Shown here piece by piece: positions 1 through 64,000 of a stretch of DNA of 64,000 bases; position 1 is the stretch's first letter, and each line of letters opens with the position of its first letter. The stretch covers positions 124,001 to 188,000 of the forward strand of contig WGMC01000007.1 of NCBI GenBank assembly GCA_016125265.1, given 5' to 3'. The notes below the pieces were generated by a model. That model did no database searches. It was given only the letters and a program-made list of their open reading frames with translations, and had not been told where the DNA came from. This stretch comes from Planctomycetaceae bacterium. Its GTDB lineage: Bacteria; Planctomycetota; UBA1135; GCA-002686595. The position numbers were made by a program, and so were the translations under genes.

Positions 1-1
1 C

Positions 2-352
2 GACGTGGCCTGCGCGAAGGTGCGGCGGACCCTCGAACAGAAGGGCGCCGACACCGAGCGCCTGCTGCGCATCCAGAAGAACCTCAGCGAGACCCTGGCG
101 ACGTGCCAGCGGGCGCGCCAGGCCCTGGATCGCCGCGAGCGCCTGCCCCAGAACCTCTCGGCGACGCTGAACGCCCTCGCCCGCGGCGAAGACGAGCAGC
201 CCGAGCGCGGGGTACGCGCCCGGCGTCTCTCCCCGAAGGCCGAGTTCAGCTCCCCGCGCGAGCGCCAACGTTTCGAGGGACGCGCCGCGGTCGCCACCAG
301 CGAGATCCGCTCCTGCGACCTGGACGAGCTGGCCCGGCGCCTGCAGTCCTGA
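2..352 (+). CDS. C-terminal part of an unrecognised charged protein (cut by left edge)
   Basis: Only the last 116 or so residues lie inside the window. The frame is open to the left edge, so the GTG at position 5 is more likely an internal valine than the start. The visible part is rich in Arg, Glu and Leu, probably coiled-coil over its first half, with three cysteines (near the left edge, mid-way and near the end). There is no membrane segment or catalytic motif that I recognise. It ends 18 bases from the stop of the convergent NAD synthetase gene, so it belongs to another transcription unit. Function unknown. Confidence 0.55.
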   Translation, partial: DVACAKVRRTLEQKGADTERLLRIQKNLSETLATCQRARQALDRRERLPQNLSATLNALARGEDEQPERGVRARRLSPKAEFSSPRERQRFEGRAAVATSEIRSCDLDELARRLQS

Positions 353-370
353 CGCGCCGGCGGCTGGCGG

Positions 371-1213
371 CTAGATGCCCCAGTCGCGCAGGTACCGGAA
401 GTCGTGGTTGATCGAGCGCTGCCCGATCTTCGCGATCACCGGCGGCAGGCGCTTGAACTGGTTGCGCACCACCCTGCGCGCGATGCGGCGCACCAGTTCG
501 CGCTCGAAACCGTCGTCGACGAGCTCGTCCTCGGAGTAACGCTCGTCGACCATGCGCACCAAGATCGCGTCGGCGACCTCGTAGGAGAATCCCAACTCGG
601 CCTCGTCCGTTTGGCCCTCGAACAGGTCGGCTGAGGGGGCCTTGCGAATCAGCGCCTCGGGCACCGCGAGGTGCCGGCTGAGCTGGTAGACCTGGTGTTT
701 GTAGAGGTCGCCCAGCGGGTTGACGGCGTGGGCACCGTCGCCCCATTGGGTCGAGTAGCCGAGCAGCATCTCGGTCTTGTTGCTCGTGCCGATCACCAGC
801 CCGCCCCAGCTCACCGATTGGTCGTAGAGCGCGATCATGCGGCACCGCGCGAACACATTGCCGCGGCGCAATGCGACCTGGGCCCCGTTCTCCGCGGCAC
901 TTTGGTCGAGGCCCACACCCGCGAAGTAACCGTCGGCCATCCCCGTGATGTCGATGGTGGCCAGCGGGATTTCGTAGGCCTCCGCGACGAGCCGCGCGTG
1001 GGCGGCGCTGTCGGGATTCGACGTGCGGTACGGCATGGAGATCGCCAGCACGTTCCGCGGGCCGAAGGCCTCTGCGCACAGCGCGGCCACCACAGCCGAA
1101 TCGATGCCGCCGGAAAGGCCCAACAGCACCCGGGAGAAACCGGCGCGGCCGACCTCTTCGCGCAGGAAGTCGACGAGCAGTTGTTGCACCAGCTCGACTT
1201 GCACGTCGAGCAT
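371..1213 (-). CDS. nadE: NAD synthetase, synthetase subunit (NadE)
   Basis: Amidates nicotinate adenine dinucleotide to NAD with ATP, the last step of NAD synthesis, in the cytoplasm. The 280-residue product carries the ATP pyrophosphatase P-loop SGGIDS at residues 34-39, the conserved GTSNKTE segment and the family ending with SINHDFRY. Its length equals the short stand-alone NadE form (about 275 residues), with no glutaminase domain. The ATG at 1213 was chosen because homology begins right after it, although the frame stays open further upstream. It is the last gene of a minus-strand run and starts 32 bases after a separate nitrilase-type gene that probably supplies ammonia from glutamine. 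Recognition of the synthetase is firm; the two-subunit arrangement is inferred from adjacency. Confidence 0.95.
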   Translation of the reverse strand: MLDVQVELVQQLLVDFLREEVGRAGFSRVLLGLSGGIDSAVVAALCAEAFGPRNVLAISMPYRTSNPDSAAHARLVAEAYEIPLATIDITGMADGYFAGVGLDQSAAENGAQVALRRGNVFARCRMIALYDQSVSWGGLVIGTSNKTEMLLGYSTQWGDGAHAVNPLGDLYKHQVYQLSRHLAVPEALIRKAPSADLFEGQTDEAELGFSYEVADAILVRMVDERYSEDELVDDGFERELVRRIARRVVRNQFKRLPPVIAKIGQRSINHDFRYLRDWGI

Positions 1214-1245
1214 CGCAGTGGATGCATTCGCTCCGTGGGCGGGCG

Positions 1246-2121
1246 TCACGAGATCGCGCCCTCGCGCTCGAGTCGCGCCAGCTCCTCGCGGAGCAGCCAA
1301 ACCTTCTCGTCGCGTCGCAACGGCGTCTGCACACGCGCGCGGCGCGCGAGGCTGCCCTCGAGCCTTGTGGTCAAGCGCGCACTTTCGAGGGCGGGAAGGC
1401 GCCCCAGTTCGCGCCCAAACGGATCGAACACGCAGCTTTGGCCGCCAAAGCCGATGCCGTCCTCCCAACCCACGCGGTTGGCGTAGACGACGAAGGTCTG
1501 GGTCAGGAGCGCACGGGCTTCGAGCAGCCGCGACCACACCGTGGCCGACCGCAGCCGCGCCGCGCCGTCCTCGTCCCGATCGCGTTCCGTCACGCCGCGC
1601 GCCGGGCTCGCGCTGGGCACGAGCATGCCGTCCACACCCTGCAGGAAGTAGAGGTAGGGACCCGGCAGGTGCCAAAAGTCCTCGCACGTCAGGATTCCGA
1701 AACGGCCGCGACGGCTGTCGAAAGCGGCGAAGTTGGCCCCGGCGCCGAAGTCGCGGCCCTCGTCGAACATGCCGTACGAAACGAGATGCACCTTGCGGTG
1801 CACGTGCAGCACGCGCCCGTCTTCCAGGAACGCGACGGCGTTGTAGAGCCGGCCATCGCGGGCGCGTTCCGCGAACCCGAGCGCGATCGAAATCGACTTC
1901 GATCGCTCGAGCAGCGGCGCGAACAGTGGCGCGTCCGGCGGCAGGGCGAGTTCGGCCGTCTGGTCCTTCAGGAAGTACCCCGTCAGCGACAGTTCGGGGA
2001 ACAGGATCAGTTCGGCGCCGTCCGCCAGGGCCTGGTCCACTTCGGCCACATGCAGGTCCAAGTTGGACGCCAGATCGCCGAGGGCGGGATTGATCTGGGC
2101 CACGCGCAGGGTTGTGTGCAT
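1246..2121 (-). CDS. Carbon-nitrogen hydrolase, probable glutaminase subunit of NAD synthetase
   Basis: A nitrilase-superfamily amidohydrolase of 291 residues. The catalytic Glu-Lys-Cys triad is visible: E43 in FPELSLTG, K110 in HRKVHL and C146 in LTCEDFWH. The CEDFW context is the form seen in the glutaminase domain of glutamine-dependent NAD synthetases rather than in plant-type nitrilases. The gene directly precedes nadE on the same strand (32 bases), so it probably passes ammonia from glutamine to NadE as a separate chain. It begins 5 bases after the MoxR stop. A GTG at 2130 would overlap that stop as GTGA; the ATG at 2121 was preferred because no Shine-Dalgarno supports either and homology starts just after it. 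The alternative is an unrelated omega-amidase-like enzyme. Confidence 0.88.
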   Translation of the reverse strand: MHTTLRVAQINPALGDLASNLDLHVAEVDQALADGAELILFPELSLTGYFLKDQTAELALPPDAPLFAPLLERSKSISIALGFAERARDGRLYNAVAFLEDGRVLHVHRKVHLVSYGMFDEGRDFGAGANFAAFDSRRGRFGILTCEDFWHLPGPYLYFLQGVDGMLVPSASPARGVTERDRDEDGAARLRSATVWSRLLEARALLTQTFVVYANRVGWEDGIGFGGQSCVFDPFGRELGRLPALESARLTTRLEGSLARRARVQTPLRRDEKVWLLREELARLEREGAIS

Positions 2122-2126
2122 CGTCG

Positions 2127-3112
<986 letters not shown>

Positions 3113-3116
<4 letters not shown>

Positions 3117-3808
3117 GGGAGTCGCGCCTCGATCCACTCGCGCAGGGCCATCAGATCGCCGACCTTCGGCAGCGAGCCCGGGCCCAAGCTGCCGAAGTGG
3201 TCCACGAGCACCACGTCGATCCCCAGGTTCGCCGCGGCTCCGTCGCGCACTGGATGGTCGCCGGCGTGCAGGGCCTCGCGCGCTTCCACATCCGCGTGCG
3301 CGAGGGCCAACTCGAAGATGCGCCGCTCGGGTTTTTCGGTGCGCTCGATGGCCGAACACACGAGGAAGTCGAGGTGCTCCGCGAGGCCCAGCCCGTCCAG
3401 CAGTTTCGGGAGCCGCGAACTCCAGTTCGACACGACACCGACGGCGAGGCCTTCCTTGCGCGCCCAGGTCAGGAGTTCGACGGCGCCCGGAAAGACGTGG
3501 AACGTGTCCGGATCCTCGAAACGCGCGAACAGCGCCTCGACGGCGCCCGCCCACGCGTCGGGTGCGAGGCCCAGGTACTGCCCGAAGATGCGCTCGATGA
3601 AGCGTTCGAACCAAGGGTCCGAGTATCGGTAATGTCCATCGAGGACGCGGGGGAGCTCACGATGGGCCCGGGCCATGTGACCTCCCATGGTCTCGTCGGT
3701 GACCTCCGCGCCGCGAAGCCGGGCCTCGGCCGCGTAGATCGCGGCGCGGGACGGGCGTTCGTAGATCAGCGTGTTTCCGACGTCGAGCAGCAGGGCTCTC
3801 GGGCTCAT
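3113..3808 (-). CDS. HAD-superfamily hydrolase
   Basis: Haloacid-dehalogenase-like hydrolase of 231 residues, probably a small-molecule phosphatase. Motif I is DVGNTLIYE from residue 9. The position that normally holds the second Asp of DxD is Gly, as in some HAD subfamilies, so the exact chemistry is uncertain. Motif II is the VVSNWSSR block and motif III and IV are the TEKP and GDH segments; a cap domain lies between motifs I and II. The start at 3808 puts motif I at the usual distance from the N-terminus. It is the first gene of the HAD/MoxR/amidohydrolase/nadE run, and a TACCCT hexamer on the minus strand at 3835-3830 could be its -10 box. Substrate unknown; NAD-related salvage is only a guess from context. 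Confidence 0.85.
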
Positions 3809-3911
3809 GGGCAGGCCTTGGCAGCGCACAGGGTACGACACCCGCCGCAGGCGCCCCAGGGGCACCCCGGCCAGCTTCGCGCGTTCGGGCTTTTGGGCGC
3901 CCCGCGTGGCT

Positions 3912-3917
3912 TACGAT
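3912..3917 (+). promoter_or_regulatory. -10-like hexamer TACGAT for a probably leaderless gene
   Basis: TACGAT ends 6 bases before the GTG start of the TPR lipoprotein gene, which has no Shine-Dalgarno sequence. If it is a -10 box, the transcript would begin at or next to the start codon. No clear -35 element is visible. Inferred from position and from the same arrangement in front of several other genes in the window. Confidence 0.4.
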
Positions 3918-3923
3918 AGGTAG

Positions 3924-4967
3924 GTGAGCGCCGCCACCCCGGATCCCGGGCCCCTCGGCGCCCCGACCGACGTGCCGACCCCCGCCCACAGCCGCCCGCG
4001 CTCCGGACTCCTGGCCCTGTGCCTCGGCACCGCGCTGCTGGTGGGAAGTTGCCGGAGCCCCGGCGCGGGCACCCTGTCGGCGGTGGATTGGGAGCGCGCG
4101 GAGCACGCCACGGCCCGGGGGGACTGGACCAAGGCGGCCAGCTACTGGAACCACATCCGGCGCAACGAATCCCCGGCCACACCCCGGCCGCAGTTGCAGA
4201 CCGCGGACGCACTCGTGCACCTCGGGCGCACGGACGACGCGCTCGCGATGTTGGATGCGGGCCTCGTGCAGTTTCCAGAGTCGCCCGACTTCCTGTTGGC
4301 CCGGGCCCGGCTCCAGCGCCAACTCGGTTTTCGCCGGGCGGCCGAACGGGACGCGTTGACGGCCGTCGGCCGCGCGCCCACCGACGTCGACGGGTGGATC
4401 CTGCTGGCGTCCCTGCGTTTGGAGCTCGAGAGTCCCACCCGGGCCGCCGAGGCCGCCGAGCGCGCCCTCGCCCTGGCGCCGGAGCGCTCGGACGTACGCC
4501 TCCTGGCGGCGCGGGCCTACGCCGGCATGGGCGACGCCGAACGCGCTCACCAAAACTTTGCGCACGTGCTGACGGCCGAGGGCAACCGCAGCTACGAACT
4601 CCTGCTCGAAGCGTCGATCCTGCACGCCGTCGACGGGCCGCACACGACGCAGGTCGATGCCGCCCTCGGCTGGATCGCCGAAGCGCTCGAAATGAGCCCG
4701 CGCTGCCCGCGCGCCAGCTTCGTCGAGGGCTGCCTCCTGGAGCGCGCCGGCCACGCGGAACGGGCGAAACTCGCCTACCGCCGCGCGATCGAGTCGGACA
4801 ACTTCCACCTCGCGGCGATGACCAATCTGGCGCTGCTTTGCGCCGCCAAGGGCGACCGCGACGGGGCCGAGGAAATGGTGGAACGCATCCTCGCGCTCGA
4901 TCTCGAACGCGACCCGACCCGCCGCCGCGCCCTGCGCGAACTGATCGACGCGCCGCCCGGGCCGTAG
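3924..4967 (+). CDS. TPR-repeat lipoprotein
   Basis: A 347-residue exported lipoprotein. The N-terminus has a hydrophobic stretch GLLALCLGTALLVGSC with the lipobox cysteine at residue 43, so the leader is longer than usual and a later start is possible, but no better start codon is in frame. The rest is alpha-helical with repeating A/L patterns typical of tetratricopeptide repeats (about residues 60-335). These suggest a scaffold for protein contacts at the cell envelope. The gene is divergent from the HAD/MoxR/nadE cluster and stands alone. Partners are unknown. Confidence 0.8.
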   Translation: MSAATPDPGPLGAPTDVPTPAHSRPRSGLLALCLGTALLVGSCRSPGAGTLSAVDWERAEHATARGDWTKAASYWNHIRRNESPATPRPQLQTADALVHLGRTDDALAMLDAGLVQFPESPDFLLARARLQRQLGFRRAAERDALTAVGRAPTDVDGWILLASLRLELESPTRAAEAAERALALAPERSDVRLLAARAYAGMGDAERAHQNFAHVLTAEGNRSYELLLEASILHAVDGPHTTQVDAALGWIAEALEMSPRCPRASFVEGCLLERAGHAERAKLAYRRAIESDNFHLAAMTNLALLCAAKGDRDGAEEMVERILALDLERDPTRRRALRELIDAPPGP

Positions 4968-5084
4968 GCGTCCGGAACTATCCGGCGCGATTTCGCTGGC
5001 CGCCGCTCCAGCGCCGCCAGGCGATGGGCCAAACGGCACCGATGAGGCCATCGATTTGGGCCGTGCCGATTCTTTCCCAGCCTG

Positions 5085-5333
5085 TCAGTCGGCCCAGCCG
5101 CTGCACACCTTCTGCACCAGCTTGTCGAGCTCTTCGGAGAGGTTCTCGGAGAACTCGGAGCCGAAATCCATCTCGAGGACGTCGATCTCCTCGAAGGTGT
5201 AGCGGCCCGACTGGCGGTTGAAGGGGATGCCGTACTCCCACTTGGAGCCGTCCGAGGCCCAGATGGTCAGGGCGATCTGGTCGTCCCCTTCGACGGGCTC
5301 GAGCTTGTGCTTGACGACTTCGTAGTTGGCCAT
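5085..5333 (-). CDS. Small acidic protein, paralogue of the 76-residue protein at 13290
   Basis: An 82-residue soluble protein with no signal peptide or cysteine cluster except one late Cys. It shares a pattern with the product of 13290-13520: an N-terminal beta-rich part, DGS, a Tyr, then SGRYTFEEIDVLEMDFG here against SGRWEFGERDLLERDFG there, and a helical acidic C-terminus. The shared block is long enough to call them paralogues by eye. I do not recognise a named family. It starts 39 bases after the MOSC gene stop and may be the last gene of the mltA/MOSC run. Function unknown; conservation of aromatic and acidic residues suggests a small fold that binds another protein. Confidence 0.8.
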   Translation of the reverse strand: MANYEVVKHKLEPVEGDDQIALTIWASDGSKWEYGIPFNRQSGRYTFEEIDVLEMDFGSEFSENLSEELDKLVQKVCSGWAD

Positions 5334-5372
5334 GGTGGGTGTTTCGGCGTGGGGGACGGGGAAGGTTGCATG

Positions 5373-5867
5373 CTACCCCAGGGGTGCCCCCGCGGCGATG
5401 TGCACGATGGGCATGCCCGGCTCCAACGGCCCGCCGCGTTCCACCCGCGCCAGGAATCCGCTGCGCCCAAGCATCAGGTCGGGGAAGCGCGGATCCAGGC
5501 TGCAAAGTGTGCTGCAGGGTGCGCGCACGTCGGTCAGCACCAGCTCCACAACGGGTCCGATGCGGAGACGGTCCCCGGGCCGCAGCGCCCCAGGATCCAG
5601 ACCCTCGGTGACCAGGTTCTCGCCAAACGCGCCTGGACCGCGGGCCGGCACGCCGTCCGCAACCAGCGCGGCGATTTCCTCGGCCGCCAGCAGGCTCACG
5701 GCGCGGTTCGGACCGCCGTGGTGGGGTGAGCGCTGGTAATCCCCCGCGAGGCCGAGCGGGCCCACCGTCGCCAGCGGCACCGGGTGTTTGGGAATGCCGC
5801 CGGGCCCCACACAAACGGCAACCAGGCGCGGGCCGGCCGCAGAAGCGTCCCGCGCGACTTCGTTCAC
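5373..5867 (-). CDS. MOSC-domain protein
   Basis: A 164-residue single-domain MOSC protein (molybdenum cofactor sulfurase C-terminal-like). The family hallmarks are visible: the HHGGPNRAVSLL segment in the N-terminal half, the GAFGENLVTEGL block, and the conserved Cys in the APCSTL segment thought to carry sulfur. Free-standing MOSC proteins of this length (YiiM-like) act in molybdenum-cofactor-dependent detoxification of N-hydroxylated compounds. The GTG start at 5867 overlaps the mltA stop (GTGA), so it is probably co-translated with mltA. No molybdenum enzyme is seen in the window, so the substrate cannot be inferred. Confidence 0.9.
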   Translation of the reverse strand: MNEVARDASAAGPRLVAVCVGPGGIPKHPVPLATVGPLGLAGDYQRSPHHGGPNRAVSLLAAEEIAALVADGVPARGPGAFGENLVTEGLDPGALRPGDRLRIGPVVELVLTDVRAPCSTLCSLDPRFPDLMLGRSGFLARVERGGPLEPGMPIVHIAAGAPLG

Positions 5868-7057
5868 GGAGCGGCCAGGAGGCCCGGCACCAGGTCCTCG
5901 CGCACGAAGAAGTAGTAGAGCTGGCCCTCCGCGCGCGTCTTGCCCGCGCGTTCCCCGGCCTGGTCACCGACACCGAGGTAGATGTCGCCCCGGCCTGCGG
6001 TGCGGATGCCGCCGCCCGTGTCCTGGTCGAAGAGCAACGCGCGGAAGGGACTGACCCGACGGCCAAAGGCATCGGGCAGGCGGGTGTCTACGACGACCGG
6101 GCCGCCGCGGGGGAAGAGCGTTTTGTCCGTCGCCAGGCTGCGCTCGGTTTCGACGGGGAAATCCAGGCTGCCGTGGGGTGTGCCGGAGATCGGCGCGAAG
6201 AAGACGAAACGCTCGTTGCGCCAGAGGTAGGCCTGCAGCTCGTCCGGATTGCGCTCGGCCCACGCCTTGAGTCCGGGCAGGTCCGCGGTCTCCACACTCG
6301 CCTTGCCGTCGGCCACGAGCACCTTCGCGAGGGACGTGTAGTCGCGGCCGTTCGTGCCGCCGAACCCCAGCTTGAAGAGGCTGCCGTCCGCGAGGCGCAG
6401 GTACGCGCTGCCCTGCACGTGGCACAGGTAGGCCTCGAAGGGGTCCTTCAGCCAGGCCACCTCGAGGCCGCGCCCCTCGAGGAGGCGGTTCTCCTCCAAG
6501 TTGCGCCGCGTTGGGTACGGGATCGTGCCAGCCGGGGTCTTCATCCCGAGGACCTTGCCGTCGCGCTCGACCACGAGGTCGTCGGGGCGTCCGTAGAGCG
6601 GGTAGCGGAACACGGGGTCGCGCTCCAAACGCCCGTCGAAGATCGGTGTGTAGTAGCCGGTGAACAGCACGCCGCCGCCCAGGCCGTCCCAGCCTGCGCT
6701 CTTCTTCCACTCGAAGTCCTGTTCGAGCGTGGTCTGGAAGGTCTCTGCGTCCGGCGCGGTTCGCAGCACCTGCTCGAGCCGAACCAGGGTCGCCAGCGCG
6801 CGATCGTGTTCGATGCCCTCGATGGGGAAGAAGCGCTTCGCCACCGGGCGGCGCATCCAGCTCAGGGAGCGGCCGAGCGCAACCAGTGCGCTGTCGCGCT
6901 GTGCGAAGTCCCCGCGGAGGTCGGGCACGGCTTCACCCGGCCCGAGGGGCAAGAGGGCCGGCGAACCCTCGGGCAGGGGCCGTCCGAAGTCCTTGGTGGC
7001 GCGGCAACCCGCGGTCGCGGGGATCAGGACCAACAACAGGGCAAAAAGCGCGCGCAT
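5864..7057 (-). CDS. mltA: Membrane-bound lytic murein transglycosylase A
   Basis: Cleaves peptidoglycan glycan strands with formation of 1,6-anhydro-muropeptides, acting from the outer-membrane inner face. The 397-residue product has a lipoprotein signal with lipobox ATAGC (Cys18), the MltA barrel domain around GVLFTGYYTPIFDG, and the C-terminal 3D domain at residues 343-366 (FDQDTGGGIR followed by GRGDIYLGVGDQ). This 3D domain holds the catalytic Asp of the family. The ATG at 7057 gives the proper signal peptide; upstream in-frame sequence is open but lacks homology. A minus-strand TACCTT at 7072-7067 lies 9 bases before the ATG, suggesting a short or absent leader. Its presence argues for a real murein sacculus in this organism. 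Confidence 0.94.
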   Translation of the reverse strand: MRALFALLLVLIPATAGCRATKDFGRPLPEGSPALLPLGPGEAVPDLRGDFAQRDSALVALGRSLSWMRRPVAKRFFPIEGIEHDRALATLVRLEQVLRTAPDAETFQTTLEQDFEWKKSAGWDGLGGGVLFTGYYTPIFDGRLERDPVFRYPLYGRPDDLVVERDGKVLGMKTPAGTIPYPTRRNLEENRLLEGRGLEVAWLKDPFEAYLCHVQGSAYLRLADGSLFKLGFGGTNGRDYTSLAKVLVADGKASVETADLPGLKAWAERNPDELQAYLWRNERFVFFAPISGTPHGSLDFPVETERSLATDKTLFPRGGPVVVDTRLPDAFGRRVSPFRALLFDQDTGGGIRTAGRGDIYLGVGDQAGERAGKTRAEGQLYYFFVREDLVPGLLAAP

Positions 7058-7066
7058 AGTTCCGCC

Positions 7067-7072
7067 AAGGTA
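7067..7072 (-). promoter_or_regulatory. -10-like hexamer TACCTT upstream of mltA
   Basis: On the minus strand TACCTT ends 9 bases before the mltA ATG at 7057. There is no Shine-Dalgarno sequence in the gap. If used as a -10 box the messenger would be leaderless or have only a few untranslated bases. Positional inference only. Confidence 0.35.
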
Positions 7073-7256
7073 CCGCGCACGGGGCGCGGCCCGGAAAGGG
7101 TCCCGCGGCCCAGTGAGGGCCGTCCCCAACCGCCGGAAAGCACCGTTGCTCCGTGTGGACGGCCGGTCCCGCCCGTTCTCTAGGGGCGAGGGCTCCGTCC
7201 GCGCCCAAGCGATCGGTGCGTTGCTCCGCCGCCTCCAGCCAGCCCCACGCGTGACG

Positions 7257-7437
7257 TTGCACCTACGCAGCGACGCTTGTTTCGCGCAGCGATGTCCCGC
7301 TGGGTGCGCGGGCCTCCGGGCCCGCCTTGGAGCGTGGGGCGAGTTGTTGGGCACGGGGCGGGCTCCAAGGCGGGCCCGGAGGCCCGCGCACCCAGCGGGA
7401 CGTCGCTGCGGAGTGAGTCGTCGTTGCGTAGGTGCAA
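7257..7437. repeat. Large near-perfect inverted repeat (arms about 76 bp, loop 28 bp)
   Basis: Left arm 7257-7333 and right arm 7362-7437 are reverse complements. The inner 49 bases differ at only one position, and the outermost 18 or so bases (beginning TTGCACCTACGCA) pair again after a short mismatched bulge. The loop is 7334-7361. It lies in the 421-base gap between the transketolase stop (7479) and the mltA start (7057), both on the minus strand, about 41 bases beyond the transketolase stop. It could act as a very strong transcription terminator or messenger-stabilising hairpin, or be a miniature mobile repeat. I see no target-site duplication. The rest of the gap (7058-7256) shows nothing I can name. 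Confidence 0.85.
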
Positions 7438-7478
7438 GCCCGCGTTCGTTGCGACCCCAGGCCGGTCCCCCCTAGCCC

Positions 7479-9815
7479 CTACAGATCCACCCGCAGTTCG
7501 GCGAGCCGCGCGTCGCGGTCGGCCGCGAAGCGGCGGATGCCGTCCATCAGGCTCTTGGGATCCAACTGCGCTTCGGCCTTGATCTCCTCCACGTTGCCGC
7601 CCGTGCGCCAACGGTTGTCGAAGTCCGGGCTCATCACGTAGCGCTCGGCCACCTTGTGCGGCAACCAATCGTGCATCAGGCGGCGCGCGCCGTTCGTGAT
7701 GCACGTCGAATCCATCCAGTCGGCGCGGGACAGCACGGAATCCCGATAGCTTTGGCTCTGGCGTTGGAAGAGTTGCCACGATGTCGCCGCCACCAACTTC
7801 ACGTTCGGCGCATCCGCTCCGGCGAACCGCGGCAACAGCTCGAGCACCGACTCCATGGTGCTTGTGCCTTGCACGATGACGGTGCCGCCGATGGGGCGCG
7901 TCCGGTCGTGGTCCCGGATCACGTAGGCACCCTTCGCCGCGTCCAAGTGGGACGGAAGCCCGAGTTTCGCGCGGTCCGGCACCGCGACGTTGGGCCGCGT
8001 CAGGTGCAACGCGATGATCGGCACGTCGCTCGAGAGCGCTGCGGCGAGCAGCGGCGCCACTTCGTTGTGCTCGAAGGGATGCAGGTCGATGACGTGGCCG
8101 TCGGGGAAGAGCTGCGTAACGCCCGGCGCGAAGATGCCGAAGTGCGTGCGGCTGTCCTCGGCGGTCTCCGGGCCCGAGTGCCCGACCACCCAGATCACCT
8201 TGCCGACCTTCAGCGGGCAGTCCTGCGCCAACTGGCTGAAGAGCCGCATCAGGCCGTACTTCAGGTAGCTGAACGAGCCGTACGTGCTGCACGCACCCCA
8301 GTAGCCGAGGAACTCCTGCTCGGGCTCCGCGGCCATGTTCGTGACGGCGACACCGACCACCAATCCGGCGTTGGTGAACTCGGTGATCTGCTGGGGGAGC
8401 AGCGCGCCGCGGGGGTTCTTGTCGCGCTCGTACCAACCGAAACCCGGCAGGTCGCCCCATCCCTTCGCAAAGCCCGCGATCGACGTCGAATCGGCCAAAT
8501 CGGCCGAACACGCCAGCACGAGAGGACGGCCCATGCGCCGCGCCGACTCGCCGTTGACCCAGGCGCCAAAACGGCCGAAACCCTCCTTGTTGGCGACCTT
8601 CGTGCCAGGTGCAACGAACAGCTCCGCGGGCAACTTGTCGACGGCCAGCCACGAACGGTCCTCGGCCAGGTTCACACCGGTCGCCAGGCGGAAACTCTTC
8701 GGTTTGCTCGGGATGGATTCACCCATCTCGACGAGCGTGTCGGAGAGGTACTCGACCAGCTCCGCGTCCTCGCGCAGCACGCCCATCACGGTTTGGAACC
8801 AGCCTTTCGACTGTTCGCGCGAGGCGCTCTCGCCCGGATCGCGTGTGTCGCCGCGGCCCGCGAACTCGACGCCGTACTTCTTCTCGAAGTCCTCGCGGCA
8901 GCGCCAGAACATGTCCGAGTTGCGGCCGTGCGACTTGCCGTGGGAGGCCGCGTCGAACTTGTGGTACCCGCGGCCCTTGCGGGTCTTGAACCACACACAA
9001 CCCGGGCGACCTTGGGTGTCTTCGGCGTGCACGATTTCGACGAGCGCACGTGTCAGCGCCTCGTAGTCCTCGCCGTCCTCCGCGCCGGCCACGCGCCAGC
9101 CGTAGGGCGCGAACCAATCGACCGGCGTTCCCGCCACGACTTCGGAGTTCGCGAACTCGTCGATGCCGTGGTCGTTCCAATCGAGCAGGTAGACCAGGTT
9201 GTCGAGCCCGAGCCCGTAGGCCGAGTTCTTGACTTCGTGGTGGGCGCCCGCCGTGTGGCCGCCCTCGCCCTCCATGGCGAACACACGCACCGAACCCACG
9301 CCGGCGTGCTTCAGCGCCATCGCCTCGCCGAGGGCCGCGGGCGCCCCGTGGCCCGACGGGCCGGTATTGAACTTGAAGATCAGGGTCTTGCCCTCCATCT
9401 CCGCGTGGCCCGGCAGTCCCTTGTTGTGGCGCAGCCACAAGAGGTCCTCCCACGTCAACATGCGGTCGTGGGCGTTGGGCACCTGGAAGCGCGGGTCCTT
9501 GGTGCGCTCGAAGCGAATGCGCAGCGCCTCGTTGTAGACCGCGAGCAGGGCGTAGATCGCCGGGTTGCAGTGCCCCGCGACCAGCACGAAGCGGTCGCCG
9601 AAGGCGAGCTCCGGCCGGCGGATGTCGAGGCGCATGCCCGGGCCCAGGGTGGAGGCCACAAGCATCGGCACCTTCGAACGCGAGCCGCCCGGATGCCCGC
9701 TCTGGCGCAGGTTGAGCATCAGGTCGATGCACTGGTCCACCAGGTCCCCGGTTTTGCGCCAGTGCCCGAAATGGCCCGTGAAATCCTGCAACGCCGCGCG
9801 CTTCAAGGTCTGCAT
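7479..9815 (-). CDS. Transketolase-family thiamine diphosphate enzyme (long form)
   Basis: A 778-residue transketolase-like protein, about 110 residues longer than the usual 660-670. N-terminal features are HPGGSRSKVP (41-50), AGHCNPAIYALL (80-91) and a thiamine diphosphate site running from GEGG (183-186) to N214. The canonical GDG of the cofactor site is GEG here (E184). The central pyrimidine-binding domain (about 420-600) contains the ACSADLADST and WVVGHSGPET segments; the C-terminal domain follows. Expected role is transfer of two-carbon ketol units in the non-oxidative pentose phosphate pathway. The D-to-E change and the extra length make another ketol-transfer reaction possible. The gene stands alone, with an ATG start and a leader containing a short GC hairpin. 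Confidence 0.85.
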   Translation of the reverse strand: MQTLKRAALQDFTGHFGHWRKTGDLVDQCIDLMLNLRQSGHPGGSRSKVPMLVASTLGPGMRLDIRRPELAFGDRFVLVAGHCNPAIYALLAVYNEALRIRFERTKDPRFQVPNAHDRMLTWEDLLWLRHNKGLPGHAEMEGKTLIFKFNTGPSGHGAPAALGEAMALKHAGVGSVRVFAMEGEGGHTAGAHHEVKNSAYGLGLDNLVYLLDWNDHGIDEFANSEVVAGTPVDWFAPYGWRVAGAEDGEDYEALTRALVEIVHAEDTQGRPGCVWFKTRKGRGYHKFDAASHGKSHGRNSDMFWRCREDFEKKYGVEFAGRGDTRDPGESASREQSKGWFQTVMGVLREDAELVEYLSDTLVEMGESIPSKPKSFRLATGVNLAEDRSWLAVDKLPAELFVAPGTKVANKEGFGRFGAWVNGESARRMGRPLVLACSADLADSTSIAGFAKGWGDLPGFGWYERDKNPRGALLPQQITEFTNAGLVVGVAVTNMAAEPEQEFLGYWGACSTYGSFSYLKYGLMRLFSQLAQDCPLKVGKVIWVVGHSGPETAEDSRTHFGIFAPGVTQLFPDGHVIDLHPFEHNEVAPLLAAALSSDVPIIALHLTRPNVAVPDRAKLGLPSHLDAAKGAYVIRDHDRTRPIGGTVIVQGTSTMESVLELLPRFAGADAPNVKLVAATSWQLFQRQSQSYRDSVLSRADWMDSTCITNGARRLMHDWLPHKVAERYVMSPDFDNRWRTGGNVEEIKAEAQLDPKSLMDGIRRFAADRDARLAELRVDL

Positions 9816-9917
9816 GTGCTGGTCCTGTGCCTCGCCGCCCGGCTCCCGGGCGGGGGCGACATGGTACCCGCGGGGCTTGCGGCTGTCCCCCGCTCGCGCG
9901 ATCGATCCAGGGCCGAG

Positions 9918-10130
9918 TCAGATCCGTTTGGGCTTCCAGACGGCGGCGTCGATCGTGGCCCAGATGGCGATGATCCAGCCCAGCCAAATCAGCCACAGCA
10001 GGGCCGAGGCAACAAAGAAGAGCAGGGCTGCCAGCACTCGCCCTTGCACCAGTTGCCCCAGTCCGGGCACGAAGAAACTGCACACGGCGGCAATCACGTT
10101 GCCGCTCGATCCTTGACCTTGGTTGCTCAT
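9918..10130 (-). CDS. Small TM2-like membrane protein
   Basis: A 70-residue membrane protein with two predicted transmembrane helices. The first contains FFVPGLGQLVQGR, the PGxGQxxxGR turn typical of TM2 and related small membrane families. The second spans about residues 42-62, followed by a short basic tail. Its start overlaps the stop of the SGNH-like gene by ATGA, so the two are co-translated. Function of bacterial TM2 proteins is not known. It ends 102 bases before the transketolase start. Confidence 0.85.
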   Translation of the reverse strand: MSNQGQGSSGNVIAAVCSFFVPGLGQLVQGRVLAALLFFVASALLWLIWLGWIIAIWATIDAAVWKPKRI

Positions 10131-11365
10131 CGCCTGTGTATTCCGATTGGGGGGCCTTGGCTTGCGCGCGGGTCCGTATCCCGGACCCGCGGGAGGGCCA
10201 CTAGTTCGGCCAGCGCCTCGGCCACGGCAAGATTTTGTTCGGGGCCGTAATGGCCCCCGGGCCGCCAGTCGCTCGGTGACGCGATGAGGGCGCGGCTCAG
10301 GTCGTGGACGAGGTGTCCGTCCGCGCGGAGTTGCTCGAGCAACCCGTCGAAACCCGGCGCAGGGTCCGCCAGGTCGCCCCGGCTGGGCACCACCAGCACG
10401 CGGACCGGCCCCTGCCCTGCCCGCCCGGCCCTGGCTACGAGGGCGCGGGTCAGCCCGCGGAGCTCGCCCTCCGGATCGGCGAGGCGCGCGGCGAGGGTCG
10501 GCCGCAGGCGGCTCTCGTGCCAGGTGAGGGCGAGGCGGGCGATGCCGCTTCGGTGGGTCCAGTGGGAGCCGCGCGGCGCGTAGGCGAGGGGTGCGCGGGC
10601 CACGAACTGGTCGAGGGCGCCCGTTGCGGTCCAAAAGCGTTCCGCGGAGCCGAGCAGCGCCAGCAGCGTCTCCGGGGAATCTGCGGCGCACGGCACGTCG
10701 ACCAGCGTGCCGGACTCCCAGCGGACACGCGGTTTGAAGGCCACAGCCCCGCTCCAGTGGTTCTCCGCCGGCCGGTAGAGGGACAGCAGTCGCGGCAGCG
10801 CGCTGGTCATCAGGCCGATCCAGATCTCGTCGGGTTGCAGCTCCGCGGCAACTCGCTCGAGCCGCAGCACGGCTTGGTCGAGGCCGTAGCCCCCGACCCC
10901 AAGGTTCCACGGGTCGAGGTCGGGTCGGAGTTCGGCCAGGTGGTGGGCCCAGGTCTGCTCGGCCTCCACCTCGTCGCCGTGTGTGAAGGAACAGCCGATG
11001 AGCGCGACGCGCCGGGCGTTCGGGGACCGGGGGCCGCGCTCGGAAAGGCGCTCCCCGAGTTTCCCGTAATCCGGGCCGAATGTCTGCCAACCCAGCTCCC
11101 CGTCGTAACCCACCACGTCGCCGCCCCAGGGCCGGCCGAATTCGATGCCGCGCAGCAATCCCACCGCCGCGCGCTGGCTCGGCACGAACAGCGGCGGGTC
11201 GAACGGTGCCACCGCGCGGCCGTGCATGCAGCCGTCCGCCAACACGACCCTGTGCAGCCACTGGTCGAGTGCCAACGTCCCCAGGGCGAGCGCACCCGCG
11301 CCGATGGCCAACCTGGTCCGCCAACTGCGGCGAGGTCGACGGTGTGCTTCGGACGGGACGTGCAT
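10127..11365 (-). CDS. SGNH/GDSL hydrolase-like membrane-anchored protein
   Basis: A 412-residue protein with an N-terminal anchor (about residues 18-38, LAIGAGALALGTLALDQW) and an extracytoplasmic SGNH-hydrolase-like domain. Block I is LIGCSFTHGDEV, with the nucleophile Ser; block II Gly is in NLGVGGYGLDQ; block V is probably the GGHYGPEQN segment near the end. Proteins of this shape often de-acetylate or otherwise modify exported glycans, which would fit the divergent GT39-like glycosyltransferase 115 bases away. The substrate is not evident. Minus-strand TACGCT at 11402-11397 may be the -10 box. Catalytic competence is inferred from motifs only. Confidence 0.75.
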   Translation of the reverse strand: MHVPSEAHRRPRRSWRTRLAIGAGALALGTLALDQWLHRVVLADGCMHGRAVAPFDPPLFVPSQRAAVGLLRGIEFGRPWGGDVVGYDGELGWQTFGPDYGKLGERLSERGPRSPNARRVALIGCSFTHGDEVEAEQTWAHHLAELRPDLDPWNLGVGGYGLDQAVLRLERVAAELQPDEIWIGLMTSALPRLLSLYRPAENHWSGAVAFKPRVRWESGTLVDVPCAADSPETLLALLGSAERFWTATGALDQFVARAPLAYAPRGSHWTHRSGIARLALTWHESRLRPTLAARLADPEGELRGLTRALVARAGRAGQGPVRVLVVPSRGDLADPAPGFDGLLEQLRADGHLVHDLSRALIASPSDWRPGGHYGPEQNLAVAEALAELVALPRVRDTDPRASQGPPIGIHRR

Positions 11366-11464
11366 GGGAGTGCGGCGCGGCGTCGCAGGCCACCGCAGCG
11401 TAGCTCGTCCCGCCGATCCCGGGTACGGCCGGAGAGGAGCGCGAGATTCGCATGCTCTTCGCCG

Positions 11465-11470
11465 TAGACT
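11465..11470 (+). promoter_or_regulatory. -10-like hexamer TAGACT upstream of the GT39-like gene
   Basis: TAGACT ends 10 bases before the ATG at 11481; the same hexamer stands 9 bases before the ATG at 15641. Neither gene has a Shine-Dalgarno sequence. A transcript from here would start 2-4 bases before the start codon. No -35 box recognised. Confidence 0.4.
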
Positions 11471-11480
11471 TTCCCGAGCG

Positions 11481-13172
11481 ATGAGCGGCCCTTCCCTTGC
11501 TGCGCCCGAGAATCCCCCCGGCGCGCAATCGGGGTGGGGAGCGGCCCTCCTTCTGTGCGCTCTTTTTGCGGCCCTGCACCTGCCGGCGGCCGCGTCCCTC
11601 GCCGGCTACCACGGGGACGAGCGTTTCTACACCGACGCGGCCCTCGAGATGGCGCAGCGCGGCGAGTGGTCGCTGCCGCGTTACGCGGACGGCAGCCTGC
11701 GGGCCAACAAACCGCTCCTCACCTATTGGAGCCTGCTCGTGTCCTACGGCACCTTCGGAGTGGGGGTGCTGTCGTCGCGGCTGCCGTTCCTGCTGGCGAT
11801 GCTCGGCGCGTTGCTGTTGACGTGGCGGATCGCGTGGATCGCCACCAAGAGCCGGTCGATCGCGCTGACCGCCGCGTTGATCTACGGCGCCACGCCGGCG
11901 GTCAGTTCCACGGCTCTGCGCTCGACCCCGGACGCCCTGCAGGCCTTTGGTGTCGCCCTCGCCCTGCTCGGCATCGTGCGGCTCGTGATGGAGCCGAAGG
12001 AGCGTCTTGGCGCCCTTTGGGTGTGGCTCGGTGCGGGTGTCACGGTGGCGTCCAAACTGAGCCTGGGATTCTTGGTCGCGGCGTTCGCCGTCGCCGCCGT
12101 GCTGGCGTGGGGCCAGGGCCCGCTGTCGCAGCGGCTCCGCCAGCTCTTCCACCCGCTGGCGCTGCTGCCCGGTGCCGCCGTGGGTTTGCTGGGAACCCTG
12201 CCCATGTACCTCGTCGGAGATGGCGCGCTGAGCCAAGCGGTCAACGACCAGGTGGCCGGGCGCATGCCTTCGGGGCCGCTCTGGGTGCTGGGCAACTTCC
12301 TGCGCTACGCGGCCGATCCCGTGCGCCACTTCGCGCCGTTTTCGCTGCTGGCCCTCGCGGGGCTGTTCTTCGGCTGGCGGCGAGCCCGCGCCGGAGATCG
12401 CCCAACCACCCCGCGCCCCGCTTGGCTGCCCGTCGCGATTGGCTTCCTGCTGCTCCTCATCGCGATCTTCGCCGTGGGCAACTTGCACCGCGCGCGGTAC
12501 CTGTTGCCGGCCTATCCCATGGCCGCGCTGCTGATCGCGTACGGGTTGCACGGCGCACTTCCGCGTGTTCAGGCCTTCCTCGGCGCCGCCAACCGCTGGG
12601 TGCTCGGGGTCCTGGCGATCGCTGCGCTCGCGTTTGTGCAGCACCCACAGGTCACCCTGTTCGGTCTGGCGCTGGTGGCGCTCGGCCTGGGCTTCGACCG
12701 CATCGCCCGCCGTCGCGCGGCCCACGTGCCGGCGTTGGCCGTGACCCTGATGCTGCTGTCGTCCTTCGTGGTTTCCGGCGTGCGGCCCGCGTTCCACGAG
12801 ACCCCCCTCGACGAGTTGAGCGTGGCCCTTGCCGGCCCTTCGTCCGAAGTGCTGGTGCTGGACGGCGCGGGTGTGGAATGCGAGGACCTGGCCGCGAAAC
12901 TGCGGGTGGTCAGCGGTGGCCGAGTGCGCGCGGTGCCCCACGACCCCGAACGCCTGGGTCTCGACGAAACCAGCGGGGACTCCGCCGGTCTGGAGCACCC
13001 CTCGCTGGTCGGTTCCGTGGCCTGGGCAGAGCGCATCGAGGCGTCCTTGGTCGGTTACCGGTTGGCCGGCACGTGGCCCGACGAATCCCTGCACCTGCCG
13101 TTCTCGCGCTCGGCCCGGGCCGCGGCCACCCAGGCTCGGTTGGTGGGGCTGTGGACCTGGACGCCCCAGTGA
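11481..13172 (+). CDS. GT39/ArnT-like integral membrane glycosyltransferase
   Basis: A 563-residue polytopic membrane protein. After a short cytoplasmic tail and the first helix it carries GYHGDERFYTDAALEM, with the Asp-Glu pair in the first extracytoplasmic loop that is catalytic in GT-C enzymes of the PMT/ArnT group. This is followed by NKPLLTYW, another hallmark. About 11 further hydrophobic segments follow, and the last 120 residues form a soluble extracytoplasmic domain. Such enzymes move a sugar from a polyprenyl-phosphate donor to a protein, lipid or glycan. The acceptor is unknown. It is divergent from the SGNH-like gene, which may act on the same surface glycan. The ATG at 11481 sits right after a TAGACT box. 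Confidence 0.85.
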   Translation: MSGPSLAAPENPPGAQSGWGAALLLCALFAALHLPAAASLAGYHGDERFYTDAALEMAQRGEWSLPRYADGSLRANKPLLTYWSLLVSYGTFGVGVLSSRLPFLLAMLGALLLTWRIAWIATKSRSIALTAALIYGATPAVSSTALRSTPDALQAFGVALALLGIVRLVMEPKERLGALWVWLGAGVTVASKLSLGFLVAAFAVAAVLAWGQGPLSQRLRQLFHPLALLPGAAVGLLGTLPMYLVGDGALSQAVNDQVAGRMPSGPLWVLGNFLRYAADPVRHFAPFSLLALAGLFFGWRRARAGDRPTTPRPAWLPVAIGFLLLLIAIFAVGNLHRARYLLPAYPMAALLIAYGLHGALPRVQAFLGAANRWVLGVLAIAALAFVQHPQVTLFGLALVALGLGFDRIARRRAAHVPALAVTLMLLSSFVVSGVRPAFHETPLDELSVALAGPSSEVLVLDGAGVECEDLAAKLRVVSGGRVRAVPHDPERLGLDETSGDSAGLEHPSLVGSVAWAERIEASLVGYRLAGTWPDESLHLPFSRSARAAATQARLVGLWTWTPQ

Positions 13173-13289
13173 CGTGCGCGGACCGTACAAGGGCCAGGGG
13201 GTGAGGTTGCCGGGTGGCGCCGGGCACGGCTACCCTAGGAACCGCGCCGAGGTCCGGCGCTCCCCACGCCCCACGCCTCTGCTCCGCCC

Positions 13290-13520
13290 ATGGCTGACTT
13301 CCGACTCGAACTGGACGCGCCGAACAACATCGTCCTGGTGATGGTCACCGAGGACGACGGCAGCGAACACGATTACCAGTTCGACTTCGACCCGCGCTCC
13401 GGGCGGTGGGAGTTCGGCGAGCGCGACCTGCTCGAACGCGACTTTGGCGTCGAGTGGGTGGAAGAGATGGAAGCGGCCGTGGAAGGCGCGATCCGCAGCG
13501 TGGTCGACAAACGTGGCTGA
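13290..13520 (+). CDS. Small acidic protein, paralogue of the 82-residue protein at 5085
   Basis: A 76-residue soluble acidic protein. It shares with the 5085-5333 product the order DGS, Tyr, then a SGR(Y/W)xFxExDxLExDFG block (here SGRWEFGERDLLERDFG) and a helical C-terminus of similar length. No known family recognised. Its last codons overlap the first codons of the cytochrome lipoprotein gene by 8 bases, so the two are probably co-translated. TACCCT at 13231-13236 could be a -10 box with a leader of about 50 bases. The two paralogues have different neighbours (MltA/MOSC against a cytochrome), so context gives no shared function. Confidence 0.82.
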   Translation: MADFRLELDAPNNIVLVMVTEDDGSEHDYQFDFDPRSGRWEFGERDLLERDFGVEWVEEMEAAVEGAIRSVVDKRG

Positions 13521-13953
13521 CCGTCGCCCTCTGCTCGCACTCCTCGCCGCGGCGGTGCTGGGTTGCGCTCCCGCACCCGCTCCCAGCTCGGCGACGGGCA
13601 GCACGCGGCCGCCGCGGGATCTGGCGCTCTTGGAGCACATGATCCAGCTCAACGCGCTGCACCTCGGCATCGAGCCGCATCTGCGCGACGCCGCCGCGAT
13701 GGGGGAGCTCGCCCGTGTGGCCGGCGAGATCGAAACACTGGGCGCGGCGCCGGTGTTCGTGGATTGGCCAAAGCGCCCCGGGTTTCCCCACGACCCCACC
13801 CGCTACGAGCGGTTCCGCGAGGATCTCGTGCGCGGCGCGGCCGAACTCCAGGGCGCCGCGGAGGCCGGGGACAAGGACGCCGTCGTGGCCGCGTACGCGC
13901 GCCTGGACGCTAGCTGCACGGCCTGCCACAAACGTTACTCGCCGACCTACTGA
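13513..13953 (+). CDS. Lipoprotein cytochrome c with C-terminal CxxCH
   Basis: A 146-residue protein with lipoprotein signal (lipobox VLGC, Cys18) and one heme c site CTACH at residues 135-139, only seven residues from the C-terminus. The helical body before it (about 35-130) and the C-terminal heme position resemble class II cytochromes of the c-prime type, four-helix bundles in the periplasm that bind small ligands or carry electrons. The GTG start at 13513 lies inside the end of the small acidic gene. A longer in-frame opening upstream has no homology. Redox partner unknown. No maturation genes are nearby. Confidence 0.82.
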   Translation: MADRRPLLALLAAAVLGCAPAPAPSSATGSTRPPRDLALLEHMIQLNALHLGIEPHLRDAAAMGELARVAGEIETLGAAPVFVDWPKRPGFPHDPTRYERFREDLVRGAAELQGAAEAGDKDAVVAAYARLDASCTACHKRYSPTY

Positions 13954-14036
13954 CCGCGGCGTAACTGCGCTGCGCAGCATCGGGCGGTGCCACTTGGGCA
14001 CTGGAAGCGACCGGCCGCCTGGCCCACCTTGCTGCC

Positions 14037-15608
14037 GTGGCGGCCGCGACGGAGTTGGTTTGGCTCAAGCGCGACTTGCGCGTCGCCGACCATGCTCCGC
14101 TCTTCGAGGCCGCCGCGCGGGGGCCCGTCGCGGCGTTGTACCTATGGGAGCCGATCGTGGTCGGCGCGGCCGAGTTCGACGGGCAGCACCTCGCGTATCT
14201 GCAAGGGGCGCTCGCGGAGCTGTCGGAATCCCTTTGGCGTCTCGGCATTCCGCTGCTGTTCGCCGAGGGTGACGCGGTCGTTGCCTTGGAGCGGTTGCGC
14301 CGTTCGCTGGGGTTCGTGCGCGTCTGGAGCCACGAAGAAACCGGGCTGCTCGCGACCTACCGGCGGGACCAAGCCGTCGCGGCCTGGGCGCGCGAAGTCG
14401 GTGTCCAGTGGACCGAGCGGCCGCAAACCGGCGTGGTGCGCCGTTTGCGCACGCGCGATGGCTGGGCGAAACGCTGGCACGCGCGCATGAGCGAGCCGAT
14501 CGTGCCCGTGCCGGAGTCTGCGCGCGGGGCCGAAGGCGTGCTCCCGGACCCGCTGCCCGTGGGGACCGTGCTGGGGGTCGCGCCGAGACGTCGGGACGGC
14601 CAGGGTCAACCCGGCGAGAGTTCCGCGGCCCGTGTTCTCGACGACTTCCTCGCCGTGCGCAGCCAGCGTTACCGCGCTTCCATGTCGGCACCTGGTCCCG
14701 GTTGGGACGGGTGCTCGCGTCTCAGCGAACACCTGGCTTTCGGCGCGTTGAGCATGCGCCAGACCTACCAAGCGACAGCGCGGCGATTGGAAGAGCTGCG
14801 CGCCGACAAGAGCGCCGCGCCGAAGGGCTGGGTGGGTTCCCTTTCCGCCTTCGCACAGCGTCTGCGCTGGCACTGCCACTTCGAGCAGAAGCTCGAGGAT
14901 GCGCCGGACCTCGAATCGGTCAATCTGCACCGCGGCTACGACGGTCTGCGCGAGAGCGAGTTCGACACGACGCGCTTTGCCGCTTGGTGCGAAGGCCGAA
15001 CCGGATACCCGATGGTCGACGCCTGCATGCGCAGCCTGCTCGCGACGGGTTGGCTCAACTTCCGCATGCGCGCGATGCTGGTCTCGTTCGCGAGTTACCA
15101 CCTTTGGCTGCATTGGCGCGAAACAGGGCTGCACCTTGGGCGTCAGTTCCTGGATTTCGAGCCGGGAATCCACTGGGCCCAAGTGCAGATGCAGAGCGGC
15201 ACCACGGGCATGAACACCCTGCGCATGTACAACCCCGCGAAGCAGCTCGTCGACCACGATCCCGAGGGCACCTTCGTCCGGCGTTGGTGCCCCGAACTGG
15301 CGGGTGTCCCGCTCGCGCACCTCCCGGAACCGCACTTGATGGACGCCGCCGAGCAGCGCCGCGCCGGTTGCCGCATCGGCCGCGAGTACCCCTCGCCGAT
15401 CGTGGACTCGAAGGCGGCCCTCGCACTTGCGCGGACCCGTTTTCGCGATGTGCGCCGGGACCCCGCCGTGCGCGCCGAGGCCGCGGAAATCGTCGAGAAA
15501 CACGGCAGCCGGCGCCGTCCGCCGCGGCGAAAGTCGCGGCGCCCTTCGCCCGCATCCCGAACGCCCGACGCGGCACCGACGCTCTTCGACGGCGATCCTT
15601 TGGAGTGA
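14037..15608 (+). CDS. Cryptochrome/DNA photolyase family flavoprotein
   Basis: A 523-residue FAD protein. The N-terminal photolyase-related alpha/beta domain begins with LVWLKRDLRVADHAPL (residues 7-22). The FAD-binding helical domain contains TGYPMVDACMRSLLATGWLN, RMRAMLVSF, HWAQVQMQSGTTGMN and RMYNPAKQ, typical of light-dependent repair of pyrimidine dimers or of cryptochrome signalling. The start is a GTG at 14037, immediately before LVWLKRD. The C-terminal 40 residues are basic and Pro-rich, which could help bind DNA. It is the first of three closely spaced plus-strand genes (photolyase, EamA, DUF2200) that each seem to have their own promoter. Whether it repairs CPD or another lesion cannot be read from the sequence. 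Confidence 0.9.
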   Translation: MAAATELVWLKRDLRVADHAPLFEAAARGPVAALYLWEPIVVGAAEFDGQHLAYLQGALAELSESLWRLGIPLLFAEGDAVVALERLRRSLGFVRVWSHEETGLLATYRRDQAVAAWAREVGVQWTERPQTGVVRRLRTRDGWAKRWHARMSEPIVPVPESARGAEGVLPDPLPVGTVLGVAPRRRDGQGQPGESSAARVLDDFLAVRSQRYRASMSAPGPGWDGCSRLSEHLAFGALSMRQTYQATARRLEELRADKSAAPKGWVGSLSAFAQRLRWHCHFEQKLEDAPDLESVNLHRGYDGLRESEFDTTRFAAWCEGRTGYPMVDACMRSLLATGWLNFRMRAMLVSFASYHLWLHWRETGLHLGRQFLDFEPGIHWAQVQMQSGTTGMNTLRMYNPAKQLVDHDPEGTFVRRWCPELAGVPLAHLPEPHLMDAAEQRRAGCRIGREYPSPIVDSKAALALARTRFRDVRRDPAVRAEAAEIVEKHGSRRRPPRRKSRRPSPASRTPDAAPTLFDGDPLE

Positions 15609-15625
15609 CGAGGACTTGCCCGGGC

Positions 15626-15631
15626 TAGACT
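15626..15631 (+). promoter_or_regulatory. -10-like hexamer TAGACT upstream of the EamA gene
   Basis: TAGACT ends 9 bases before the ATG at 15641, in the 32-base gap after the photolyase stop. It is identical in sequence to the hexamer at 11465 and has almost the same spacing. No Shine-Dalgarno is present, so a nearly leaderless transcript is likely. Confidence 0.42.
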
Positions 15632-15640
15632 GCGCCGCCC

Positions 15641-16513
15641 ATGCCCGTCGAAGCGCTGCTGCTCGTGCTCGTGGCCGCGCTGCTACACGCGGTTTGGAAC
15701 ATCGCGGCCAAGAGGGCGGGGGGTGACTACCGCTTCACCCTGTTCGTCGCGCTGTGGGTCGGTGTGGTCTGGGCGCCCGTGGCGACGTGGGTCGGTTGGA
15801 ACCAGGTCGGCGACTGGGGACCAGACGTGTGGCTGGCGCTGAGCGCGAGCGCGGCCGTGCACCTGCTCTACTTCGTCGTGCTGCTGCGCGGTTACCGCGC
15901 GGCGGACCTGACCGTCGTGTACCCGGTCGCGCGAGGCAGTGCGCCGCTCGTCACCGCGGCGGCCGCCGTGTTGCTCTTGGGCGAGCGGCTCTCGGGTCTG
16001 GCTCTGGTCGGTGTGCTTGCGGTCTGCACGGGCGTGTTTCTGATCGCGGGAGGCCCCACGCTGTGGCGCGGACTGGCGGAGCCGGGTCGGGTGCGTGCGG
16101 GCCTTCGTTGGGGCGCGGCCACGGGGCTGTGTGTGTCCGCGTACACCGTGATCGACGGCTACAGCGCCAAGGTGCTCGAAGTGCATCCCATCCTCATCGA
16201 CTACGTCGGCAACGTGCTGCGGCTGCCGCTACTCCTGCCTCTCGTCTGGCCGAGCCGCGCGGAACTGCCCGGGCTCTGGCGCCGACAGTGGAAGGCCGCT
16301 CTCACCGTCGCCACCCTGGGCTCCTTGGGGTACATGCTGGTGCTCTACGCGATGACCCTGGCGCCGCTGTCGCACGTGGCGCCGGCCCGCGAGGTTTCGA
16401 TGCTGGTCGCGGCCCTTCTCGGCGGGCGCCTGCTGGGCGAGAAGGACCGCGCGCTCCGCCTGGCCGGCGCCGCGTGCATCACCGTCGGTGTGGTTTCCCT
16501 GGCCTGGGCGTGA
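15641..16513 (+). CDS. EamA-family (DMT superfamily) transporter
   Basis: A 290-residue inner-membrane protein with ten hydrophobic helices arranged as two five-helix EamA repeats (about residues 1-135 and 145-290). It starts with the family signature [14 protein letters not shown]. The second repeat contains [21 protein letters not shown] and a short GEKD loop, again typical. Members export amino acids, nucleotide-sugars or other metabolites; the substrate cannot be predicted here. It starts 32 bases after the photolyase stop. Confidence 0.9.
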
Positions 16514-16540
16514 GGGGGACCACCGCTCCGGCGCTCCGGG

Positions 16541-16546
16541 TACCCT
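16541..16546 (+). promoter_or_regulatory. -10-like hexamer TACCCT upstream of DUF2200 gene
   Basis: TACCCT ends 7 bases before the ATG at 16554. With a normal -10 to start distance the transcript would begin exactly at the ATG. The gap has no Shine-Dalgarno sequence. Confidence 0.42.
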
Positions 16547-16553
16547 GGACCGG

Positions 16554-16904
16554 ATGGCGAGACAATCGATCGGCGCGATCCAGTTCGCGAAGGTGTACCC
16601 GCTGTACGTGGCGAAGGTCGAGCGCAAGGGCCGCACCCGGGCCGAGGTGGACGAGGTGCTCACTTGGCTGACCGGCTACGACAAGGCCGGGCTCGACCGT
16701 CAGATCCGTGCGGAGGTGGACTTCGAGGCGTTTTTTGCCCAGGCCCCCAAGCTGCACCCGAACCGCGAACTCGTGAAGGGCGTGGTTTGCGGCGTGCGGG
16801 TGGAGGACATCGAAGATCCCGTGACCCGCAACGTGCGCTGCCTCGACAAGCTCATCGACGAGCTGGCGAAGGGCAAGGCGCTCGAGAAGGTGCTGCGCAA
16901 GTGA
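16554..16904 (+). CDS. DUF2200 family protein
   Basis: A 116-residue cytoplasmic protein that matches DUF2200 from end to end: [20 protein letters not shown] near the start, then [31 protein letters not shown] and [20 protein letters not shown]. The biochemical role of the family is unknown. Length and ends are normal. The ATG at 16554 begins 40 bases after the EamA stop; an open upstream extension overlaps EamA and is ignored. A strong hairpin follows directly. Confidence 0.93.
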
Positions 16905-16907
16905 AAC

Positions 16908-16939
16908 GCGGCGCCGCCGGCCGGGGCCGGAGGCGCCGC
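16908..16939. terminator. GC hairpin between convergent genes
   Basis: GCGGCGCC (16908-16915) pairs with GGCGCCGC (16932-16939) around a GC-rich loop that can itself pair partly. It starts 3 bases after the DUF2200 stop and 23 bases before the PhoD-like stop, so it could end both transcripts. There is no T run on either side, so it is at best an atypical intrinsic terminator. Confidence 0.55.
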
Positions 16940-16962
16940 GTCCGCACAGCGCCGCTTGGGCC

Positions 16963-18651
16963 TCATTGCGGCGCGACGCGGAAGCGACTTTGCACCGTGG
17001 GCACGGTGTCCGCGAAGGGCGGGATGCCCCAGGTCGTGACGGTGAGCTGACCGGTGGTGGCATCGATCTCGAACTCGCTCCATCCCCAAGTGTGGGTGGC
17101 GACGTAGCCGCCCTCCAGAAGCTCGACCTCGATGGACGAGTCCTGCAGGCCCACCGCGCTGTAGCCGAAGGGTGTCACGTTCTCATCGAGCACCGTTTGC
17201 AGGAAGCCGTCCTTCGCCACCAGCGGGAGGGAGTCGTAGAAGGCCACCTGCAAGGGGGACAGGATGCCAGCGGCCGAAGCCAAGTCCACCACCGTCGGAC
17301 CGAAGGGTTTGTCGAACGCGACGGCGCCGGTCGAGATTTCGAAGGCTCCCGTGGGAATCTGCGGCTGACCGGGCCCAACCTGGAAGCTGATGTCGTTGAT
17401 CACCGTGCCGTGGATGTCCGCGCACACGAAGACCACGTTCTTGATCTCGTTGTCGACGACGAAGCTGAGGAGGCGCGTGCGCTCCGCGGCGTAGCCCTCG
17501 AAACGATCTTGGCCCTGCACCGGGCCGAGGTTTTGGATGGGCTCAGGGACCAAAACGAACTTCCACAGCACGCCGCGTTTGTGGCTCGCGAGCAGGTCGG
17601 CTTCCAGTTGTTCGATCTGGGCCAGTCCCAGCATGGTGCGATCGGGCGCGAACGACTGGGCCAGGAACGCCGCGATGCTCGCCGGGTCCGTGGGGTTCGG
17701 CGACACCAGGGGCTCGTCGCGGAAGGAGCGCGCGTCGAGCAGGAAGATCGCGGCGTCCAACCCGAAGTCCTGGCTGCGGTAGAGCTTGCGCTTGAACGCG
17801 GTGCGGGGATCACCGGTGTCGCCATAGAAGCGGGTGACGACGGGGTAGGCGCGCTCGAACGCCTCCAGTCCCGCTTCGAAAAGGGGTGTTTCGTTGATGA
17901 AGTCGCCGAGCGTGCCGAACAAGGGGTGGCTCGACGGGTGCGCTCCGCCGGCGAAGTCGTTGGTGACCTCGTGGTCGTCGATCGTCGCGTAGAACGCGGT
18001 GGTGGCGCGCAGGTCGCCGAGGTAACTCGCGCCCGCCGGTGACGGGGAGAGCACCTCGAAGTGCTTCAGCAGGTACTGGCGCAGATTGCCCGCCTGTTCG
18101 ACACCAGGAAGTGCCGGCGATTCGATGTCCGCGTAGATGGAGTCGCCCATGTAAACGAAGAAGTCGAGTTCCGCGTCCACGGCGTTGCGCAGGCTGTGGA
18201 ACGGCAGGTTGTCGCCGCGGCCATCGCCGGAGATTCCGAACACGAGTCCGTGGCGTGCATCCGGCGCGTGCGCCGTGCGGAACGTGCCGAGGTCGCTGTT
18301 GCCGGCCGAATCCGTGGCGCGGTACCAGTAGCGGGTGCCCGGGACGAGCCCACCCACGCGGATCTTCGCGGGTTGCACGCCGTTGGCCGGGAACGACTGG
18401 TCGTCCAGCACCAACTCGGTCAGCCCGATGTCGCGGAACACCTCGAAGCGCACGACGCCCGTGACCGCGGGGCGCGCCCAGAGAAGTGCAGAGGTGGGCG
18501 TCACTTCGCCAGCGGCCACGCGGCTCGGCAACTGTTTCGCCGCTACCGTCGCGGCGGGAATCGGCGGACTGGCGACGGAGGAACTGACACTGATCTGGGG
18601 ACCGGATAGGGACGCGGCGAGGGCCAACGCCGAAAGGGCGAACAACTGCAT
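16963..18651 (-). CDS. PhoD-like alkaline phosphatase family protein
   Basis: A 562-residue secreted metallophosphoesterase of the PhoD type. A signal peptide covers about residues 1-27. A fibronectin-like N-terminal domain (about 38-120, with GLVPGTRYWYRA) precedes the catalytic domain. Metal-binding motifs include FGISGDGRGDN, FVYMGDSIYAD, ATIDDHEVTNDF and VFVCADIHGT. Family members hydrolyse phosphomonoesters or phosphodiesters outside the cytoplasm using Fe and Ca ions. The C-terminal 90 residues form an extra beta-rich part. The start ATG at 18651 gives the signal peptide; an upstream TTG frame extension is unlikely. It follows the glycosylasparaginase gene on the same strand after 103 bases, so they may be separate units. 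Confidence 0.9.
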   Translation of the reverse strand: MQLFALSALALAASLSGPQISVSSSVASPPIPAATVAAKQLPSRVAAGEVTPTSALLWARPAVTGVVRFEVFRDIGLTELVLDDQSFPANGVQPAKIRVGGLVPGTRYWYRATDSAGNSDLGTFRTAHAPDARHGLVFGISGDGRGDNLPFHSLRNAVDAELDFFVYMGDSIYADIESPALPGVEQAGNLRQYLLKHFEVLSPSPAGASYLGDLRATTAFYATIDDHEVTNDFAGGAHPSSHPLFGTLGDFINETPLFEAGLEAFERAYPVVTRFYGDTGDPRTAFKRKLYRSQDFGLDAAIFLLDARSFRDEPLVSPNPTDPASIAAFLAQSFAPDRTMLGLAQIEQLEADLLASHKRGVLWKFVLVPEPIQNLGPVQGQDRFEGYAAERTRLLSFVVDNEIKNVVFVCADIHGTVINDISFQVGPGQPQIPTGAFEISTGAVAFDKPFGPTVVDLASAAGILSPLQVAFYDSLPLVAKDGFLQTVLDENVTPFGYSAVGLQDSSIEVELLEGGYVATHTWGWSEFEIDATTGQLTVTTWGIPPFADTVPTVQSRFRVAPQ

Positions 18652-18754
18652 GGATGGGTGCTCCGATGGGGGATCGATCGATCTCCCGTAGAGCACAGCA
18701 CGACCTCGCTAAGCCACCGCCAAGGCGCGGCGAAGGAAGCCTCAAATCGAAGGG

Positions 18755-19801
18755 TCAGAACAGCGACACCGACGCGCGCACTTCGCTAGCGGCGGCGGTG
18801 TGCACGGCGTAGGTGCCGCCGGGCAGAAGGCTGGCGCTGCCGTAGGCGCCGTCCTTGCGCAGGGCGTAGAACACCACTTGGAAGTTCGGTTTGCCGCTGG
18901 CGTCGAGCAGGTAGGGGCGGCGCGTGCGCTCTGCGATGCGCTTCAGCACCGCTAGGCACGCCTCGGTGGGCTCCATGCCGTCTTCCATGGCGCGCACCAC
19001 GCTGAAGGAGCCGCACACCTGGATCACTGCTTCGCCGAGCCCCGTGGCGCCGGCGCTGCCGACGGCGTTGTCGAGGTACATGCCCGCGCCGACGATCGGC
19101 GAGTCGCCCACACGTCCGGGGATCTTCCAGCTAAGGCCGCTGGTGCTCGTGACGGCGCCGAGATCCCCCTTCGTGTCGACCGCCGAACAGTGCACGGTGC
19201 CAGTGCTGTACGGCACCTCGATCGCGCCTTGGGTTTCGAGTTGTTGCTCAGGATCGAGCCAGTTGTCGAGCGGATTCTGTTTTGCCTTCCACGCCATCCA
19301 AGCGCGGCGCGATTCGTCGGTCAACAGGTTCACCTCGCGGAACCCCTGCGCCAGCGCAAAACGTTTGGCGCCGTCGCCGACGAGCATCACGTGGCGGGTG
19401 CGCTTGAGCACCAAGAGCGCGACCTGCGCCGGATTCTGGATGCCCTCGAGGGCCGCGACCGCGCCGGCTCGGTGCGTCGGTCCGTGCATCACGGACGCAT
19501 CGAGTTGCACCACACCTGCCTCGTTCGGCAAGCCGCCCAAACCGACACTCGTGTCCTTCGGGTCGTCCTCGACCAACGTCACCCCCGCGACGACGGCATC
19601 GAGCGGATCCGTGCCGCCGCTCGCGCGCGCGAACGCCAACTTCGCCGCCGCGAGACCGTTCCCGGAGGCGATCGCGGCGGGGCCCCGGTGCGCGGCGCCC
19701 GCGTCGCGCGAATCCTGCGCATCGGGCCATCGCGCGTGGGCCCGCGCGACGGTCAACGCAGCGGCGGAGAGGGCGAGCAGGGAGCGGCGGGTCGTTTTCA
19801 T
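18755..19801 (-). CDS. N4-(beta-N-acetylglucosaminyl)-L-asparaginase-like Ntn hydrolase
   Basis: A 348-residue Ntn hydrolase that would self-cleave to free a catalytic Thr. The likely Thr is T202 in STGTVHCSAVD. The usual HDT before the cleavage site is changed to a Ser-Thr-Gly-Thr context, so maturation should be checked. Further family signatures are GAVTSTSGLSWKIPGRVGDS (217-236) and GAGMYLDN. Glycosylasparaginases split the bond between Asn and N-linked GlcNAc; the alternative is an isoaspartyl peptidase. The N-terminus TTRRSLLALSAAALTVARA looks like a twin-arginine signal, so the enzyme is probably exported. TACGCT on the minus strand at 19839-19834 may be its -10 box. It is divergent from the large surface-protein genes. 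Confidence 0.85.
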   Translation of the reverse strand: MKTTRRSLLALSAAALTVARAHARWPDAQDSRDAGAAHRGPAAIASGNGLAAAKLAFARASGGTDPLDAVVAGVTLVEDDPKDTSVGLGGLPNEAGVVQLDASVMHGPTHRAGAVAALEGIQNPAQVALLVLKRTRHVMLVGDGAKRFALAQGFREVNLLTDESRRAWMAWKAKQNPLDNWLDPEQQLETQGAIEVPYSTGTVHCSAVDTKGDLGAVTSTSGLSWKIPGRVGDSPIVGAGMYLDNAVGSAGATGLGEAVIQVCGSFSVVRAMEDGMEPTEACLAVLKRIAERTRRPYLLDASGKPNFQVVFYALRKDGAYGSASLLPGGTYAVHTAAASEVRASVSLF

Positions 19802-19890
19802 CTGGTGGTGTGGTGCCTCGTGTGAACCGGACCAGCGTACCGGACGTTGGCCAACGTGCAGGGCCTTCGCCTGCGGCTGGGACAACCTTG

Positions 19891-21729
19891 GTGCGCACAG
19901 CGACGTCGTTGGGATGGGTGGGAGCTGCGGCGGCGGCACTGGTCGCCGTGCTGTCGTGGAGCTCGCCCACGGTGGCCGGAAGGGCCGGCGTGCTGGGGAG
20001 CGCCAGCCAAGTCCGGCCCGACGAGCCCTGGGGAGTGCCGCTGCACCCACTGTCCGAAGCCGCCGACCGCAGCGGTGACCGGGCCCTGGCCACGCCGGCC
20101 GACGAACATTTGGGCGCGTCGCGCCACGCCGAGCGGCCGCCATCCCGCACGCGCCGCAACCACAGCGCCGAACGCACGCGCCGGATCCACTGCGTCGACG
20201 GGACGACAGGCGAACCATTGGCCGGCGTGCGATTGTGCGTGGTGCCGCGCACCCGCTCGGCTTGGACTGCTCTCGAGCGAGCGATGGATGCGTCCGCCGA
20301 TCCGGAGGAGGTGGTGGAGCGGCTTGGGGCGCAGGCTGTCTCCGACGCGCGAGGGTTGGCCAGTTTGCCACTCCCGGACGCGGCGCAGCTCTTGGTGCTG
20401 GCTGCGGTAGACGGCCGCTTCGCTTCCATGGACGCTGTGCGCGGTGCGCCGGGTCCGTGGGAAGTCGAACTGTGGCCGCTGCGCTCGCTTGCCGTCCAAC
20501 TGGTGGACGACGCGAACGAGCCCGTGCGCGACACGGAGTTGTTGCTCAGTTACCGCTGGCCGAAACCCACGCGCATCGCCCGCAGCCGCACCGACGACCG
20601 CGGTGTGGCGCGGTTCGGCCTGCCGCGCCGCGACTTCGAAGACGAGGAGGTTGAACTGTCGGTCCTTGGAAGCGGCCCCACGGCCGAACGGCCTCTCGCG
20701 GCGTTCGACGCCGGGAAACTGCCCCCCACCGACATGCCGGCGATCGTGCGCCTTTCCGCGTCGTTGGACGTCGGCCGCGGCGGGATGGAGCGCCCGCTCG
20801 CCCCGGTGACCTTGGACCTGGATGCTGGCTTCTTCATGGGTTGTGGCGATGGGCCCAGCGAAGAGGCCGTGGTGCGCGGGCGGGTCGTCGACGGAACGGG
20901 GCAGGCGCTCCGCGCGGTCTCTGCCCGCTGGGTCGAGTGGGGCTGCACAGCGTTCGACCGGGGCGGCTGGATAGCCCTCGACACCGCGTGCGCGTCGACG
21001 GACGCGGACGGCCGATTCGAGCTGGTGCTCGGCGAGAACGTGTCCAGGGGCTGGCTCCAGCTCGACCGAACCGATCTGATCCGCGCGCTTCCCGACATCC
21101 GAACAGGCGGCGACGTGGGCACGGTCACCATGCGTACCCGGTGCGACGTTTTCGGCACGTTGCACTTGCCCCCGCTCGAACGACCCGGTGACCTCGAGCT
21201 GGTCGCCGAACTCGGATACTGCCACTTCCGCGTGCCCGTCCACCCGGACGGCAGTTTCGTGGTCTCGCTCTATCCGATTCCCCGGCACTGGGACCGCGGC
21301 TTGAAGCTCTCGCTCCACGGCGAACGGTGGGTCGGTGAGCCGCTCGACCTCCTGTCGATTCCCGAGCTCGCGGCGGGCGAGACGGACCTCGGCACGATCG
21401 ACCTTGGCATCCTCGTGGCCAGCACTCGGCTGGAAATCGTCGGCGATCACGGCCGCCCGGTGAAGCGCATCGAAGTGCGCCTGCCCGGGTCCAGCCTGCC
21501 GGTCTTCGACGTTGCGGGCCCCACCAGCCGGTCGCAGTACGACATTCTGGATCCCTACGTCCACCCGAAGGGCGGCCGACGGCGGCTCGAACTGCACAGT
21601 CGGGAGGGCAGCTACGTGTTCCACCACCGCCGCGAATCCGGCGCCGTTTCGCTCGAGGCGAACGGTTGGAGCGTCTCCGATCGGCAACTCGGCGGTGGAG
21701 ACCAGAGACTCGTGCTGGGCCGGCCCTGA
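19891..21729 (+). CDS. Large secreted or anchored protein with carboxypeptidase-regulatory-like domains (1)
   Basis: About 612 residues. I chose the GTG at 19891, which places a hydrophobic segment (about residues 7-25) at the N-terminus; a GTG at 19810 would add 27 residues. The rest is beta-rich with repeated units of the form RIHCVDGTTGEPLAGVRL and VRGRVVDGTGQALRAVSARW followed by a TDDRG or TDADG turn. This is the pattern of carboxypeptidase-regulatory-like (CarboxypepD_reg, transthyretin-like) domains; I count about four or five. No catalytic domain is visible. Such proteins are adhesive or structural surface proteins. It precedes two larger proteins with the same architecture by 68 bases. 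Confidence 0.75.
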   Translation: MRTATSLGWVGAAAAALVAVLSWSSPTVAGRAGVLGSASQVRPDEPWGVPLHPLSEAADRSGDRALATPADEHLGASRHAERPPSRTRRNHSAERTRRIHCVDGTTGEPLAGVRLCVVPRTRSAWTALERAMDASADPEEVVERLGAQAVSDARGLASLPLPDAAQLLVLAAVDGRFASMDAVRGAPGPWEVELWPLRSLAVQLVDDANEPVRDTELLLSYRWPKPTRIARSRTDDRGVARFGLPRRDFEDEEVELSVLGSGPTAERPLAAFDAGKLPPTDMPAIVRLSASLDVGRGGMERPLAPVTLDLDAGFFMGCGDGPSEEAVVRGRVVDGTGQALRAVSARWVEWGCTAFDRGGWIALDTACASTDADGRFELVLGENVSRGWLQLDRTDLIRALPDIRTGGDVGTVTMRTRCDVFGTLHLPPLERPGDLELVAELGYCHFRVPVHPDGSFVVSLYPIPRHWDRGLKLSLHGERWVGEPLDLLSIPELAAGETDLGTIDLGILVASTRLEIVGDHGRPVKRIEVRLPGSSLPVFDVAGPTSRSQYDILDPYVHPKGGRRRLELHSREGSYVFHHRRESGAVSLEANGWSVSDRQLGGGDQRLVLGRP

Positions 21730-21797
21730 CGGCTGCTCAGACACGTACGCTCTGTGTTATACAGGCGAAATCCCCGCGATCACTCCGGAGGCTCGCC

Positions 21798-24362
21798 ATG
21801 AAGGATTCCAAGCTGTTTGGTCCGCGCCGCGGCAGCGCGGCCAAGGTGGTTCTGTTGGTGCTCGTGGCCCTTGTGGCCCTCGTGGCCCTTGGGGCCGTCA
21901 CCCTCTACTTCCTGCAGTCCGACTCGGTACCACGGGAACCGGCGGGCTCGGTGCAAGCCGAGCCCGACGTCCCTGCGCAATCGACTAGGTCCCTCGAATC
22001 GGTCGTTGCGATACCCACCGCGACAGCGACCGCAACGCGTTCCACCGCGATCCCCGTCGACGTCCCCGAGGAACCCGTTGCTGTCGCCGAGGAAGTCGAT
22101 CCCGACGACGGTGAGGGCGAATGGGTCGAGGTGCTGTGTGTGCGTGCCGAGGGCGGCGCGCCGGCCGCTGGAGTCGACGTCTACGCGTTGGCCCTGGATG
22201 AATCCCTGATCCTTCGCCTCCAGACCGCGATGGCGTCGGGCACGGATATCGAGACGCTGGTGCGCAGTGTCGTGGAGCCGGTGGTCACGGACGAGAACGG
22301 CGCGGCCCGCGTGTGGACGCTGGTGGACCGGGAGACGGCCCTCATGGCCATCGGCCCGGATCTCATGGGCTACGCGCAGCCAGGAGTGCAGCGGGGGCGT
22401 GTCACGATCGAGCTCACCGCGGACCACCGGATGCGCCTGTTGGTGGTGGACAGCAACGGGATTGGTGTGAGCGGTGCCGTCGCGAGTGCGCGCGCCGTAT
22501 TCGGCGAACAGCGCGCCGACTTGATCACCGCGCTGACGGACGGCGAGGGCCGCGCGGATCTCAAACTGCCTGGCCAGATGATTGGCCAACACACACCGGG
22601 CACATTGCATGTGGGCGTCAGGGGACTCTTCCCGAAACCCGTGGAGCAACCCCTCGACCTGGAAGCGCAGGACACGCGTTTGGAGCTTCCGCCGTTTGGT
22701 TGGGCGCTCCTTTCGCCGACGTCCGCGGACGACGCGCAGCCCGACGTGAGGCTCGTGCTCCGCGCAACGGAGCCGGGATCGGAATCCACGGCGTGGCCTG
22801 AGCAGTTGGAAGGGCTAACGGGCCCTGACGGCAGTTTGCGGTTGGGCCCGATTGCGCTTGGCGCGGACTTGAGCGCGACGGGTTCCGCCGTCGGCTCCCC
22901 CATCGCATGGCACGCCGAGGGGCGCGGCCCGACAGTGCCGGGCGAAACGGTGCAGATAGCGCTGCAGCGGGCCGCCGCGTTCCCACTGCGCGCTCGGGCG
23001 CTAAACCCCGCGGGCGAGCCCTTTGCACGCGCGCTGGTGCAAGCACGCCTGATCGAGCCCAACGCGAACTCGTTCGGGGACGTCCCCGTGGAGCGGCTGC
23101 GAACGGACCGGGATGGCGTGTTCACCTGGGAGTTACCCGGTCAGACGGTCGCGGGTTCGGCCGCGTTGTTGACGGTGACTCGGCGCGGCGTGGATTACAG
23201 CGCGCAGTTTGCGGTGCCCGTGGCGGATGCGAGTGGCATCGACCTTGGGGATCTGCGCTTCGACGAGGTGCCGCCGGTGGCCAAGGGCCGGGTGGTGGAT
23301 GCCGAGGGCACGCCCATCGCCGGCGCCAGCGTCCAACTCGAACACACGGTCTCGAAGGCCAGCATCCAGCAGACGAGCATCGCCGCAAGAACGCGGACGG
23401 GAGCCGATGGCCAGTTCGCACTCCGCGCTCTGATCACCTCGGGTAGTGTGGACCTGCACGTTGCCGCCGAGGGTTTCGTCGACAGCCGTCACGACCTGGA
23501 TGGTCCCACGGATGTCGGGGATCTGACCATGGCCAAGGCGGGCGGTTTGCGGGGCCGTGTGGTGCTGGGAGAGTTGTCGGTGCCGAACTTGCGTGTCGGC
23601 GCACGGACATCCAGAGGGGGACACTTCACCTCTCTGCGCGAGGGTGGCGAGTTCTCCATCGATGGCCTGGGGACCGGTTCCTGGGATGTTTTTTTGCACG
23701 GGGGTTCCCTGTTGGGGGGTGACCTCTTGCTTTGGAACGAGGTCGATTTCCGCGCCGAGGACGGTTCGTTGGATCTCGGCGAAGTGGATCTGACCGGACG
23801 GCTACTGCGCTCGGAGGTGATCGCGCGCAACCCGGCCGGTAGTCCCCTCAGAGAGCTCTATCTCGCGAGCGTCGGTCCGACCGACCACTTCCACTCGCGA
23901 AGCACGGCCGTCGGCGAAGGGCGGCACGTTCTCTTGCACCCACCCAACCTCTCCGAGGCGCGAGTCTCCGCAGACGGTTACCGCACCGCGACCATCACAC
24001 TGCAGGCCGGACGGCAGGAACTGACCCTACAGCCGGCCCTCGAGGTTGTGTTTCAGGTGCAAGGAGCCGAACTCGTCCCGCGGGAGGTCGCGCTGGTCCT
24101 CCACATCGTGCCGTCGGACCCCAGTCAAGTGAGGCGCTCCAGAGAAATCGCGAGCGGCCCACAGCGGATGCATGTCGATCAGGCTGGTACGTACCGGCTG
24201 TTCTTGTCGGTCTCGCGCCACGGCTCTTTCCACGGTTCGGACACACGAGGCGAACCGCACCACACCATCGACGTGCTGGAAACCACCGTTCCGCAGGAGT
24301 TCGAGTTTGCGCTGCCCGCGGAGCTGCTCGCCGAAGCCCAGCGTTTGACGAGCGGCGACTAG
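21798..24362 (+). CDS. Large anchored protein with carboxypeptidase-regulatory-like domains (2)
   Basis: An 854-residue protein with a basic N-terminus, a single membrane helix (about residues 16-39, rich in LVALVAL) and a long extracytoplasmic region starting with an acidic, Pro/Thr-rich linker. Repeated beta domains carry the signature (V)VDAEGTPIAGASVQLEH and end in TGADGQF turns. A closing segment LPAELLAEAQRL matches the end of the next gene. A clear Shine-Dalgarno GGAGG at 21787-21791, 6 bases before the ATG at 21798, decides the start. The whole protein aligns by eye with the following one (GEWVEVL against GDWIDVE after the linker). Probable surface or envelope structural protein; no enzyme domain seen. 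Confidence 0.8.
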   Translation: MKDSKLFGPRRGSAAKVVLLVLVALVALVALGAVTLYFLQSDSVPREPAGSVQAEPDVPAQSTRSLESVVAIPTATATATRSTAIPVDVPEEPVAVAEEVDPDDGEGEWVEVLCVRAEGGAPAAGVDVYALALDESLILRLQTAMASGTDIETLVRSVVEPVVTDENGAARVWTLVDRETALMAIGPDLMGYAQPGVQRGRVTIELTADHRMRLLVVDSNGIGVSGAVASARAVFGEQRADLITALTDGEGRADLKLPGQMIGQHTPGTLHVGVRGLFPKPVEQPLDLEAQDTRLELPPFGWALLSPTSADDAQPDVRLVLRATEPGSESTAWPEQLEGLTGPDGSLRLGPIALGADLSATGSAVGSPIAWHAEGRGPTVPGETVQIALQRAAAFPLRARALNPAGEPFARALVQARLIEPNANSFGDVPVERLRTDRDGVFTWELPGQTVAGSAALLTVTRRGVDYSAQFAVPVADASGIDLGDLRFDEVPPVAKGRVVDAEGTPIAGASVQLEHTVSKASIQQTSIAARTRTGADGQFALRALITSGSVDLHVAAEGFVDSRHDLDGPTDVGDLTMAKAGGLRGRVVLGELSVPNLRVGARTSRGGHFTSLREGGEFSIDGLGTGSWDVFLHGGSLLGGDLLLWNEVDFRAEDGSLDLGEVDLTGRLLRSEVIARNPAGSPLRELYLASVGPTDHFHSRSTAVGEGRHVLLHPPNLSEARVSADGYRTATITLQAGRQELTLQPALEVVFQVQGAELVPREVALVLHIVPSDPSQVRRSREIASGPQRMHVDQAGTYRLFLSVSRHGSFHGSDTRGEPHHTIDVLETTVPQEFEFALPAELLAEAQRLTSGD

Positions 24363-24456
24363 GCTGGGTCACTCACCTCGCCGCCCGCCGGCTGCCGACA
24401 GCCGTCCCGCCACGCGCGCGTTCGACCCGACTTCGACGAACCAACCTCCGGAACCC

Positions 24457-27090
24457 ATGACGATCACTCAGCCTGCCCGACGGGTGGCACTTCTCGTGCT
24501 TGTCCTCGCTGTCGTCCTTGCAGTTTGGTTCGCGCTTCCGAGCCCCGAACCCGGCGGCAGCGCCAAGCGCGAGGTAGCGCCGCCCGCGAACGCAGCCGCA
24601 ACCGAGGTGCGCCTAGAGCGCCCGCTGGGAACATCGGCCGCGGAGCCCGCGACGACCCGCGCGCCCGTCGCGGCGGAGCCAGAGGTCCAGTTGGGCTTGG
24701 CGCATTCGCCAGACGATGGATCCGAGCCAATGGATGAGGAAACGCCGGACGGCGATTGGATCGACGTCGAGGTCCTGTTTGCTGCCGATGGGCGGCCCGC
24801 GCCCGAGGCGGAGGTCGTGTTGCTCGGACTCACCGCGGCGGGACGCATGACCGTCGCGGCGGCGGTTGCCCGGGGCGACAGCGTGGACCAGTTGGTCCGC
24901 GCCATGGGTACGGTTCACGCGGTCGATGCAACGGCGAAGGTTCGTGTGCCGCTCGCGACGCGCGAGAACGCGGCACTCGCCGCGCTCGCGGAGGGGCACC
25001 TCGCACTGATCGAAGAGCTCGACGGAAACGGCCCCTTCGTGCTCCAGCTCCAGCCCGTCCACACCTTTCGGGCACGTGTGCTCGATGCGGGCGGTGCACC
25101 GCTGCCGGGCATTCTGGTGACGTTGCGGGTGATCGACGGGGACGACCGTTCGGACACGTTCACTTCGCTTTCGGACTCCGATGGGCTGGTGAATCTCAAA
25201 GTCCCCGACGTCATGCTGCAAGAGGTGGCGGCGGCATTCGACGGCGAATCGGACGTGCAGTTGGCGCTCGCCGCGCGCGGTCTGTTCCTCGATCCGGTGG
25301 AGGTGGAGCTTGATCCGGACGCGGTGGGTGGTGAGCCTCTCGAGCTCCGGATGCCCGCACATGGCTGGCTGCGAATCGAACGCGCACCGGGCTCCTCGTC
25401 CGCGGGGCGGCTCCTGACGATGGTTCGTCCGGCGGGCGCCGACAGGACCTGGAACCCCCATCTCGAACTGGAGACCGTGATCGACGAGGAACCGGTGCGC
25501 GTCGGGCCCGTGCAGTTGGGATTGGACGTGGAGGTGCAAGCGACGAGCGCCAGCTCCTTGGCACGATGGCAGGTCGAGGCACCTGGCCCTGCGGTCGCGG
25601 GCGAAACGGTGTCCTTGGTGCTGACGCCCGAGGCGGTCTGGACCCTGCGCGGACGCGCCGTGGACGAAGGTGGAGAGATCCTCGCACGCGCGGCGCTCCG
25701 CGTCGGATTGCAGCTCGAATCCGACGTTCCCGACGCCAACCACGCCGACTTCGGGCTCGGGATTCGCGTGCGTTGCGACGCGGACGGCTACTTCGCCCTC
25801 GAACTGCCGGCGGATCTCGGGCGGCCGACCACCGTGCACTTCGCGCTGCGTCGTCAGGGTGTCGAGCGGACCGCCAACGTCGTGCTCCCGCTCGGTGACA
25901 ACGAGGGCTGGGACATGGGCGAGTTGCGGCTGCGCGCCCCATCGGTCGGCGTCGAGGGCCAAGTTGTCGACCCAGGCGGCGCTCCCATCGCAGGGGCCAC
26001 GGTCACGCTGTACCAGTTGCTCTCCATCGAAGGTGAGCGCACCCATCGGCGCGTGTCGGGCACCACCCGCACCCAACGCGACGGCAGCTTCCAGATCCCG
26101 CTGCCAGCGGGTACGGGATCACTGACGATTCGCGTCGATGCCCAGCACTATCTGCCGCTGCAGAGAGACGTGCTTGCGGGAGAGAACACCGGCGCGATCC
26201 AGTTGTCGAAGGCGGGCAGCATCGTGGGCGAGGTCCGGTTCGACGCGGATCTGCCCCTAACCGAGTTCCAAGTCGCCGCGTTTGTGAACGGCCGGATGCA
26301 CTCTACGTCGTCCATTCGACCGGACGGCGGCTTTGTCTTGCATGGCTTGCCATCCGCAGCCGTGTTGGTGCAGGTGCACCATCCCCAGTGGCTGGGCGCG
26401 CGGGTTGGCTATTCCGAACCGGTGGATGTGGTCGCTGGCGGCAGCGAGCTGCGGCTCGAGCCCTTGGACGTTCGGGGCGCACTGCATTCCTCGCGGGTGA
26501 AAGCACTCGACGAGAACGGGGATCCGCTGGGAATCGTGCTCGTCGAGTACATGGGGGCAGGACCGAGCGCTGCCTGGGCGTCGAACTCAGCAGATCCGAC
26601 TCCAGCATCCTGGTTGCCGCATCGGGTCATGTCCGTGAAGACCGACAAGGCGGGCGCCCACCGTTTCTGGCACCTCGAGGGAAGCCATCTCGGTCGCGTC
26701 AGTTCTCCTGATTGGAGCCCCAAGGAGGTGCGCTTCGAGGGCGGCCTAGAGGTCGTTCAGCTTGCGCCGCTCAACGATCTGACGCTCGTCGTGCGCATTC
26801 CGGCGGGCTTTCCCAGCGACGTGGAACTCGAAGTTGGGTTGGAGCAAGGCAACTCGGCTCGGTTTGCCAACGTCTCGAAGCCCAGCGTGCAACTCAGCCT
26901 CCCCGAGATGGAGGCGGGTGAGCATCAACTGACTTTTGCAGTCGCTCGCGAGGGGGCCATGGTCCCCGTCGTTCTGCCCGCGGAGCAAGGCCGCATCCGC
27001 GTCGCTGAGTTCCCCACGGTCCAGACCATCGAAGTCGATCTGCCCGCCGCCGTGTTGGCGCGCGCGCGCGAGCTTGCCGAGGGCGGCTGA
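24457..27090 (+). CDS. Large anchored protein with carboxypeptidase-regulatory-like domains (3), paralogue of the preceding gene
   Basis: An 877-residue protein with the same plan as the gene before it: basic start, one helix (about residues 9-28, VALLVLVLAVVLAVWFAL), acidic linker ending at GDWIDVEVLF, then repeated beta domains. Shared landmarks are GRVVDAEGTPIAGASV in gene 2 against GQVVDPGGAPIAGATVTLYQ here, KAGGLRGRV against KAGSIVGEV, and the final LPAELLAEAQRLTSG against LPAAVLARARELAEGG. The pair is an old tandem duplication with strong divergence. It starts 94 bases after the stop of gene 2 and ends at a weak GC hairpin. Function unknown, probably an envelope protein. Confidence 0.8.
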   Translation: MTITQPARRVALLVLVLAVVLAVWFALPSPEPGGSAKREVAPPANAAATEVRLERPLGTSAAEPATTRAPVAAEPEVQLGLAHSPDDGSEPMDEETPDGDWIDVEVLFAADGRPAPEAEVVLLGLTAAGRMTVAAAVARGDSVDQLVRAMGTVHAVDATAKVRVPLATRENAALAALAEGHLALIEELDGNGPFVLQLQPVHTFRARVLDAGGAPLPGILVTLRVIDGDDRSDTFTSLSDSDGLVNLKVPDVMLQEVAAAFDGESDVQLALAARGLFLDPVEVELDPDAVGGEPLELRMPAHGWLRIERAPGSSSAGRLLTMVRPAGADRTWNPHLELETVIDEEPVRVGPVQLGLDVEVQATSASSLARWQVEAPGPAVAGETVSLVLTPEAVWTLRGRAVDEGGEILARAALRVGLQLESDVPDANHADFGLGIRVRCDADGYFALELPADLGRPTTVHFALRRQGVERTANVVLPLGDNEGWDMGELRLRAPSVGVEGQVVDPGGAPIAGATVTLYQLLSIEGERTHRRVSGTTRTQRDGSFQIPLPAGTGSLTIRVDAQHYLPLQRDVLAGENTGAIQLSKAGSIVGEVRFDADLPLTEFQVAAFVNGRMHSTSSIRPDGGFVLHGLPSAAVLVQVHHPQWLGARVGYSEPVDVVAGGSELRLEPLDVRGALHSSRVKALDENGDPLGIVLVEYMGAGPSAAWASNSADPTPASWLPHRVMSVKTDKAGAHRFWHLEGSHLGRVSSPDWSPKEVRFEGGLEVVQLAPLNDLTLVVRIPAGFPSDVELEVGLEQGNSARFANVSKPSVQLSLPEMEAGEHQLTFAVAREGAMVPVVLPAEQGRIRVAEFPTVQTIEVDLPAAVLARARELAEGG

Positions 27091-27102
27091 TTTCGGGCGC
27101 GA

Positions 27103-27121
27103 CCCCGCCGTGGGCGCGGGG
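27103..27121. terminator. Short GC hairpin between convergent genes
   Basis: CCCCGC (27103-27108) pairs with GCGGGG (27116-27121) around a 7-base loop, in the 49-base gap between two convergent stops. A six-pair stem without a T run is weak evidence for a terminator. Confidence 0.35.
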
Positions 27122-27139
27122 CGCGGCCGGTACCAGCGA

Positions 27140-27793
27140 TCAGAAGCCGTAGCGCACGCCGAGCAGGAACTGCGTGTCGTCGTCGATGTCGACGCGGCCC
27201 AGGGCGGACCAGTTCGACTCGAGGCGGTACACCGCGCCGAAGTCGGCCACGAAGTCGCTGTCGAAGATCGTGCGGAATCCGGCGTTGCCGAAGACCTCGA
27301 GGTCTTCCATCGCCGCGAAACGCGCGCCGCCGCGCACCCGCGCGCCAAACTCGTCGTCGTTGTCGTCGACGCCGTTGCCGCTCGCATCGACGTAGCCCCA
27401 CTCGAGCTCGGCCCGGCCGACGAGGTCGAGACCAGTCTGCAGGTTGTGGACGTAGCCGACGCCGCCGCTCAAGCCGAAGAAGTCGATATCGACGCCGCTC
27501 TCGTCGTCGGTCAGGTACAGGAACCGCCCGATGGCGATCCACGGGCCTTCCACTTCGTGGCTGAAGCCGATCTCGGTGCCGACCGCCTCGCCGAGGCTGA
27601 TCCCGCCTTCGACGTAGTCGTAGGAGAAGTTGCCGCCGGTGTTGGTGTCGAAGTCTTGGGCGGCGAGAAACGACGGCGACACGATGAGCGGAGTCGGCGC
27701 CACCGTGTTGGTGTTGACGACAGGTGCCAAGCTCGCCGTAAGGGGTAGCGCGGCCGAGAGTACAGCGGAGGAAAGGGAGGAGAGTACGAACAT
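27140..27793 (-). CDS. Small outer-membrane beta-barrel-like protein
   Basis: A 217-residue exported protein. After a signal peptide (about residues 1-25) alternating hydrophobic and polar residues suggest eight or so beta strands, with acidic turns such as YVDASGNGVDDNDDEF that may bind calcium. The last residues are LLGVRYGF, ending in Phe, as required for recognition by the outer-membrane barrel assembly machinery. The pattern resembles OmpA/OmpW-sized porin-like barrels, but I do not recognise a specific family. The ATG at 27793 was preferred over a TTG at 27805. It is convergent with the big surface-protein genes. Confidence 0.75.
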   Translation of the reverse strand: MFVLSSLSSAVLSAALPLTASLAPVVNTNTVAPTPLIVSPSFLAAQDFDTNTGGNFSYDYVEGGISLGEAVGTEIGFSHEVEGPWIAIGRFLYLTDDESGVDIDFFGLSGGVGYVHNLQTGLDLVGRAELEWGYVDASGNGVDDNDDEFGARVRGGARFAAMEDLEVFGNAGFRTIFDSDFVADFGAVYRLESNWSALGRVDIDDDTQFLLGVRYGF

Positions 27794-28263
27794 GGTTGAA
27801 GACAAATAGGTGACCGCAACCGAGGGTCGATTGCGTGGGTTTCGACGGTGGTGTGACAGGTCTGAGCGCTTGCCGATCGGATGGGGGGCAGCGCTCGGAC
27901 CGTTCGGATGGGGATCCGCGCTCGCACTAGGTCTCGCAGCCGCGCGGTTGCAAAGAATAAGGTCGCCTCCGGGGAACTCGTCGGCGAGAGCGGTGCCAGT
28001 GCCAGCAGCAGCGCACCAGGCCCTCGACTTGGGGAGTGCAGGTTCGGGGGCCGTATTCCCGCCCCGCGGCCAAATCGCGTTTCGTGGACCGACCGCACTC
28101 GCGTCGCGTGCGTTTTCGCACGCTTGGGACCGATTTTGTCACCGGAACGCAACAGAAGGGCGCTGGAGACGGCTTTTACGGCGCGGCACACCCGTTGCTC
28201 TTGCCGCGCCACGCGCCGGGACGTCCCCGCCGCGAACCTACTTCCCCCTGCCCCCTCGACCCC
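27794..28263. other. 470-base intergenic region between divergent genes
   Basis: No open frame with protein-like composition. It must hold promoters for the barrel gene (leftward) and the beta-helix gene (rightward). The only clear structure is the hairpin at 28180-28210 listed separately. Base composition is slightly less GC-rich than the genes around it. Confidence 0.5.
28180..28210 (+). promoter_or_regulatory. Hairpin in the probable 5' leader of the beta-helix gene
   Basis: GGCGCGGCA (28180-28188) pairs perfectly with TGCCGCGCC (28202-28210) around a 13-base loop. It lies 53 bases before the ATG at 28264, so it would be in the messenger leader and could affect stability or translation. 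No match to a known riboswitch class is evident. Confidence 0.4.
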
Positions 28264-29589
28264 ATGCTACGACCCGCTCTTCTTGCGCTCGCCCTGCCCC
28301 TGCTTCCGGCCACCGCCCTGGCCGCGGACGTCTTCGTGGTCGACGTGTCCGGTGGTCCGGGCACCGACTTCCTGACCATTGCCGACGCGCTCTCCAACGC
28401 GCAGAACGGCGACATCCTGCTGGTGCGCAGCGGGGTGTACGAGGGCTTCGCCAGCGATGGCAAGGCCGTGACGGTGGTCGCCGACCAAGGCGCCAATGCG
28501 CTGCTCTCGAGCAACGTCGCGATCACCCAGGTGCCGACCCAAACGGTGTTCACCCTGCGGGGCTTCGAGTTCGCGGCCACCGCGGACCTGACGCTCACGG
28601 ACAACCAGGGTTTGGTGCGACTCGAGGACCTCGACCTGTCGAACTTCCAAGTCGCGCCCGGTGCGGCGATCGACACCACCAACGTGCGCATCCAGACGAC
28701 GGCCGCCGTCCGCATGGCGCGAGTGACCCTCGGTTACGACGGCCCCAATCCGGTGACCGATCCCGCCGGGGGAGCCGCGGCTCAGAACCAACCCGCGCCG
28801 GCGCTCCGCGCCGTCGAGGGCAGTCAGGTCCACCTCCTCAACTGCCAGGTCTACGGCACGCCGGGCCGCGACGCGTTCTCCGACCCGGCAACTCTTCTGT
28901 GGGTCTTCGCCGAGCCGGGCGGCAACGCCATCGAGTTCGACGCGACGAGCCCGGTGCGGCTCGCCTCCAGCACCGCCATCGGCGGCCCCGGCGGCGATGG
29001 GACCGTGAGCACGGCCTTCGGCTGTGTGGCTCCCCGCGAGGGCGGGAACGGAATTCTGGCGATCGGCGGTTGGATCCACGAACTTTCGCTGCACTCGAGC
29101 GCGGCGAACGGCGGCACCGGCGGCGCCATGGCGGGAACACTCGGCCCGATCGGCTGCCCGGCCGAGGCGGCGAACGGTGTCGGTGTGGCCCAAGTCCCCG
29201 GCGCGCTGCTCGGGGCCGCCGTGTCGGACCGCCTGCTTCCGGGCCTCGACATCGCCCGCGTGATCCGCGAAGGGGAGAACGTGATGGCGACCTACCAAGG
29301 TTTGCCCGGTGACCAGGCTTTCCTTCTGGCGTCGCTGCAACCCAATGCCGCGCCTTCGATCCCGCTGATGGACTACCTCTATCTCGAGCTCGCCGGTGCG
29401 CCGGTCGTGTTCCCCCTCGGAATGGCGATGGGCGACGGCACGGCGAACTGGATGCTGCCCGCCTTCGACGACGTGCTCGCTCCGGGGACGGGGCTGGTCT
29501 TCACGATCCAGACGCTGGGATTCCGCGCGAATGGATCGTTCGAGCTGGGCGCCTTCGCGACCGCACTGCTCGCCGACGCGGGGGCCTGA
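28264..29589 (+). CDS. Secreted right-handed beta-helix-like protein
   Basis: A 441-residue exported protein with signal peptide (residues 1-21, ending in ATALA). The next part, FLTIADALSNAQNGDILLVRSGVYEG, is the opening used by right-handed parallel beta-helix (pectate-lyase-like) proteins. It is followed by repeated short strands with stacked hydrophobic residues and Gly-rich turns (GGAMAGTLGPIG). The C-terminal third (about 310-441) is a separate beta domain with LYLELAGAPVVFPLGMAMGDG. No catalytic residues of polysaccharide lyases can be assigned. Probably an extracellular or surface protein. A hairpin follows the stop. Confidence 0.75.
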   Translation: MLRPALLALALPLLPATALAADVFVVDVSGGPGTDFLTIADALSNAQNGDILLVRSGVYEGFASDGKAVTVVADQGANALLSSNVAITQVPTQTVFTLRGFEFAATADLTLTDNQGLVRLEDLDLSNFQVAPGAAIDTTNVRIQTTAAVRMARVTLGYDGPNPVTDPAGGAAAQNQPAPALRAVEGSQVHLLNCQVYGTPGRDAFSDPATLLWVFAEPGGNAIEFDATSPVRLASSTAIGGPGGDGTVSTAFGCVAPREGGNGILAIGGWIHELSLHSSAANGGTGGAMAGTLGPIGCPAEAANGVGVAQVPGALLGAAVSDRLLPGLDIARVIREGENVMATYQGLPGDQAFLLASLQPNAAPSIPLMDYLYLELAGAPVVFPLGMAMGDGTANWMLPAFDDVLAPGTGLVFTIQTLGFRANGSFELGAFATALLADAGA

Positions 29590-29612
29590 ACCCGAGGGAT
29601 AGCACTCGCAGC

Positions 29613-29653
29613 GGGCCGGAGCGGGGATGCCAGCGGCAGCCCCACTCCGGCCC
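29613..29653 (+). terminator. Imperfect hairpin after the beta-helix gene
   Basis: GGGCCGGAG (29613-29621) pairs with CTCCGGCCC (29645-29653), and an inner GGGG/CCCC extends the stem after one mismatch. It starts 23 bases after the stop and is followed by CTTCCT, a poor T tract. The remaining 29654-30010 stretch shows no gene; TAGGAT at 29957-29962 may be the -10 box of the next gene. Confidence 0.55.
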
Positions 29654-30010
29654 CTTCCTATCCAAACGAACCGGGCGACACGAACGTGGATCAGCCCTCC
29701 GACCCACGACCTGAACTCCCGCTGCTTCCGATCGGAAGCGCGGCAAGCACGCAGCGGTATGCCACCCGCGATCGCACGCGGCCGACAGGACCGGGCGCGG
29801 TCGATGGTCTCGATCGGACGAGTCTTCGCCAGTTTGGGAAGACTCGGTCGTCGCGCCCGCAACGCAGCCCAACTCGGTAGCCAGCGTGCAATCGCGCGGC
29901 CGTGGCCGACGCTTCTCGAGAATCCAGCCAGTTTCCTGTCGCGCGAGCGGGAGCGCTAGGATGGTGGTGCGACCGGGGCGCATGGGGCGTTCCGTCGCAC
30001 GGAACTCAAC

Positions 30011-30694
30011 ATGCAGATGCACGCTCTCTCGATCGTTGGCGCCCTCGGCCTCGGGATGCTCGTTGGCACTTCGGTGCTGCGCGAGGAAACGACGGTTCGC
30101 ACCGCGGAACCGGCGGTTGCCGTCGAAGCCGCTGCGACTCAGGACATGTCGCCGGAAATGATGCGCATGATGGAGGCGATGACCGTCGCCGGCACGCCGG
30201 GCGAACACCACCGCAAGCTCGATGCGCTCGCCGGCGAGTGGAAGGCCGACATCACCATGTGGATGATGCCCGACGCTCCGGCCATGCAGATGGTTGGCTC
30301 TGCCTCGCAGGCCTGGGACTTCGATGGCCGCTTCCTGAACTGCGCGTTCAAGGGCGACTTCATGGGCCAACCGTTCCGCGGCATGGCGCTGATGGGCTAC
30401 GACAACGTTGGCGAGTACTACACCAGTCTGTGGCTCGACAACTCGAGCACGGGCATGATGGTCGCCAAGGGGCAACTCTCGGACGATGGCAAGCAGATCT
30501 CCTTCTCCGGCGAGGCCAACTGCCCGATCGAGAATGGCCCCTGCGTGAACGAGGAAGTCTTGACCATCGAGGGGCCCGATCGCTGGACGTCGGTGATGCA
30601 CACGACCCGCGGCGGGAAGCGCTACAAGTCGATGGAGATCGTCTACACACGCACCAAGACGACCGAAGCGAACGCCGATCGCGGCGCCCGCTGA
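30011..30694 (+). CDS. DUF1579 family exported protein
   Basis: A 227-residue protein with a hydrophobic N-terminal segment (about residues 6-22) serving as signal or anchor. From residue 60 on it matches DUF1579: GEHHRKLDALAGEWKADITM, WDFDGRFLNCAFKGDFMGQP, GMALMGYDNVGEYYTSLWLD and STGMMVAKGQL. The fold of this family is a lipocalin-like beta barrel, and its function is unknown. The region between signal and domain is Met-rich. A strong hairpin terminator follows the stop by 10 bases. Confidence 0.9.
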   Translation: MQMHALSIVGALGLGMLVGTSVLREETTVRTAEPAVAVEAAATQDMSPEMMRMMEAMTVAGTPGEHHRKLDALAGEWKADITMWMMPDAPAMQMVGSASQAWDFDGRFLNCAFKGDFMGQPFRGMALMGYDNVGEYYTSLWLDNSSTGMMVAKGQLSDDGKQISFSGEANCPIENGPCVNEEVLTIEGPDRWTSVMHTTRGGKRYKSMEIVYTRTKTTEANADRGAR

Positions 30695-30704
30695 ACCAAC
30701 CGAC

Positions 30705-30727
30705 GGGCCGGGCCTTCCGCCCGGCCC
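30705..30727. terminator. Strong bidirectional hairpin terminator
   Basis: GGGCCGGGC (30705-30713), loop CTTCC, GCCCGGCCC (30719-30727): nine perfect GC-rich pairs. It sits between the convergent stops of the DUF1579 gene and the MFS gene and can fold on either strand. No long T run follows. It marks the left border of the siderophore island. Confidence 0.75.
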
Positions 30728-30786
30728 TCTGGTGGCAAGCAATCCGGCCCCAGTTCCAGGAAAGCGATGCGTGTGCCCCGAGGCCC

Positions 30787-32064
30787 TCAAGAGCTCGCCG
30801 CCCGCCTAGGCGTGCGATAGACCTCGGCTCCCGCCGTCACGAGCAACAGACAGAGGGCAGCCACGGGCACCGGCCAGAGGGCCGAGAGCGGCGTGACGAC
30901 CGCGTAGTGGGAGAGGTGATCCACCATCGAACCGAGCAGCGGCGCCAGCAACGCGGCCGTCAGGCTCGTGGCTTGGGACTCGACACTGAGAACGGTCGCC
31001 TCGAGTCGCGCTGCGCCATGCTCGTCGAAACGACCCACGTGGACCGGACGCCACAGATTCTGGGCCGCGGCCAGTCCGACGAAGGCCAGCACGGCTAGCC
31101 ATCCCAAGCCGAGCGACAAGGAGGCAGCGAGACCCGCGTACAACGCGGCGATGCCGAGGACGAGAGCCCGGGCCGCGGCATCCGGCGAACCGGCGGACGC
31201 CTCGAAGCGGTGCGCACGGCGCGACGCGGCACCCGCGAGGAGGAACAGGACGAACCCGACGCCTCCAGCGAGCAGTCCCACACGCGAGCGATCGCCGCCG
31301 AAGCCGTGCAACGGCAGCGCGACCGCGAGTGTCGCCAGCACCGGCTGAACGTAATCCTTGACGACCGAGTACACACCTTCCACGCCGACGCTGGAAGAGA
31401 CGAGCCCGCGCAGGCGCGGACGGCGCCGCAGGGCGCGGCCCGCAGCGCGCAGGTACTGGAGTGAACCGCCGATGTCGCTTCGCTGGTGCGCCGCGTCCAA
31501 GCTGTTCGGGTACGTGGCGAGGTTCAAAAGGTTCAACGCGGCGGGCACGGCGCTCCCCAGAAAGATCCAGCGGTAGTCCGCGCCGAACGCCACGACCGCG
31601 CCGCCCAGGAGCGACGACGAGGCGGACCCGAACTTCGACCAGGACCTGGTGTAGCCGTAGACTGCGGTGCGCTCGTCGCTTCGTCCCTCGCGCCGCAGCC
31701 AGGCGTGGATGAGCGCCTTGTGTGTGCCGCTGCGGAAGGCCTCGCCAAAGCCGTACACCGCCATCCCCGCTGCCAGCGGCCACCAACCGTCCGCCAACCC
31801 GAGCAGGATGTAGGACACGAAGTACGCCGCGAAGCTGAGAACCATGCACCGCTTGCGGCCCCACGCGTCGGCGAGTGCCCCAGAGGGCACCTCGAGCGCG
31901 TTGGTGACGACCTCGCGCACCGCAATCAGGGTGCCGATCGAAGCGTAGTCGAGGCCGCGCTCGCGCAGCGCAATGACGAGGAACGCCTCGAAGAGCCGGA
32001 GGTTCTTGAGGAATCCGTAGAGAGAAAAACGTCGGATCAAGGTGGGTGACGGTCCACGCTCCAA
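30787..32064 (-). CDS. MFS transporter, possibly a siderophore exporter or importer
   Basis: A 425-residue inner-membrane protein with about 12 hydrophobic helices. The loop after helix 2, GALADAWGRKRCMV, is the major facilitator signature, and GEAFRSGTHKALIHAWL follows helix 4. The start is uncertain: a TTG at 32064 gives the listed protein, and another TTG about eight codons later would remove the first residues. It is divergent from the TonB-dependent receptor gene (223 bases between starts) and so probably shares its control region. In iron-uptake islands such transporters export the siderophore or take up the ferri-siderophore; the substrate here is inferred from context only. No iron-responsive Fur box is evident between the two genes. 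Confidence 0.83.
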   Translation of the reverse strand: MERGPSPTLIRRFSLYGFLKNLRLFEAFLVIALRERGLDYASIGTLIAVREVVTNALEVPSGALADAWGRKRCMVLSFAAYFVSYILLGLADGWWPLAAGMAVYGFGEAFRSGTHKALIHAWLRREGRSDERTAVYGYTRSWSKFGSASSSLLGGAVVAFGADYRWIFLGSAVPAALNLLNLATYPNSLDAAHQRSDIGGSLQYLRAAGRALRRRPRLRGLVSSSVGVEGVYSVVKDYVQPVLATLAVALPLHGFGGDRSRVGLLAGGVGFVLFLLAGAASRRAHRFEASAGSPDAAARALVLGIAALYAGLAASLSLGLGWLAVLAFVGLAAAQNLWRPVHVGRFDEHGAARLEATVLSVESQATSLTAALLAPLLGSMVDHLSHYAVVTPLSALWPVPVAALCLLLVTAGAEVYRTPRRAASS

Positions 32065-32287
32065 CGCGCCGACAGGCCGCGCGGTTCACTCGACGGGTCG
32101 GTGCGCGCCGAACGGTGCGGCGCAGCCCACTCGACCCGCGGCTGCGGCGCAATGCGCCCAACTCTTACCGACTGCGCTGAACCGACGGGGCGCAGGGTCC
32201 GTTCCGCAACCCCACGAGCGTCCCACGCACGAACCGCCATCGGCGGAAGGCTGCCGCCACCCAACCCCACGATCCTGTTGCACTTTC

Positions 32288-34579
32288 ATGTCCGATCCTC
32301 AGCCGTCCTGCGGTCTCGCCCGCGAAGCACTCCCGTCGGTCCCTGCGCGCGTCGATTCGCACAAGCGACCGAAGACTTGTGCCACTTCCGCCAACGCCCC
32401 GGACACACGTCCGCGCCCGCGCGCTGCGCGGCGGCTCGCACTCGTCGCTTGCATGGCGGCTGGACCCCTTCGCGGCGCATTGGCCCAAACCACGCCAACC
32501 GAGGAGCCTAGGCCGGAGCAGCCGGCCGTGGAACTCGGTGAGTCGACCATCGTCGCGGAGAAGGAGAACCCCGACGACGTCCGCAAGCGCACGAACACCA
32601 CCGCGGTCGGCGTTCCCGCGCAAACCGACGAGCTTCCCGTCTCCGTGACAACGATCCCCGAGCGCGTGATCGAGGACAGCCAGGCCTTCCGCCTGGCCGA
32701 CATCTACAGGCACTCGCCAAACGTTCAGGAGCCGCCGACCAAGGGCAACACGCAAAGCATCCACGTGCCCTTCATCCGCGGGTTCCAGACCGGCGGTGTG
32801 TACCGGGACGGCCTCTTCGTGCACCAAAACGGCGTCAACCTTAACACGGCGAACATCGAGCGAGTGGAGGTGTTGAAGGGTCCCCAGTCCGTGATGTTCG
32901 GATTGATGCAGCCGGGCGGAGCGATCAACTACGTCACGAAGAAGCCGCTGCACGATCGCCTCTTCGAGGTGTCGACGACCTTCGACCAGCACGGTCGCAA
33001 GGAACTTCGCACCGACTTCGGCGGGCCCTTGAATCGCGACGGAACGATCCGTTACCGCTTCAACACGTCGCTCTACGACTCCGACCTCTTCACGGACGAG
33101 GAGTTCGCCGAGGGCTACTTCCTCGCGCCCGAACTCGAGTTCGATCTCGGACCGGACACGACACTTGGGATCAGCGCATCGTTCGTCGATGAAGATCGAC
33201 TCGAGCAGGGCACGGTGGGCCTTCGTGTGGACAACGGCGAACCCGCTTGGGATCCCAAGACCTTCATCGGTGCGACCGGACTGCCCGGCAAGGACCAGTC
33301 GGAACTGATCCTCAACGCGACGTTGACCCACCACCTCTCGGAGGACTTGCGGCTGCGGTTGGAGGCGGGTTACCACGAGTACGACCTCGACCAGACCGAG
33401 AGTTTCGCGGGCGCGTTCAACGGGGTGCCAGCGTCCGGATTGATCGACATCGGCGTGCAGCGGGTGCTGCAGGAGAGCGACGGTTGGCTCTGGCGCGGCG
33501 ACGTGCTCTGGAACGTCGAAGCCGGCGGCATCGACCACGAACTCACGTTCGGCGTCGACTTCAACGACCACGATCAGGAGCGCGAGTCCGCGTCCGACGA
33601 AACGTTCTACGGGCAGGTCAACGTCTTCGATCCGGTCTTGCCGGACGGCGCCGCGAACCCATTCGATCCGGCGACTCTGAGCCGGAACACTCTGTCCCGG
33701 GACTGGCTAGGCGTCTTCGCGCAAGACGTCGTTTCCTTAGCCGATGACTCGGTGCACGTCGTCGCCAACGCGCGTTACGACACGTTCGACCAGAAATCGA
33801 CGAACAATGCGGGCACCGCTTCCGAGCTCGACGCCGACGACGTGACCGCGCGCCTTGGGGTGCTGTGGGAGGCAACCGACTGGCTTTCGCCCTACGTCAG
33901 TTGGTCCGAGTCGTTCCTTCCAAACACCGCGCGCACCGTGGACGGCGACCTCCTCGACCCAGAAGAAGGCACGCAGTACGAAGGCGGTTTGAAGCTCTCC
34001 TTCCTCGAGGACGACCTCGCGGTGTCGCTGAGCGCGTTCCGCATCGACCGCGACAACATGGCGATCGACGATCCGTCGACGAGCGCGCCGGGCTCGATCA
34101 ACGGAGGCCTCTTCCGCAGCGAAGGGGTGGAACTGGAGCTCGTCGGACGCATCACCGAGAACTTGCAGGTGCTCGCAGGCTTTGGCGCCCTGGAGGCCGA
34201 AGTCGTCCGCTCCAGCAGCCTCACGCCCGGCGACAGACTTCAAGGGGTGCCCGAAAGAACGGCAAACCTGTGGCTGACCTACGACTGGCACGTCGGGCCA
34301 CTCGCGGGCCTCGGCGTCGGTGTCGGCGCGTTCTATCGCGGGGACATCGTGACACAGTTTTCGCAGGGATTCGGCGACGTGGTGCAAGACAACTACGTCA
34401 CGGTCGATGTGTCGTCGTGGTACCGCCGCCGGATCCGTTCCGGGGTCACGCTGAAAGCCGGCCTGACGCTGATGAACGCCTTCGACGAGCAGTACAGCGT
34501 CGGGGGCTTCGGCTACACCGTGCAAGCGGGCCAACCGTTCACCCTCATCGGAACCCTCGGTTTTGCGCTCGGTATCTGA
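32288..34579 (+). CDS. TonB-dependent siderophore receptor
   Basis: A 763-residue outer-membrane receptor. A long N-terminus leads to a signal segment RRLALVACMAAGPLRGALA (about residues 55-75). A TonB-box-like stretch (ESTIVAE) follows. The plug domain (about 115-225) has LPVSVTTIPERVIEDSQAF, HVPFIRGFQTGG and NIERVEVLKGPQSVMFG. These are hallmarks of ferrichrome/pyoverdine-type receptors. The rest is a 22-strand barrel ending GTLGFALGI; the final residue is Ile rather than Phe. It would bring ferri-siderophore into the periplasm using energy from the TonB module encoded 8 kb downstream in the same run. The ATG at 32288 is the best start, but the true signal may begin later. Confidence 0.92.
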   Translation: MSDPQPSCGLAREALPSVPARVDSHKRPKTCATSANAPDTRPRPRAARRLALVACMAAGPLRGALAQTTPTEEPRPEQPAVELGESTIVAEKENPDDVRKRTNTTAVGVPAQTDELPVSVTTIPERVIEDSQAFRLADIYRHSPNVQEPPTKGNTQSIHVPFIRGFQTGGVYRDGLFVHQNGVNLNTANIERVEVLKGPQSVMFGLMQPGGAINYVTKKPLHDRLFEVSTTFDQHGRKELRTDFGGPLNRDGTIRYRFNTSLYDSDLFTDEEFAEGYFLAPELEFDLGPDTTLGISASFVDEDRLEQGTVGLRVDNGEPAWDPKTFIGATGLPGKDQSELILNATLTHHLSEDLRLRLEAGYHEYDLDQTESFAGAFNGVPASGLIDIGVQRVLQESDGWLWRGDVLWNVEAGGIDHELTFGVDFNDHDQERESASDETFYGQVNVFDPVLPDGAANPFDPATLSRNTLSRDWLGVFAQDVVSLADDSVHVVANARYDTFDQKSTNNAGTASELDADDVTARLGVLWEATDWLSPYVSWSESFLPNTARTVDGDLLDPEEGTQYEGGLKLSFLEDDLAVSLSAFRIDRDNMAIDDPSTSAPGSINGGLFRSEGVELELVGRITENLQVLAGFGALEAEVVRSSSLTPGDRLQGVPERTANLWLTYDWHVGPLAGLGVGVGAFYRGDIVTQFSQGFGDVVQDNYVTVDVSSWYRRRIRSGVTLKAGLTLMNAFDEQYSVGGFGYTVQAGQPFTLIGTLGFALGI

Positions 34580-34582
34580 ACC

Positions 34583-35626
34583 GTGACGGTGACGGTGTTC
34601 ATGCGCGCGGTCCAAGTTGCCATGACGGTTCTGGCCGCCGCGGTGCTCGTCCACCAGTCTGCTTCCTCGATCTCCAACCGAGCGCCCGGTGTCGTGACGG
34701 AACCAGACGGCAGCGACATCGTGGCGCTGGGTGAGGACGCGGGGGGGCGGTGGATCCGACATCGCGCAGGCACTACGCGCGTGCCGCTGCACCCGACGCG
34801 GGTGTGTGCGCTGAACTTCGCCGACGAACTCGTATCGCTAGGGCTAACACCTTCCGCGGTCGCAACCGATTGGCGAGAGCAGAAACTCGACTACCTGCGC
34901 GACGACTTGGCGGGGGCAGCACCGATACCGCACAGCCTGGGCCAATGGCTGCCGAGTTTCGAAGCCATCGCCGCACACGGGCCCGACCTCATCCTGACTT
35001 GGGCGGCCGATCGCCACACCTTCGAGCAGCTCTCGCGGATCGCGCCGACGGTGGTCGTGCGCACCCTCCGGGAGGTGCTCGACGAGAACGGCTCCATCGC
35101 GAGTCTGGAACAGCGACTCCGGGACATCGCGCTCGTCGTCGGACGCGAAGCGGCGGCCCTCGCTGCGATCTCCAAGTTCCGAGAGCACCTCACTGCGAGC
35201 CGCGAGCTCCTCGGCGACACGATGGATGGGCGAACGATCGCCTTCGTGCGCGCTCGAGGGCGCCAGTGGCGCCTCTACGGCAAACACGATGAGTGCGGCG
35301 GAGAGGCGATCTACGCTGGGTTGGGACTCGAAGCGCCCGCACTCGTCCGCGACCGCGGCACGGAGTTGGACCCAGAGCGTCTACTCGCATTCGATGCGGA
35401 CTTCCTCGTCGTGGTGGCCGACCCGATGTTGGCCTCGGACGAGGCGCTGCAGCGCCTGCAAACGCATCCCCTCTGGAACCGGATCCGCGCCGTGAACACG
35501 GGCCACGTGCACCGCGTCGAGGCGCTGGAGCATTGGATCCTCAGCGGACTCCTCGGAAAGGCGCGGATGATCGACGACGCCGTCAGTTGTGCCCTTGCTC
35601 CCTGCGGTAGGAGTACATCGGAGTGA
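34583..35626 (+). CDS. Iron-siderophore ABC transporter substrate-binding protein
   Basis: A 347-residue periplasmic binding protein of the FecB/FhuD type. The N-terminal hydrophobic segment (AMTVLAAAVLVHQSASS) is a signal peptide or anchor without a lipobox Cys. Family landmarks are RVCALNFADELVSLGLTP, HGPDLILTWAADRHTFEQLS, a central long helix, and HRVEALEHWILSGLLGKARM near the end. It would carry the ferri-siderophore to the FecCD permeases. The GTG at 34583 is 3 bases after the receptor stop; an ATG at 34601 in the same frame is an equally possible start. Its stop overlaps the next start (GTGA). Confidence 0.88.
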   Translation: MTVTVFMRAVQVAMTVLAAAVLVHQSASSISNRAPGVVTEPDGSDIVALGEDAGGRWIRHRAGTTRVPLHPTRVCALNFADELVSLGLTPSAVATDWREQKLDYLRDDLAGAAPIPHSLGQWLPSFEAIAAHGPDLILTWAADRHTFEQLSRIAPTVVVRTLREVLDENGSIASLEQRLRDIALVVGREAAALAAISKFREHLTASRELLGDTMDGRTIAFVRARGRQWRLYGKHDECGGEAIYAGLGLEAPALVRDRGTELDPERLLAFDADFLVVVADPMLASDEALQRLQTHPLWNRIRAVNTGHVHRVEALEHWILSGLLGKARMIDDAVSCALAPCGRSTSE

Positions 35627-36621
35627 GCCACCTGGGTTCCGCGCGGTTACCGTGGGTGGCGGCGCTGTGCGCGCTTCTTGCGCTCGCCCTCGGCATTCTT
35701 GCCGCGCCGCCGATGGTATCGCCCATGCGAATGTGGGAAGCGCTTCGCTCCAGCGACGTCGACGATCCTCTGCGGCTTTCGCTAGAGCACGTGCGGCTAC
35801 CGCGAGCGCTGCTCGCCGCGACGATCGGCGCGGGGCTAAGCGCAGGCGGCCTTGTCATGCAAATGCTCAGCGGCAATCCACTGGCCACCCCGTCGGTGCT
35901 CGGGGTCAGCAACGGTGCCGCTCTAGGCTTGGTGGCAGCGGTCGCTTGGATCGACGGCGCGAGCGACGCCGCGGTGACGGGAGCGAGCTTCCTCGGCGCG
36001 GCTATCACCAGTTCCGCGATCGCCTTGCTCGCCTTTGCCAGCGGATCGGCGGTGCGCGGGGAGTCGTTGGTGGTCGCCGGCAGCATCCTCGGTGCCTTCT
36101 GCGGCAGCATCGTGACGGCGGTCGTTTTCTTCAACTCGATGCAGAACGAGATGCTCGGATGGACACTCGGGCGACTCGTGCACGTCGACTGGGCGCAGGT
36201 GACGTTCGCGCTGCCCGCGGTGTCCGTGGGCATCGTTCTGGCTGCCGCATGCGTGGGGCGTCTTGACACCATGCGACTTGGGGACACCACGGCGCGCGTT
36301 CTCGGTGTCCCGGTGGCGGCGGTTCGGGCCACCGCCATCGCGGCGATCGTGCTCGTCACGGGGGGAAGTGTTGCTGCGGCGGGGCCCGTGGCCTACGTCG
36401 GATTGATCGTGCCCCACGTGCTTCGTCGCGCCCGCTTGCGCCCCGGCCAACGTCTGGTCGCCTGTGCGGGACTCGGCGCCGTACTGACGAGCATGGCCGA
36501 TCTTCTGTCACGCCACGTCACGGGGCCGCGTGTGGTGCCGCTCGGGATCTGGACCATGTCGATCGGTGCGCTCTTTTTCTTTGCGCTGGCACTGAGAGGG
36601 CACGGGAGGTTCGACGAATGA
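35623..36621 (+). CDS. FecCD-family siderophore ABC permease (first)
   Basis: A 332-residue inner-membrane permease with about ten helices. It carries the FecCD pattern RLPRALLAATIGAGLSAGG near the N-terminus, GNPLATPSVLGVSNGAALGL after it, and GPVAYVGLIVPHVLRR in the C-terminal half, where the coupling helix meets the ATPase. It pairs with the next gene to form the translocation channel. Start GTG overlaps the binding-protein stop as GTGA; its own stop overlaps the next start as ATGA. Confidence 0.92.
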   Translation: MSHLGSARLPWVAALCALLALALGILAAPPMVSPMRMWEALRSSDVDDPLRLSLEHVRLPRALLAATIGAGLSAGGLVMQMLSGNPLATPSVLGVSNGAALGLVAAVAWIDGASDAAVTGASFLGAAITSSAIALLAFASGSAVRGESLVVAGSILGAFCGSIVTAVVFFNSMQNEMLGWTLGRLVHVDWAQVTFALPAVSVGIVLAAACVGRLDTMRLGDTTARVLGVPVAAVRATAIAAIVLVTGGSVAAAGPVAYVGLIVPHVLRRARLRPGQRLVACAGLGAVLTSMADLLSRHVTGPRVVPLGIWTMSIGALFFFALALRGHGRFDE

Positions 36622-37604
36622 GCCGACATCCCCACCTCGGTCGCTGGGCACTCGTCTTGCTGGCGCTAGTGCTCGTGGAGCGCGAACTGGGGCTACTCGG
36701 TGTCGTCGCTTCGCTGATCCAGCACGGACGGATCGAGCCTTGGCTCCAAACCGTTTTCGTCGACTTCCGGCTCCCCCGCCTGGTGCTGGCGGTACTGGTC
36801 GGGAGCGGCATGGCTATTTCGGGCTGGACCATCCAGAAGGCCGCCCGCAACCCGATGGCGAGCCCGGCGACCGTGTCGGTCAACGAGGCCGCCGCACTCG
36901 GAATCGTGCTTGCGTTGGCGCTCAGCGGCGGCGAGCTGCTGGGGTCGACGCTGATGCCGTGGATCGCCGCCGCCGCGGGGACCGCCTCGGCGCTGCTCCT
37001 GTACTCCATCGTTGGGCGGCGGCGGAGGCTGGACGGTTCCGGCCTTCTGCTGTGCGGCATCGCGCTGGGTGCGCTTTGGAGCGCGGCCGGCTTTGCGATC
37101 GCCTTGAACGCCCATCCGACCACGTACGAGTACGCCCTGGCTTGGCTCGTGGGCTCGTTGTCGAAGGCCACTTGGGACTACGTCCTCTTGCTCTTCCCGG
37201 CGTGGTGGTTCCTCTCGTTGGCCGCCCATCTGTGCGCGTCGCGGATCGACGTCTTGGGTCTCGAAGATCCGGTTGTCCAAGTGCTCGGTGGGTTCCCGGA
37301 TCGCTGGCGACGCGTTGCGCTGTGTGCCGGGGCCGCGCTTGCGGCGGCGTGCATCGGTGTTTCCGGCAGCTTCGGCTTTCTCGGGTTCCTCGCGCCCGCG
37401 CTCGTGCGGACGCTGCGGATGGGCAGCTTCGCGACGCCGTGGACGAGCGCCGTCGTTGGGGCGCTGGTGCTCCTCGCCGCCGACGCTTTGGGTCGACAGG
37501 TGATGGCGCCCGCGGAGGTTCCGGCGGGCATCGTCATAGCGATCACCGGCGCGCCCCTGTTTCTCCTCGGTCTGGTCGCGTGGAGGCGTGTGCAACCCGC
37601 GTGA
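36618..37604 (+). CDS. FecCD-family siderophore ABC permease (second)
   Basis: A 328-residue permease with the same plan: RLPRLVLAVLVGSGMAISGW, then RNPMASPATVSVNEAAALGI, and GFLGFLAPALVRTLR in the coupling region. It differs from the first permease over most of its length, as expected for a heterodimer (FecC plus FecD). The start overlaps the first permease by ATGA and the stop overlaps the ATPase start by GTGA, implying tightly linked translation of all transporter subunits. Confidence 0.92.
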   Translation: MSRHPHLGRWALVLLALVLVERELGLLGVVASLIQHGRIEPWLQTVFVDFRLPRLVLAVLVGSGMAISGWTIQKAARNPMASPATVSVNEAAALGIVLALALSGGELLGSTLMPWIAAAAGTASALLLYSIVGRRRRLDGSGLLLCGIALGALWSAAGFAIALNAHPTTYEYALAWLVGSLSKATWDYVLLLFPAWWFLSLAAHLCASRIDVLGLEDPVVQVLGGFPDRWRRVALCAGAALAAACIGVSGSFGFLGFLAPALVRTLRMGSFATPWTSAVVGALVLLAADALGRQVMAPAEVPAGIVIAITGAPLFLLGLVAWRRVQPA

Positions 37605-38425
37605 ATCACCGAATCTCCCGACTGCTCGCCCGCGATCTCACGGTCGGGTATGGCGATGCCACGGTTCTGGACGGCCTCGATCTCGAGCTCCGCGATGGCC
37701 GCGTGACGACGATCCTAGGGCCCAACGGTTGTGGGAAGTCGACGCTCCTGCGGACCCTCGCCCGGGTGCTCGCGCCGTCGCGTGGCTCCGTGATCTTGGA
37801 CGGAGTCGAACTGCACCGCCAACCCACCCGCGCGGTGGCGAGGCTCCTCGCCATGCTGCCGCAGTCGTCACGCGCACCAGCGGAACTTCGCGTGCGAGAC
37901 CTCGTCGCCTACGGCAGGTTCCCGCACCGAGCGTGGTATGCGCGACTGGACGCCGCCGATCGCACCGCGGTTGCTTCGGCGCTCACCTCGGTCGGCTTGG
38001 AGCCGTTGGCGGACCGCCCACTCGAGACCCTGTCGGGAGGAGAGCGTCAACGGGCTTGGATCGCGATGGCCCTGGCGCAAGAGACGCCGCTTCTGCTCCT
38101 CGACGAACCCACGACCTCGCTCGACGTCGCACACCAACTGGAAGTGCTCGAACTCGTGCGGCAGCTTCAGCGGACGAAGGAAAAAACCGTGGTGATGGTC
38201 TTGCACGACATCAACCTCGCGGCTCGGTTCTCCGACTGCATCGTTTTGATGCGCGACGGCGTGATCCTGGCCACCGGCACTCCGCAAGAGGTCATTCTCG
38301 CGGACTTCCTACGCGACGCCTATGGCGTGGACGGGCGCGTCGACTACGACCGCGATCTAGAAGCGCCCGCGTTCGTTCCGTACCGCAGCGTGGGCGCTCG
38401 GCCCACGGGAGCACAACACCGATGA
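37601..38425 (+). CDS. FecE-type ABC transporter ATPase
   Basis: A 274-residue ATPase energising the siderophore permease. Walker A is GPNGCGKST (residues 40-48), the Q loop is in MLPQSSRAPAELRVRD, the signature LSGGERQ is at 144-150, Walker B LLLLDEP at 164-170, and the switch His is in VLHDINLA. The Q-loop to AYGRFPHR segment is typical for iron-siderophore and cobalamin importers. The start GTG overlaps the permease stop; the stop overlaps the next gene as ATGA. Confidence 0.95.
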   Translation: MNHRISRLLARDLTVGYGDATVLDGLDLELRDGRVTTILGPNGCGKSTLLRTLARVLAPSRGSVILDGVELHRQPTRAVARLLAMLPQSSRAPAELRVRDLVAYGRFPHRAWYARLDAADRTAVASALTSVGLEPLADRPLETLSGGERQRAWIAMALAQETPLLLLDEPTTSLDVAHQLEVLELVRQLQRTKEKTVVMVLHDINLAARFSDCIVLMRDGVILATGTPQEVILADFLRDAYGVDGRVDYDRDLEAPAFVPYRSVGARPTGAQHR

Positions 38426-39645
38426 GGAATGAGATCCCCAGCAACTGGACGGCTGAAGTGGAAACGGTGGAGCAAGCGCGGCAATGGTACCGCGCCACGG
38501 CGCACGAGTTTGCGGGCCGTCCGGCGCTAGCACCGAGCATCGAACTGGCACGGAGGGTGCTCGGCGAAGCACTTTGGATCGAGAACCAGTGCGCAAGGGT
38601 CGGCGCCGGAGTGAGCTTCGCAATTCCCGTGCGCCAAGTGGCGACATGGGCTGCGCGAGGAGCTGTGCTCGTCTATCTCGCCGATCAGGTGCTCTTGGAA
38701 GTGACCCGGCCCGAGAGCGCGCCGGAGCTCGTCCCACCGCGCACTCCGGTCGTTTTGGACCCCGCGCACGCCGTGCGCTTCCTGACAGCGTCGACGGAAC
38801 AGGAGTCGGAACTTGTGCTGATCCGAGCGGCCGCGCCGTCGATGCTGCCGCCGCGGCGGCGGTTCAGCGCCCGTGTTTTCGCACGCACACCGAGTTCCTC
38901 GGGCGAACAATTGAGTGTCGACTGGACGAAACAGCGACTGCTGCACTTTCTATCCCATCCACGGATTGTGGCGCAACTGGAGCCGGCAACCATGGAGGAC
39001 GTGGCGTCGGAACCGATCTTCGACGCATGTGCGATCCCGATGGCATCGACGATCGGTGGTCCGTTGCTCCACCGTTTCCTCGAGGCACTTCCGCCGGACT
39101 GGCGCGTTCCGTCCGCCGACGTGCGGGTGGGGGTTACGCGGGACGAGCTTTCGCCGGGATGGAATCCGTGCGCCGTGAACTTCCACATCGACGGCACGAG
39201 CAGAGTTCGAAAGCGCGCGGACGGACACCCGGATCTCGTCGATCCGGGGCCGACGGTCGATCAGATGATCGCGTGTTTCGGGCCCGCATCGCCGACGCGC
39301 TTCCTCGTCGGTGAGGTTGTGTTGCCCGAGCCGCCCGCCGGCGATGTCGCTCGAGCCGCCGGGCCGCGGTGGGCCACCATTCTGGACGAGCACCTCCGCA
39401 GCGGTCGCCTGACCGAGTGGAACGCGCCCAGCGACGCGCTGGTCGAATTCGGCTTCGGTGTCTTCCACACGGGCGCGGTGTCCCGGCGCCCGGGCTGGCG
39501 TTGTTTCGTGAAGGCGATGCGCAACCGCGGCGATCCCATGCCGACGGCACCGACCTACCGCGATCGAAACAGCGTCAGTTGGCCGATCGATGGGCCCGAG
39601 TATCCGAGCGATCCGTGCGGGGTCTTTCCAGAGGACGTGCCGTGA
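38422..39645 (+). CDS. Unrecognised protein with an HxD...H...R pattern (candidate Fe(II)/2-oxoglutarate oxygenase) in the siderophore run
   Basis: A 407-residue soluble protein that I cannot place in a named family. The C-terminal half holds NFHIDG with H255 and D257, then H349 in FGFGVFHTGAVSRR, and R360 eleven residues later in RPGWRCFVKAMR. This spacing is what cupin-fold Fe(II)/2-oxoglutarate oxygenases use for iron (HxD...H) and for 2-oxoglutarate (Arg). The N-terminal 200 residues are alpha/beta and unlike known oxygenases. It is locked between the transporter ATPase and DUF3450 by overlapping start/stop codons, so it is made together with them. A role in modifying or opening the imported siderophore is possible, by analogy with the PiuC-type oxygenases found beside TonB receptors. 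The oxygenase call is inference from a pattern. Confidence 0.5.
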   Translation: MRNEIPSNWTAEVETVEQARQWYRATAHEFAGRPALAPSIELARRVLGEALWIENQCARVGAGVSFAIPVRQVATWAARGAVLVYLADQVLLEVTRPESAPELVPPRTPVVLDPAHAVRFLTASTEQESELVLIRAAAPSMLPPRRRFSARVFARTPSSSGEQLSVDWTKQRLLHFLSHPRIVAQLEPATMEDVASEPIFDACAIPMASTIGGPLLHRFLEALPPDWRVPSADVRVGVTRDELSPGWNPCAVNFHIDGTSRVRKRADGHPDLVDPGPTVDQMIACFGPASPTRFLVGEVVLPEPPAGDVARAAGPRWATILDEHLRSGRLTEWNAPSDALVEFGFGVFHTGAVSRRPGWRCFVKAMRNRGDPMPTAPTYRDRNSVSWPIDGPEYPSDPCGVFPEDVP

Positions 39646-40499
39646 TGGGGGCCAATGACGCACAGAGCGGCAGGCGATGCGGAGCGGGTCGGGCGACGGC
39701 GCTGCTTTCGGCGCTTGGACTCTGTCTGGGAGCGTCGCAGGGCGCAGCGCCGCTTCCCACCGCACCGCAGCACGTCGACAACGAACTCGCCCGCGAAGTT
39801 CACGCGACCGTGGCGCGGAATGAGGCCCTTTCGCACGAGCTCCGGCGCGTGGTCGAGGAACGCGATCGGTGGCGTCAGGACTCCGTGGGCAATCGACAGC
39901 AATTGGAGCGAGAGCTCGCCGATGCACGTGCCAGCGCGACGGCGTTGCGCGACGAGTTGCAGAAGTTCGAAAGGCTGCGCGCCGCCGCGGATTTGCGCGC
40001 GGGCGCCGACGGCAAGCGCATTGCGGCCGCGACTGACGCGGCGCGAGATCTCGCCGCGCGCTTGGCCTTGCGGCTCCAACACGCGGTCCCGTCCCTTCGG
40101 CGCCGTGCGCGCGACTTTGCCGAGGTGTCCGCCCGACTCGAATTCGACGGGACGGAGTCGGTGGACGCCCTTCTCGATCTGCATCGCCTGGCCGAAGAGT
40201 CGCTGCGCCTGGGGCGTGAGCGCACAGCGCTGAGCCGGCTGGTGCCGATCCCCGGAACCGACCGCGAGAAACACGCGTGGGTCGTGCGACTCGGTGGGGT
40301 CCTCGAGTTCTACGTTACCGAGGATCGCGAGTTTGCGGCGACGGCCTCTCGGGAGGGCGACGGCGCCGGCTGGCGGGAACTTCCGATCGAGTGGGCAGAG
40401 GCCGTGGATTCGGCTGCCGAGGTGCTTCGGGGCCGAGCGGGTGCCACCATGGTCACCCTGCCCGTGGGAATGGAGTCGCTGGACGGCGGCCTACGATGA
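39645..40499 (+). CDS. DUF3450 family protein of a TonB2-type energy module
   Basis: A 284-residue exported protein: signal segment (about residues 16-34, ending GASQGA), then a long coiled-coil (about 45-125) with ELxRxVEERDRWRQD pattern, and a C-terminal globular part with GGVLEFYVTEDREF and RELPIEW. Length, coil and position directly before a TtpC-like gene match DUF3450 proteins, periplasmic partners in TonB2 systems. The ATG shares one base with the previous stop (TGATG). A stop/start overlap (ATGA) links it to the next gene. Confidence 0.75.
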   Translation: MGANDAQSGRRCGAGRATALLSALGLCLGASQGAAPLPTAPQHVDNELAREVHATVARNEALSHELRRVVEERDRWRQDSVGNRQQLERELADARASATALRDELQKFERLRAAADLRAGADGKRIAAATDAARDLAARLALRLQHAVPSLRRRARDFAEVSARLEFDGTESVDALLDLHRLAEESLRLGRERTALSRLVPIPGTDREKHAWVVRLGGVLEFYVTEDREFAATASREGDGAGWRELPIEWAEAVDSAAEVLRGRAGATMVTLPVGMESLDGGLR

Positions 40500-42004
40500 G
40501 GCGGCGGCTCGCGATTCTCCCGATGGCGCTGCTCGCGCTCGTTCCCGTCGTGTCGGGGCCGTTGACGCAGCACCCCTCCGCCACCGCGATCGACGGGCGC
40601 CTGGCCGCGTTGCAGGAAGAGTCCATCGACTTGCAGCACAAGCTCCTCGATGCTCGGGAAGGGTTCGCGGCCGAGCGCGGTGAGGCTCTCGCGTTTGCGA
40701 ACGACGCAGCAGGTGAGCTCGTGGACCTCGAACTCGAGCGACTCTCCCTGGAAGATGCCGTCGAAGCGGCGCGTCTGGCTACGGATGTGGCCGAGTCTCG
40801 CGCCAAGGATCGGGCCGCCGACGTGCGGCGAATCGACGCCAGCCAGCGGCAGATCGCGGAGTACGTCGGCGTGCTGTTGTCCGAGTTGCCGTACGGTCCC
40901 ACGCTGGCCCCGCGGCTCACTGCATGCAACGATTGTTTGGACGCTGGCCGCAGCGGCGATGCGGAACTCGTCCTCGCGGAGCTCGTGGATGGGCTCGACC
41001 GCCGCGCGCAGCAGGTTGCCGTCGGCAATTGCAATCTGCGGACGGCCAATGGGGAATCCGCGAATGTCGAGCTCTTGGAGATTGGCCTCTTCGCCTTCGC
41101 CTACCGCACTGCCGAGGATTTGGCGATCTCGTTCGCCGCACCGCGGGATGCGAACGGGTTCCGTTGGCGCGAGGGCCTGCCCGAGCAACTCGCCGCACAG
41201 TGGGCGGCGTTGTTCGAAGCGGCGCGAGGTGCGCGCGAAGGAACGCTCGGTGTGCCAATGGATGTGTCGGGGTCGTTGGGTCTCGATGTGCCGCTCCTGG
41301 CGCCGTTGCTCGTCGACCGCTTCCGAGCGGGCGGACCCGTGATGTGGCCCCTGGCGGCGGTCGCCGTGCTTTGCCTGCTGCTCGGCTTGGAGCGGGCGGT
41401 CGCGCTTTGGTGGCGTACGCGTCCCAATGCCGACCTTGGCGCAGGCGTCGCTCGGATGCTGCGGAACGGGGACGTCGCGGGTGCGACGGCGCTCGCTGGG
41501 TCGCGGGACGGACCAGTCGCCCGCGCGGTGACTGCCGTGCTGCACGCGTTGGACGTTCCCCGTTCGGCGCGGGAGGATCGCCTGCAGGAGGTGCTCCTTC
41601 GCGAGGCTCCGCGCCTTCGACGCTCACTGCGGGCGATGGCCATGCTCGCGACGATCGCGCCGCTGCTCGGACTGCTCGGAACGATCACCGGCATCATCGA
41701 GACATTCGGGGTCCTCCACTCCACGGGTACGAACGATCCGAACGCCATGGCCGGGGGAATCTCCGAGGCGCTCCTGACCACGGCGACGGGACTTGTTATC
41801 GCGATCCCCGTCCTTCTTTGGCACGGTCTGCTGCGCGGCCGCGCCGACGCACTCCTGGCCGCGGCGGAGGGTCAGTCCGTGGTGGTTCTGAACGCGGCGG
41901 ATTCCGTGGGAGTCGAAGCGCGGACCACCGCGCGCGCGGTTCGGGTTGCTGGCCAGGTCCAGCGGGAAGGAGGCGCTGCACCCCACGCGGGAGCCGGCGA
42001 GTAG
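40496..42004 (+). CDS. TtpC-like long MotA/TolQ/ExbB proton-channel protein
   Basis: A 502-residue protein. Residues 1-20 form a signal or anchor. A periplasmic coiled-coil and globular part (about 25-275) follows, then a C-terminal ExbB/TolQ domain with three helices (PVMWPLAAVAVLCLLLGLE, LATIAPLLGLLGTITGIIE and EALLTTATGLVIAIPVLLWH). The conserved GLLGTITG and the TTATGL segment are the proton-channel signature. TtpC is an extra long ExbB homologue found only in TonB2-type systems, where it joins TonB2, ExbB2 and ExbD2. Overlaps at both ends or a 3-base gap place it in the same coupled unit. Confidence 0.85.
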   Translation: MRRRLAILPMALLALVPVVSGPLTQHPSATAIDGRLAALQEESIDLQHKLLDAREGFAAERGEALAFANDAAGELVDLELERLSLEDAVEAARLATDVAESRAKDRAADVRRIDASQRQIAEYVGVLLSELPYGPTLAPRLTACNDCLDAGRSGDAELVLAELVDGLDRRAQQVAVGNCNLRTANGESANVELLEIGLFAFAYRTAEDLAISFAAPRDANGFRWREGLPEQLAAQWAALFEAARGAREGTLGVPMDVSGSLGLDVPLLAPLLVDRFRAGGPVMWPLAAVAVLCLLLGLERAVALWWRTRPNADLGAGVARMLRNGDVAGATALAGSRDGPVARAVTAVLHALDVPRSAREDRLQEVLLREAPRLRRSLRAMAMLATIAPLLGLLGTITGIIETFGVLHSTGTNDPNAMAGGISEALLTTATGLVIAIPVLLWHGLLRGRADALLAAAEGQSVVVLNAADSVGVEARTTARAVRVAGQVQREGGAAPHAGAGE

Positions 42005-42007
42005 GCG

Positions 42008-42559
42008 ATGTTGCACCTGTTCTCCGAGGGCGGCTGGCCGCTGGCTGCGATCCTGCTCCTATCCGCGGCGGGATGGTGGATTGCGTGCAGACGTCTCTTC
42101 GACGTGCGGCGCGACGAACGCGGACTCCAGCGGGGCGACACACGGCACCCGCCTACGGATTCGGTGGCGGGCCGGATGCTGCAGCGGCTGGAGCTCATCG
42201 CGCCCGTGTTGCCGTCGCGGGAAGCGATCCAGGGTTGGTGCCGCGAGGAACGGGGTCGACTGAAGGCCGGCTTACCGCTTGTCGCAACCATCGCCGCCGC
42301 GTGCCCACTCTTGGGCTTGCTCGGCACACTTCTCGGGATGATCCACACGTTCCGCGGCCTCGGCGTCGACGGCCCTGTCGGACGGGAGGTCATCGCGGAA
42401 GGGATCGCGGCGGCGTTGACGAGTACGCAGGCGGGCCTCGTCGCCGCCCTTCCACTCGTGGTCTTGCACGGATACGTCGGCGCGCGCGCGGAACGTGCAG
42501 TCGCGGCGATCGAACGCCACACGACCCGTTGGGTGTCGCTTCGGGAGCCGGCGCCGTGA
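42008..42559 (+). CDS. exbB: ExbB proton-channel protein
   Basis: A 183-residue inner-membrane protein of the short ExbB type (ExbB2-like). A first helix (about 10-26), a cytoplasmic segment, and a helical pair with CPLLGLLGTLLGMIHTF and LTSTQAGLVAALPLVVLH. The Thr and Ala-Leu-Pro residues are those lining the proton path in ExbB/TolQ/MotA proteins. It works with ExbD and TonB to pass proton-motive force to the outer-membrane receptor. It starts 3 bases after the TtpC-like stop. Confidence 0.92.
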   Translation: MLHLFSEGGWPLAAILLLSAAGWWIACRRLFDVRRDERGLQRGDTRHPPTDSVAGRMLQRLELIAPVLPSREAIQGWCREERGRLKAGLPLVATIAAACPLLGLLGTLLGMIHTFRGLGVDGPVGREVIAEGIAAALTSTQAGLVAALPLVVLHGYVGARAERAVAAIERHTTRWVSLREPAP

Positions 42560-42978
42560 TCCGCTCCCAATCGATCTGGTCCCACGAGTCGGAGACGCCG
42601 CTCGCCATCGACATGGCGCCGCTGATCGACATCGTGTTCATTCTGCTCGTGTTCTTTCTCGTGACGACGACGTTCTCGCGCGACGAGGGAATCGGCGTGG
42701 AGCGTCCGGTGGCCACCACATCGACGCCCCTGCCATCGGTCGCGCTGCGCGTTCACATCACGAAATCGGGAGCTTGTTTCGTCGGAGGTCAGGCGACGCC
42801 GCTCGCCGGGATCCGGCAGCGAGTGGAGGAGCTGCTGCCCGCGGGCGACAACGCCGCCGTGGTCGTCGTCCCCGATCGAGCCGTTCTCGCGGGCACGCTG
42901 GTGCAGGTGCTCGACGAGATCGCCGCCATCGGAGTGGCGGATGTGTCGATCGCGACGCGGCAGGAGGATGTCCCGTGA
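42556..42978 (+). CDS. exbD: ExbD biopolymer transport protein
   Basis: A 140-residue protein with short cytoplasmic N-terminus, one helix (about 20-43) and a periplasmic domain. The essential membrane Asp is D25 in MAPLIDIVFILLVFF, the same number as in E. coli. The periplasmic part ends with the typical VLDEIAAIGVADVSIATR block. GTG start overlaps the exbB stop (GTGA) and its stop overlaps the tonB start (GTGA). Confidence 0.95.
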   Translation: MIRSQSIWSHESETPLAIDMAPLIDIVFILLVFFLVTTTFSRDEGIGVERPVATTSTPLPSVALRVHITKSGACFVGGQATPLAGIRQRVEELLPAGDNAAVVVVPDRAVLAGTLVQVLDEIAAIGVADVSIATRQEDVP

Positions 42979-43724
42979 CCTGGCCGCGCTCGAGCGGTCG
43001 CGAGCTGGTTGCGATCTCCGTGACATTGGCGTTCCATACGCTTCTGCTGGCGGCGTTGCTTGCGCTGCGACCGTCTGCAAACGAGCCGAGCGAGTCGAGT
43101 GTCCCGCCGCGGATTGCGCTCGCGCGCGCTGAGCCGCCGTCCGTCCGCTCTCCGACGCTGCCCGAGGCCGAACCACCAACACCAACCCCGCGGCGCGCGC
43201 TGGCGCCCGTGCCCGCGATCCCCGGTCTTCCGCTGCACGCAGCTCCGCTCGAAACGGGCGTAGTGCTTCCGCCTGTCCCGTTCCATCCGCTGCCGATCGA
43301 GCCGCCCGGAGTTTCACACGTCAGGTCCACCGAAACTGCGGCGGCGGCCTCGGCGGCGGCCTCGGCGGCGCCATCCGCGCCATCGCGTGCGCGCACTTCG
43401 GAGCTCCGCACAGACACGGGTCCCGTGGACGCGAAGGGCGTCGACGTTCCCCCGAGGGAGTTTCCCACAAACCACCAACCCGACTATCCGGCCTCGGCGA
43501 GGCGCCAGGGACGGGAGGGCTACGTTCGCGTGCGGATCGACATCGACGCACGTGGCGAGGTCGAGGAGGTTCGCACACTCGCCGCCGAGGGTGTGGATGC
43601 ATTCCGTCAGTCCGTTCAGCGCGCCGTCGGGCGCTGGCGTTTCACTCCGGCGATGCACGAGGGTCGCGCCATACCCGTATTTGCGGAGAAGACGTTCCAC
43701 TTCCAGCTTCAAGGAGGTCCGTGA
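42975..43724 (+). CDS. tonB: TonB energy transducer
   Basis: A 249-residue protein with one N-terminal helix (about 11-30), a Pro/Ala-rich periplasmic linker (about 35-165) and a C-terminal TonB domain (about 168-249) with DYPASARRQGREGYVRVRI, VGRWRFTPAM and FAEKTFHFQL. In the helix, the SxxxH motif that contacts ExbB/ExbD appears as T17-x3-H21, a conservative change. It would link the ExbBD channels to the receptor encoded upstream in the same run. The GTG start overlaps exbD by 4 bases. Confidence 0.93.
   Translation: MTWPRSSGRELVAISVTLAFHTLLLAALLALRPSANEPSESSVPPRIALARAEPPSVRSPTLPEAEPPTPTPRRALAPVPAIPGLPLHAAPLETGVVLPPVPFHPLPIEPPGVSHVRSTETAAAASAAASAAPSAPSRARTSELRTDTGPVDAKGVDVPPREFPTNHQPDYPASARRQGREGYVRVRIDIDARGEVEEVRTLAAEGVDAFRQSVQRAVGRWRFTPAMHEGRAIPVFAEKTFHFQLQGGP
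43711..43717 (+). promoter_or_regulatory. Strong Shine-Dalgarno sequence for the TPR gene
   Basis: AAGGAGG ends 6 bases before the ATG at 43724 and decides for this ATG over the GTG three bases earlier. It lies inside the last codons of tonB. It is one of the few perfect Shine-Dalgarno sequences in the window, so the TPR protein may be made at a higher or independent rate. Confidence 0.7.
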
Positions 43725-44893
43725 TGCCGTGGAATTGGGTCCGACACATGTTTGCAGTCGTAGCGCTCCTTGGCGGAACTCAGGTGGCCGCCCAGGGCGC
43801 CGCGGAGGATCTGTGGCGGGAAGCGCTGCGGCTCATCGAGGCCAAGCAGCAGGGGGAGGCAGTTCGGCTCCTCGAGGAGAGGATGCGCGACGCGCCCCAA
43901 GACGGGGAGGCCCTGCGACTCTTGGGGCACGCGCAGTTCGAGCTCGACCCTGCGGCCGCACGCCGCGCGTTTGCGCAGAGCGTCGTGCGCGGGTACTTCG
44001 CACCGAGCACACTTTCCGCCATGGCCACCCTCGACCGCGAACGAGGTCGCGCTGGCGCGGCGCTGTGGGCGCTCGACATGCTGGCCTGGCTCGAGCCCGA
44101 GGTCGACCCCGCGCAACTCGTGCGTGTGCAGCTCCTCGACGAACTGGGACGCGCGGACGAGGCGATCGCGCTCGGGGAGACGTACGTTCGCGACAACCCC
44201 GGCGCGGTGTCCGGTTGGCGTGTGCTGGGAGCGCTGCAACAGCGGCGCGGCGACATCGATGCGGCGATCGTGTCGCTCTCGACCGCCTACGCGCTGCACC
44301 CGGCCCAGGACGATGTGGCGCGCCAATTGGCCGCACTGCACCAGCTCGGCGGCAACGCCAATCGTGCGCTCGAATGGTACCTACGCGACGCTTCGCGGGC
44401 GACCGTGCACGGTGTGACCTCCGACCTCGAGCACGCGCGCATGTTGCTCGCGGCGGACGCGCCGGAGCGAGCGGCCGCGCTGCTCCGCGGTTTGCCGCCG
44501 TCGGACGTGGCGTCCGGTGAAGTGCAGGCCTTGTTGGGTCACGCCGCCTTGCGAGCTGGCGACGGCGACGCGGCCATCGCCGCCTGGCGCGCCGCCGCTG
44601 CCACCGGTGTCGTCGACGGAGCCACACTAGTGCACGTCGTGGCAGCGGACTTGGACGCGGGTCGCCGGGCGAAACTGGCGGAGATCGTGCCGCGACTCGA
44701 CGTCTGGGACCAACACGATGGGGGAGGACGCGACACGCGGGTCACGCAGCTCCTGGTCCTGGGGCATCTCTCGTTGGGGCAACGCGCCGAGGCGTCGTCG
44801 GCCATCCGGCGGCGGGTAGCGCGGCTCGGGCTCGATGGAGTGTCGCGCGACCTGCTCCGGCAGTTGCACGCATCCGCGGGCCAGGTCCCGTGA
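43724..44893 (+). CDS. TPR-repeat protein closing the TonB2-type module
   Basis: A 389-residue exported protein: signal peptide (residues 1-24, MFAVVALLGGTQVAAQ) and helical repeats with the TPR pattern (GEALRLLGHAQFELDPAAA, AIVSLSTAYALHP, LGHAALRAGDGDAAIAAWR). A TPR protein is the last gene of TonB2 operons in Vibrio-type bacteria, where it is thought to support the complex in the periplasm. Its ATG overlaps the tonB stop by one base. It ends 9 bases from the stop of the convergent GT2 gene, which marks the right end of the island. Confidence 0.85.
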   Translation: MPWNWVRHMFAVVALLGGTQVAAQGAAEDLWREALRLIEAKQQGEAVRLLEERMRDAPQDGEALRLLGHAQFELDPAAARRAFAQSVVRGYFAPSTLSAMATLDRERGRAGAALWALDMLAWLEPEVDPAQLVRVQLLDELGRADEAIALGETYVRDNPGAVSGWRVLGALQQRRGDIDAAIVSLSTAYALHPAQDDVARQLAALHQLGGNANRALEWYLRDASRATVHGVTSDLEHARMLLAADAPERAAALLRGLPPSDVASGEVQALLGHAALRAGDGDAAIAAWRAAAATGVVDGATLVHVVAADLDAGRRAKLAEIVPRLDVWDQHDGGGRDTRVTQLLVLGHLSLGQRAEASSAIRRRVARLGLDGVSRDLLRQLHASAGQVP

Positions 44894-44902
44894 CGCGCGC
44901 TT

Positions 44903-45706
44903 TCAGTCGTCGCGCACCAGGCCCACCTCGCAGCGCACGCGCGTCGAGCGCTCCTCCTCCGCCACACGCGCCTGGATCGTGTCGGAGTTCGGGCGTTCCG
45001 TGTGGTGGAGGTGGTAGACCACCGCGCGGTTGACGAGCGCCGCGAAGCGGAAGCCGCCGCGCGCCAGGCGCAGGTCCAGATCGCGGTCGCCGCGGCGGCC
45101 GGGCCACGCTTCGTCGTAGCCGTTGACCGCCTCGAACGCCGCGCGCGAGACGGAGAAGTTGACACCCATCAACTTGCGGGGGCGCGGATGCAGGAGCGCC
45201 GCCGCGAAGGGCGGCAGCCTGATGCCCAGGGCGGTGCGCTCTGAGTCGCCGAACAGGCCGCTCCACGTCACCGGTCCCGGCACCCGCTCGAGGGCCCCCG
45301 ACTCGACCATCTGCCGGTCGACGGTCGCGCTGAACTTCGGCCCCAACTTCACCCGACGACCGCACAGCACCTCGCCGCGGCGGGTCCAGCCGAGGTGGTC
45401 CTCGACCCATCGGCTGTGGGGGATCGAATCCCCGTCCAGGAAGAGCAGCCATTGGCCGGTCGAGCGCCGCACCGCCTCGTTCGAGACCGACCACTTGCGA
45501 AAGCCGCGGTCCTCCTGCCAGACGCGCTCGAAGCGGGTGCCAGCGGGGGGCCGGAAATTGTCCACGACCCGGGTGGTCTCGTCGCCAGAGCCATCGTCCG
45601 CCAGCAGGATCTCCTCCGGCGGGCGGCTCTGGCGGGCCAGGCCGGCGAGCACCAGGGCCAGTCGGTCCGGCTCGTTGTAGGTGGTGACGATGACGCTGGC
45701 GCGCAT
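44903..45706 (-). CDS. Family 2 glycosyltransferase
   Basis: A 267-residue GT-A fold glycosyltransferase starting SVIVTTYNEPDRLALVLAGL. Nucleotide-sugar contacts are DDGSGDET (about 38-45) and the metal-binding DxD-like LFLDGDSIPH (D-G-D). The C-terminal half has WPGRRGDRDLDLRLARGG, where an ED/D(x)D residue acts as base. No membrane helix, so it acts in the cytoplasm, probably in surface glycan or exopolysaccharide synthesis. It stands alone. The ATG at 45706 is immediately before the Rossmann-like first strand. Confidence 0.9.
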   Translation of the reverse strand: MRASVIVTTYNEPDRLALVLAGLARQSRPPEEILLADDGSGDETTRVVDNFRPPAGTRFERVWQEDRGFRKWSVSNEAVRRSTGQWLLFLDGDSIPHSRWVEDHLGWTRRGEVLCGRRVKLGPKFSATVDRQMVESGALERVPGPVTWSGLFGDSERTALGIRLPPFAAALLHPRPRKLMGVNFSVSRAAFEAVNGYDEAWPGRRGDRDLDLRLARGGFRFAALVNRAVVYHLHHTERPNSDTIQARVAEEERSTRVRCEVGLVRDD

Positions 45707-45764
45707 GGGGGGCCACGTTGGCGGGGGGCGCCGGGGGCCGTCAAGGGCCGGGTGGAGGCCAATA

Positions 45765-45786
45765 CTTAGGGCTGGACCTAACTAAG
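45765..45786 (+). promoter_or_regulatory. Interlocked inverted repeats: candidate operator of the ArsR-type repressor
   Basis: TTAGG (45766-45770) pairs with CCTAA (45777-45781), and CTTAG (45765-45769) also pairs with CTAAG (45782-45786). This AT-richer patch is the only one in the gap between the GT2 start and the ArsR-type start (45800). ArsR-family repressors bind such imperfect palindromes over their own promoter. Inference from position and symmetry. Confidence 0.45.
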
Positions 45787-45799
45787 GGCGACCCGTACC

Positions 45800-46138
45800 G
45801 TGGTCCCCGTGTCGACCGCCACCTTGGACCAGGTGTTTGCAGCCCTCGCCCACCCCACCCGTCGGGCCGTGGTCGAGCGCCTGGGCCGCGGGCCGGCGGC
45901 CGTCACCGAGCTGGCCCAGCCCTTTGCCATGGCGCTGCCCTCGTTCCTCGACCACATCCGGGTGCTCGAGGCGAGCGGTCTGGTGCGGTCGGAAAAGCGC
46001 GGCCGCGTGCGGACGGTTCGGGCGGTGCCCGAACGGATGCGGGAGGCCATGGGCTGGCTCGAGGAGCAGCGCCGCCACTGGGAGGCGCGCCTGGATCGAC
46101 TCGACGACTACCTCTCCACCCTCGAAGACACCCCATGA
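45800..46138 (+). CDS. ArsR-family winged-helix repressor
   Basis: A 112-residue DNA-binding regulator. LDQVFAALAHPTRRAVVERL and LAQPFAMALPSFLDHIRVLEASGLV are the winged-helix signature of the ArsR group that is paired with SRPBCC proteins. There is no metal-binding Cys motif, so a metal signal is unlikely. The listed GTG is the outer start; a GTG at 45809 is equally possible. Its stop overlaps the start of the SRPBCC gene (ATGA). It probably controls this two-gene unit through the palindrome just upstream. Confidence 0.92.
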   Translation: MVPVSTATLDQVFAALAHPTRRAVVERLGRGPAAVTELAQPFAMALPSFLDHIRVLEASGLVRSEKRGRVRTVRAVPERMREAMGWLEEQRRHWEARLDRLDDYLSTLEDTP

Positions 46139-46611
46139 CCTACTCCTTCACCCCCAACCCGAAACTGGATCTGGTGCTCGAACGCCGTGTCCCCGTGTCC
46201 CCGGCCCTGGTTTGGAAGGCCTGGACGGTGCCGGAGCACGTCATGCGCTGGTTCACGCCGGCGCCGTGGCGCACCGTGGAATGCGAGATCGACCTGCGCC
46301 CCGGCGGCCTGTTTCGCACGGTCATGCGCTCCCCAGAGGGCGAGGACCACCCGAACCTGGGCTGTTTCCTGGAGGTGGTGAAGGAGCGCCGCCTGGTGTT
46401 CACGGACGCATTGCACGGGGGCTACCGACCCGCGCCGCGGCCCTTCATGACGGCGGCGGTGCTGCTCGAGCCGGACGGCTCCGGCACGCGCTACACCGCC
46501 ATTGCGATGCACCACGACGAGGCGGCGCGTCAATCCCACGAGGACATGGGCTTCCACTCGGGATGGGGCACGGCGTTGGACCAGTTGGTGGAGCTTGCGA
46601 AGGGCTGGTAG
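46135..46611 (+). CDS. SRPBCC (AHSA1-like) ligand-binding domain protein
   Basis: A 158-residue START/Bet v 1-like protein of the AHSA1 branch: LERRVPVSPALVWKAWTVPE, MRWFTPAPW, IDLRPGGLFRTVM and FHSGWGTALDQLVELAKGW. The fold has a hydrophobic cavity for small ligands. ArsR/SRPBCC pairs are common and thought to sense or bind an unknown small molecule. Co-translation with the regulator is shown by the ATGA overlap. Confidence 0.93.
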   Translation: MTYSFTPNPKLDLVLERRVPVSPALVWKAWTVPEHVMRWFTPAPWRTVECEIDLRPGGLFRTVMRSPEGEDHPNLGCFLEVVKERRLVFTDALHGGYRPAPRPFMTAAVLLEPDGSGTRYTAIAMHHDEAARQSHEDMGFHSGWGTALDQLVELAKGW

Positions 46612-46718
46612 CGCGTCTCCCTAGGGGGATGCGCTGGGACTCCGCGCCGTGGGACTAGGTGCTTGCCCGGGGTCCCGGTCAGTGGAGCGCCGGGTGGGTG
46701 ACGGTCGATGGGCAGGTC

Positions 46719-47377
46719 ATGGACTCGCCCCGCTCTGGCGAACGCCCGCCGGCAAAGCGGCTTCGCACCGCGCTCGTTCTTGCCCTGTTGGTGGTGCCCA
46801 TGGCCGCAGGACTGGGGCTTTGGACGAGCTACGCGGCGCGTCCCGGACCCGGGCCCGACGCCTCGCTCGACTGGCCGGCGGGCAGCTCGGTCGAGCGCGC
46901 CCTGGACCGGCCCACTCTGCTGGTGTTCGCCCATCCGCGGTGTCCCTGCACCCGGGCTTCCCTCGAAAACCTCGACCGGCTGCTGACGAACTTGCAGCGG
47001 TCGCTGCGGACCGAGGTATTGCTCTGGACTCCCGCGGGACTCGATCTCGCGGAGACCGAGGCCTTCGCGGACAGCTCCGTGCTGCACCGCGCCCGCGCCA
47101 TGCCGGGGATCTCCGTCCGCCTCGATCCCGGCGGAGATCTCGCGACCCACTTCGGGGCGCGAACCTCTGGGACGGCCTTGCTTTTCGGGCCTGACGGGAG
47201 ACTGCGCTACGCCGGTGGGTTGACATTCGCCCGCGGGCACGAGGGTGAGGGTGTTGCGACGGCAAAACTGCTTGCCGCGATCGCACAGGCTCCGGCGGAG
47301 GTCGTGCAGACCGCGGTCTTTGGCTGCAGCTTGCTCGAGCCCGCCGAGCTCGCGTCCGTTCCGAAGGAGCGTCGCCC

Positions 47378-47381
<4 letters not shown>
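46719..47381 (+). CDS. Membrane-anchored redoxin-like protein with CPC motif (RedB-like)
   Basis: A 220-residue protein: one N-terminal helix (about 17-36) and a thioredoxin-like extracytoplasmic domain. [19 protein letters not shown] places C75-P-C77 at the position of the thioredoxin active site, but as CxC rather than CxxC. A cis-Pro region and [17 protein letters not shown] are in place. It resembles proteins annotated as RedB that lie next to hybrid kinases. The ATG at 46719 was chosen; a GTG at 46698 would add seven residues. Its stop overlaps the start of the histidine kinase, so the two are probably one functional pair sensing redox state. Confidence 0.8.
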
Positions 47382-49645
<2,264 letters not shown>

Positions 49646-49705
49646 GCCAGTGCGGCGCGTCGCTCCGGCCTCGACACGGACGGCTTCCGAGCCCAGGATG
49701 GGGCC

Positions 49706-50926
49706 GTGCAGGTCGGCGACTTGGCGAAGCGGCGTGTGTTCCTGATCGTGCTCGACTCCCTCGGGGTCGGCGCGATGCCCGATGCGGAGCGTTTCGGGGA
49801 CGTCGGTGCCCACACGCTCGACCACCTGGTGGCCGCGGCGGGTGGGTTGGATGCGCCGCGCCTCTTGGCACTCGGGCTGGGCAATGTGCCGGGCGTGCGG
49901 TCCCTTGCGCCCGCGGCCCGGCCGCAAGGCGCGTTTGGGCGACTCTTGGAGCGCTCCCCGGGCAAGGACACTTCGACCGGTCACTGGGAACTGATGGGCT
50001 GTGTGCTCGATCGCGCTTTCCCCGTCTATCCGGATGGCTTTCCGCCGCAGATTCTCGACCCTTTCGTGGAGCGCGCGCGCCTGCCGGGTGTCCTGTGCAA
50101 TGCGCCGGCTTCGGGCACCGAAGTGCTCGAGCGCCTTGGCCGACATTCGATCGAGACGGGCAAACCGATCGTCTACACCAGCGCCGACAGTGTGTTCCAG
50201 GTGGCGGCCCACGAGCAGCACTTCGGGCTCAATCGGCTCCTCGAGATCTGCGCGATCGCCCGCGAGATCCTCGTGCCCTACGGTGTGGGCCGGGTGATCG
50301 CGCGGCCGTTCGTGGGCGAGGAGGGGGCGTACCGGCGCACCTACAACCGCAAGGACTTCAGCCTGGAACCGCCCCGCGAGACCAGCCTGGACCGCCTGAA
50401 GGCAGCCGGTGTGCCCGTGATCGGCGTGGGCAAGATCGAAGACATCTTCGCGGGCCGCGGCCTGACGGAGAGTGTGCACACCGAGGGCAACAAAGACGGC
50501 ATGGAACACGTGCTGCGCCTCGCGCGCGAGGCCGAACGCGGCCTCGTGTTCGTGAACCTCGTCGACTTCGACATGTTGTTCGGCCACCGCCGCGACGCGC
50601 ACGGCTACCGCGCGGCTCTCGAGGAGTTCGACCGCGCGCTGACGCGGCTCGAAGCGCTGTTGCGGCCCGACGACGTGGTGCTGATGACCGCGGACCACGG
50701 CAACGATCCCACCCACCTCGAGACCACGGATCACACACGCGAGTACGTGCCGATCCTGGCGACAGGCCCGCGCGTGACTGCGGGTGTCGCACTGGGCACC
50801 CGCACGAGCTTCGCGGACGTGGGCGCGACCGTGGAGGAGCTGCTCGGACTTTCGCCCAAGGCCCCCGGCGAGTCCTTCGCCGCCGCGCTGCGCGGTGTCG
50901 CGCCCGCGGCTCCGCCGTGCCCGTAA
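49706..50926 (+). CDS. deoB: Phosphopentomutase
   Basis: Interconverts (deoxy)ribose 1-phosphate and 5-phosphate in nucleoside breakdown. The 406-residue protein has the alkaline-phosphatase-fold signatures LIVLDSLGVGAMPDA near the start, PGKDTSTGHWELMG with the phosphorylated Thr, NLVDFDMLFGHRRD and LMTADHGNDPTH with metal ligands. The length is normal. The GTG start at 49706 has CAGGAT 6 bases upstream. Together with thymidine phosphorylase (60436-61752) it would funnel deoxynucleosides to central metabolism, although the two genes are 9.5 kb apart. The 263 bases after its stop hold nothing I recognise. Confidence 0.96.
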   Translation: MQVGDLAKRRVFLIVLDSLGVGAMPDAERFGDVGAHTLDHLVAAAGGLDAPRLLALGLGNVPGVRSLAPAARPQGAFGRLLERSPGKDTSTGHWELMGCVLDRAFPVYPDGFPPQILDPFVERARLPGVLCNAPASGTEVLERLGRHSIETGKPIVYTSADSVFQVAAHEQHFGLNRLLEICAIAREILVPYGVGRVIARPFVGEEGAYRRTYNRKDFSLEPPRETSLDRLKAAGVPVIGVGKIEDIFAGRGLTESVHTEGNKDGMEHVLRLAREAERGLVFVNLVDFDMLFGHRRDAHGYRAALEEFDRALTRLEALLRPDDVVLMTADHGNDPTHLETTDHTREYVPILATGPRVTAGVALGTRTSFADVGATVEELLGLSPKAPGESFAAALRGVAPAAPPCP

Positions 50927-51188
50927 TCGGGCGACGAACCCGAGGGCCGCGGACCTGCCGACCCAGGGGCATCTCCGCGGAAACGTGCCGGGCCGGACTG
51001 GGGGCAGTGGGGCGCTGAGCGCGCCTTTCCGACGGGGATCGCCCAACGCTCTTTTCTGCGCTAGGTGTCCCGTGGGAGCGCGTCGTGAACCGACAACACG
51101 CGTCGGCAAGTTGTTGTGTCCGCGCGCTCGCGGTGCGTCGCGCCCTCGAGAGTGCGCGGCTCGCGCCGGCTCGAGGCGACGGTGGGCC

Positions 51189-51419
51189 CTACTCGGGCTC
51201 GCTCCACGCAAACACCTCGTCCACCCGTTTTCCAAAGACCTCGGCGATGCGGAAGGCGGCCTCGAGTGACGGTGAGTACTTCTCCGCCTCGATGGCAGCC
51301 ACGGTTTGGCGCGTGAGTCCAATGCGCCGACCCAACTCCGCTTGGGTCATCTCCCCGTGTAGGAACCGGAGTGTGCGGATCCCGTTGGAGATCCGACGGC
51401 TGTCGACGGGCTCAGTCAT
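51189..51419 (-). CDS. XRE-family helix-turn-helix regulator
   Basis: A 76-residue one-domain DNA-binding protein of the Cro/C1 type, similar to short YgzD-like regulators. The helix-turn-helix is MTQAELGRRIGLTRQTVAAIE (about 24-44; helix 3 includes TRQTVAAIEAEKY). The gene is 1 base downstream of a membrane-protein gene on the same strand, an arrangement that is common for this type of regulator with a short integral membrane partner. It probably controls its own operon. Confidence 0.93.
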   Translation of the reverse strand: MTEPVDSRRISNGIRTLRFLHGEMTQAELGRRIGLTRQTVAAIEAEKYSPSLEAAFRIAEVFGKRVDEVFAWSEPE

Positions 51420-51420
51420 G

Positions 51421-51870
51421 CTAGCCCCGCCGGTAGCCGAGGACCACGAGGCCGTAGTGGACCAGCTCGGCGACCACGACTGCCGCGATGCCCGTGTGGA
51501 TCAGCTCCCAACCGTGCTTCGAGAACGGCATCACACAGCCGACCAAGACGATGCCCACGATTAAGACGTGGTACGCGATCCTTCTGGCGCGCAGCTCGAT
51601 GGCCCGGTCCCGCTCGTCCGCCGGGGCACGGGCTTCGTGGGGCCACCGAAGCCGGAACCAAGCGTGGCCGACGCCGAGGACCACCACCTGCACGAGGACG
51701 GCCCCCGCAAACCGCCCCATCGAGGGTAGGTCCGGCAGGGGTGCCGAGGGCGGCTCCAGAGCCACCCCAAGGAAGAAGGGCCCATAGGCCGCCGCCATGG
51801 CCACCAGGGAGAGCCAGGCAACCCGCTCCCGGTGGCAGGTCGCCTCCAGAATGTCTTGAATGCTTGTCAT
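51421..51870 (-). CDS. Integral membrane protein paired with the XRE regulator
   Basis: A 149-residue protein with four hydrophobic helices (roughly residues 20-40, 55-78, 103-121 and 128-146) and a charged loop with PADERDRAIELRARRIAY. This DERD(x)xIxxRA block is typical of small membrane proteins that accompany XRE regulators (DUF2178/DUF3796-like). Several in-frame ATGs exist; the one at 51870 was chosen because TATGCT, a likely -10 box on the minus strand, ends 7 bases before it. Function unknown. Confidence 0.8.
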   Translation of the reverse strand: MTSIQDILEATCHRERVAWLSLVAMAAAYGPFFLGVALEPPSAPLPDLPSMGRFAGAVLVQVVVLGVGHAWFRLRWPHEARAPADERDRAIELRARRIAYHVLIVGIVLVGCVMPFSKHGWELIHTGIAAVVVAELVHYGLVVLGYRRG

Positions 51871-51877
51871 GGTGTCA

Positions 51878-51883
51878 AGCATA
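51878..51883 (-). promoter_or_regulatory. -10-like hexamer TATGCT before the membrane protein/XRE pair
   Basis: On the minus strand TATGCT ends 7 bases before the ATG at 51870. The sequence around it is the most AT-rich of the neighbourhood. It fits a leaderless start and would make the ATG at 51882 part of the promoter rather than a start codon. Confidence 0.4.
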
Positions 51884-51973
51884 GCTAACATCCCTGGGGC
51901 GTCAAGTCGAGTCCTCGGGGGCAGAAGGGAACCTGCGCACGCCTGACCAGCTCGGCACGACTTCCGACGTCTG

Positions 51974-52506
51974 CTAGTGCGCCCTCGCCCGCGGTCGGCT
52001 CCCGAATCCCACTCCGCAATCCCGCGGCGCATCCACTGACGGTCGGAAGCGCTGATGCCCAGCCGCGAACACCTGCGCCGGACAACGGCGCGGGCCATTC
52101 CCGATGCCACCGGAGCAGGCCTCGGTTCCCGCCGCGAGCACGTAGAAGAAGCGGCTGTCTCGCGAGATCGCCATGTCGAGGGGGCGCACGCCGGTGAGGG
52201 CTGCCTGCGGGTTGAGCACACTCAGTTGGCCATCGGCGCGACGGCGGTCGCTCGACGTCGTGCTCGCGCCTGCGGCACCCCGTCGGCTTCCGAAACCACC
52301 GCCTGGTTGCGCAAGCCGAACTTGAAGCCGAAGGGTGTCATGCCCGGGGACCGCATGCGGGTCGCGGTGACGGGCGCCCCGAGGGAATCGAGGCGGAACT
52401 GCGAGATGAGATTCGTGGTGCGCTCGGTGAAGTAGATATCCAGGACATCCGGGCTGATCGCGATCTGCGCTGGACGCACGTTGAGGCCGGAGAAGGGCGC
52501 ACGCAC
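51974..52506 (-). pseudogene. Decayed lactonase/3-carboxymuconate-cyclase-like (YVTN beta-propeller) gene
   Basis: Pieces of one beta-propeller protein occur in order but in different minus-strand frames. From 52506 downward one frame reads RPAQIAISPDVLDIYFTER, FGFKFGLRNQAVVSEADG. A second frame continues with ASTTSSDRRRADGQLSVLNP and then ALTGVRPLDMAISRDSRFFY. A third frame reads SALPTVSGCAAGL. In intact lactonase-family proteins these blocks are in one frame, and about 45 residues are expected between LSVLNP and the next blade; they are missing here. So there are at least two frameshifts and an internal deletion, and the N-terminal half is absent. The region 51884-51973 and 52507-52650 contains nothing else I recognise. 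Confidence 0.7.
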
Positions 52507-52650
52507 TCGCGCGCACCAACGCGTCGTCCGCGCTAGTTTCGCGCAGTCGGAGCGCGTTCCTTCGCGGCCGCTCGATACTGAGCTGACTCGGGGGACTTCG
52601 GGTTTCGACGTCGATCGAGTAACTTCGAGCGACGCTCGACGAGAGGCCCC

Positions 52651-53370
52651 ATGGATCCCGCACGCAGACGATGCCTTTCCAAACTACCGGATGTGCCGCG
52701 TTGGGTCGGTGCGCGCTGCCTGCTCTTGAACGAGGGCACGCGATTGGTCGAGAACTCGACGGGTGACGGCTTCGTTGTCTGGAGTGCGGACGATGGCTTG
52801 GGCGCCGTCATCGGCACGCCCGACGCAGAACTTCTAGCCGAGGCGGCGCGCGAGGTGCCGGAGTTGCTCGCCTTCGCGGACAACGTCGAACGGGTGCGAC
52901 TCCTTTTGCCTAGCTTCGAGGCGGAGTCCGCTAGCCTCTTCTCGGCGCCAATCTCTCTGCCGTCCGCGCCACCCCATCCGTGTCGTGACGTGGGATGGAT
53001 CGACATCGCCTCGCAGGGCCATGTGCCCGAAGAACTGCGCGAGGAACTCGGCGACGCTGCGCGGCAAGCTGTGCCGATTGCAGCAGCCTTCGATGGAACA
53101 CGTGCGGTGGCTTTTGCGTATGTGGCGGCCGAGACGGAGTCGTTGTGGGATGTGTCCGTCGACACCGTCGCGAGCCACAGACGCCGTGGGTACGCGACGG
53201 CTGCGGTGCTCCACTTGATGCGTCGGATGACGGCCAAGGGCAAGTCCGCCGTGTGGGGCGCCTTGGAGAGCAATCTGGCGTCGGCGGAAATGGCCCGCCG
53301 CATCGGGTTCGTCGAGTGCGACCGACTATGGGTCGTGTCGCGGAGCGCAACCGATCCGCGAGAGCCCTGA
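52651..53370 (+). CDS. GNAT-family acetyltransferase (C-terminal GNAT domain)
   Basis: A 239-residue cytoplasmic protein. The C-terminal GNAT domain (about 145-235) has the acetyl-CoA pyrophosphate-binding motif SHRRRGYATAAV, the strand SLWDVSVDTV before it and the ESNLASAEMARRIGFVE block after it. The first 130 residues are a distinct alpha/beta part without recognised motif, as in acetyltransferases with a degenerate N-terminal GNAT repeat. Substrate unknown. It is surrounded by a pseudogene and short genes in a region that looks accessory. Confidence 0.85.
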   Translation: MDPARRRCLSKLPDVPRWVGARCLLLNEGTRLVENSTGDGFVVWSADDGLGAVIGTPDAELLAEAAREVPELLAFADNVERVRLLLPSFEAESASLFSAPISLPSAPPHPCRDVGWIDIASQGHVPEELREELGDAARQAVPIAAAFDGTRAVAFAYVAAETESLWDVSVDTVASHRRRGYATAAVLHLMRRMTAKGKSAVWGALESNLASAEMARRIGFVECDRLWVVSRSATDPREP

Positions 53371-53398
53371 CGGGCGCCATGCCGAAGCCCATGTCGGC

Positions 53399-53404
53399 TA
53401 CCCT
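53399..53404 (+). promoter_or_regulatory. -10-like hexamer TACCCT before a small lipoprotein gene
   Basis: TACCCT ends 6 bases before the ATG at 53411. It is the same hexamer and nearly the same spacing as at 16541, which supports the reality of the short gene that follows. Confidence 0.42.
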
Positions 53405-53410
53405 GGTTCC

Positions 53411-53608
53411 ATGGAAGCTTTGCCGCGGACCTCGTTGGTCCTTTGCCTCGTCTTGGCCGCCTGCGCGACGAAGCCGCGCCACCCGGCTTCCCACGGAACC
53501 GCCAACGCCACGGCGGTCGTCGAGGAGCGCGCATACCGGCTGCCCGCGGGGCCCTTCGTCACTGACAGGGTGGGAAAATTCGCGCTGCCCGATCGAAGGC
53601 CCTGTTAG
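53411..53608 (+). CDS. Small lipoprotein, function unknown
   Basis: A 65-residue protein. SLVLCLVLAACATKP is a lipoprotein signal with lipobox Cys18, which leaves a mature peptide of only 48 residues that is polar and without known motif. Its stop is directly followed by the GTG of the next acetyltransferase gene. It may be a genuine small lipoprotein or the remnant of a longer one. The TACCCT box immediately upstream favours expression. Confidence 0.5.
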   Translation: MEALPRTSLVLCLVLAACATKPRHPASHGTANATAVVEERAYRLPAGPFVTDRVGKFALPDRRPC

Positions 53609-54235
53609 GTGATACTTGGCCCATCGCCTGACGGCGCTGGAGCCCGTTCGAGGGCAAAAATCGGCCAAGGCCCCGATTTTTTCCCTCTCTCTGACTTCAC
53701 GCCGCCTCCGCCGCCGTCGGATGCGCGCCTTCATTTGGAGCCCCTGGGAGTCGAGCACACCGAGCGCGACTTCGAAGCCCTGATGTCCAGCCGCGAGCAC
53801 CTGCGGCGGACGCTGGCGTGGGGCGACTGGCCCCCGGAGGGCTTCACCGTCGAAGCGAACCGCGTGGACCTCGAGCGTCACCGCGCCGAGTTCGACGCCC
53901 GCGAGGCCTACGCGTACACGGTGCTCGACCCTACAGGGCAGCGGTGCCTCGGTTGTGTCTACCTCATGCCCATGCCCGGCGGTTCCGCGAACGAGGCGCT
54001 GCTGGCGCTGTGGGTGCGGGAGGACGAAGTGGAGCGAGAGCTCGACGTCCACCTCTTGCGAACGTTGGCCGACTGGTTCGAGGCTAGCTGGCCCCTCGCG
54101 AGCTGGGTCTGGCCCATCCATCCCGACAACCCCCGGGGCCGCGCGGTGGCCGAGGCCCAGGGACTCGCACCATTCGCCGCCCCCGACCTGGAAAAATCGC
54201 TTCCGGGCCACCGGGGTTACGCCTGGCACCGTTAG
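53609..54235 (+). CDS. GNAT-family acetyltransferase
   Basis: About 208 residues. Homology to GNAT enzymes of the RimJ/RimL-like or uncharacterised type starts near residue 40 (RLHLEPLGVEHTERDFEALM). It continues with SREHLRRTLAWGDWPP, LGCVYLMPMPGGSANEALLALWV and a C-terminal WPIHPDNPRGRAVAEAQGL, where the CoA-binding turn is less canonical. The first 35 residues are low in homology and Pro-rich, so the true start may be later although no better start codon is in frame. The GTG at 53609 begins right after the previous stop. Confidence 0.72.
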   Translation: MILGPSPDGAGARSRAKIGQGPDFFPLSDFTPPPPPSDARLHLEPLGVEHTERDFEALMSSREHLRRTLAWGDWPPEGFTVEANRVDLERHRAEFDAREAYAYTVLDPTGQRCLGCVYLMPMPGGSANEALLALWVREDEVERELDVHLLRTLADWFEASWPLASWVWPIHPDNPRGRAVAEAQGLAPFAAPDLEKSLPGHRGYAWHR

Positions 54236-54316
54236 GGCGAAACTTGTGTGCTGCGCTCGGCGCATCCGGCGGGCAGAATCGAGCGAGCCTCCGAAGTCCC
54301 CCCAAGGCAACAACCT

Positions 54317-54724
54317 ATGGCACCCATCCTGCGCAACATCCTGGCCGTAGTGGCTGGCGTCCTCGTCGGCGGCGCGGTCAACATGGCGCTCGTCACGATC
54401 AGCGGTTCCGTCATCCCTCTGCCCGAGGGTGTCGATCCGTCGGACGCGGAGAGCCTCAAGGCCAACATCGAGCGATTCGAGCCGCGCCACTTCCTGATGC
54501 CGTTCCTGGCGCACGCGCTGGGAACGCTGACGGGCGCATGGGTAGCCGCGCGCCTCGCCGCGTCAAGGGCCTTCGGCCTTGCCCTCGGCATCGGCTTCTT
54601 CTACTTGCTCGGCGGGGTCGCGGCCGCCGCGATGATCCCCGCACCGGCCTGGTTCATCGCGCTGGACCTGGTAGTCGCCTACCTGCCGATGGCGTGGCTG
54701 GGTTGGCGGCTGGGCCGACGTTGA
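54317..54724 (+). CDS. Four-helix integral membrane protein, unknown function
   Basis: A 135-residue membrane protein: helix 1 (about 5-27, NILAVVAGVLVGGAVNMALV), a periplasmic or cytoplasmic loop with PLPEGVDPSDAESLKANIE, then helices at about 60-80, 85-105 and 108-128. The loop with PEGxDPxDxExL followed by helices is seen in a family of uncharacterised small membrane proteins. I cannot name it more precisely. The ATG at 54317 was chosen because the upstream extension in the same frame is polar and unlike a helix start. Confidence 0.72.
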   Translation: MAPILRNILAVVAGVLVGGAVNMALVTISGSVIPLPEGVDPSDAESLKANIERFEPRHFLMPFLAHALGTLTGAWVAARLAASRAFGLALGIGFFYLLGGVAAAAMIPAPAWFIALDLVVAYLPMAWLGWRLGRR

Positions 54725-55192
54725 CGGGCAGCGAAGACCAGCACGGCCCACCCTTCTGCGCGTTAGAGTGTAGCAGAGAATCGGCCTCTGGCCGATGGCT
54801 TCCCACCCGCCGCTCGGCTCGTGGACTCCTAGCCCCGGTTATTCATCAGGTTTTCGATCCGACGACTCCAAGTCGCTGTCTGGTGGTGCTTTGGGACCGT
54901 GGCATCCGCAGGCGACCTTGAACGGGTCGTTGAGGACCACCGCAGTCGCAAAGTGCCGCCAGACTGCGAAAGGCGGCCGAAGGCCGCCGGTTGGACCGTC
55001 CGATCGGAAACGTGCTGAGTAGCCCGGGCTAGAGCAGCCCAAGCTTCTGGCTTGTCGAGTGCTGCTAGGCCGAACGCAAGATGGGCCCGAACCTCGAGAT
55101 TTGACGTGACCGCAGTCCCGCATGGGAAGAGGGGCTTTGCGTGAAGGACAGTTCTTGCGTCGATTGCCTCTGCTCCCCATTTTCCTTTGGAC
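54725..55192. other. 468-base non-coding region with two short perfect hairpins
   Basis: No convincing gene on either strand; the open minus-strand frame over 54829-55194 has no protein-like features. Two hairpins stand out: ATCGGCC (54780-54786)/GGCCGAT (54790-54796) with loop TCT, and GGCGGCC (54972-54978)/GGCCGCC (54982-54988) with loop GAA. The second could be a regulatory or small-RNA hairpin. GC content is lower than in neighbouring genes, which fits an accessory spacer before the TIR gene. Confidence 0.45.
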
Positions 55193-57118
55193 ATGGCCCC
55201 GCCGTCACTACTCTATCGGCTTCGGACCTTCTTCGGGGGCGGCCACGACGTGTTCTTGTCGTATGCGCGTGCCGACGGGGCCGATTACGCGAAGCAGCTC
55301 GAGGCGCTCCTCAGTCCCCGCTACTCGGTGTTTCGGGACGCTTCCACGCTCGTCGCGGGCGAGTCCATTCCCGTGGAGCTTGCGGAGCACGCGGCGCGGA
55401 GTTCTGTCTTCCTCTTGGTCGGCACCCCTCGTGCGTACGAAAGCTCGTGGGTTGCTCAGGAGATAAGCGCCTACCTGAACGCGCGCAAGAGGCCCCGCCT
55501 TCTGCGTGTCGTCTTCCCTGGTGTGGGGATTCCCGATACGCAACCGCACAAGGACGTCCTTGCCGACACGCTTGGGATTGAAGCGCTTGCTCCGGCTACC
55601 CAGCCTCCCGGCGAGCGAGTCGTCGAGGGGATACGGCGCCACTTCGACGTGGTCACGCAACGAGTTCGGCGGAGGCTGACAGCCGCAACCATCCTCATCT
55701 CGCTGATTGCAACGGCGCTCGCCGTTCGCGCTGAGCTCAGTGCTCGCGAGCGAGATGCGCGCATCGAAAAGTGGCTGAGCAAGGCGCAGCTATCCGAGGA
55801 GGTGAGTCGGTACGACTCCGCCGAGTGGGCTTTCGCGAACGCATGGTGGGAATCCAATCGAGCGCGCGAAGACATCCGTCGAGGATACCTCCGCGCTCGT
55901 GAGCGGCGCACGTTCGACCGGCTGGAGTTCCGCAGCGAGCCCGGCGAGCTCGCGCACGCGGTTGCCGATGGACCCGATGGACCGATGGTGATCACGCAAC
56001 GCGCCGGCATGGCGGAACTCTCGGTTCGCATGGGAGAGTTGACGAGCCGGATCCCGCTCGACGACGCCGAGACCGTATTCGACGTCTCGATCCGCGAGGG
56101 TTGGATCCTGGTCGAGTGTTTGGAGCGTGCCTGGATCCAGCCCGCACGGGTCGGCAGTACTGGTCAGTGGCTCGATGGATTGCACGGAGTGACCTCCGTT
56201 CTCCTCACCAAGGATACGGTCACCTTCCTTCTCCACGCCGAAGGCGGGCTCGCCCTCCGCGCTTACCAACTGCCGAGTCTCGGCAACCCTGACGAAACGA
56301 CCGTCGACCTGCCCGCCAATACCTCGGTCACCACCTGCGAGCTTCTCGACGATGGCACGTTGTTCGTGGCCGGTGACCAGAGGGGCACGGATGGGGGCTG
56401 GGTGCCGACGGTTTGGCTGCGGCGGCCCGGGCTCGATCAGTGGTTCGAGCTGTCGTTCGAGCGAGAACTGTCGCTCATCGCGCAGTGTTCCCACGCCTAC
56501 GTTGGGAACGGAGGTCAGGTCGCGTGCCTGGCGCTTCGTCCGATGGACTTCTCGGGCTCCGGCGCACCGACCCCTGCACGGCAACTCTACACGCGCCTCG
56601 AAGACGATTTCGGCCTGGCATGGTTAGCCCACACCGGGGATTGGACGCCGGAACTCGTGGATCCGGGCCCGATCGACGTCGTGTTTCGAACTGCAAGCGG
56701 CGATCTCAAGTGGCTCGAGCGCCCCTCGATCATACTGACCCAAGTCGAGCCCAAGACTCTCGCCCGCGACGTTAGCAGTTTCCTGATTTGGACGCGCCCG
56801 ACCGAGGGACTTCCGAACTTGGTCGTCGCCACGACCGACGGGAACCTCGATTTCTACAGGGAAGGCACCGTCTGGAGTCGGATCTCCCTGCCGCAGGGTC
56901 CCGCACGCATCCTGAGCGATCAACACTACCGTCTCCTCCTCGTCGACACAGACGAGGAAATCCGCCTATGGCGCGTCAGCGAGGCTGGGGACGGAGTGGT
57001 GCCTGATCTGGCCACGCTGCGGGGATCGTTGCCCCCCGAAGCCACCACGGCGAGTGGCGATGAATGGGGTTCCCTCCCCGCCGCGAGGAGCGAGCGCGAG
57101 CGGGACACCGAGCGCTAG
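55193..57118 (+). CDS. TIR-domain membrane protein with large beta-rich C-terminal domain
   Basis: A 641-residue protein. The TIR domain (about 18-135) begins HDVFLSYARADGADYAKQL, has YSVFRDASTLVAGESIP, and places the putative catalytic Glu at E90 in SSWVAQEISAYL, the residue needed for NAD cleavage in enzymatic TIRs. A membrane helix follows (about 161-179, RLTAATILISLIATALAVRA), then a short helical link and about 430 residues of beta-rich repeats without WD signatures, probably a propeller. The layout of intracellular TIR, membrane helix and sensor-like propeller resembles signalling or anti-phage proteins. The ATG at 55193 was preferred over a TTG two codons earlier. No known defence partner is adjacent; the next genes are convergent. 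Confidence 0.8.
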   Translation: MAPPSLLYRLRTFFGGGHDVFLSYARADGADYAKQLEALLSPRYSVFRDASTLVAGESIPVELAEHAARSSVFLLVGTPRAYESSWVAQEISAYLNARKRPRLLRVVFPGVGIPDTQPHKDVLADTLGIEALAPATQPPGERVVEGIRRHFDVVTQRVRRRLTAATILISLIATALAVRAELSARERDARIEKWLSKAQLSEEVSRYDSAEWAFANAWWESNRAREDIRRGYLRARERRTFDRLEFRSEPGELAHAVADGPDGPMVITQRAGMAELSVRMGELTSRIPLDDAETVFDVSIREGWILVECLERAWIQPARVGSTGQWLDGLHGVTSVLLTKDTVTFLLHAEGGLALRAYQLPSLGNPDETTVDLPANTSVTTCELLDDGTLFVAGDQRGTDGGWVPTVWLRRPGLDQWFELSFERELSLIAQCSHAYVGNGGQVACLALRPMDFSGSGAPTPARQLYTRLEDDFGLAWLAHTGDWTPELVDPGPIDVVFRTASGDLKWLERPSIILTQVEPKTLARDVSSFLIWTRPTEGLPNLVVATTDGNLDFYREGTVWSRISLPQGPARILSDQHYRLLLVDTDEEIRLWRVSEAGDGVVPDLATLRGSLPPEATTASGDEWGSLPAARSERERDTER

Positions 57119-57285
57119 TTGACGCCCCCGGCTGCCAGCTCCTCGGGTGTCACGTTTGTGGCAGGTCGGCTGTGAACGCAGCCTTCCGGAAAGCTCCTCC
57201 CATGCCGCGACGCAGACCCGACCACACTGGCAGTTTCGGGGCGTCGCGGAGCGCCCGTTCAGCGTTCGACAGCCGCGGATCCGCG

Positions 57286-58458
57286 TTAGGGACGGAGCTC
57301 GTTCCAGAATGCGCCCTCGCCCCCGTCCTTGGCTACCAGCCGCCACAGGTCCATGCTGACCGCGATGACGGGGCCGCTTCCTCCTTCGTCGAAGTCGTGC
57401 CACAGAACGCTCACGCTGAGGTGCGGGATTGCGGATCGGATTGCGCTGTGTCCGAAGTGCAGGGTCGGCCCGAAGCCCATGCCTGCCGCGTCGTCGGTGG
57501 CGAAGGAGCCGGTTGCGGAGAGGCCCATGAACCAGGAGCGATCCTCGCCGTAGCGAATGTATCCGATTCCGTGCACGAGTAGCGTCGCGGTCGAGCTTCC
57601 GCGCGAACTGCGCGTGTCTACCAGCATGCCGAGCTCCGGATGGAGGAGCACGAGCTGGTGCCGCGGTGGTTCACTCCAAGCGAAGTCCCAAAGCTGGCTG
57701 TTCAGGTAACTCTCCCAGGGAAACTGCGAGTAGCCGTGTTCCAGGTAGTTCTTCCAGCCGCCATTGATCTCGCTCAGGCGCTTCGTCACCCGCTCGAGGG
57801 GGGCCTGGCGCGCCTGCGCGAACACATCCTCCACGATGCGGCAGATCGCACGGATCTCGAGGGCCTGTTCGATAGAGGCGTAGTGATCGGGAGTTCCCGG
57901 AGACGGCGCAGGCATCCCCGGAGTCATCGGAGTCTCTCTCAGCCGGAACTCGTCGGGCGTGCCGTTGAGGATTACGGTCGAGGAGACACGGTCCGCTGCG
58001 CTGGCAACCTGCGGGCGAAAAGTCGAGTCGACGAGGTCGCTCCACGTCGTCGCCTTTCGCGCGTTGGCTTCGAGTTCGTGGAGCTGGTCCTGCATCCGCC
58101 TCATCAGTTCGGGACCGTTTCCCGTGCGGAAAGCGGGGCTCGAGTCCAGGGTCGCCGAGATCGTTGCGACTGCGTCCGCGATGCCCTCGGGTGTGGATAG
58201 GCGTCGATAGTTCTCGACGGCGCCGTATCGCTCGACCTCCGGCTCTCGGATCCACGAACTGTCCGCGCCGTCGAAGACGCCATAGCGGGGATCCTTCGTA
58301 TCGACCGTGACGACTTGCAGCGAGCCAGTTTGAAGTGCGAGCGGCCTGAGCGCGGTTGCGACCTCAAGGCGAAGGCTCGATTGCGAAGCTGGCCCTGAAC
58401 ACGCCGCCCCAAGGACGATCAGCCACAGGGCCAAGAGGAGGTTTGCGTAACTCTTCAT
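57286..58458 (-). CDS. Lipoprotein of unknown function coupled to an alpha/beta hydrolase
   Basis: A 390-residue lipoprotein: signal MKSYANLLLALWLIVLGAAC with lipobox Cys20. The mature part is mainly helical up to about residue 250 and beta-rich after that (HQLVLLHPELGMLVDTRSS, SATGSFATDDAAGMGFGPTL). I do not recognise a family. The start overlaps the stop of the upstream hydrolase gene by ATGA, so the two are made together. It is convergent with the TIR gene (167-base gap, nothing found in it). Confidence 0.75.
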   Translation of the reverse strand: MKSYANLLLALWLIVLGAACSGPASQSSLRLEVATALRPLALQTGSLQVVTVDTKDPRYGVFDGADSSWIREPEVERYGAVENYRRLSTPEGIADAVATISATLDSSPAFRTGNGPELMRRMQDQLHELEANARKATTWSDLVDSTFRPQVASAADRVSSTVILNGTPDEFRLRETPMTPGMPAPSPGTPDHYASIEQALEIRAICRIVEDVFAQARQAPLERVTKRLSEINGGWKNYLEHGYSQFPWESYLNSQLWDFAWSEPPRHQLVLLHPELGMLVDTRSSRGSSTATLLVHGIGYIRYGEDRSWFMGLSATGSFATDDAAGMGFGPTLHFGHSAIRSAIPHLSVSVLWHDFDEGGSGPVIAVSMDLWRLVAKDGGEGAFWNELRP

Positions 58459-59525
58459 GACAGCACCTCGAACACCTCGTAGAGGTAACGGATCGCATCG
58501 GCGGCGGACATTTTCTGCTCGGGGTCGTCGCTGAAGATGGCCTTCGCGGCGTCGAACACCTGCGTCGCGGTCACGGGATTGGCGTCGACAAAGTCGTTCC
58601 AGACCTTGGCCATCTCTGGCCCAGTGCACATCGCGGGCCGTCCGGTGATTTCGCGCAGCAGTGGGATGTGGACCCGCGGGTTTGCGAGGTAGTGGTCGAA
58701 GTCGTGGACCGCCTCCACCCGGTTCGTACGTTCAGCGACGATGCGGTGGTATCCCTTCGTCCAGTTCCCGGGGTGAAAGTGCCGCGGTCGGGTGAACGGG
58801 TCCAACTCGTGGGTGTAGCTCCAGTAGCGGTCGACGATGGCGCCCGGGTCGCCGGGGTTCAGGACTGACCGGTAGACCTTGAAGTCCTCGAGGTGCAGGT
58901 GTGGATCGACCTTGATGCGTGCCTCGAGGAAACGGCTGACGTTGGCGACCATTGAGACGCTGACCCACTTGTGCGAGCGCGGATCGAACAATCCCTCGTG
59001 GCCATTCCAAAAGCGGAGAGCGACGAGTGCGTCGTGGACCACACTGGTCCCCAGGCTGTGCGCGACGATGTGCGCCGTGTTGGTGCGCTCCTCGGCGTAC
59101 ATCCTTTGCACTCCCTTGCCGAGCTGCTCGACGACATCGGCGGCCACCGCGCAGCGCGCCTCCTTGAGTGTGTGCCAAAGGAGTGGATCCAGAAGATGGC
59201 TCCAGAAGAATCCCTCGACACCTTCCTCGCTTCCGGCGCTTTCGGCGAGTGCCTCGAAGATCTTGCCGACCGTGTTCGACTCGGCCGTAATGCGCGCGGC
59301 GACGGTTCCCGATCCCGTCTTCCAGCGAGTCCTGTACTCGTCGAAGACCGAGTTGTAGGAGATCGGAACGAATTCGAAGAACTCGCTTTCGACCTCTTCT
59401 TTCGATCTGCTGGCAAATGGCTCGTAGTTTCGCGCGGCGGCGACGATCGCGTCGATGTACGGACGCTGCCATTCGTTGGCTTGGTGCTCGCCCATTCCAT
59501 GGACGAGGAACACATATTGCTTCAT
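58455..59525 (-). CDS. Alpha/beta hydrolase, probably a lipase or esterase-like enzyme
   Basis: A 356-residue cytoplasmic protein. It starts QYVFLVHGMGEHQANEW, with the oxyanion-hole VHGMG turn, and carries the nucleophile elbow AHSLGTS with S157. This is the arrangement of PGAP1-like or uncharacterised lipase-like hydrolases. The acid and His of the triad lie probably in the C-terminal part (candidate His in DPFTRPRHFHPG or DFDHYL). A Shine-Dalgarno GGAGGG at 59534-59529 supports the ATG at 59525 over the GTG at 59546. It overlaps the downstream lipoprotein gene. Substrate unknown; phospholipid is a possibility. Confidence 0.82.
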   Translation of the reverse strand: MKQYVFLVHGMGEHQANEWQRPYIDAIVAAARNYEPFASRSKEEVESEFFEFVPISYNSVFDEYRTRWKTGSGTVAARITAESNTVGKIFEALAESAGSEEGVEGFFWSHLLDPLLWHTLKEARCAVAADVVEQLGKGVQRMYAEERTNTAHIVAHSLGTSVVHDALVALRFWNGHEGLFDPRSHKWVSVSMVANVSRFLEARIKVDPHLHLEDFKVYRSVLNPGDPGAIVDRYWSYTHELDPFTRPRHFHPGNWTKGYHRIVAERTNRVEAVHDFDHYLANPRVHIPLLREITGRPAMCTGPEMAKVWNDFVDANPVTATQVFDAAKAIFSDDPEQKMSAADAIRYLYEVFEVLS

Positions 59526-59582
59526 GGGCCCTCCGAACTCTTGCACGATCCTGTGGACGACGGCATCGCGATGCCGACAAAG

Positions 59583-59605
59583 CCTGACAGCACCTTGCTG
59601 TCAGG
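59583..59605 (-). terminator. Ten-pair hairpin terminator overlapping a stop codon
   Basis: CCTGACAGCA (59583-59592) pairs perfectly with TGCTGTCAGG (59596-59605) around a 3-base loop. On the minus strand it is followed by CTTTGTC, a moderate T run. The stop codon of the minus-strand gene 59601-60215 lies inside the stem, so it is well placed to end that gene and separate it from the hydrolase gene. Confidence 0.7.
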
Positions 59606-60215
59606 TTGGGAAGCCACGCGGCACATATCGCGCGGTGTGGTGTTGGACACTAGCATGGACTTCATCGATGCTGACTAGCCCGTGGAGTAGCTGTTCTGGC
59701 GCGTGTGAGGCAGGCTTGAATCGAATCCTTGGCGGATCACCGAGCGCGGAGTCGCTGGACGCGCGCGGCAGCGCGCACGCCCCGTGCGGGCTTGCTACTT
59801 GGAACCACCACTGGGCAGGGGCGTCCACTACAGCCGTTGTCGTTCCGCCGGATCTGTTCCAGCGCTTCAAGGTGGCGGAGTCGGGCAGCGGCACGGGCAC
59901 CAACACCTCGATCCAATCGCACGCACGCCGGGTCTTGGCGAGCAGGGTGCCCAGGTGTTCGTAGGGCAGGTGGGTGGACGGCGTTGCGTGCGTGGGACTC
60001 TGCGCGTCCCCGCCGATATCACCCCATGCCTCGCCGTCGGTTTCGTCCTGCGATAGGTGTTCCGGCGGCAGGGGCGCAACCCCGCCCGACTTGGCGACAT
60101 CTCCGGTGGTCGCTCCGAGGTCGACCTCGCTCCGGCGTGCCTGGCGGTACGTTGCGGCCCCCGCTAGGGCGACTGCGAGTGCGGTCCGTCGAAACTTTCG
60201 ACATTCAAGCGCCAT
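59601..60215 (-). CDS. Hypothetical protein
   Basis: A 204-residue protein starting MALECRKFRRTALAVALAGA, a basic then hydrophobic N-terminus that could be a signal or anchor. The rest has no cysteine-metal pattern or known motif. A near-ideal terminator overlaps its stop codon, which is the main support that it is a real gene, because its codon use is less biased to G/C in third position than its neighbours. Function unknown. The 220 bases upstream (60216-60435) must contain its promoter and that of deoA; a TTGTACACAA near-palindrome lies at about 60297-60306. Confidence 0.5.
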   Translation of the reverse strand: MALECRKFRRTALAVALAGAATYRQARRSEVDLGATTGDVAKSGGVAPLPPEHLSQDETDGEAWGDIGGDAQSPTHATPSTHLPYEHLGTLLAKTRRACDWIEVLVPVPLPDSATLKRWNRSGGTTTAVVDAPAQWWFQVASPHGACALPRASSDSALGDPPRIRFKPASHAPEQLLHGLVSIDEVHASVQHHTARYVPRGFPT

Positions 60216-60435
60216 GAAACAGCCGATCCTGAGGGGGGATGGGTTTCCGCTGCAGGACGGCGACGACCCACCGACCACTCGTCCCGCGCTCCTACCTTGT
60301 ACACAACCTTGCCAGTATCGGCCATGAAAAAGGACCCACGAGCGGCCCGGGCCAGCTCCTCCTGCGCCGGAGCCGCCTTGGGGCCCGGCAGAATGGGCCC
60401 GTCAGCACCGGCCGGGGTCCTGCCATGATGGGGCC

Positions 60436-61752
60436 ATGGACGAGGCGGCATTGGACCTGCGCGGGTTGCTCGGGGCCCTGCGCGAGGGGCGGGCGCCGGA
60501 GGTGGGGGCGATTGCCGCGTTTGTCGCTGCGGCGAGCGCTGGCCGGGCGCCGGCGGAGTCGGTGGGGGCGTTCTTGGCGCTCGTGTTTGCGCGCGGGCTC
60601 GGCACGGAGCCGCTGCTCGAACTGACGCGGGCCATGTTGCACTCGGGGCGGGTGCTGTCGTTCGAGGGGCTGGGGCGGCCGGTGGTCGACAAACACTCGA
60701 CCGGGGGCATCGGCGACAAGGCGTCGTTGCCGCTCGCACCCGCCCTGGCGGCCTGCGGCTGTGCGGTGCCGATGATCTCCGGGCGCGGCCTCGGGCACAC
60801 CGGCGGCACCCTCGACAAGTTGGAGGCAATCCCGGGGTTTTCCACGGCGGTGCATCCGGACCACTACCGCGCGCAGCTCGAATCGACGGGTGTGGTTTTT
60901 GGCGGGCAAACGGCCGACATCGCGCCTGCGGACCGGCTGTTCTATGCGCTGCGCGATGTCACCGGCTTGGTCGAGTCGATCCCGCTCATCACCAGTTCGA
61001 TCCTGTCGAAGAAGTTGGCCGAGGGGCTCGACGTGCTTGTGCTCGACGTGAAGTTCGGCAGCGGTGCGTTTTTGCCCGAGGTCGAGCGCGGCGCCGAGCT
61101 CGCCCGCGCCATGGTCGACGTGGCCACGGGCTTTGGGGTGCGCACGGTGGCGTGGCAGACGAACATGGAGCGCCCCCTCGGCCGCACCATCGGCCACAGC
61201 CTGGAGGTCGAGGAAAGTGTGCACTGCCTGACCGGGCGCGGGCCGTCGGACCTGCGCGAGCTCGTGTGCCTCCTGGGCGGCGAGGCCCTGGCGCTGGCCG
61301 GCCGCGCCGCGGACAATGCCGAGGGGCGCCACCGAATCGCGCGCTGTCTGGACGACGGCAGCGCGTTCGAAGTCTTCGCGCGCACCGTCGAGGCCCAGGG
61401 TGGCGACACGGGGGCCCTCTTCGACCCGTCGCGCCTGCCGCGCACACGCGAGGTGCAGGTGCTGGGCGCCGACCGCGGGGGTTACGTGCACTTTGGGGAC
61501 CTGCGCGCCTTTGGGCGGGCCCTCCTGGCACTTGGCGGAGGGCGCCAACGCGTCGGCGACACGATCGATCCGGCGGTCGGGTTCCGGCTGCTGTGTGCCG
61601 AGGGCGACGCCGTCGCGGAGGGCCAGTCCCTGATCGAGATCCACCACACGAGGCGCGGTCTGGAGCGGGCCCGCGAGGAGCTGGGCCGCGCTCTGCTGCT
61701 TCGGGACGAGCCGCCGGTGCCGCGCCCCCTGGCGCTCACCCGCATCGCCTGA
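60436..61752 (+). CDS. deoA: Thymidine phosphorylase (pyrimidine-nucleoside phosphorylase)
   Basis: Splits thymidine or deoxyuridine with phosphate into base and deoxyribose 1-phosphate. The 438-residue protein has the phosphate and substrate site VDKHSTGGIGDK (about 82-93), GRGLGHTGGTLDKLEAIPGF (about 115-134) and VFGGQTADIAPADRLFYALR, and the C-terminal domain with EGDAVAEGQSLIEIH. Length is typical. With phosphopentomutase at 49706 it forms the pyrimidine-deoxynucleoside branch of salvage. It stands alone; the next gene begins 48 bases later with an unrelated role. Confidence 0.96.
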   Translation: MDEAALDLRGLLGALREGRAPEVGAIAAFVAAASAGRAPAESVGAFLALVFARGLGTEPLLELTRAMLHSGRVLSFEGLGRPVVDKHSTGGIGDKASLPLAPALAACGCAVPMISGRGLGHTGGTLDKLEAIPGFSTAVHPDHYRAQLESTGVVFGGQTADIAPADRLFYALRDVTGLVESIPLITSSILSKKLAEGLDVLVLDVKFGSGAFLPEVERGAELARAMVDVATGFGVRTVAWQTNMERPLGRTIGHSLEVEESVHCLTGRGPSDLRELVCLLGGEALALAGRAADNAEGRHRIARCLDDGSAFEVFARTVEAQGGDTGALFDPSRLPRTREVQVLGADRGGYVHFGDLRAFGRALLALGGGRQRVGDTIDPAVGFRLLCAEGDAVAEGQSLIEIHHTRRGLERAREELGRALLLRDEPPVPRPLALTRIA

Positions 61753-61800
61753 GGCGCGCACCCGCTTGCCCCGGCTCGCCCGGTCCGCCAACATGCGCCC

Positions 61801-62349
61801 GTGCGCGGACTCTTCCTGCAACTGGCCTACGGGCGCGTTCTGCTCGGCAAGTCGCTCTTGGGTTTCGAGCAGGGTGTGATCGCGCAGCTCCGCCTCCTGC
61901 ACCCGCGCAACCTGGAGCGCGTGTTGCGCCGGTTCGGCGCGACGATCGGGCCCGGGGCGCGGCTCTATGCGCCGATGCACCTGCACAACGCGGCGCGCTC
62001 GTTCGCCAACCTGACCGTGGGCGAGCGCTGCCATCTGGGCCGCGACCTCTTCTTGGACCTGGCGGACGGGATCCGGATCGGCGACCGCGTCACGATCTCC
62101 ATGCGCGTCACGATTCTGACGCACTTGGACGTCGGCGACAGTTCGTGGGGCGAGCGCGGCTATCCGCCCTCCCAGGCGCCCGTGGTGATCGAGGACGACG
62201 TCTACATCGGCGCCGGCGCGACGATTTTGCCGGGTGTGCGCATCGGCAAGGGGGCGCTCGTGGGGGCGGCCGCGTTGGTGCGCCGCGACGTCCCCGCGGG
62301 GGCCAAGGTGGGCGGTGTGCCCGCGCGGGAACTCGAATCCCGCCGCTGA
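61801..62349 (+). CDS. Left-handed beta-helix (hexapeptide) acyltransferase
   Basis: A 182-residue acyltransferase with hexapeptide repeats ([38 protein letters not shown]) and catalytic-type His in the ILTHLD segment (about residue 104). An extra loop [13 protein letters not shown] is inserted before the last coils. These enzymes acetylate sugars or lipid-linked glycans. The N-terminal 30 residues form a short helical part. It directly precedes a GT4 glycosyltransferase (1 base gap to the next GTG), so the pair probably builds and acetylates an exopolysaccharide or glycolipid. The GTG start at 61801 is supported by homology. Confidence 0.9.
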
Positions 62350-62350
62350 C

Positions 62351-63493
62351 GTGAAACCGGTCGTCCTGCACTCGGTCAATCCGTACCTGTTCCGCACGGG
62401 CAGTTGGGTGCACGGCCAGGTGTCCCGGCTCAAGCGCTGGCAGCCCGTGGTCGTGTGCACGCGCCGCGAGAACACCGACGAGTTCCCCCTCGACGAGGTG
62501 CACGCGTGGAAGGACCTCTCCGCCCCGCGGCAGTGGTGGGAGCGCGCCCACAAGGCCCTCAACGGCGGCTACTTCCCCTTCATGGCCCAGATCGCGAAGC
62601 GGCGCGGCGCGCGGCTCCTGCACTCGCACTTCGCGGGCAAGGGGTGGAAGGACCTGCCGCTGGCCCGCGCGACCGGCCTGCCCCACGTCACGTCCTTCTA
62701 CGGCGCGGACATCTGGGTCAACTCGCGTTCGGCGACCTGGCGGCGGCGGTTTGGCGAGCTCTTCGAAGCCGGCCAGCTCTTCCTGGTGGAGGGCAACGCG
62801 ATGCGCAAGAAGGTCGAATCCCTGGGCTGCCCGCCGGAGAAGATCTTGGTGCAGCACCTCGGTGTGGACCTGTCGGCGGTGCCCTTCACCCAGCGACGCG
62901 CGCCCGAGAGCGGCCACGTGCGGGTCCTGATCTGCGGCCGGGCGACCGCCAAGAAGGGCCACGAACTGGCGATCCGGGCCTTCCAGCGGGCTCTGCGCGA
63001 GCGCTCCGACCTGCGCCTCTCCTGCATGTTGATCGCCGTGGACGACGAGCAGCGCGCCGAGGTCGCACGCCTCGAGGCGCTCGTGCGCGAACTGGGACTC
63101 GAATTCGCGGTCGATTTCCCGCCGCCCCTGCCGTACAGCGCGTGGCGCAAGTCGCTCGAGCGCTACCACGTCTTCTTCGCGCCGAGTTTGCACGGGCCCG
63201 ACGGGGACGCCGAGGGCGGCGCGCCGGTCGCGCTGATCGACATGTCCGCCCAGGGGATCCCGGTGGTCGCCGCCAGCCACTGCGACCTACCCGAGGTCGT
63301 GCCCCACGACGTGGGCGGGCTGGTGTTCGCCGAAGGGGACGAGGCGGCGGCGGCCGCGGCCCTCGTCGAGGTGGTCTCCCGGCCCGAGGACTGGCCCCGT
63401 TGGGGGCGCTCGGGCCGCGCCCACGTGGAGGCCAACTACGACCTCTTCCGGCAGGTGGCGGAGCTGGAACGCATCTACGATCGCCTGACCTAG
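62351..63493 (+). CDS. GT4-family glycosyltransferase
   Basis: A 380-residue retaining glycosyltransferase. The N-terminal domain has HSHFAGKGWKDLPLARATGLP and HVTSFYGADIW (acceptor side). The C-terminal Rossmann domain has VLICGRATAKKGHELAIRAF with the nucleotide-sugar contacts, and FFAPSLHGPDGDAEGGAPVALIDMSAQGIPV, which contains the E-x7-E-like block where sugar-nucleotide phosphate is bound. It acts at the inner membrane face. The GTG at 62351 starts 1 base after the acyltransferase stop. The next 286 bases have no gene except a possible -10 box TAGCCT at 63693-63698. Confidence 0.93.
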   Translation: MKPVVLHSVNPYLFRTGSWVHGQVSRLKRWQPVVVCTRRENTDEFPLDEVHAWKDLSAPRQWWERAHKALNGGYFPFMAQIAKRRGARLLHSHFAGKGWKDLPLARATGLPHVTSFYGADIWVNSRSATWRRRFGELFEAGQLFLVEGNAMRKKVESLGCPPEKILVQHLGVDLSAVPFTQRRAPESGHVRVLICGRATAKKGHELAIRAFQRALRERSDLRLSCMLIAVDDEQRAEVARLEALVRELGLEFAVDFPPPLPYSAWRKSLERYHVFFAPSLHGPDGDAEGGAPVALIDMSAQGIPVVAASHCDLPEVVPHDVGGLVFAEGDEAAAAAALVEVVSRPEDWPRWGRSGRAHVEANYDLFRQVAELERIYDRLT

Positions 63494-63779
63494 GGCCCGC
63501 CGCGCGGCCTGGTTCGAGGATCGGGGCTGGATCCCAGGGTCTGGCGCGCCCGCCGGTCTAGGCCCAACCGGCACCCGACGGGAACCGGTTCCCGGGGGGC
63601 GAATTCCCTCGAAGTTGGCGCTCCTCAAGACCAAGCTCCCCACGTACCGATCGGGAACCGAACTGGCGGAGGGCTGACCCCTCCCGGGGCGGTAGCCTGG
63701 GCGGCCGAGATGCGTCTCGGGCCAGCGGGCGGCGCGTCGTGCCGCCGCGGCGCCGGACGCACGGGAAGGAGCGAAACCC

Positions 63780-64000
63780 TTGGAAGCGTTGCAACGTGCG
63801 TGGGCTGCGGCCCTTGTGGGGGCCACCGGCCTCCTGGTCGCCTGCGGGTCGAATCAAGAAAGCGGCTGGAGCGAACCCAAGATCGTCGAGCCCCAAGGCA
63901 CGCGGATCGGCGTTTCGACGGCCGAGCGCTTCGGAATGCGGCCCATGGGTCCCGTCCCCGGAAGCGCGACGGCGCCTGCGGACGCCTTCCAGTTCACCCT
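63780..64000 (+). CDS. N-terminal part of a lipoprotein (cut by right edge)
   Basis: A TTG start at 63780 follows AAGGAG (63766-63771) by eight bases, one of the best Shine-Dalgarno matches of the window. The first residues MEALQRAWAAALVGATGLLV end in the lipobox VAC with Cys22, and about 50 polar residues follow without a stop up to the right edge. This is therefore the start of a lipoprotein gene. The family cannot be judged from 73 residues. Confidence 0.7.
   Translation, partial: MEALQRAWAAALVGATGLLVACGSNQESGWSEPKIVEPQGTRIGVSTAERFGMRPMGPVPGSATAPADAFQFT

Follow-up and report, generated by a model that had tools for sequence, protein, structure and literature searches.

A ferric-siderophore uptake operon of Planctomycetota with its own TonB2-type motor and a phage-related, putative oxygenase-type protein

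This study revealed one tightly packed run of 12 co-directional genes, at 32288-44893, in a Planctomycetota genome of which we analysed one stretch of 64,000 nucleotides (the window). The run comprises, in this order, genes for a receptor, a FecB-like substrate-binding protein (SBP), two FecCD permeases, an ATPase, ORF7, TtpB, TtpC, ExbB, ExbD, TonB and TPR/TtpD. An MFS gene lies upstream of the run and is divergently oriented. All 13 genes, comprising the 12-gene run and the MFS gene, were found at the following coordinates:

30787..32064, minus strand: MFS transporter (PF07690, E=3.6e-20)
32288..34579, plus strand: TonB-dependent siderophore receptor (TIGR01783, 265 bits; start uncertain, at 32042, 32288 or 32453)
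34583..35626, plus strand: FecB/FhuD-type periplasmic binding protein (PF01497, E=2.3e-18; likely start ATG 34601)
35623..36621, plus strand: FecCD permease 1 (PF01032, E=3.2e-64)
36618..37604, plus strand: FecCD permease 2 (PF01032, E=3.9e-61)
37601..38425, plus strand: FecE/FhuC-type ATPase (PF00005, E=1.8e-32)
38422..39645, plus strand: ORF7, 407 aa (phrog_1843, E=5.7e-19; without Pfam or NCBIfam match)
39645..40499, plus strand: TtpB-like DUF3450 protein (PF11932, 29.0 bits, cut-off 32.6; TtpB position)
40496..42004, plus strand: TtpC, with a long periplasmic coiled coil and an ExbB/TolQ-like domain (PF01618, E=6.7e-28)
42008..42559, plus strand: ExbB2 (PF01618, E=3.5e-24)
42556..42978, plus strand: ExbD2 (PF02472, E=4e-25)
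42975..43724, plus strand: TonB2 (PF03544, E=7.5e-19; TIGR01352 above cut-off)
43721..44893, plus strand: TtpD-like TPR protein (TPR matches; ttpD position)

From the binding protein gene to the TPR gene, neighbouring genes overlap by 4 bases or 1 base or, in the case of ttpC-exbB, are separated by a 3-base gap; ORF7 overlaps its neighbours by 4 bases and 1 base. If the binding protein starts at the GTG at 34583, 3 bases separate its gene from that of the receptor. An earlier note on this DNA had described all junctions as overlapping or within 4 bases, and this is borne out, with the qualification that the latter gap widens to 21 bases if the likelier ATG at 34601 is the start. Receptor, pump and motor may be produced in fixed proportion, as the note proposed. 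The same note had counted the genes of the run correctly, but it left the sixth (38422-39645) unnamed and thereby passed over ORF7, which is the most informative gene of the run.

The proposal that the run is a complete operon for ferri-siderophore uptake, equipped with a TonB2-type module of its own, was supported by Pfam and NCBIfam matches and by the Vibrio gene order described below. The receptor scored 265.4 bits against TIGR01783, above the curated cut-off of 223.5, and is of the siderophore type. Both its plug and its barrel domain were matched in Pfam, weaker matches were obtained to the FhuA, FoxA and FhuE models, and a TonB box-like motif, ESTIVA, is present at residue 85. The FecBCDE/FhuBCD-type ABC transporter set is complete (Peripla_BP_2, FecCD twice and ABC ATPase in Pfam), the binding protein scoring 75 bits against NF008501 (Fe-dicitrate SBP), which is under the cut-off. 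The MFS protein could be an exporter or an importer of free or modified siderophore; in genome G158, a 41% identical MFS gene lies directly 3' of an SBP-FecCD-FecCD-ATPase set.

With regard to the motor, the gene order ttpB-ttpC-exbB-exbD-tonB-ttpD is exactly that of the six-gene Vibrio TonB2 operon, ttpB2-ttpC2-exbB2-exbD2-tonB2-ttpD2, with the DUF3450 gene first, the TPR gene last and an ExbB-like domain in ttpC (PMC6957404). TtpC has 502 aa, its MotA_ExbB match is confined to residues 354-454, and separate ExbB, ExbD and TonB follow, so that MotA_ExbB is matched twice in the motor and ExbD and TonB_C once each. ExbD2 retains the transmembrane Asp (PLIDIVF). Unlike its Vibrio counterpart, the DUF3450 gene has diverged to the point of scoring just under the Pfam cut-off, by 3.6 bits, yet it stands first in the module, at the TtpB position. 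The gene at this position in G265 matches DUF3450 at 82 bits, and phmmer matched the TtpB-like protein to the genes that occupy it in G251 and G104, two genomes with the same layout with DUF3450 first and TPR last. The TtpD-like TPR protein likewise gave phmmer matches in G251, G168, G104 and G236. TtpC has full-length relatives elsewhere in the phylum, and in the TtpC tree it groups, with 100/100 support, with those of G251, G236, G168 and G104, which belong to four other families. The genome has a second, resident TonB2 module, and the possibility that the motor is a duplicate of it was rejected because TtpC of the operon falls in a different, well supported group. Among 20 other TonB2-type modules checked in Planctomycetota, none has FecCD neighbours and one, that of G265, directly follows a siderophore-type receptor.

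TonB2 genes had been said to lie mostly apart from the transporter in Vibrio-type bacteria. The TonB2 operon does stand alone in most vibrios (PMC6957404), whereas the present module is fused to the receptor and ABC transporter genes that precede it. As a general statement this is nevertheless too strong, as linked cases are found in G265 and in three Vibrio systems: the tonB3 operon of V. vulnificus, in which a receptor gene comes first (PMC6957404), the co-transcribed and iron-repressed peuA-tonB2 genes of V. parahaemolyticus, with overlapping start and stop codons within the tonB2 genes (PMC4141801), and the huv cluster of V. anguillarum, comprising a receptor, TonB1-ExbB1-ExbD1 and HuvBCD (PMC5524678). 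In tonB3 and peuA-tonB2, as here, an outer-membrane receptor heads a six-gene TonB2/3-type module, but without the binding protein, FecCD permease, ATPase and ORF7 genes that are interposed here (PMC6957404, PMC4141801). The huv cluster also unites receptor, own TonB-ExbB-ExbD and ABC transporter; it differs in its heme substrate, its TonB1-type three-gene motor, the presence of HuvZ/HuvX in place of ORF7 and its single-permease HuvC (PMC5524678). As the motor order is known from Vibrio and receptor-plus-TonB operons are known from tonB3, peuA-tonB2 and huv, the operon is an unusual combination and not a new kind of system.

The suggestion that the island moved as one block found support limited to its patchy occurrence and slightly low GC3. 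No flanking repeats of at least 11 bp were found at the island, no tRNA gene marks it, no integrase or transposase was present among the immediate flanking genes scanned, and no clean empty site was found in relatives. Block insertion was also examined through the orthologs of the flanking glycosyltransferase (77-78%, G423 and G004). These adjoin a gene that is located at 62234 of the window here, indicating that synteny is generally shuffled, and the comparison is therefore uninformative on block insertion. The hairpin near 30705, described earlier as strong, is present with a 9-bp GC stem, but it has no T-run and, with a z of -1.2, is unexceptional for this GC-rich sequence. The operon may be iron-regulated; no Fur-box-like site was found in the divergent region, where the best candidate matches at 9/19 positions and scores lower than the top sites in other parts of the window, and no sigma-70 promoter stood above background in this GC-rich DNA.

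Pfam and NCBIfam profile searches gave no match for ORF7, which has a C-terminal domain at about residues 170-370 and an N-terminal region of about 165 aa without relatives. The C-terminal domain is a member of phrog_1843, a family of T-even phage proteins with no function assigned; the phrog_1843 profile matches residues 190-370 with positions 24-197 of 222. The family comprises 347 matched phage records, from T-even and other phages, annotated only as hypothetical. Its phage proteins are of about 230 aa and have no counterpart of the first 165 aa of ORF7; in those phage regions that were read, no transport genes lie close to them. Phage proteins and ORF7 have invariant H, D, H, R, W and G residues in common. 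The HxD...H...R motif (H255, D257, H349 and R360) is invariant in all 34-35 aligned sequences; a distant phage, L020, lacks the first His in register. The spacing of 11 residues from the distal His to the Arg fits that of 2OG/Fe(II) enzymes (HxD...H with Arg/Lys about 10-11 residues on).

The AF2 model of the C-terminal domain has a pLDDT of 90.8, and the N-terminal 165 aa are poorly modelled. The Foldseek PDB lists are led by 2OG/Fe(II) dioxygenases, namely ColD, KdoO, SptF, GriE, EctD and TauD, with probabilities of 0.92-0.99, E-values of about 1e-3 and none below, and TM values of only 0.3-0.4. Searches of solved structures in the PDB with the ORF7 sequence and the family profile returned nothing credible, and no Pfam 2OG family matched at E<=1 among 35 ORF7-family members; a weak PhyH match (E=0.022) was seen at the C-terminal end of the G225 relative. 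We regard the C-terminal domain as probably a divergent Fe(II)/2OG-type oxygenase, the resemblance of its confident model being remote. The predicted DSBH-type fold would also suit a cupin-like (double-stranded beta-helix) binder of a metal or ligand, for instance a cytoplasmic acceptor of ferri-siderophore or iron, with iron at the H/D/H site. The PDB list indeed also holds the cupin-like non-oxygenases YjgK, XC5357 and RmlC, and the missing Pfam 2OG match and a motif-less adjacent paralog in G225 and G299 are consistent with such a function. It is nevertheless unlikely, as 2OG/Fe(II) enzymes are a better fit both to the motif, with its Arg 11 residues past the distal His, and to the Foldseek lists, in which 2OG enzymes dominate.

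None of the 40 relatives examined from the same family and order has ORF7, and only a handful of 392 genomes of the phylum do. A conserved-peptide scan of GTDB for ORF7 retrieved only a contig of G147 (L084, Planctomycetota TGS_PLA7), the end of which truncates the relative at residue 205. ORF7-family genes are located inside FecCD/ATPase operons of G225 and G299, which represent two other Planctomycetota families; that of G225 lies directly 3' of the ATPase gene. In both genomes the ORF7-like genes are paired, the adjacent paralog lacking the HxD...H...R motif, and the related operons contain ThuA-like genes and, in G299, a radical SAM gene. A kinship between the N-terminal part of ORF7 and the paired paralog was considered but rejected, as no similarity was found. 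Given the rarity of ORF7 in its own lineage and the predominance of phage genes among known family members, it could be a phage-derived, moron-like passenger without a role in iron uptake, the operon itself being an ordinary importer of siderophores to which a TonB2 module is attached; the SBP-FecCD-FecCD-ATPase-MFS set of G158 is also without ORF7. This seems improbable in view of its embedding in the run by overlaps on both sides, the retention of its catalytic-type residues and the adjacency of its relatives to FecCD/ATPase genes in two other families.

The explanation that we favour, and consider reasonably probable, is that of a self-contained ferric-siderophore uptake operon with a TonB2 motor, in which cytoplasmic ORF7 would act on the imported ligand as a PiuC/CciO-like oxygenase. 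The TtpB-TtpC-ExbB-ExbD-TonB-TtpD motor would energise the receptor, and the FecBCDE-type ABC transporter would bring the ferric-siderophore complex, most likely that of a xenosiderophore, into the cytoplasm. There, ORF7, encoded in the same gene run right after the ATPase, would act on the complex. By 2OG chemistry, its C-terminal domain may oxidise the imported ligand, which would thereby give up its iron or become unable to re-chelate it, and the divergent MFS transporter, working as an exporter, would remove the spent ligand.

Oxidation of the imported ligand is one role proposed for PiuC/CciO beside Fiu/PiuA-type receptors (PMC12004947). As in CciT-CciO, PiuA-PiuC and Fiu-YbiX, a putative cytoplasmic Fe(II)/2OG oxygenase-type protein is encoded with a TonB-dependent ferric-ligand receptor; PiuC and CciO are recognised 2OG/Fe(II) dioxygenases, whereas ORF7 is without a Pfam 2OG match and is nearest to phrog_1843 (PMC12004947). 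ORF7 further differs in its extra N-terminal region. It is not a member of the PKHD-type PiuC/YbiX/CciO group, as it gave no 2OG-FeII_Oxy-type match and follows the ATPase, not the receptor. Substrate biosynthesis is also among the models proposed for CciO (PMC12004947), and ORF7 might make or tailor a metallophore that is then imported, the island being half of a siderophore biosynthesis-and-uptake system. The enzyme-rich context in G225 and G299, with its ThuA-like, radical SAM and paired ORF7-like genes, would suit this role. It is, however, highly unlikely, since the island is without biosynthesis genes and the 92%-complete genome has neither an IucA/IucC (NIS) synthetase nor an NRPS condensation domain, the two families searched, for which controls were found.

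Under the favoured explanation, one operon unites a complete importer with a TonB2 motor of its own and an enzyme that probably modifies the ligand, so that the receptor-motor-enzyme partnership can be tested as a single unit. We tentatively suggest that phrog_1843 may constitute a novel family of Fe(II)/2OG-type oxygenases, the bacterial members of which could be an independently evolved second solution to the PiuC/CciO task, made with a siderophore ABC transporter and, here, in one operon with receptor and TonB2 motor. The phage genomes that host family members are without siderophore transport, and the substrate class of the family may therefore differ. For this phage family annotated as hypothetical, the linkage of ORF7 provides a functional lead towards iron or ligand oxidation chemistry. 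A 2OG-FeII_Oxy_3 gene is located upstream of the TonB2 module of G104.

This analysis confirmed that the locus, on contig C24 of the Planctomycetota genome G000 (5.1 Mb, 48 contigs, about 92% complete), is a coupled siderophore uptake run. The earlier note had observed this run; its count of 12 genes holds, its functional interpretation is supported, and its gene list is right except for ORF7, which had been counted but left without a name.

30787-32064, minus strand: MFS gene, transcribed the opposite way from a shared divergent region
32288-44893, plus strand: 12-gene run, from the receptor gene to the TPR gene
38422-39645, plus strand: ORF7 (407 aa), sixth gene of the run, seventh counting the MFS gene

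Overlaps of 4 bases or 1 base were found at 9 of the 11 junctions of the run, the other two being 3-base gaps, with up to 21 bases between the receptor and periplasmic binding protein (SBP) genes if the latter starts at ATG. Domain scans identified a TIGR01783 receptor (above cut-off), Peripla_BP_2, two FecCD proteins and an ABC ATPase, followed in the motor by two MotA_ExbB proteins, ExbD, TonB and TPR; the gene at the TtpB position matched DUF3450 slightly below cut-off. The operon is presumably iron-regulated; no Fur-box-like site was found in the divergent region.

ORF7 had no match in Pfam or NCBIfam. The C-terminal half gave a hit to phrog_1843 (E=5.7e-19), a phage family whose function is unknown, and tblastn retrieved 347 phage records, mostly of Escherichia, Aeromonas and Klebsiella phages, including T-even phages; 63 viral contigs also carry matches to the family. 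Residues H255, D257, H349, R360, W247, P249 and W359 are invariant in alignments of 34 and 35 sequences. An HxD...H motif with an arginine 11 residues past the second histidine forms the facial triad and 2OG-binding pattern seen in TauD/PhyH-type enzymes. With the AlphaFold2 model of the C-domain (mean pLDDT 90.8), the top PDB matches in Foldseek were mostly Fe(II)/2OG dioxygenases, namely ColD, KdoO, SptF, EctD, GriE, TauD and P4H (E about 1e-3, probability 0.92-0.99, TM 0.3-0.4). As motif, model and Foldseek matches argue for this function, whereas none of the aligned family members matches a Pfam 2OG family, we regard ORF7 as a probable, but unproven, divergent 2OG oxygenase. The N-terminal 165 aa (38422-38912) had no detectable relative in any search. 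A phrog_1843 gene was also seen in Klebsiella pneumoniae record LR890700.1 (L012:7986-8672), where its neighbours include one recombinase-like gene and others that are phage-like; this record, called a plasmid, may be a phage or phage-plasmid.

Paired ORF7 paralogs, A and B, were found in two further Planctomycetota families.

L015:4134-7988: operon of G225 (family f26), SBP-FecCD-ATPase-A-B-ThuA
L014:3484-9700: operon of G299 (family f17), FecCD-ATPase-slipin-radical SAM-A-B-ThuA, the slipin being called from reading the sequence, not from a profile

In both, paralog B retains HxD...H...R and paralog A has lost it, giving a conserved order of FecCD, ATPase, degenerate ORF7-like gene, intact ORF7-like gene and ThuA, an arrangement suggestive of a metallophore uptake/processing operon not yet characterised. 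Paralog A of G225 shares 4 bases with the end of the ATPase gene, the arrangement also found for ORF7 in the window. Given these gene orders, each of the three bacterial loci where the motif is intact and the context can be read is a ferric-ligand ABC operon, a count that leaves aside G147, cut by a contig end, and the distant relatives in G104 and G170, on short contigs. Evidence independent of the ORF7 family comes from G104 (C469), in which a P4H/PiuC-like 2OG-FeII_Oxy_3 gene (L146:12348-12890) precedes a six-gene TonB2 module by 255 bases, co-directionally.

The Caulobacter receptor CciT (Fiu/PiuA-type) depends strictly on CciO, a cytoplasmic 2OG/Fe(II) dioxygenase of the PiuC/YbiX family, proposed to act in substrate synthesis, inhibitor removal or oxidation of the imported ligand (PMC12004947). 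The position of ORF7 after the ATPase fits the third model, in which it would oxidise the imported ligand. Gene content, coupling, motor type, the family and motif of ORF7 and its repeated linkage are observed; we infer the enzymatic activity and substrate of ORF7, as well as the direction of MFS transport. Since neither IucA/IucC nor an NRPS condensation domain was found in the approximately 92% of G000 represented, control genomes being positive in the same searches, a foreign siderophore or a citrate-type complex is the more likely ligand. The locus is valuable chiefly for ORF7, which offers a large phage family a functional lead and may represent a second type of oxygenase partner for siderophore uptake.

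The last six genes match the V. vulnificus TonB2 order ttpB-ttpC-exbB-exbD-tonB-ttpD, in which the DUF3450 protein TtpB2 and the TPR protein TtpD2 are both essential (PMC6957404). TtpC-like matches are widespread across the phylum: at E <= 1e-12, 214 of 246 genomes gave them, though many are to the shared ExbB domain only. In the TtpC tree, the island's protein, on a long branch, joins those of four other families (G251, G236, G168 and G104) at 100/100, outside a grouping with the second, not closely related TtpC/ExbB/ExbD module of G000 (C24:1.9-4.6 kb, L016). This frequency and grouping indicate that the motor is one of a Planctomycetota-wide sort, here joined to a transporter. Among 20 TonB2-type loci of the phylum, read together with as much as 20 kb of surrounding sequence, no FecCD gene or SBP gene of the siderophore type was found; one locus, DUF3450-TtpC-ExbB-ExbD-TonB in G265, immediately follows a siderophore-type receptor. 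The layout of this operon (L149:7440-14115), from receptor to TonB, resembles Vibrio tonB3/peuA-tonB2.

The supposed rarity of linked TonB modules is not supported, given G265 and three Vibrio systems. A receptor is the first gene of the V. vulnificus tonB3 operon (PMC6957404); the V. parahaemolyticus tonB2 genes, whose start and stop codons overlap among themselves, are co-transcribed with peuA in an iron-repressed operon (PMC4141801); and the V. anguillarum huv cluster combines a receptor, TonB1-ExbB1-ExbD1 and the HuvBCD transporter (PMC5524678). A receptor with its own motor and ABC pump is therefore not a new idea. Nevertheless, the huv motor is TonB1-type, whereas the island adds a FecBCDE-type pump to the six-gene order of the Vibrio TonB2 system, a combination in a single run that is new within the literature and genomes searched.

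Outside G000, clear relatives of the SBP (39-42% identity) occur in G158 and G307 alone among 294 genomes, and ORF7 was not found in 40 family and order relatives; the island is thus patchy and was likely acquired horizontally. Movement as one block, as previously proposed, is not borne out: no tRNA was found by the island, the flanks share no repeat of at least 11 bp, relatives give no clean empty site, and GC3 differs modestly (0.74-0.84 versus 0.79-0.93 in flanking genes). The hairpin at 30705, previously described as strong and as an end of the island, has no T-run and a stability ordinary for its composition. In G158, SBP-FecCD-FecCD-ATPase is followed by an MFS gene whose product is 41% identical to that of the window, which indicates that the MFS gene is part of the unit and that receptor, ORF7 and motor are separable from it.

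Follow-up and report, generated by a model that had tools for sequence, protein, structure and literature searches.

A predicted Fe(II)/2-oxoglutarate oxygenase of a mainly phage-encoded family in a siderophore-uptake gene run of a planctomycete

Oxygenases of the PiuC/YbiX/CciO type, which belong to the Fe(II)/2-oxoglutarate (2OG) superfamily, have been linked to siderophore receptors (PMC12004947). The CciT receptor needs the cytoplasmic dioxygenase CciO for transport and growth support, and the authors of that work do not choose among siderophore breakdown, siderophore synthesis and action on a different substrate as the role of the enzyme (PMC12004947). A second described system, the TonB2 operon of Vibrio vulnificus, has six genes, the first of which encodes the DUF3450 protein TtpB2 (PMC6957404). 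The 64,000-nucleotide stretch of planctomycete DNA analyzed here, which we call the window, holds an operon-like run in which a gene for a putative Fe(II)/2OG oxygenase lies between a Fec-type importer and a TonB2-type module.

The run is on the plus strand and begins with a TonB-dependent siderophore receptor (32042-34579, the limits of the open reading frame, with the true start not fixed), which scores above the cutoff of TIGR01783; its best equivalog models, PRK14050, FhuA and FoxA, are all below their own cutoffs. It is followed by a FecB-like periplasmic binding protein (34583-35626; PF01497) and then, assigned by family matches, two FecCD permeases (35623-36621 and 36618-37604) and a FecE-like ABC ATPase (37601-38425). 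The oxygenase gene (38422-39645) comes next, four genes apart from the receptor. Downstream are a TtpB-like DUF3450 protein (39645-40499; weak Pfam match) and, again by family match, a TtpC-like MotA/TolQ/ExbB protein (40496-42004, start approximate), ExbB (42008-42559), ExbD (42556-42978, start approximate), TonB (42975-43724, start approximate) and a TPR protein in the TtpD position (43721-44893). These last six genes match the order of the Vibrio vulnificus TonB2 operon (PMC6957404). No canonical Fur box, allowing up to three mismatches, was found within the window.

The oxygenase gene translates into 407 residues and a stop. Translation, a profile match and a structural model together describe a two-part protein with a predicted Fe(II)/2OG oxygenase as its C-terminal half. 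Its ATG at 38422 overlaps the stop of the ABC ATPase gene as ATGA, and its stop codon TGA (39643-39645) runs into the start codon of the DUF3450 gene (ATG at 39645) as TGATG. Both overlaps had been reported in the first-pass annotation, and translation likewise places H255-x-D257, H349 and R360 exactly where that annotation had put them. Neither a signal peptide nor a membrane helix was found in the 407-residue protein. Codon use is coding-like, in the annotated frame, for both halves of the gene, so the N-terminal part (residues 1-171, 38422-38934) looks like a genuine coding region. In the full-length AlphaFold2 model this region is mostly helical, and residues 1-160 have low confidence. When the N-terminal 172 residues were searched against 392 Planctomycetota genomes, the only matches besides the protein itself were borderline (E 0.0016-0.01 per genome), which is chance level for 392 genomes. 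The N-terminal ~170 residues are a new extension: coding, with neither a detectable relative nor a confident fold. The oxygenase assignment, which had been given to the protein as a whole, holds for the C-terminal half only, a division missed at first reading.

Pfam and NCBIfam scans returned no family for the window protein at E<10, and nothing useful for four phage-type relatives. The initial description of a protein with no recognizable family stands for these two databases. It does not extend to PHROG 1843 ('unknown function'), which in a profile search matches residues 190-370 with an E-value of 5.7e-19, and which also matches the relatives in phages and, among bacteria, the catalytic paralogue described below. 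By profile match and alignment, the C-terminal half (approximately residues 172-375; 38935-39546) belongs to a family that is represented by phrog_1843 but by neither a Pfam nor an NCBIfam model, and whose mainly phage membership had gone unnoticed. A tblastn search hit 371 phage records, including many from T4-like phages (best E 2e-17), with matches that cover the C-terminal half only at ~27-30% identity, and a scan of IMG/VR added 75 further loci with family members. The phage proteins are single-domain and ~215-240 residues long, while the window protein carries ~170 additional N-terminal residues, for a total of 407, and departs from the ~222-residue length typical of phrog_1843. The phage proteins mostly read HHDD, whereas the window protein and its relative in G205 read HIDG. 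The window protein also has an iron-uptake context, in contrast to the phage proteins, which have no known link to iron.

Among the Planctomycetota genomes sampled the gene is rare, being found by profile search in seven (G163, G205, G281, G353, G466, G143 and G228) besides the window's own. At the sensitivity of the first search, only the window's genome among 101 related genomes carries it. The closest relative, in the Planctomycetota MAG G205 (JAHCJK010000139.1), shares 54% identity over residues 205-407 and is cut by a contig end; it was the sole close relative in a scan of genome contigs.

All 59 aligned homologs have the same residue at each of the positions H255, D257, H349 and R360. 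Since only 13 of the 209 well-filled columns of this alignment are invariant, the chance that four chosen positions would all be so is ~1e-5. From the alignments, H255-I-D257 (39184-39192) and H349 (39466-39468) are the predicted Fe(II) ligands and R360 (39499-39501) is the predicted 2OG-binding arginine. A second alignment, built from ten phage and bacterial members of greater diversity, again shows no variation at the four positions, and the same H-x-D, H and R are found in phrog_1843 proteins such as VR7 gp134 (Tevenvirinae). R360 follows H349 by 11 positions in all 59 sequences. Such a spacing fits the Fe(II)/2OG superfamily, where a basic residue stands 10-12 positions past the distal histidine of the HxD...H triad. 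The one exception is the podophage protein P0004 (L005:3043-3699), which lies outside both alignments and reads RHDD instead of HHDD, with an arginine at the H255 position; judging from this motif, its first metal ligand may be lost or shifted by one residue. An ungapped reading of P0004 had made H255 appear to be a variable position, a view abandoned when the wider alignments showed it to be invariant elsewhere.

AlphaFold2 predicted a confident β-fold for the C-terminal domain, with pLDDT ~85-97 across most of residues 172-375, and a separate AlphaFold model of a phage relative had a mean pLDDT of 94.8. When compared with the PDB using VIA-align, the window model matched almost only Fe(II)/2OG oxygenases, among them OkaE (Z 8.4, rmsd 4.2, 166 residues), GriE (Z 8.0), EctD (Z 8.0) and ABH2 (Z 7.7). 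The phage model matched OkaE (Z 9.1, rmsd 4.0, 162 residues) as well as EctD, GriE, FtmOx1 and PHD2, and among the 50 matches listed all were Fe(II)/2OG superfamily oxygenases by title. Z-scores of ~8-9 are modest alone, and the argument lies in the uniform identity of the neighbors together with the four invariant residues. The closest folds (Z ~8-9) are those of OkaE, FtmOx1, AsqJ, GriE and EctD, which are phytanoyl-CoA-type or natural-product-tailoring enzymes, at ~10-16% identity in the structural alignments. Searches of PDB sequences with single proteins and with a 59-row profile gave chance matches only. The double-stranded β-helix (jelly-roll) core of the superfamily is present in the predicted models, in which the phage protein and the window domain share one kind of fold. 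The Fe(II)/2OG reading of the first-pass annotation is thus supported by conserved residues, which do not vary across the 59 homologs and ten diverse members, and by two predicted structures, which do contain a jelly roll. Taken by itself, the identity of the C-terminal domain as an Fe(II)/2OG-dependent oxygenase is very probable. By extension from the models, phrog_1843, widespread in T4-like phages, is a predicted Fe(II)/2OG oxygenase family. Literature searches turned up no account of this phage family as an oxygenase, and with relatives in hundreds of phage records, which include many T4-like ones, it gains a testable function.

How does this protein compare with the oxygenases already linked to siderophore receptors? 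Like PiuC, YbiX and CciO, which are PKHD-type enzymes encoded beside the Fiu, PiuA and CciT receptors, it is encoded with a siderophore receptor and has no signal peptide, and by analogy the same superfamily chemistry would be expected. In sequence the two differ. The E. coli protein YbiX, a relative of CciO, has matches to PF13640 and PKHD_C, whereas the window protein has neither; pairwise BLASTP gives only an E-value of 0.012, around the FHxDG motif, and profile comparison gives a probability of 0.4%. The window protein may work like PiuC/YbiX/CciO yet is not detectably of that family.

We then asked where else the gene occurs. Five Planctomycetota loci were assessable (the window, G281, G353, G466 and G143), while G205, G163 and G228 have it on contigs too short or cut. 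In four of these five, Fec-type siderophore uptake genes are adjacent or close by. The order in G281 is binding protein, FecCD, ATPase, paralogue A, catalytic paralogue B and ThuA, with B directly after the Fec transporter and ~1.5 kb from FecCD. G353 has the same gene set, with the related gene ~3.7 kb from FecCD, and in the closed genome G466 the A-B-ThuA genes are ~11.5 kb from a locus of receptor, binding protein, FecCD and ATPase. No Fec genes were found near the family gene in G143. As there are so few FecCD matches in each genome (three each in G281, G353 and G466, four in the window's genome), the chance of such closeness is estimated at ~1% or less per genome, with G281, G353 and G466 carrying the same cassette and so not fully independent.

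The tandem A-B-ThuA sets of these three genomes (L089:4134-6310, L088:3484-5895 and L104:4763-6903) resemble the window system in that B is of the same family, conserves the four residues and is beside or near Fec-type transporters. They differ from it in the presence of paralogue A and ThuA and in the lack of an N-terminal extension on B. Paralogue A has lost the metal ligands, and from the sequences A and B are possibly a pseudoenzyme-enzyme pair. Searches with the TonB, DUF3450 and two ExbB proteins of the window gave no match in the G281, G353 and G466 stretches. With Fec genes near and TonB2 genes absent in these stretches, the oxygenase tracks with Fec-type import and not with TonB2. Overall, the oxygenase gene is likely to be linked to iron uptake. 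A family unrelated in sequence to PiuC/YbiX/CciO, repeatedly beside Fec-type importers in another phylum, suggests a recurring oxygenase step in siderophore use, and the window system offers a second place to find the substrate of siderophore-linked oxygenases.

In a first tree, which included one mis-framed row, phage and bacterial rows were separate. When the tree was rerun without that row, the deep order among phage and bacterial lineages was not resolved. In these trees the G205 protein is the partner of the window protein, which does not fall inside a group of closely related phage sequences. In the rerun tree, the window/G205 proteins and those of G281, G353 and G466 form separate deep lineages, so function may differ between them. 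Recent capture from a phage, considered as an origin, does not follow from these trees.

The reading that we prefer is a cytoplasmic step after siderophore import. The TonB receptor, FecB-like protein, two FecCD permeases and FecE-like ATPase make up a complete import path for siderophores and would bring a ferri-siderophore into the cytoplasm. Fec-type permeases deliver their substrate there, and the oxygenase has neither signal peptide nor membrane helix, so it would meet the imported carrier in that compartment. Binding Fe(II) through H255, D257 and H349 and 2OG through R360, it would hydroxylate or oxidatively cleave the carrier, which could lower the carrier's grip on iron or clear the emptied ligand. 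A search limited to IucA/IucC synthetases found none in the window's genome or in three relatives, which leans toward the use of foreign siderophores. By analogy with the described systems, we consider this whole chain, from a cytoplasmic Fe(II)/2OG oxygenase oxidizing an imported siderophore to iron release or ligand clearance, to have about an even chance of being right. Siderophore modification for iron release had been proposed from the window alone. It gains indirect support from three more Planctomycetota genomes, in which related oxygenase genes are next to or near Fec-type transporters, and from the link of PiuC/YbiX/CciO to receptors (PMC12004947), while catalysis, cytoplasmic location, a siderophore substrate and iron release are steps that we infer. 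Counting against this reading are the predominance in the family of phage proteins, which have no known link to iron, the rarity of the gene, the G143 locus with no Fec genes nearby and the deep split between the window/G205 and G281/G353/G466 lineages. More tentatively, and with the balance somewhat against it, these Planctomycetota proteins could form a second family of Fe(II)/2OG oxygenases that process siderophores, unrelated in sequence to the first and drawn from a mostly phage lineage. In some species they would act together with the inactive paralogue and a ThuA-like protein, and this cytoplasmic unit would take siderophores apart after import.

The same locus could instead make what it imports, with the oxygenase producing or tailoring a siderophore or other metallophore that is exported by the product of a divergent MFS gene and taken up again. 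A gene for an MFS-type transporter (30787-32064, minus strand) is indeed divergent from the receptor gene, and reading by eye finds a similar gene divergent from the siderophore receptor in G466 (L122:1122-2444); the structural neighbors are largely natural-product tailoring enzymes, and for CciO, too, biosynthesis is among the roles that its authors consider (PMC12004947). The MFS protein may carry a siderophore, but that cargo is an assumption, no synthase gene was recognized in the run from receptor to TPR protein, and the four genomes lack IucA/IucC, so we regard biosynthesis as unlikely. An oxygenase can also act as a sensor: Fe(II)/2OG enzymes can sense oxygen or iron, as established for the HIF prolyl hydroxylases. 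These are among the structural neighbors of the phage model, and the N-terminal region, predicted to be mostly helical at low confidence, could be a binding or interaction domain of an enzyme that acts on a protein or small molecule, senses oxygen or iron status in this way and regulates uptake. The operon holds no recognized regulator or partner, however, and the relatives in G281, G353 and G466 do without the N-terminal extension, which makes a sensor a poor bet.

Two further readings would detach the oxygenase from siderophore chemistry. The gene could be an acquired phage-type oxygenase, unrelated in function to iron and in the operon by accident, as most relatives are phage proteins and 1 of 101 related genomes, the window's own, carries it. 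We think this improbable: the window protein groups with G205 and, as far as the trees resolve, outside any set of close phage proteins, Fec genes also adjoin members of a separate bacterial lineage, and the gene overlaps its neighbors at both ends. The overlap of its stop with the DUF3450 start is what favors a new structural or energizing component of the TonB2 module, the alternative put forward in the first-pass annotation. This idea has lost most of its ground and is now very hard to credit, as the six-gene Vibrio TonB2 operon has no oxygenase gene (PMC6957404), the protein has no signal peptide or membrane helix, and the expected co-occurrence failed, a TonB2 module being seen in the window but not in the G281, G353 and G466 stretches, which matched none of the DUF3450, ExbB and TonB queries.

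The loci surveyed also hold several features outside the oxygenase question. The window at 39645-44893 has the full TonB2-type order DUF3450-TtpC-ExbB-ExbD-TonB-TPR in a planctomycete. A search of 100 related genomes at E 0.001 gave no homolog of its DUF3450 protein, which suggests that this module is rare or was acquired. In G353, the Fec ATPase gene is separated from the oxygenase pair by an SPFH/Band 7 gene and a radical-SAM gene (L088:5696-7788). Prepilin-like proteins with FTLIELLVV-type N-termini adjoin the Fec binding protein in G353 and G281 (L105 and L106, upstream of its gene). Among the phage-type members, VR7 gp134 (L003:2983-3669) adjoins e.2 and nudE, and the 110-kb record LR890700.1, which is filed as a Klebsiella plasmid, has genes for a family member (L002:8986-9672) and a RecA-like protein and resembles a phage-plasmid.
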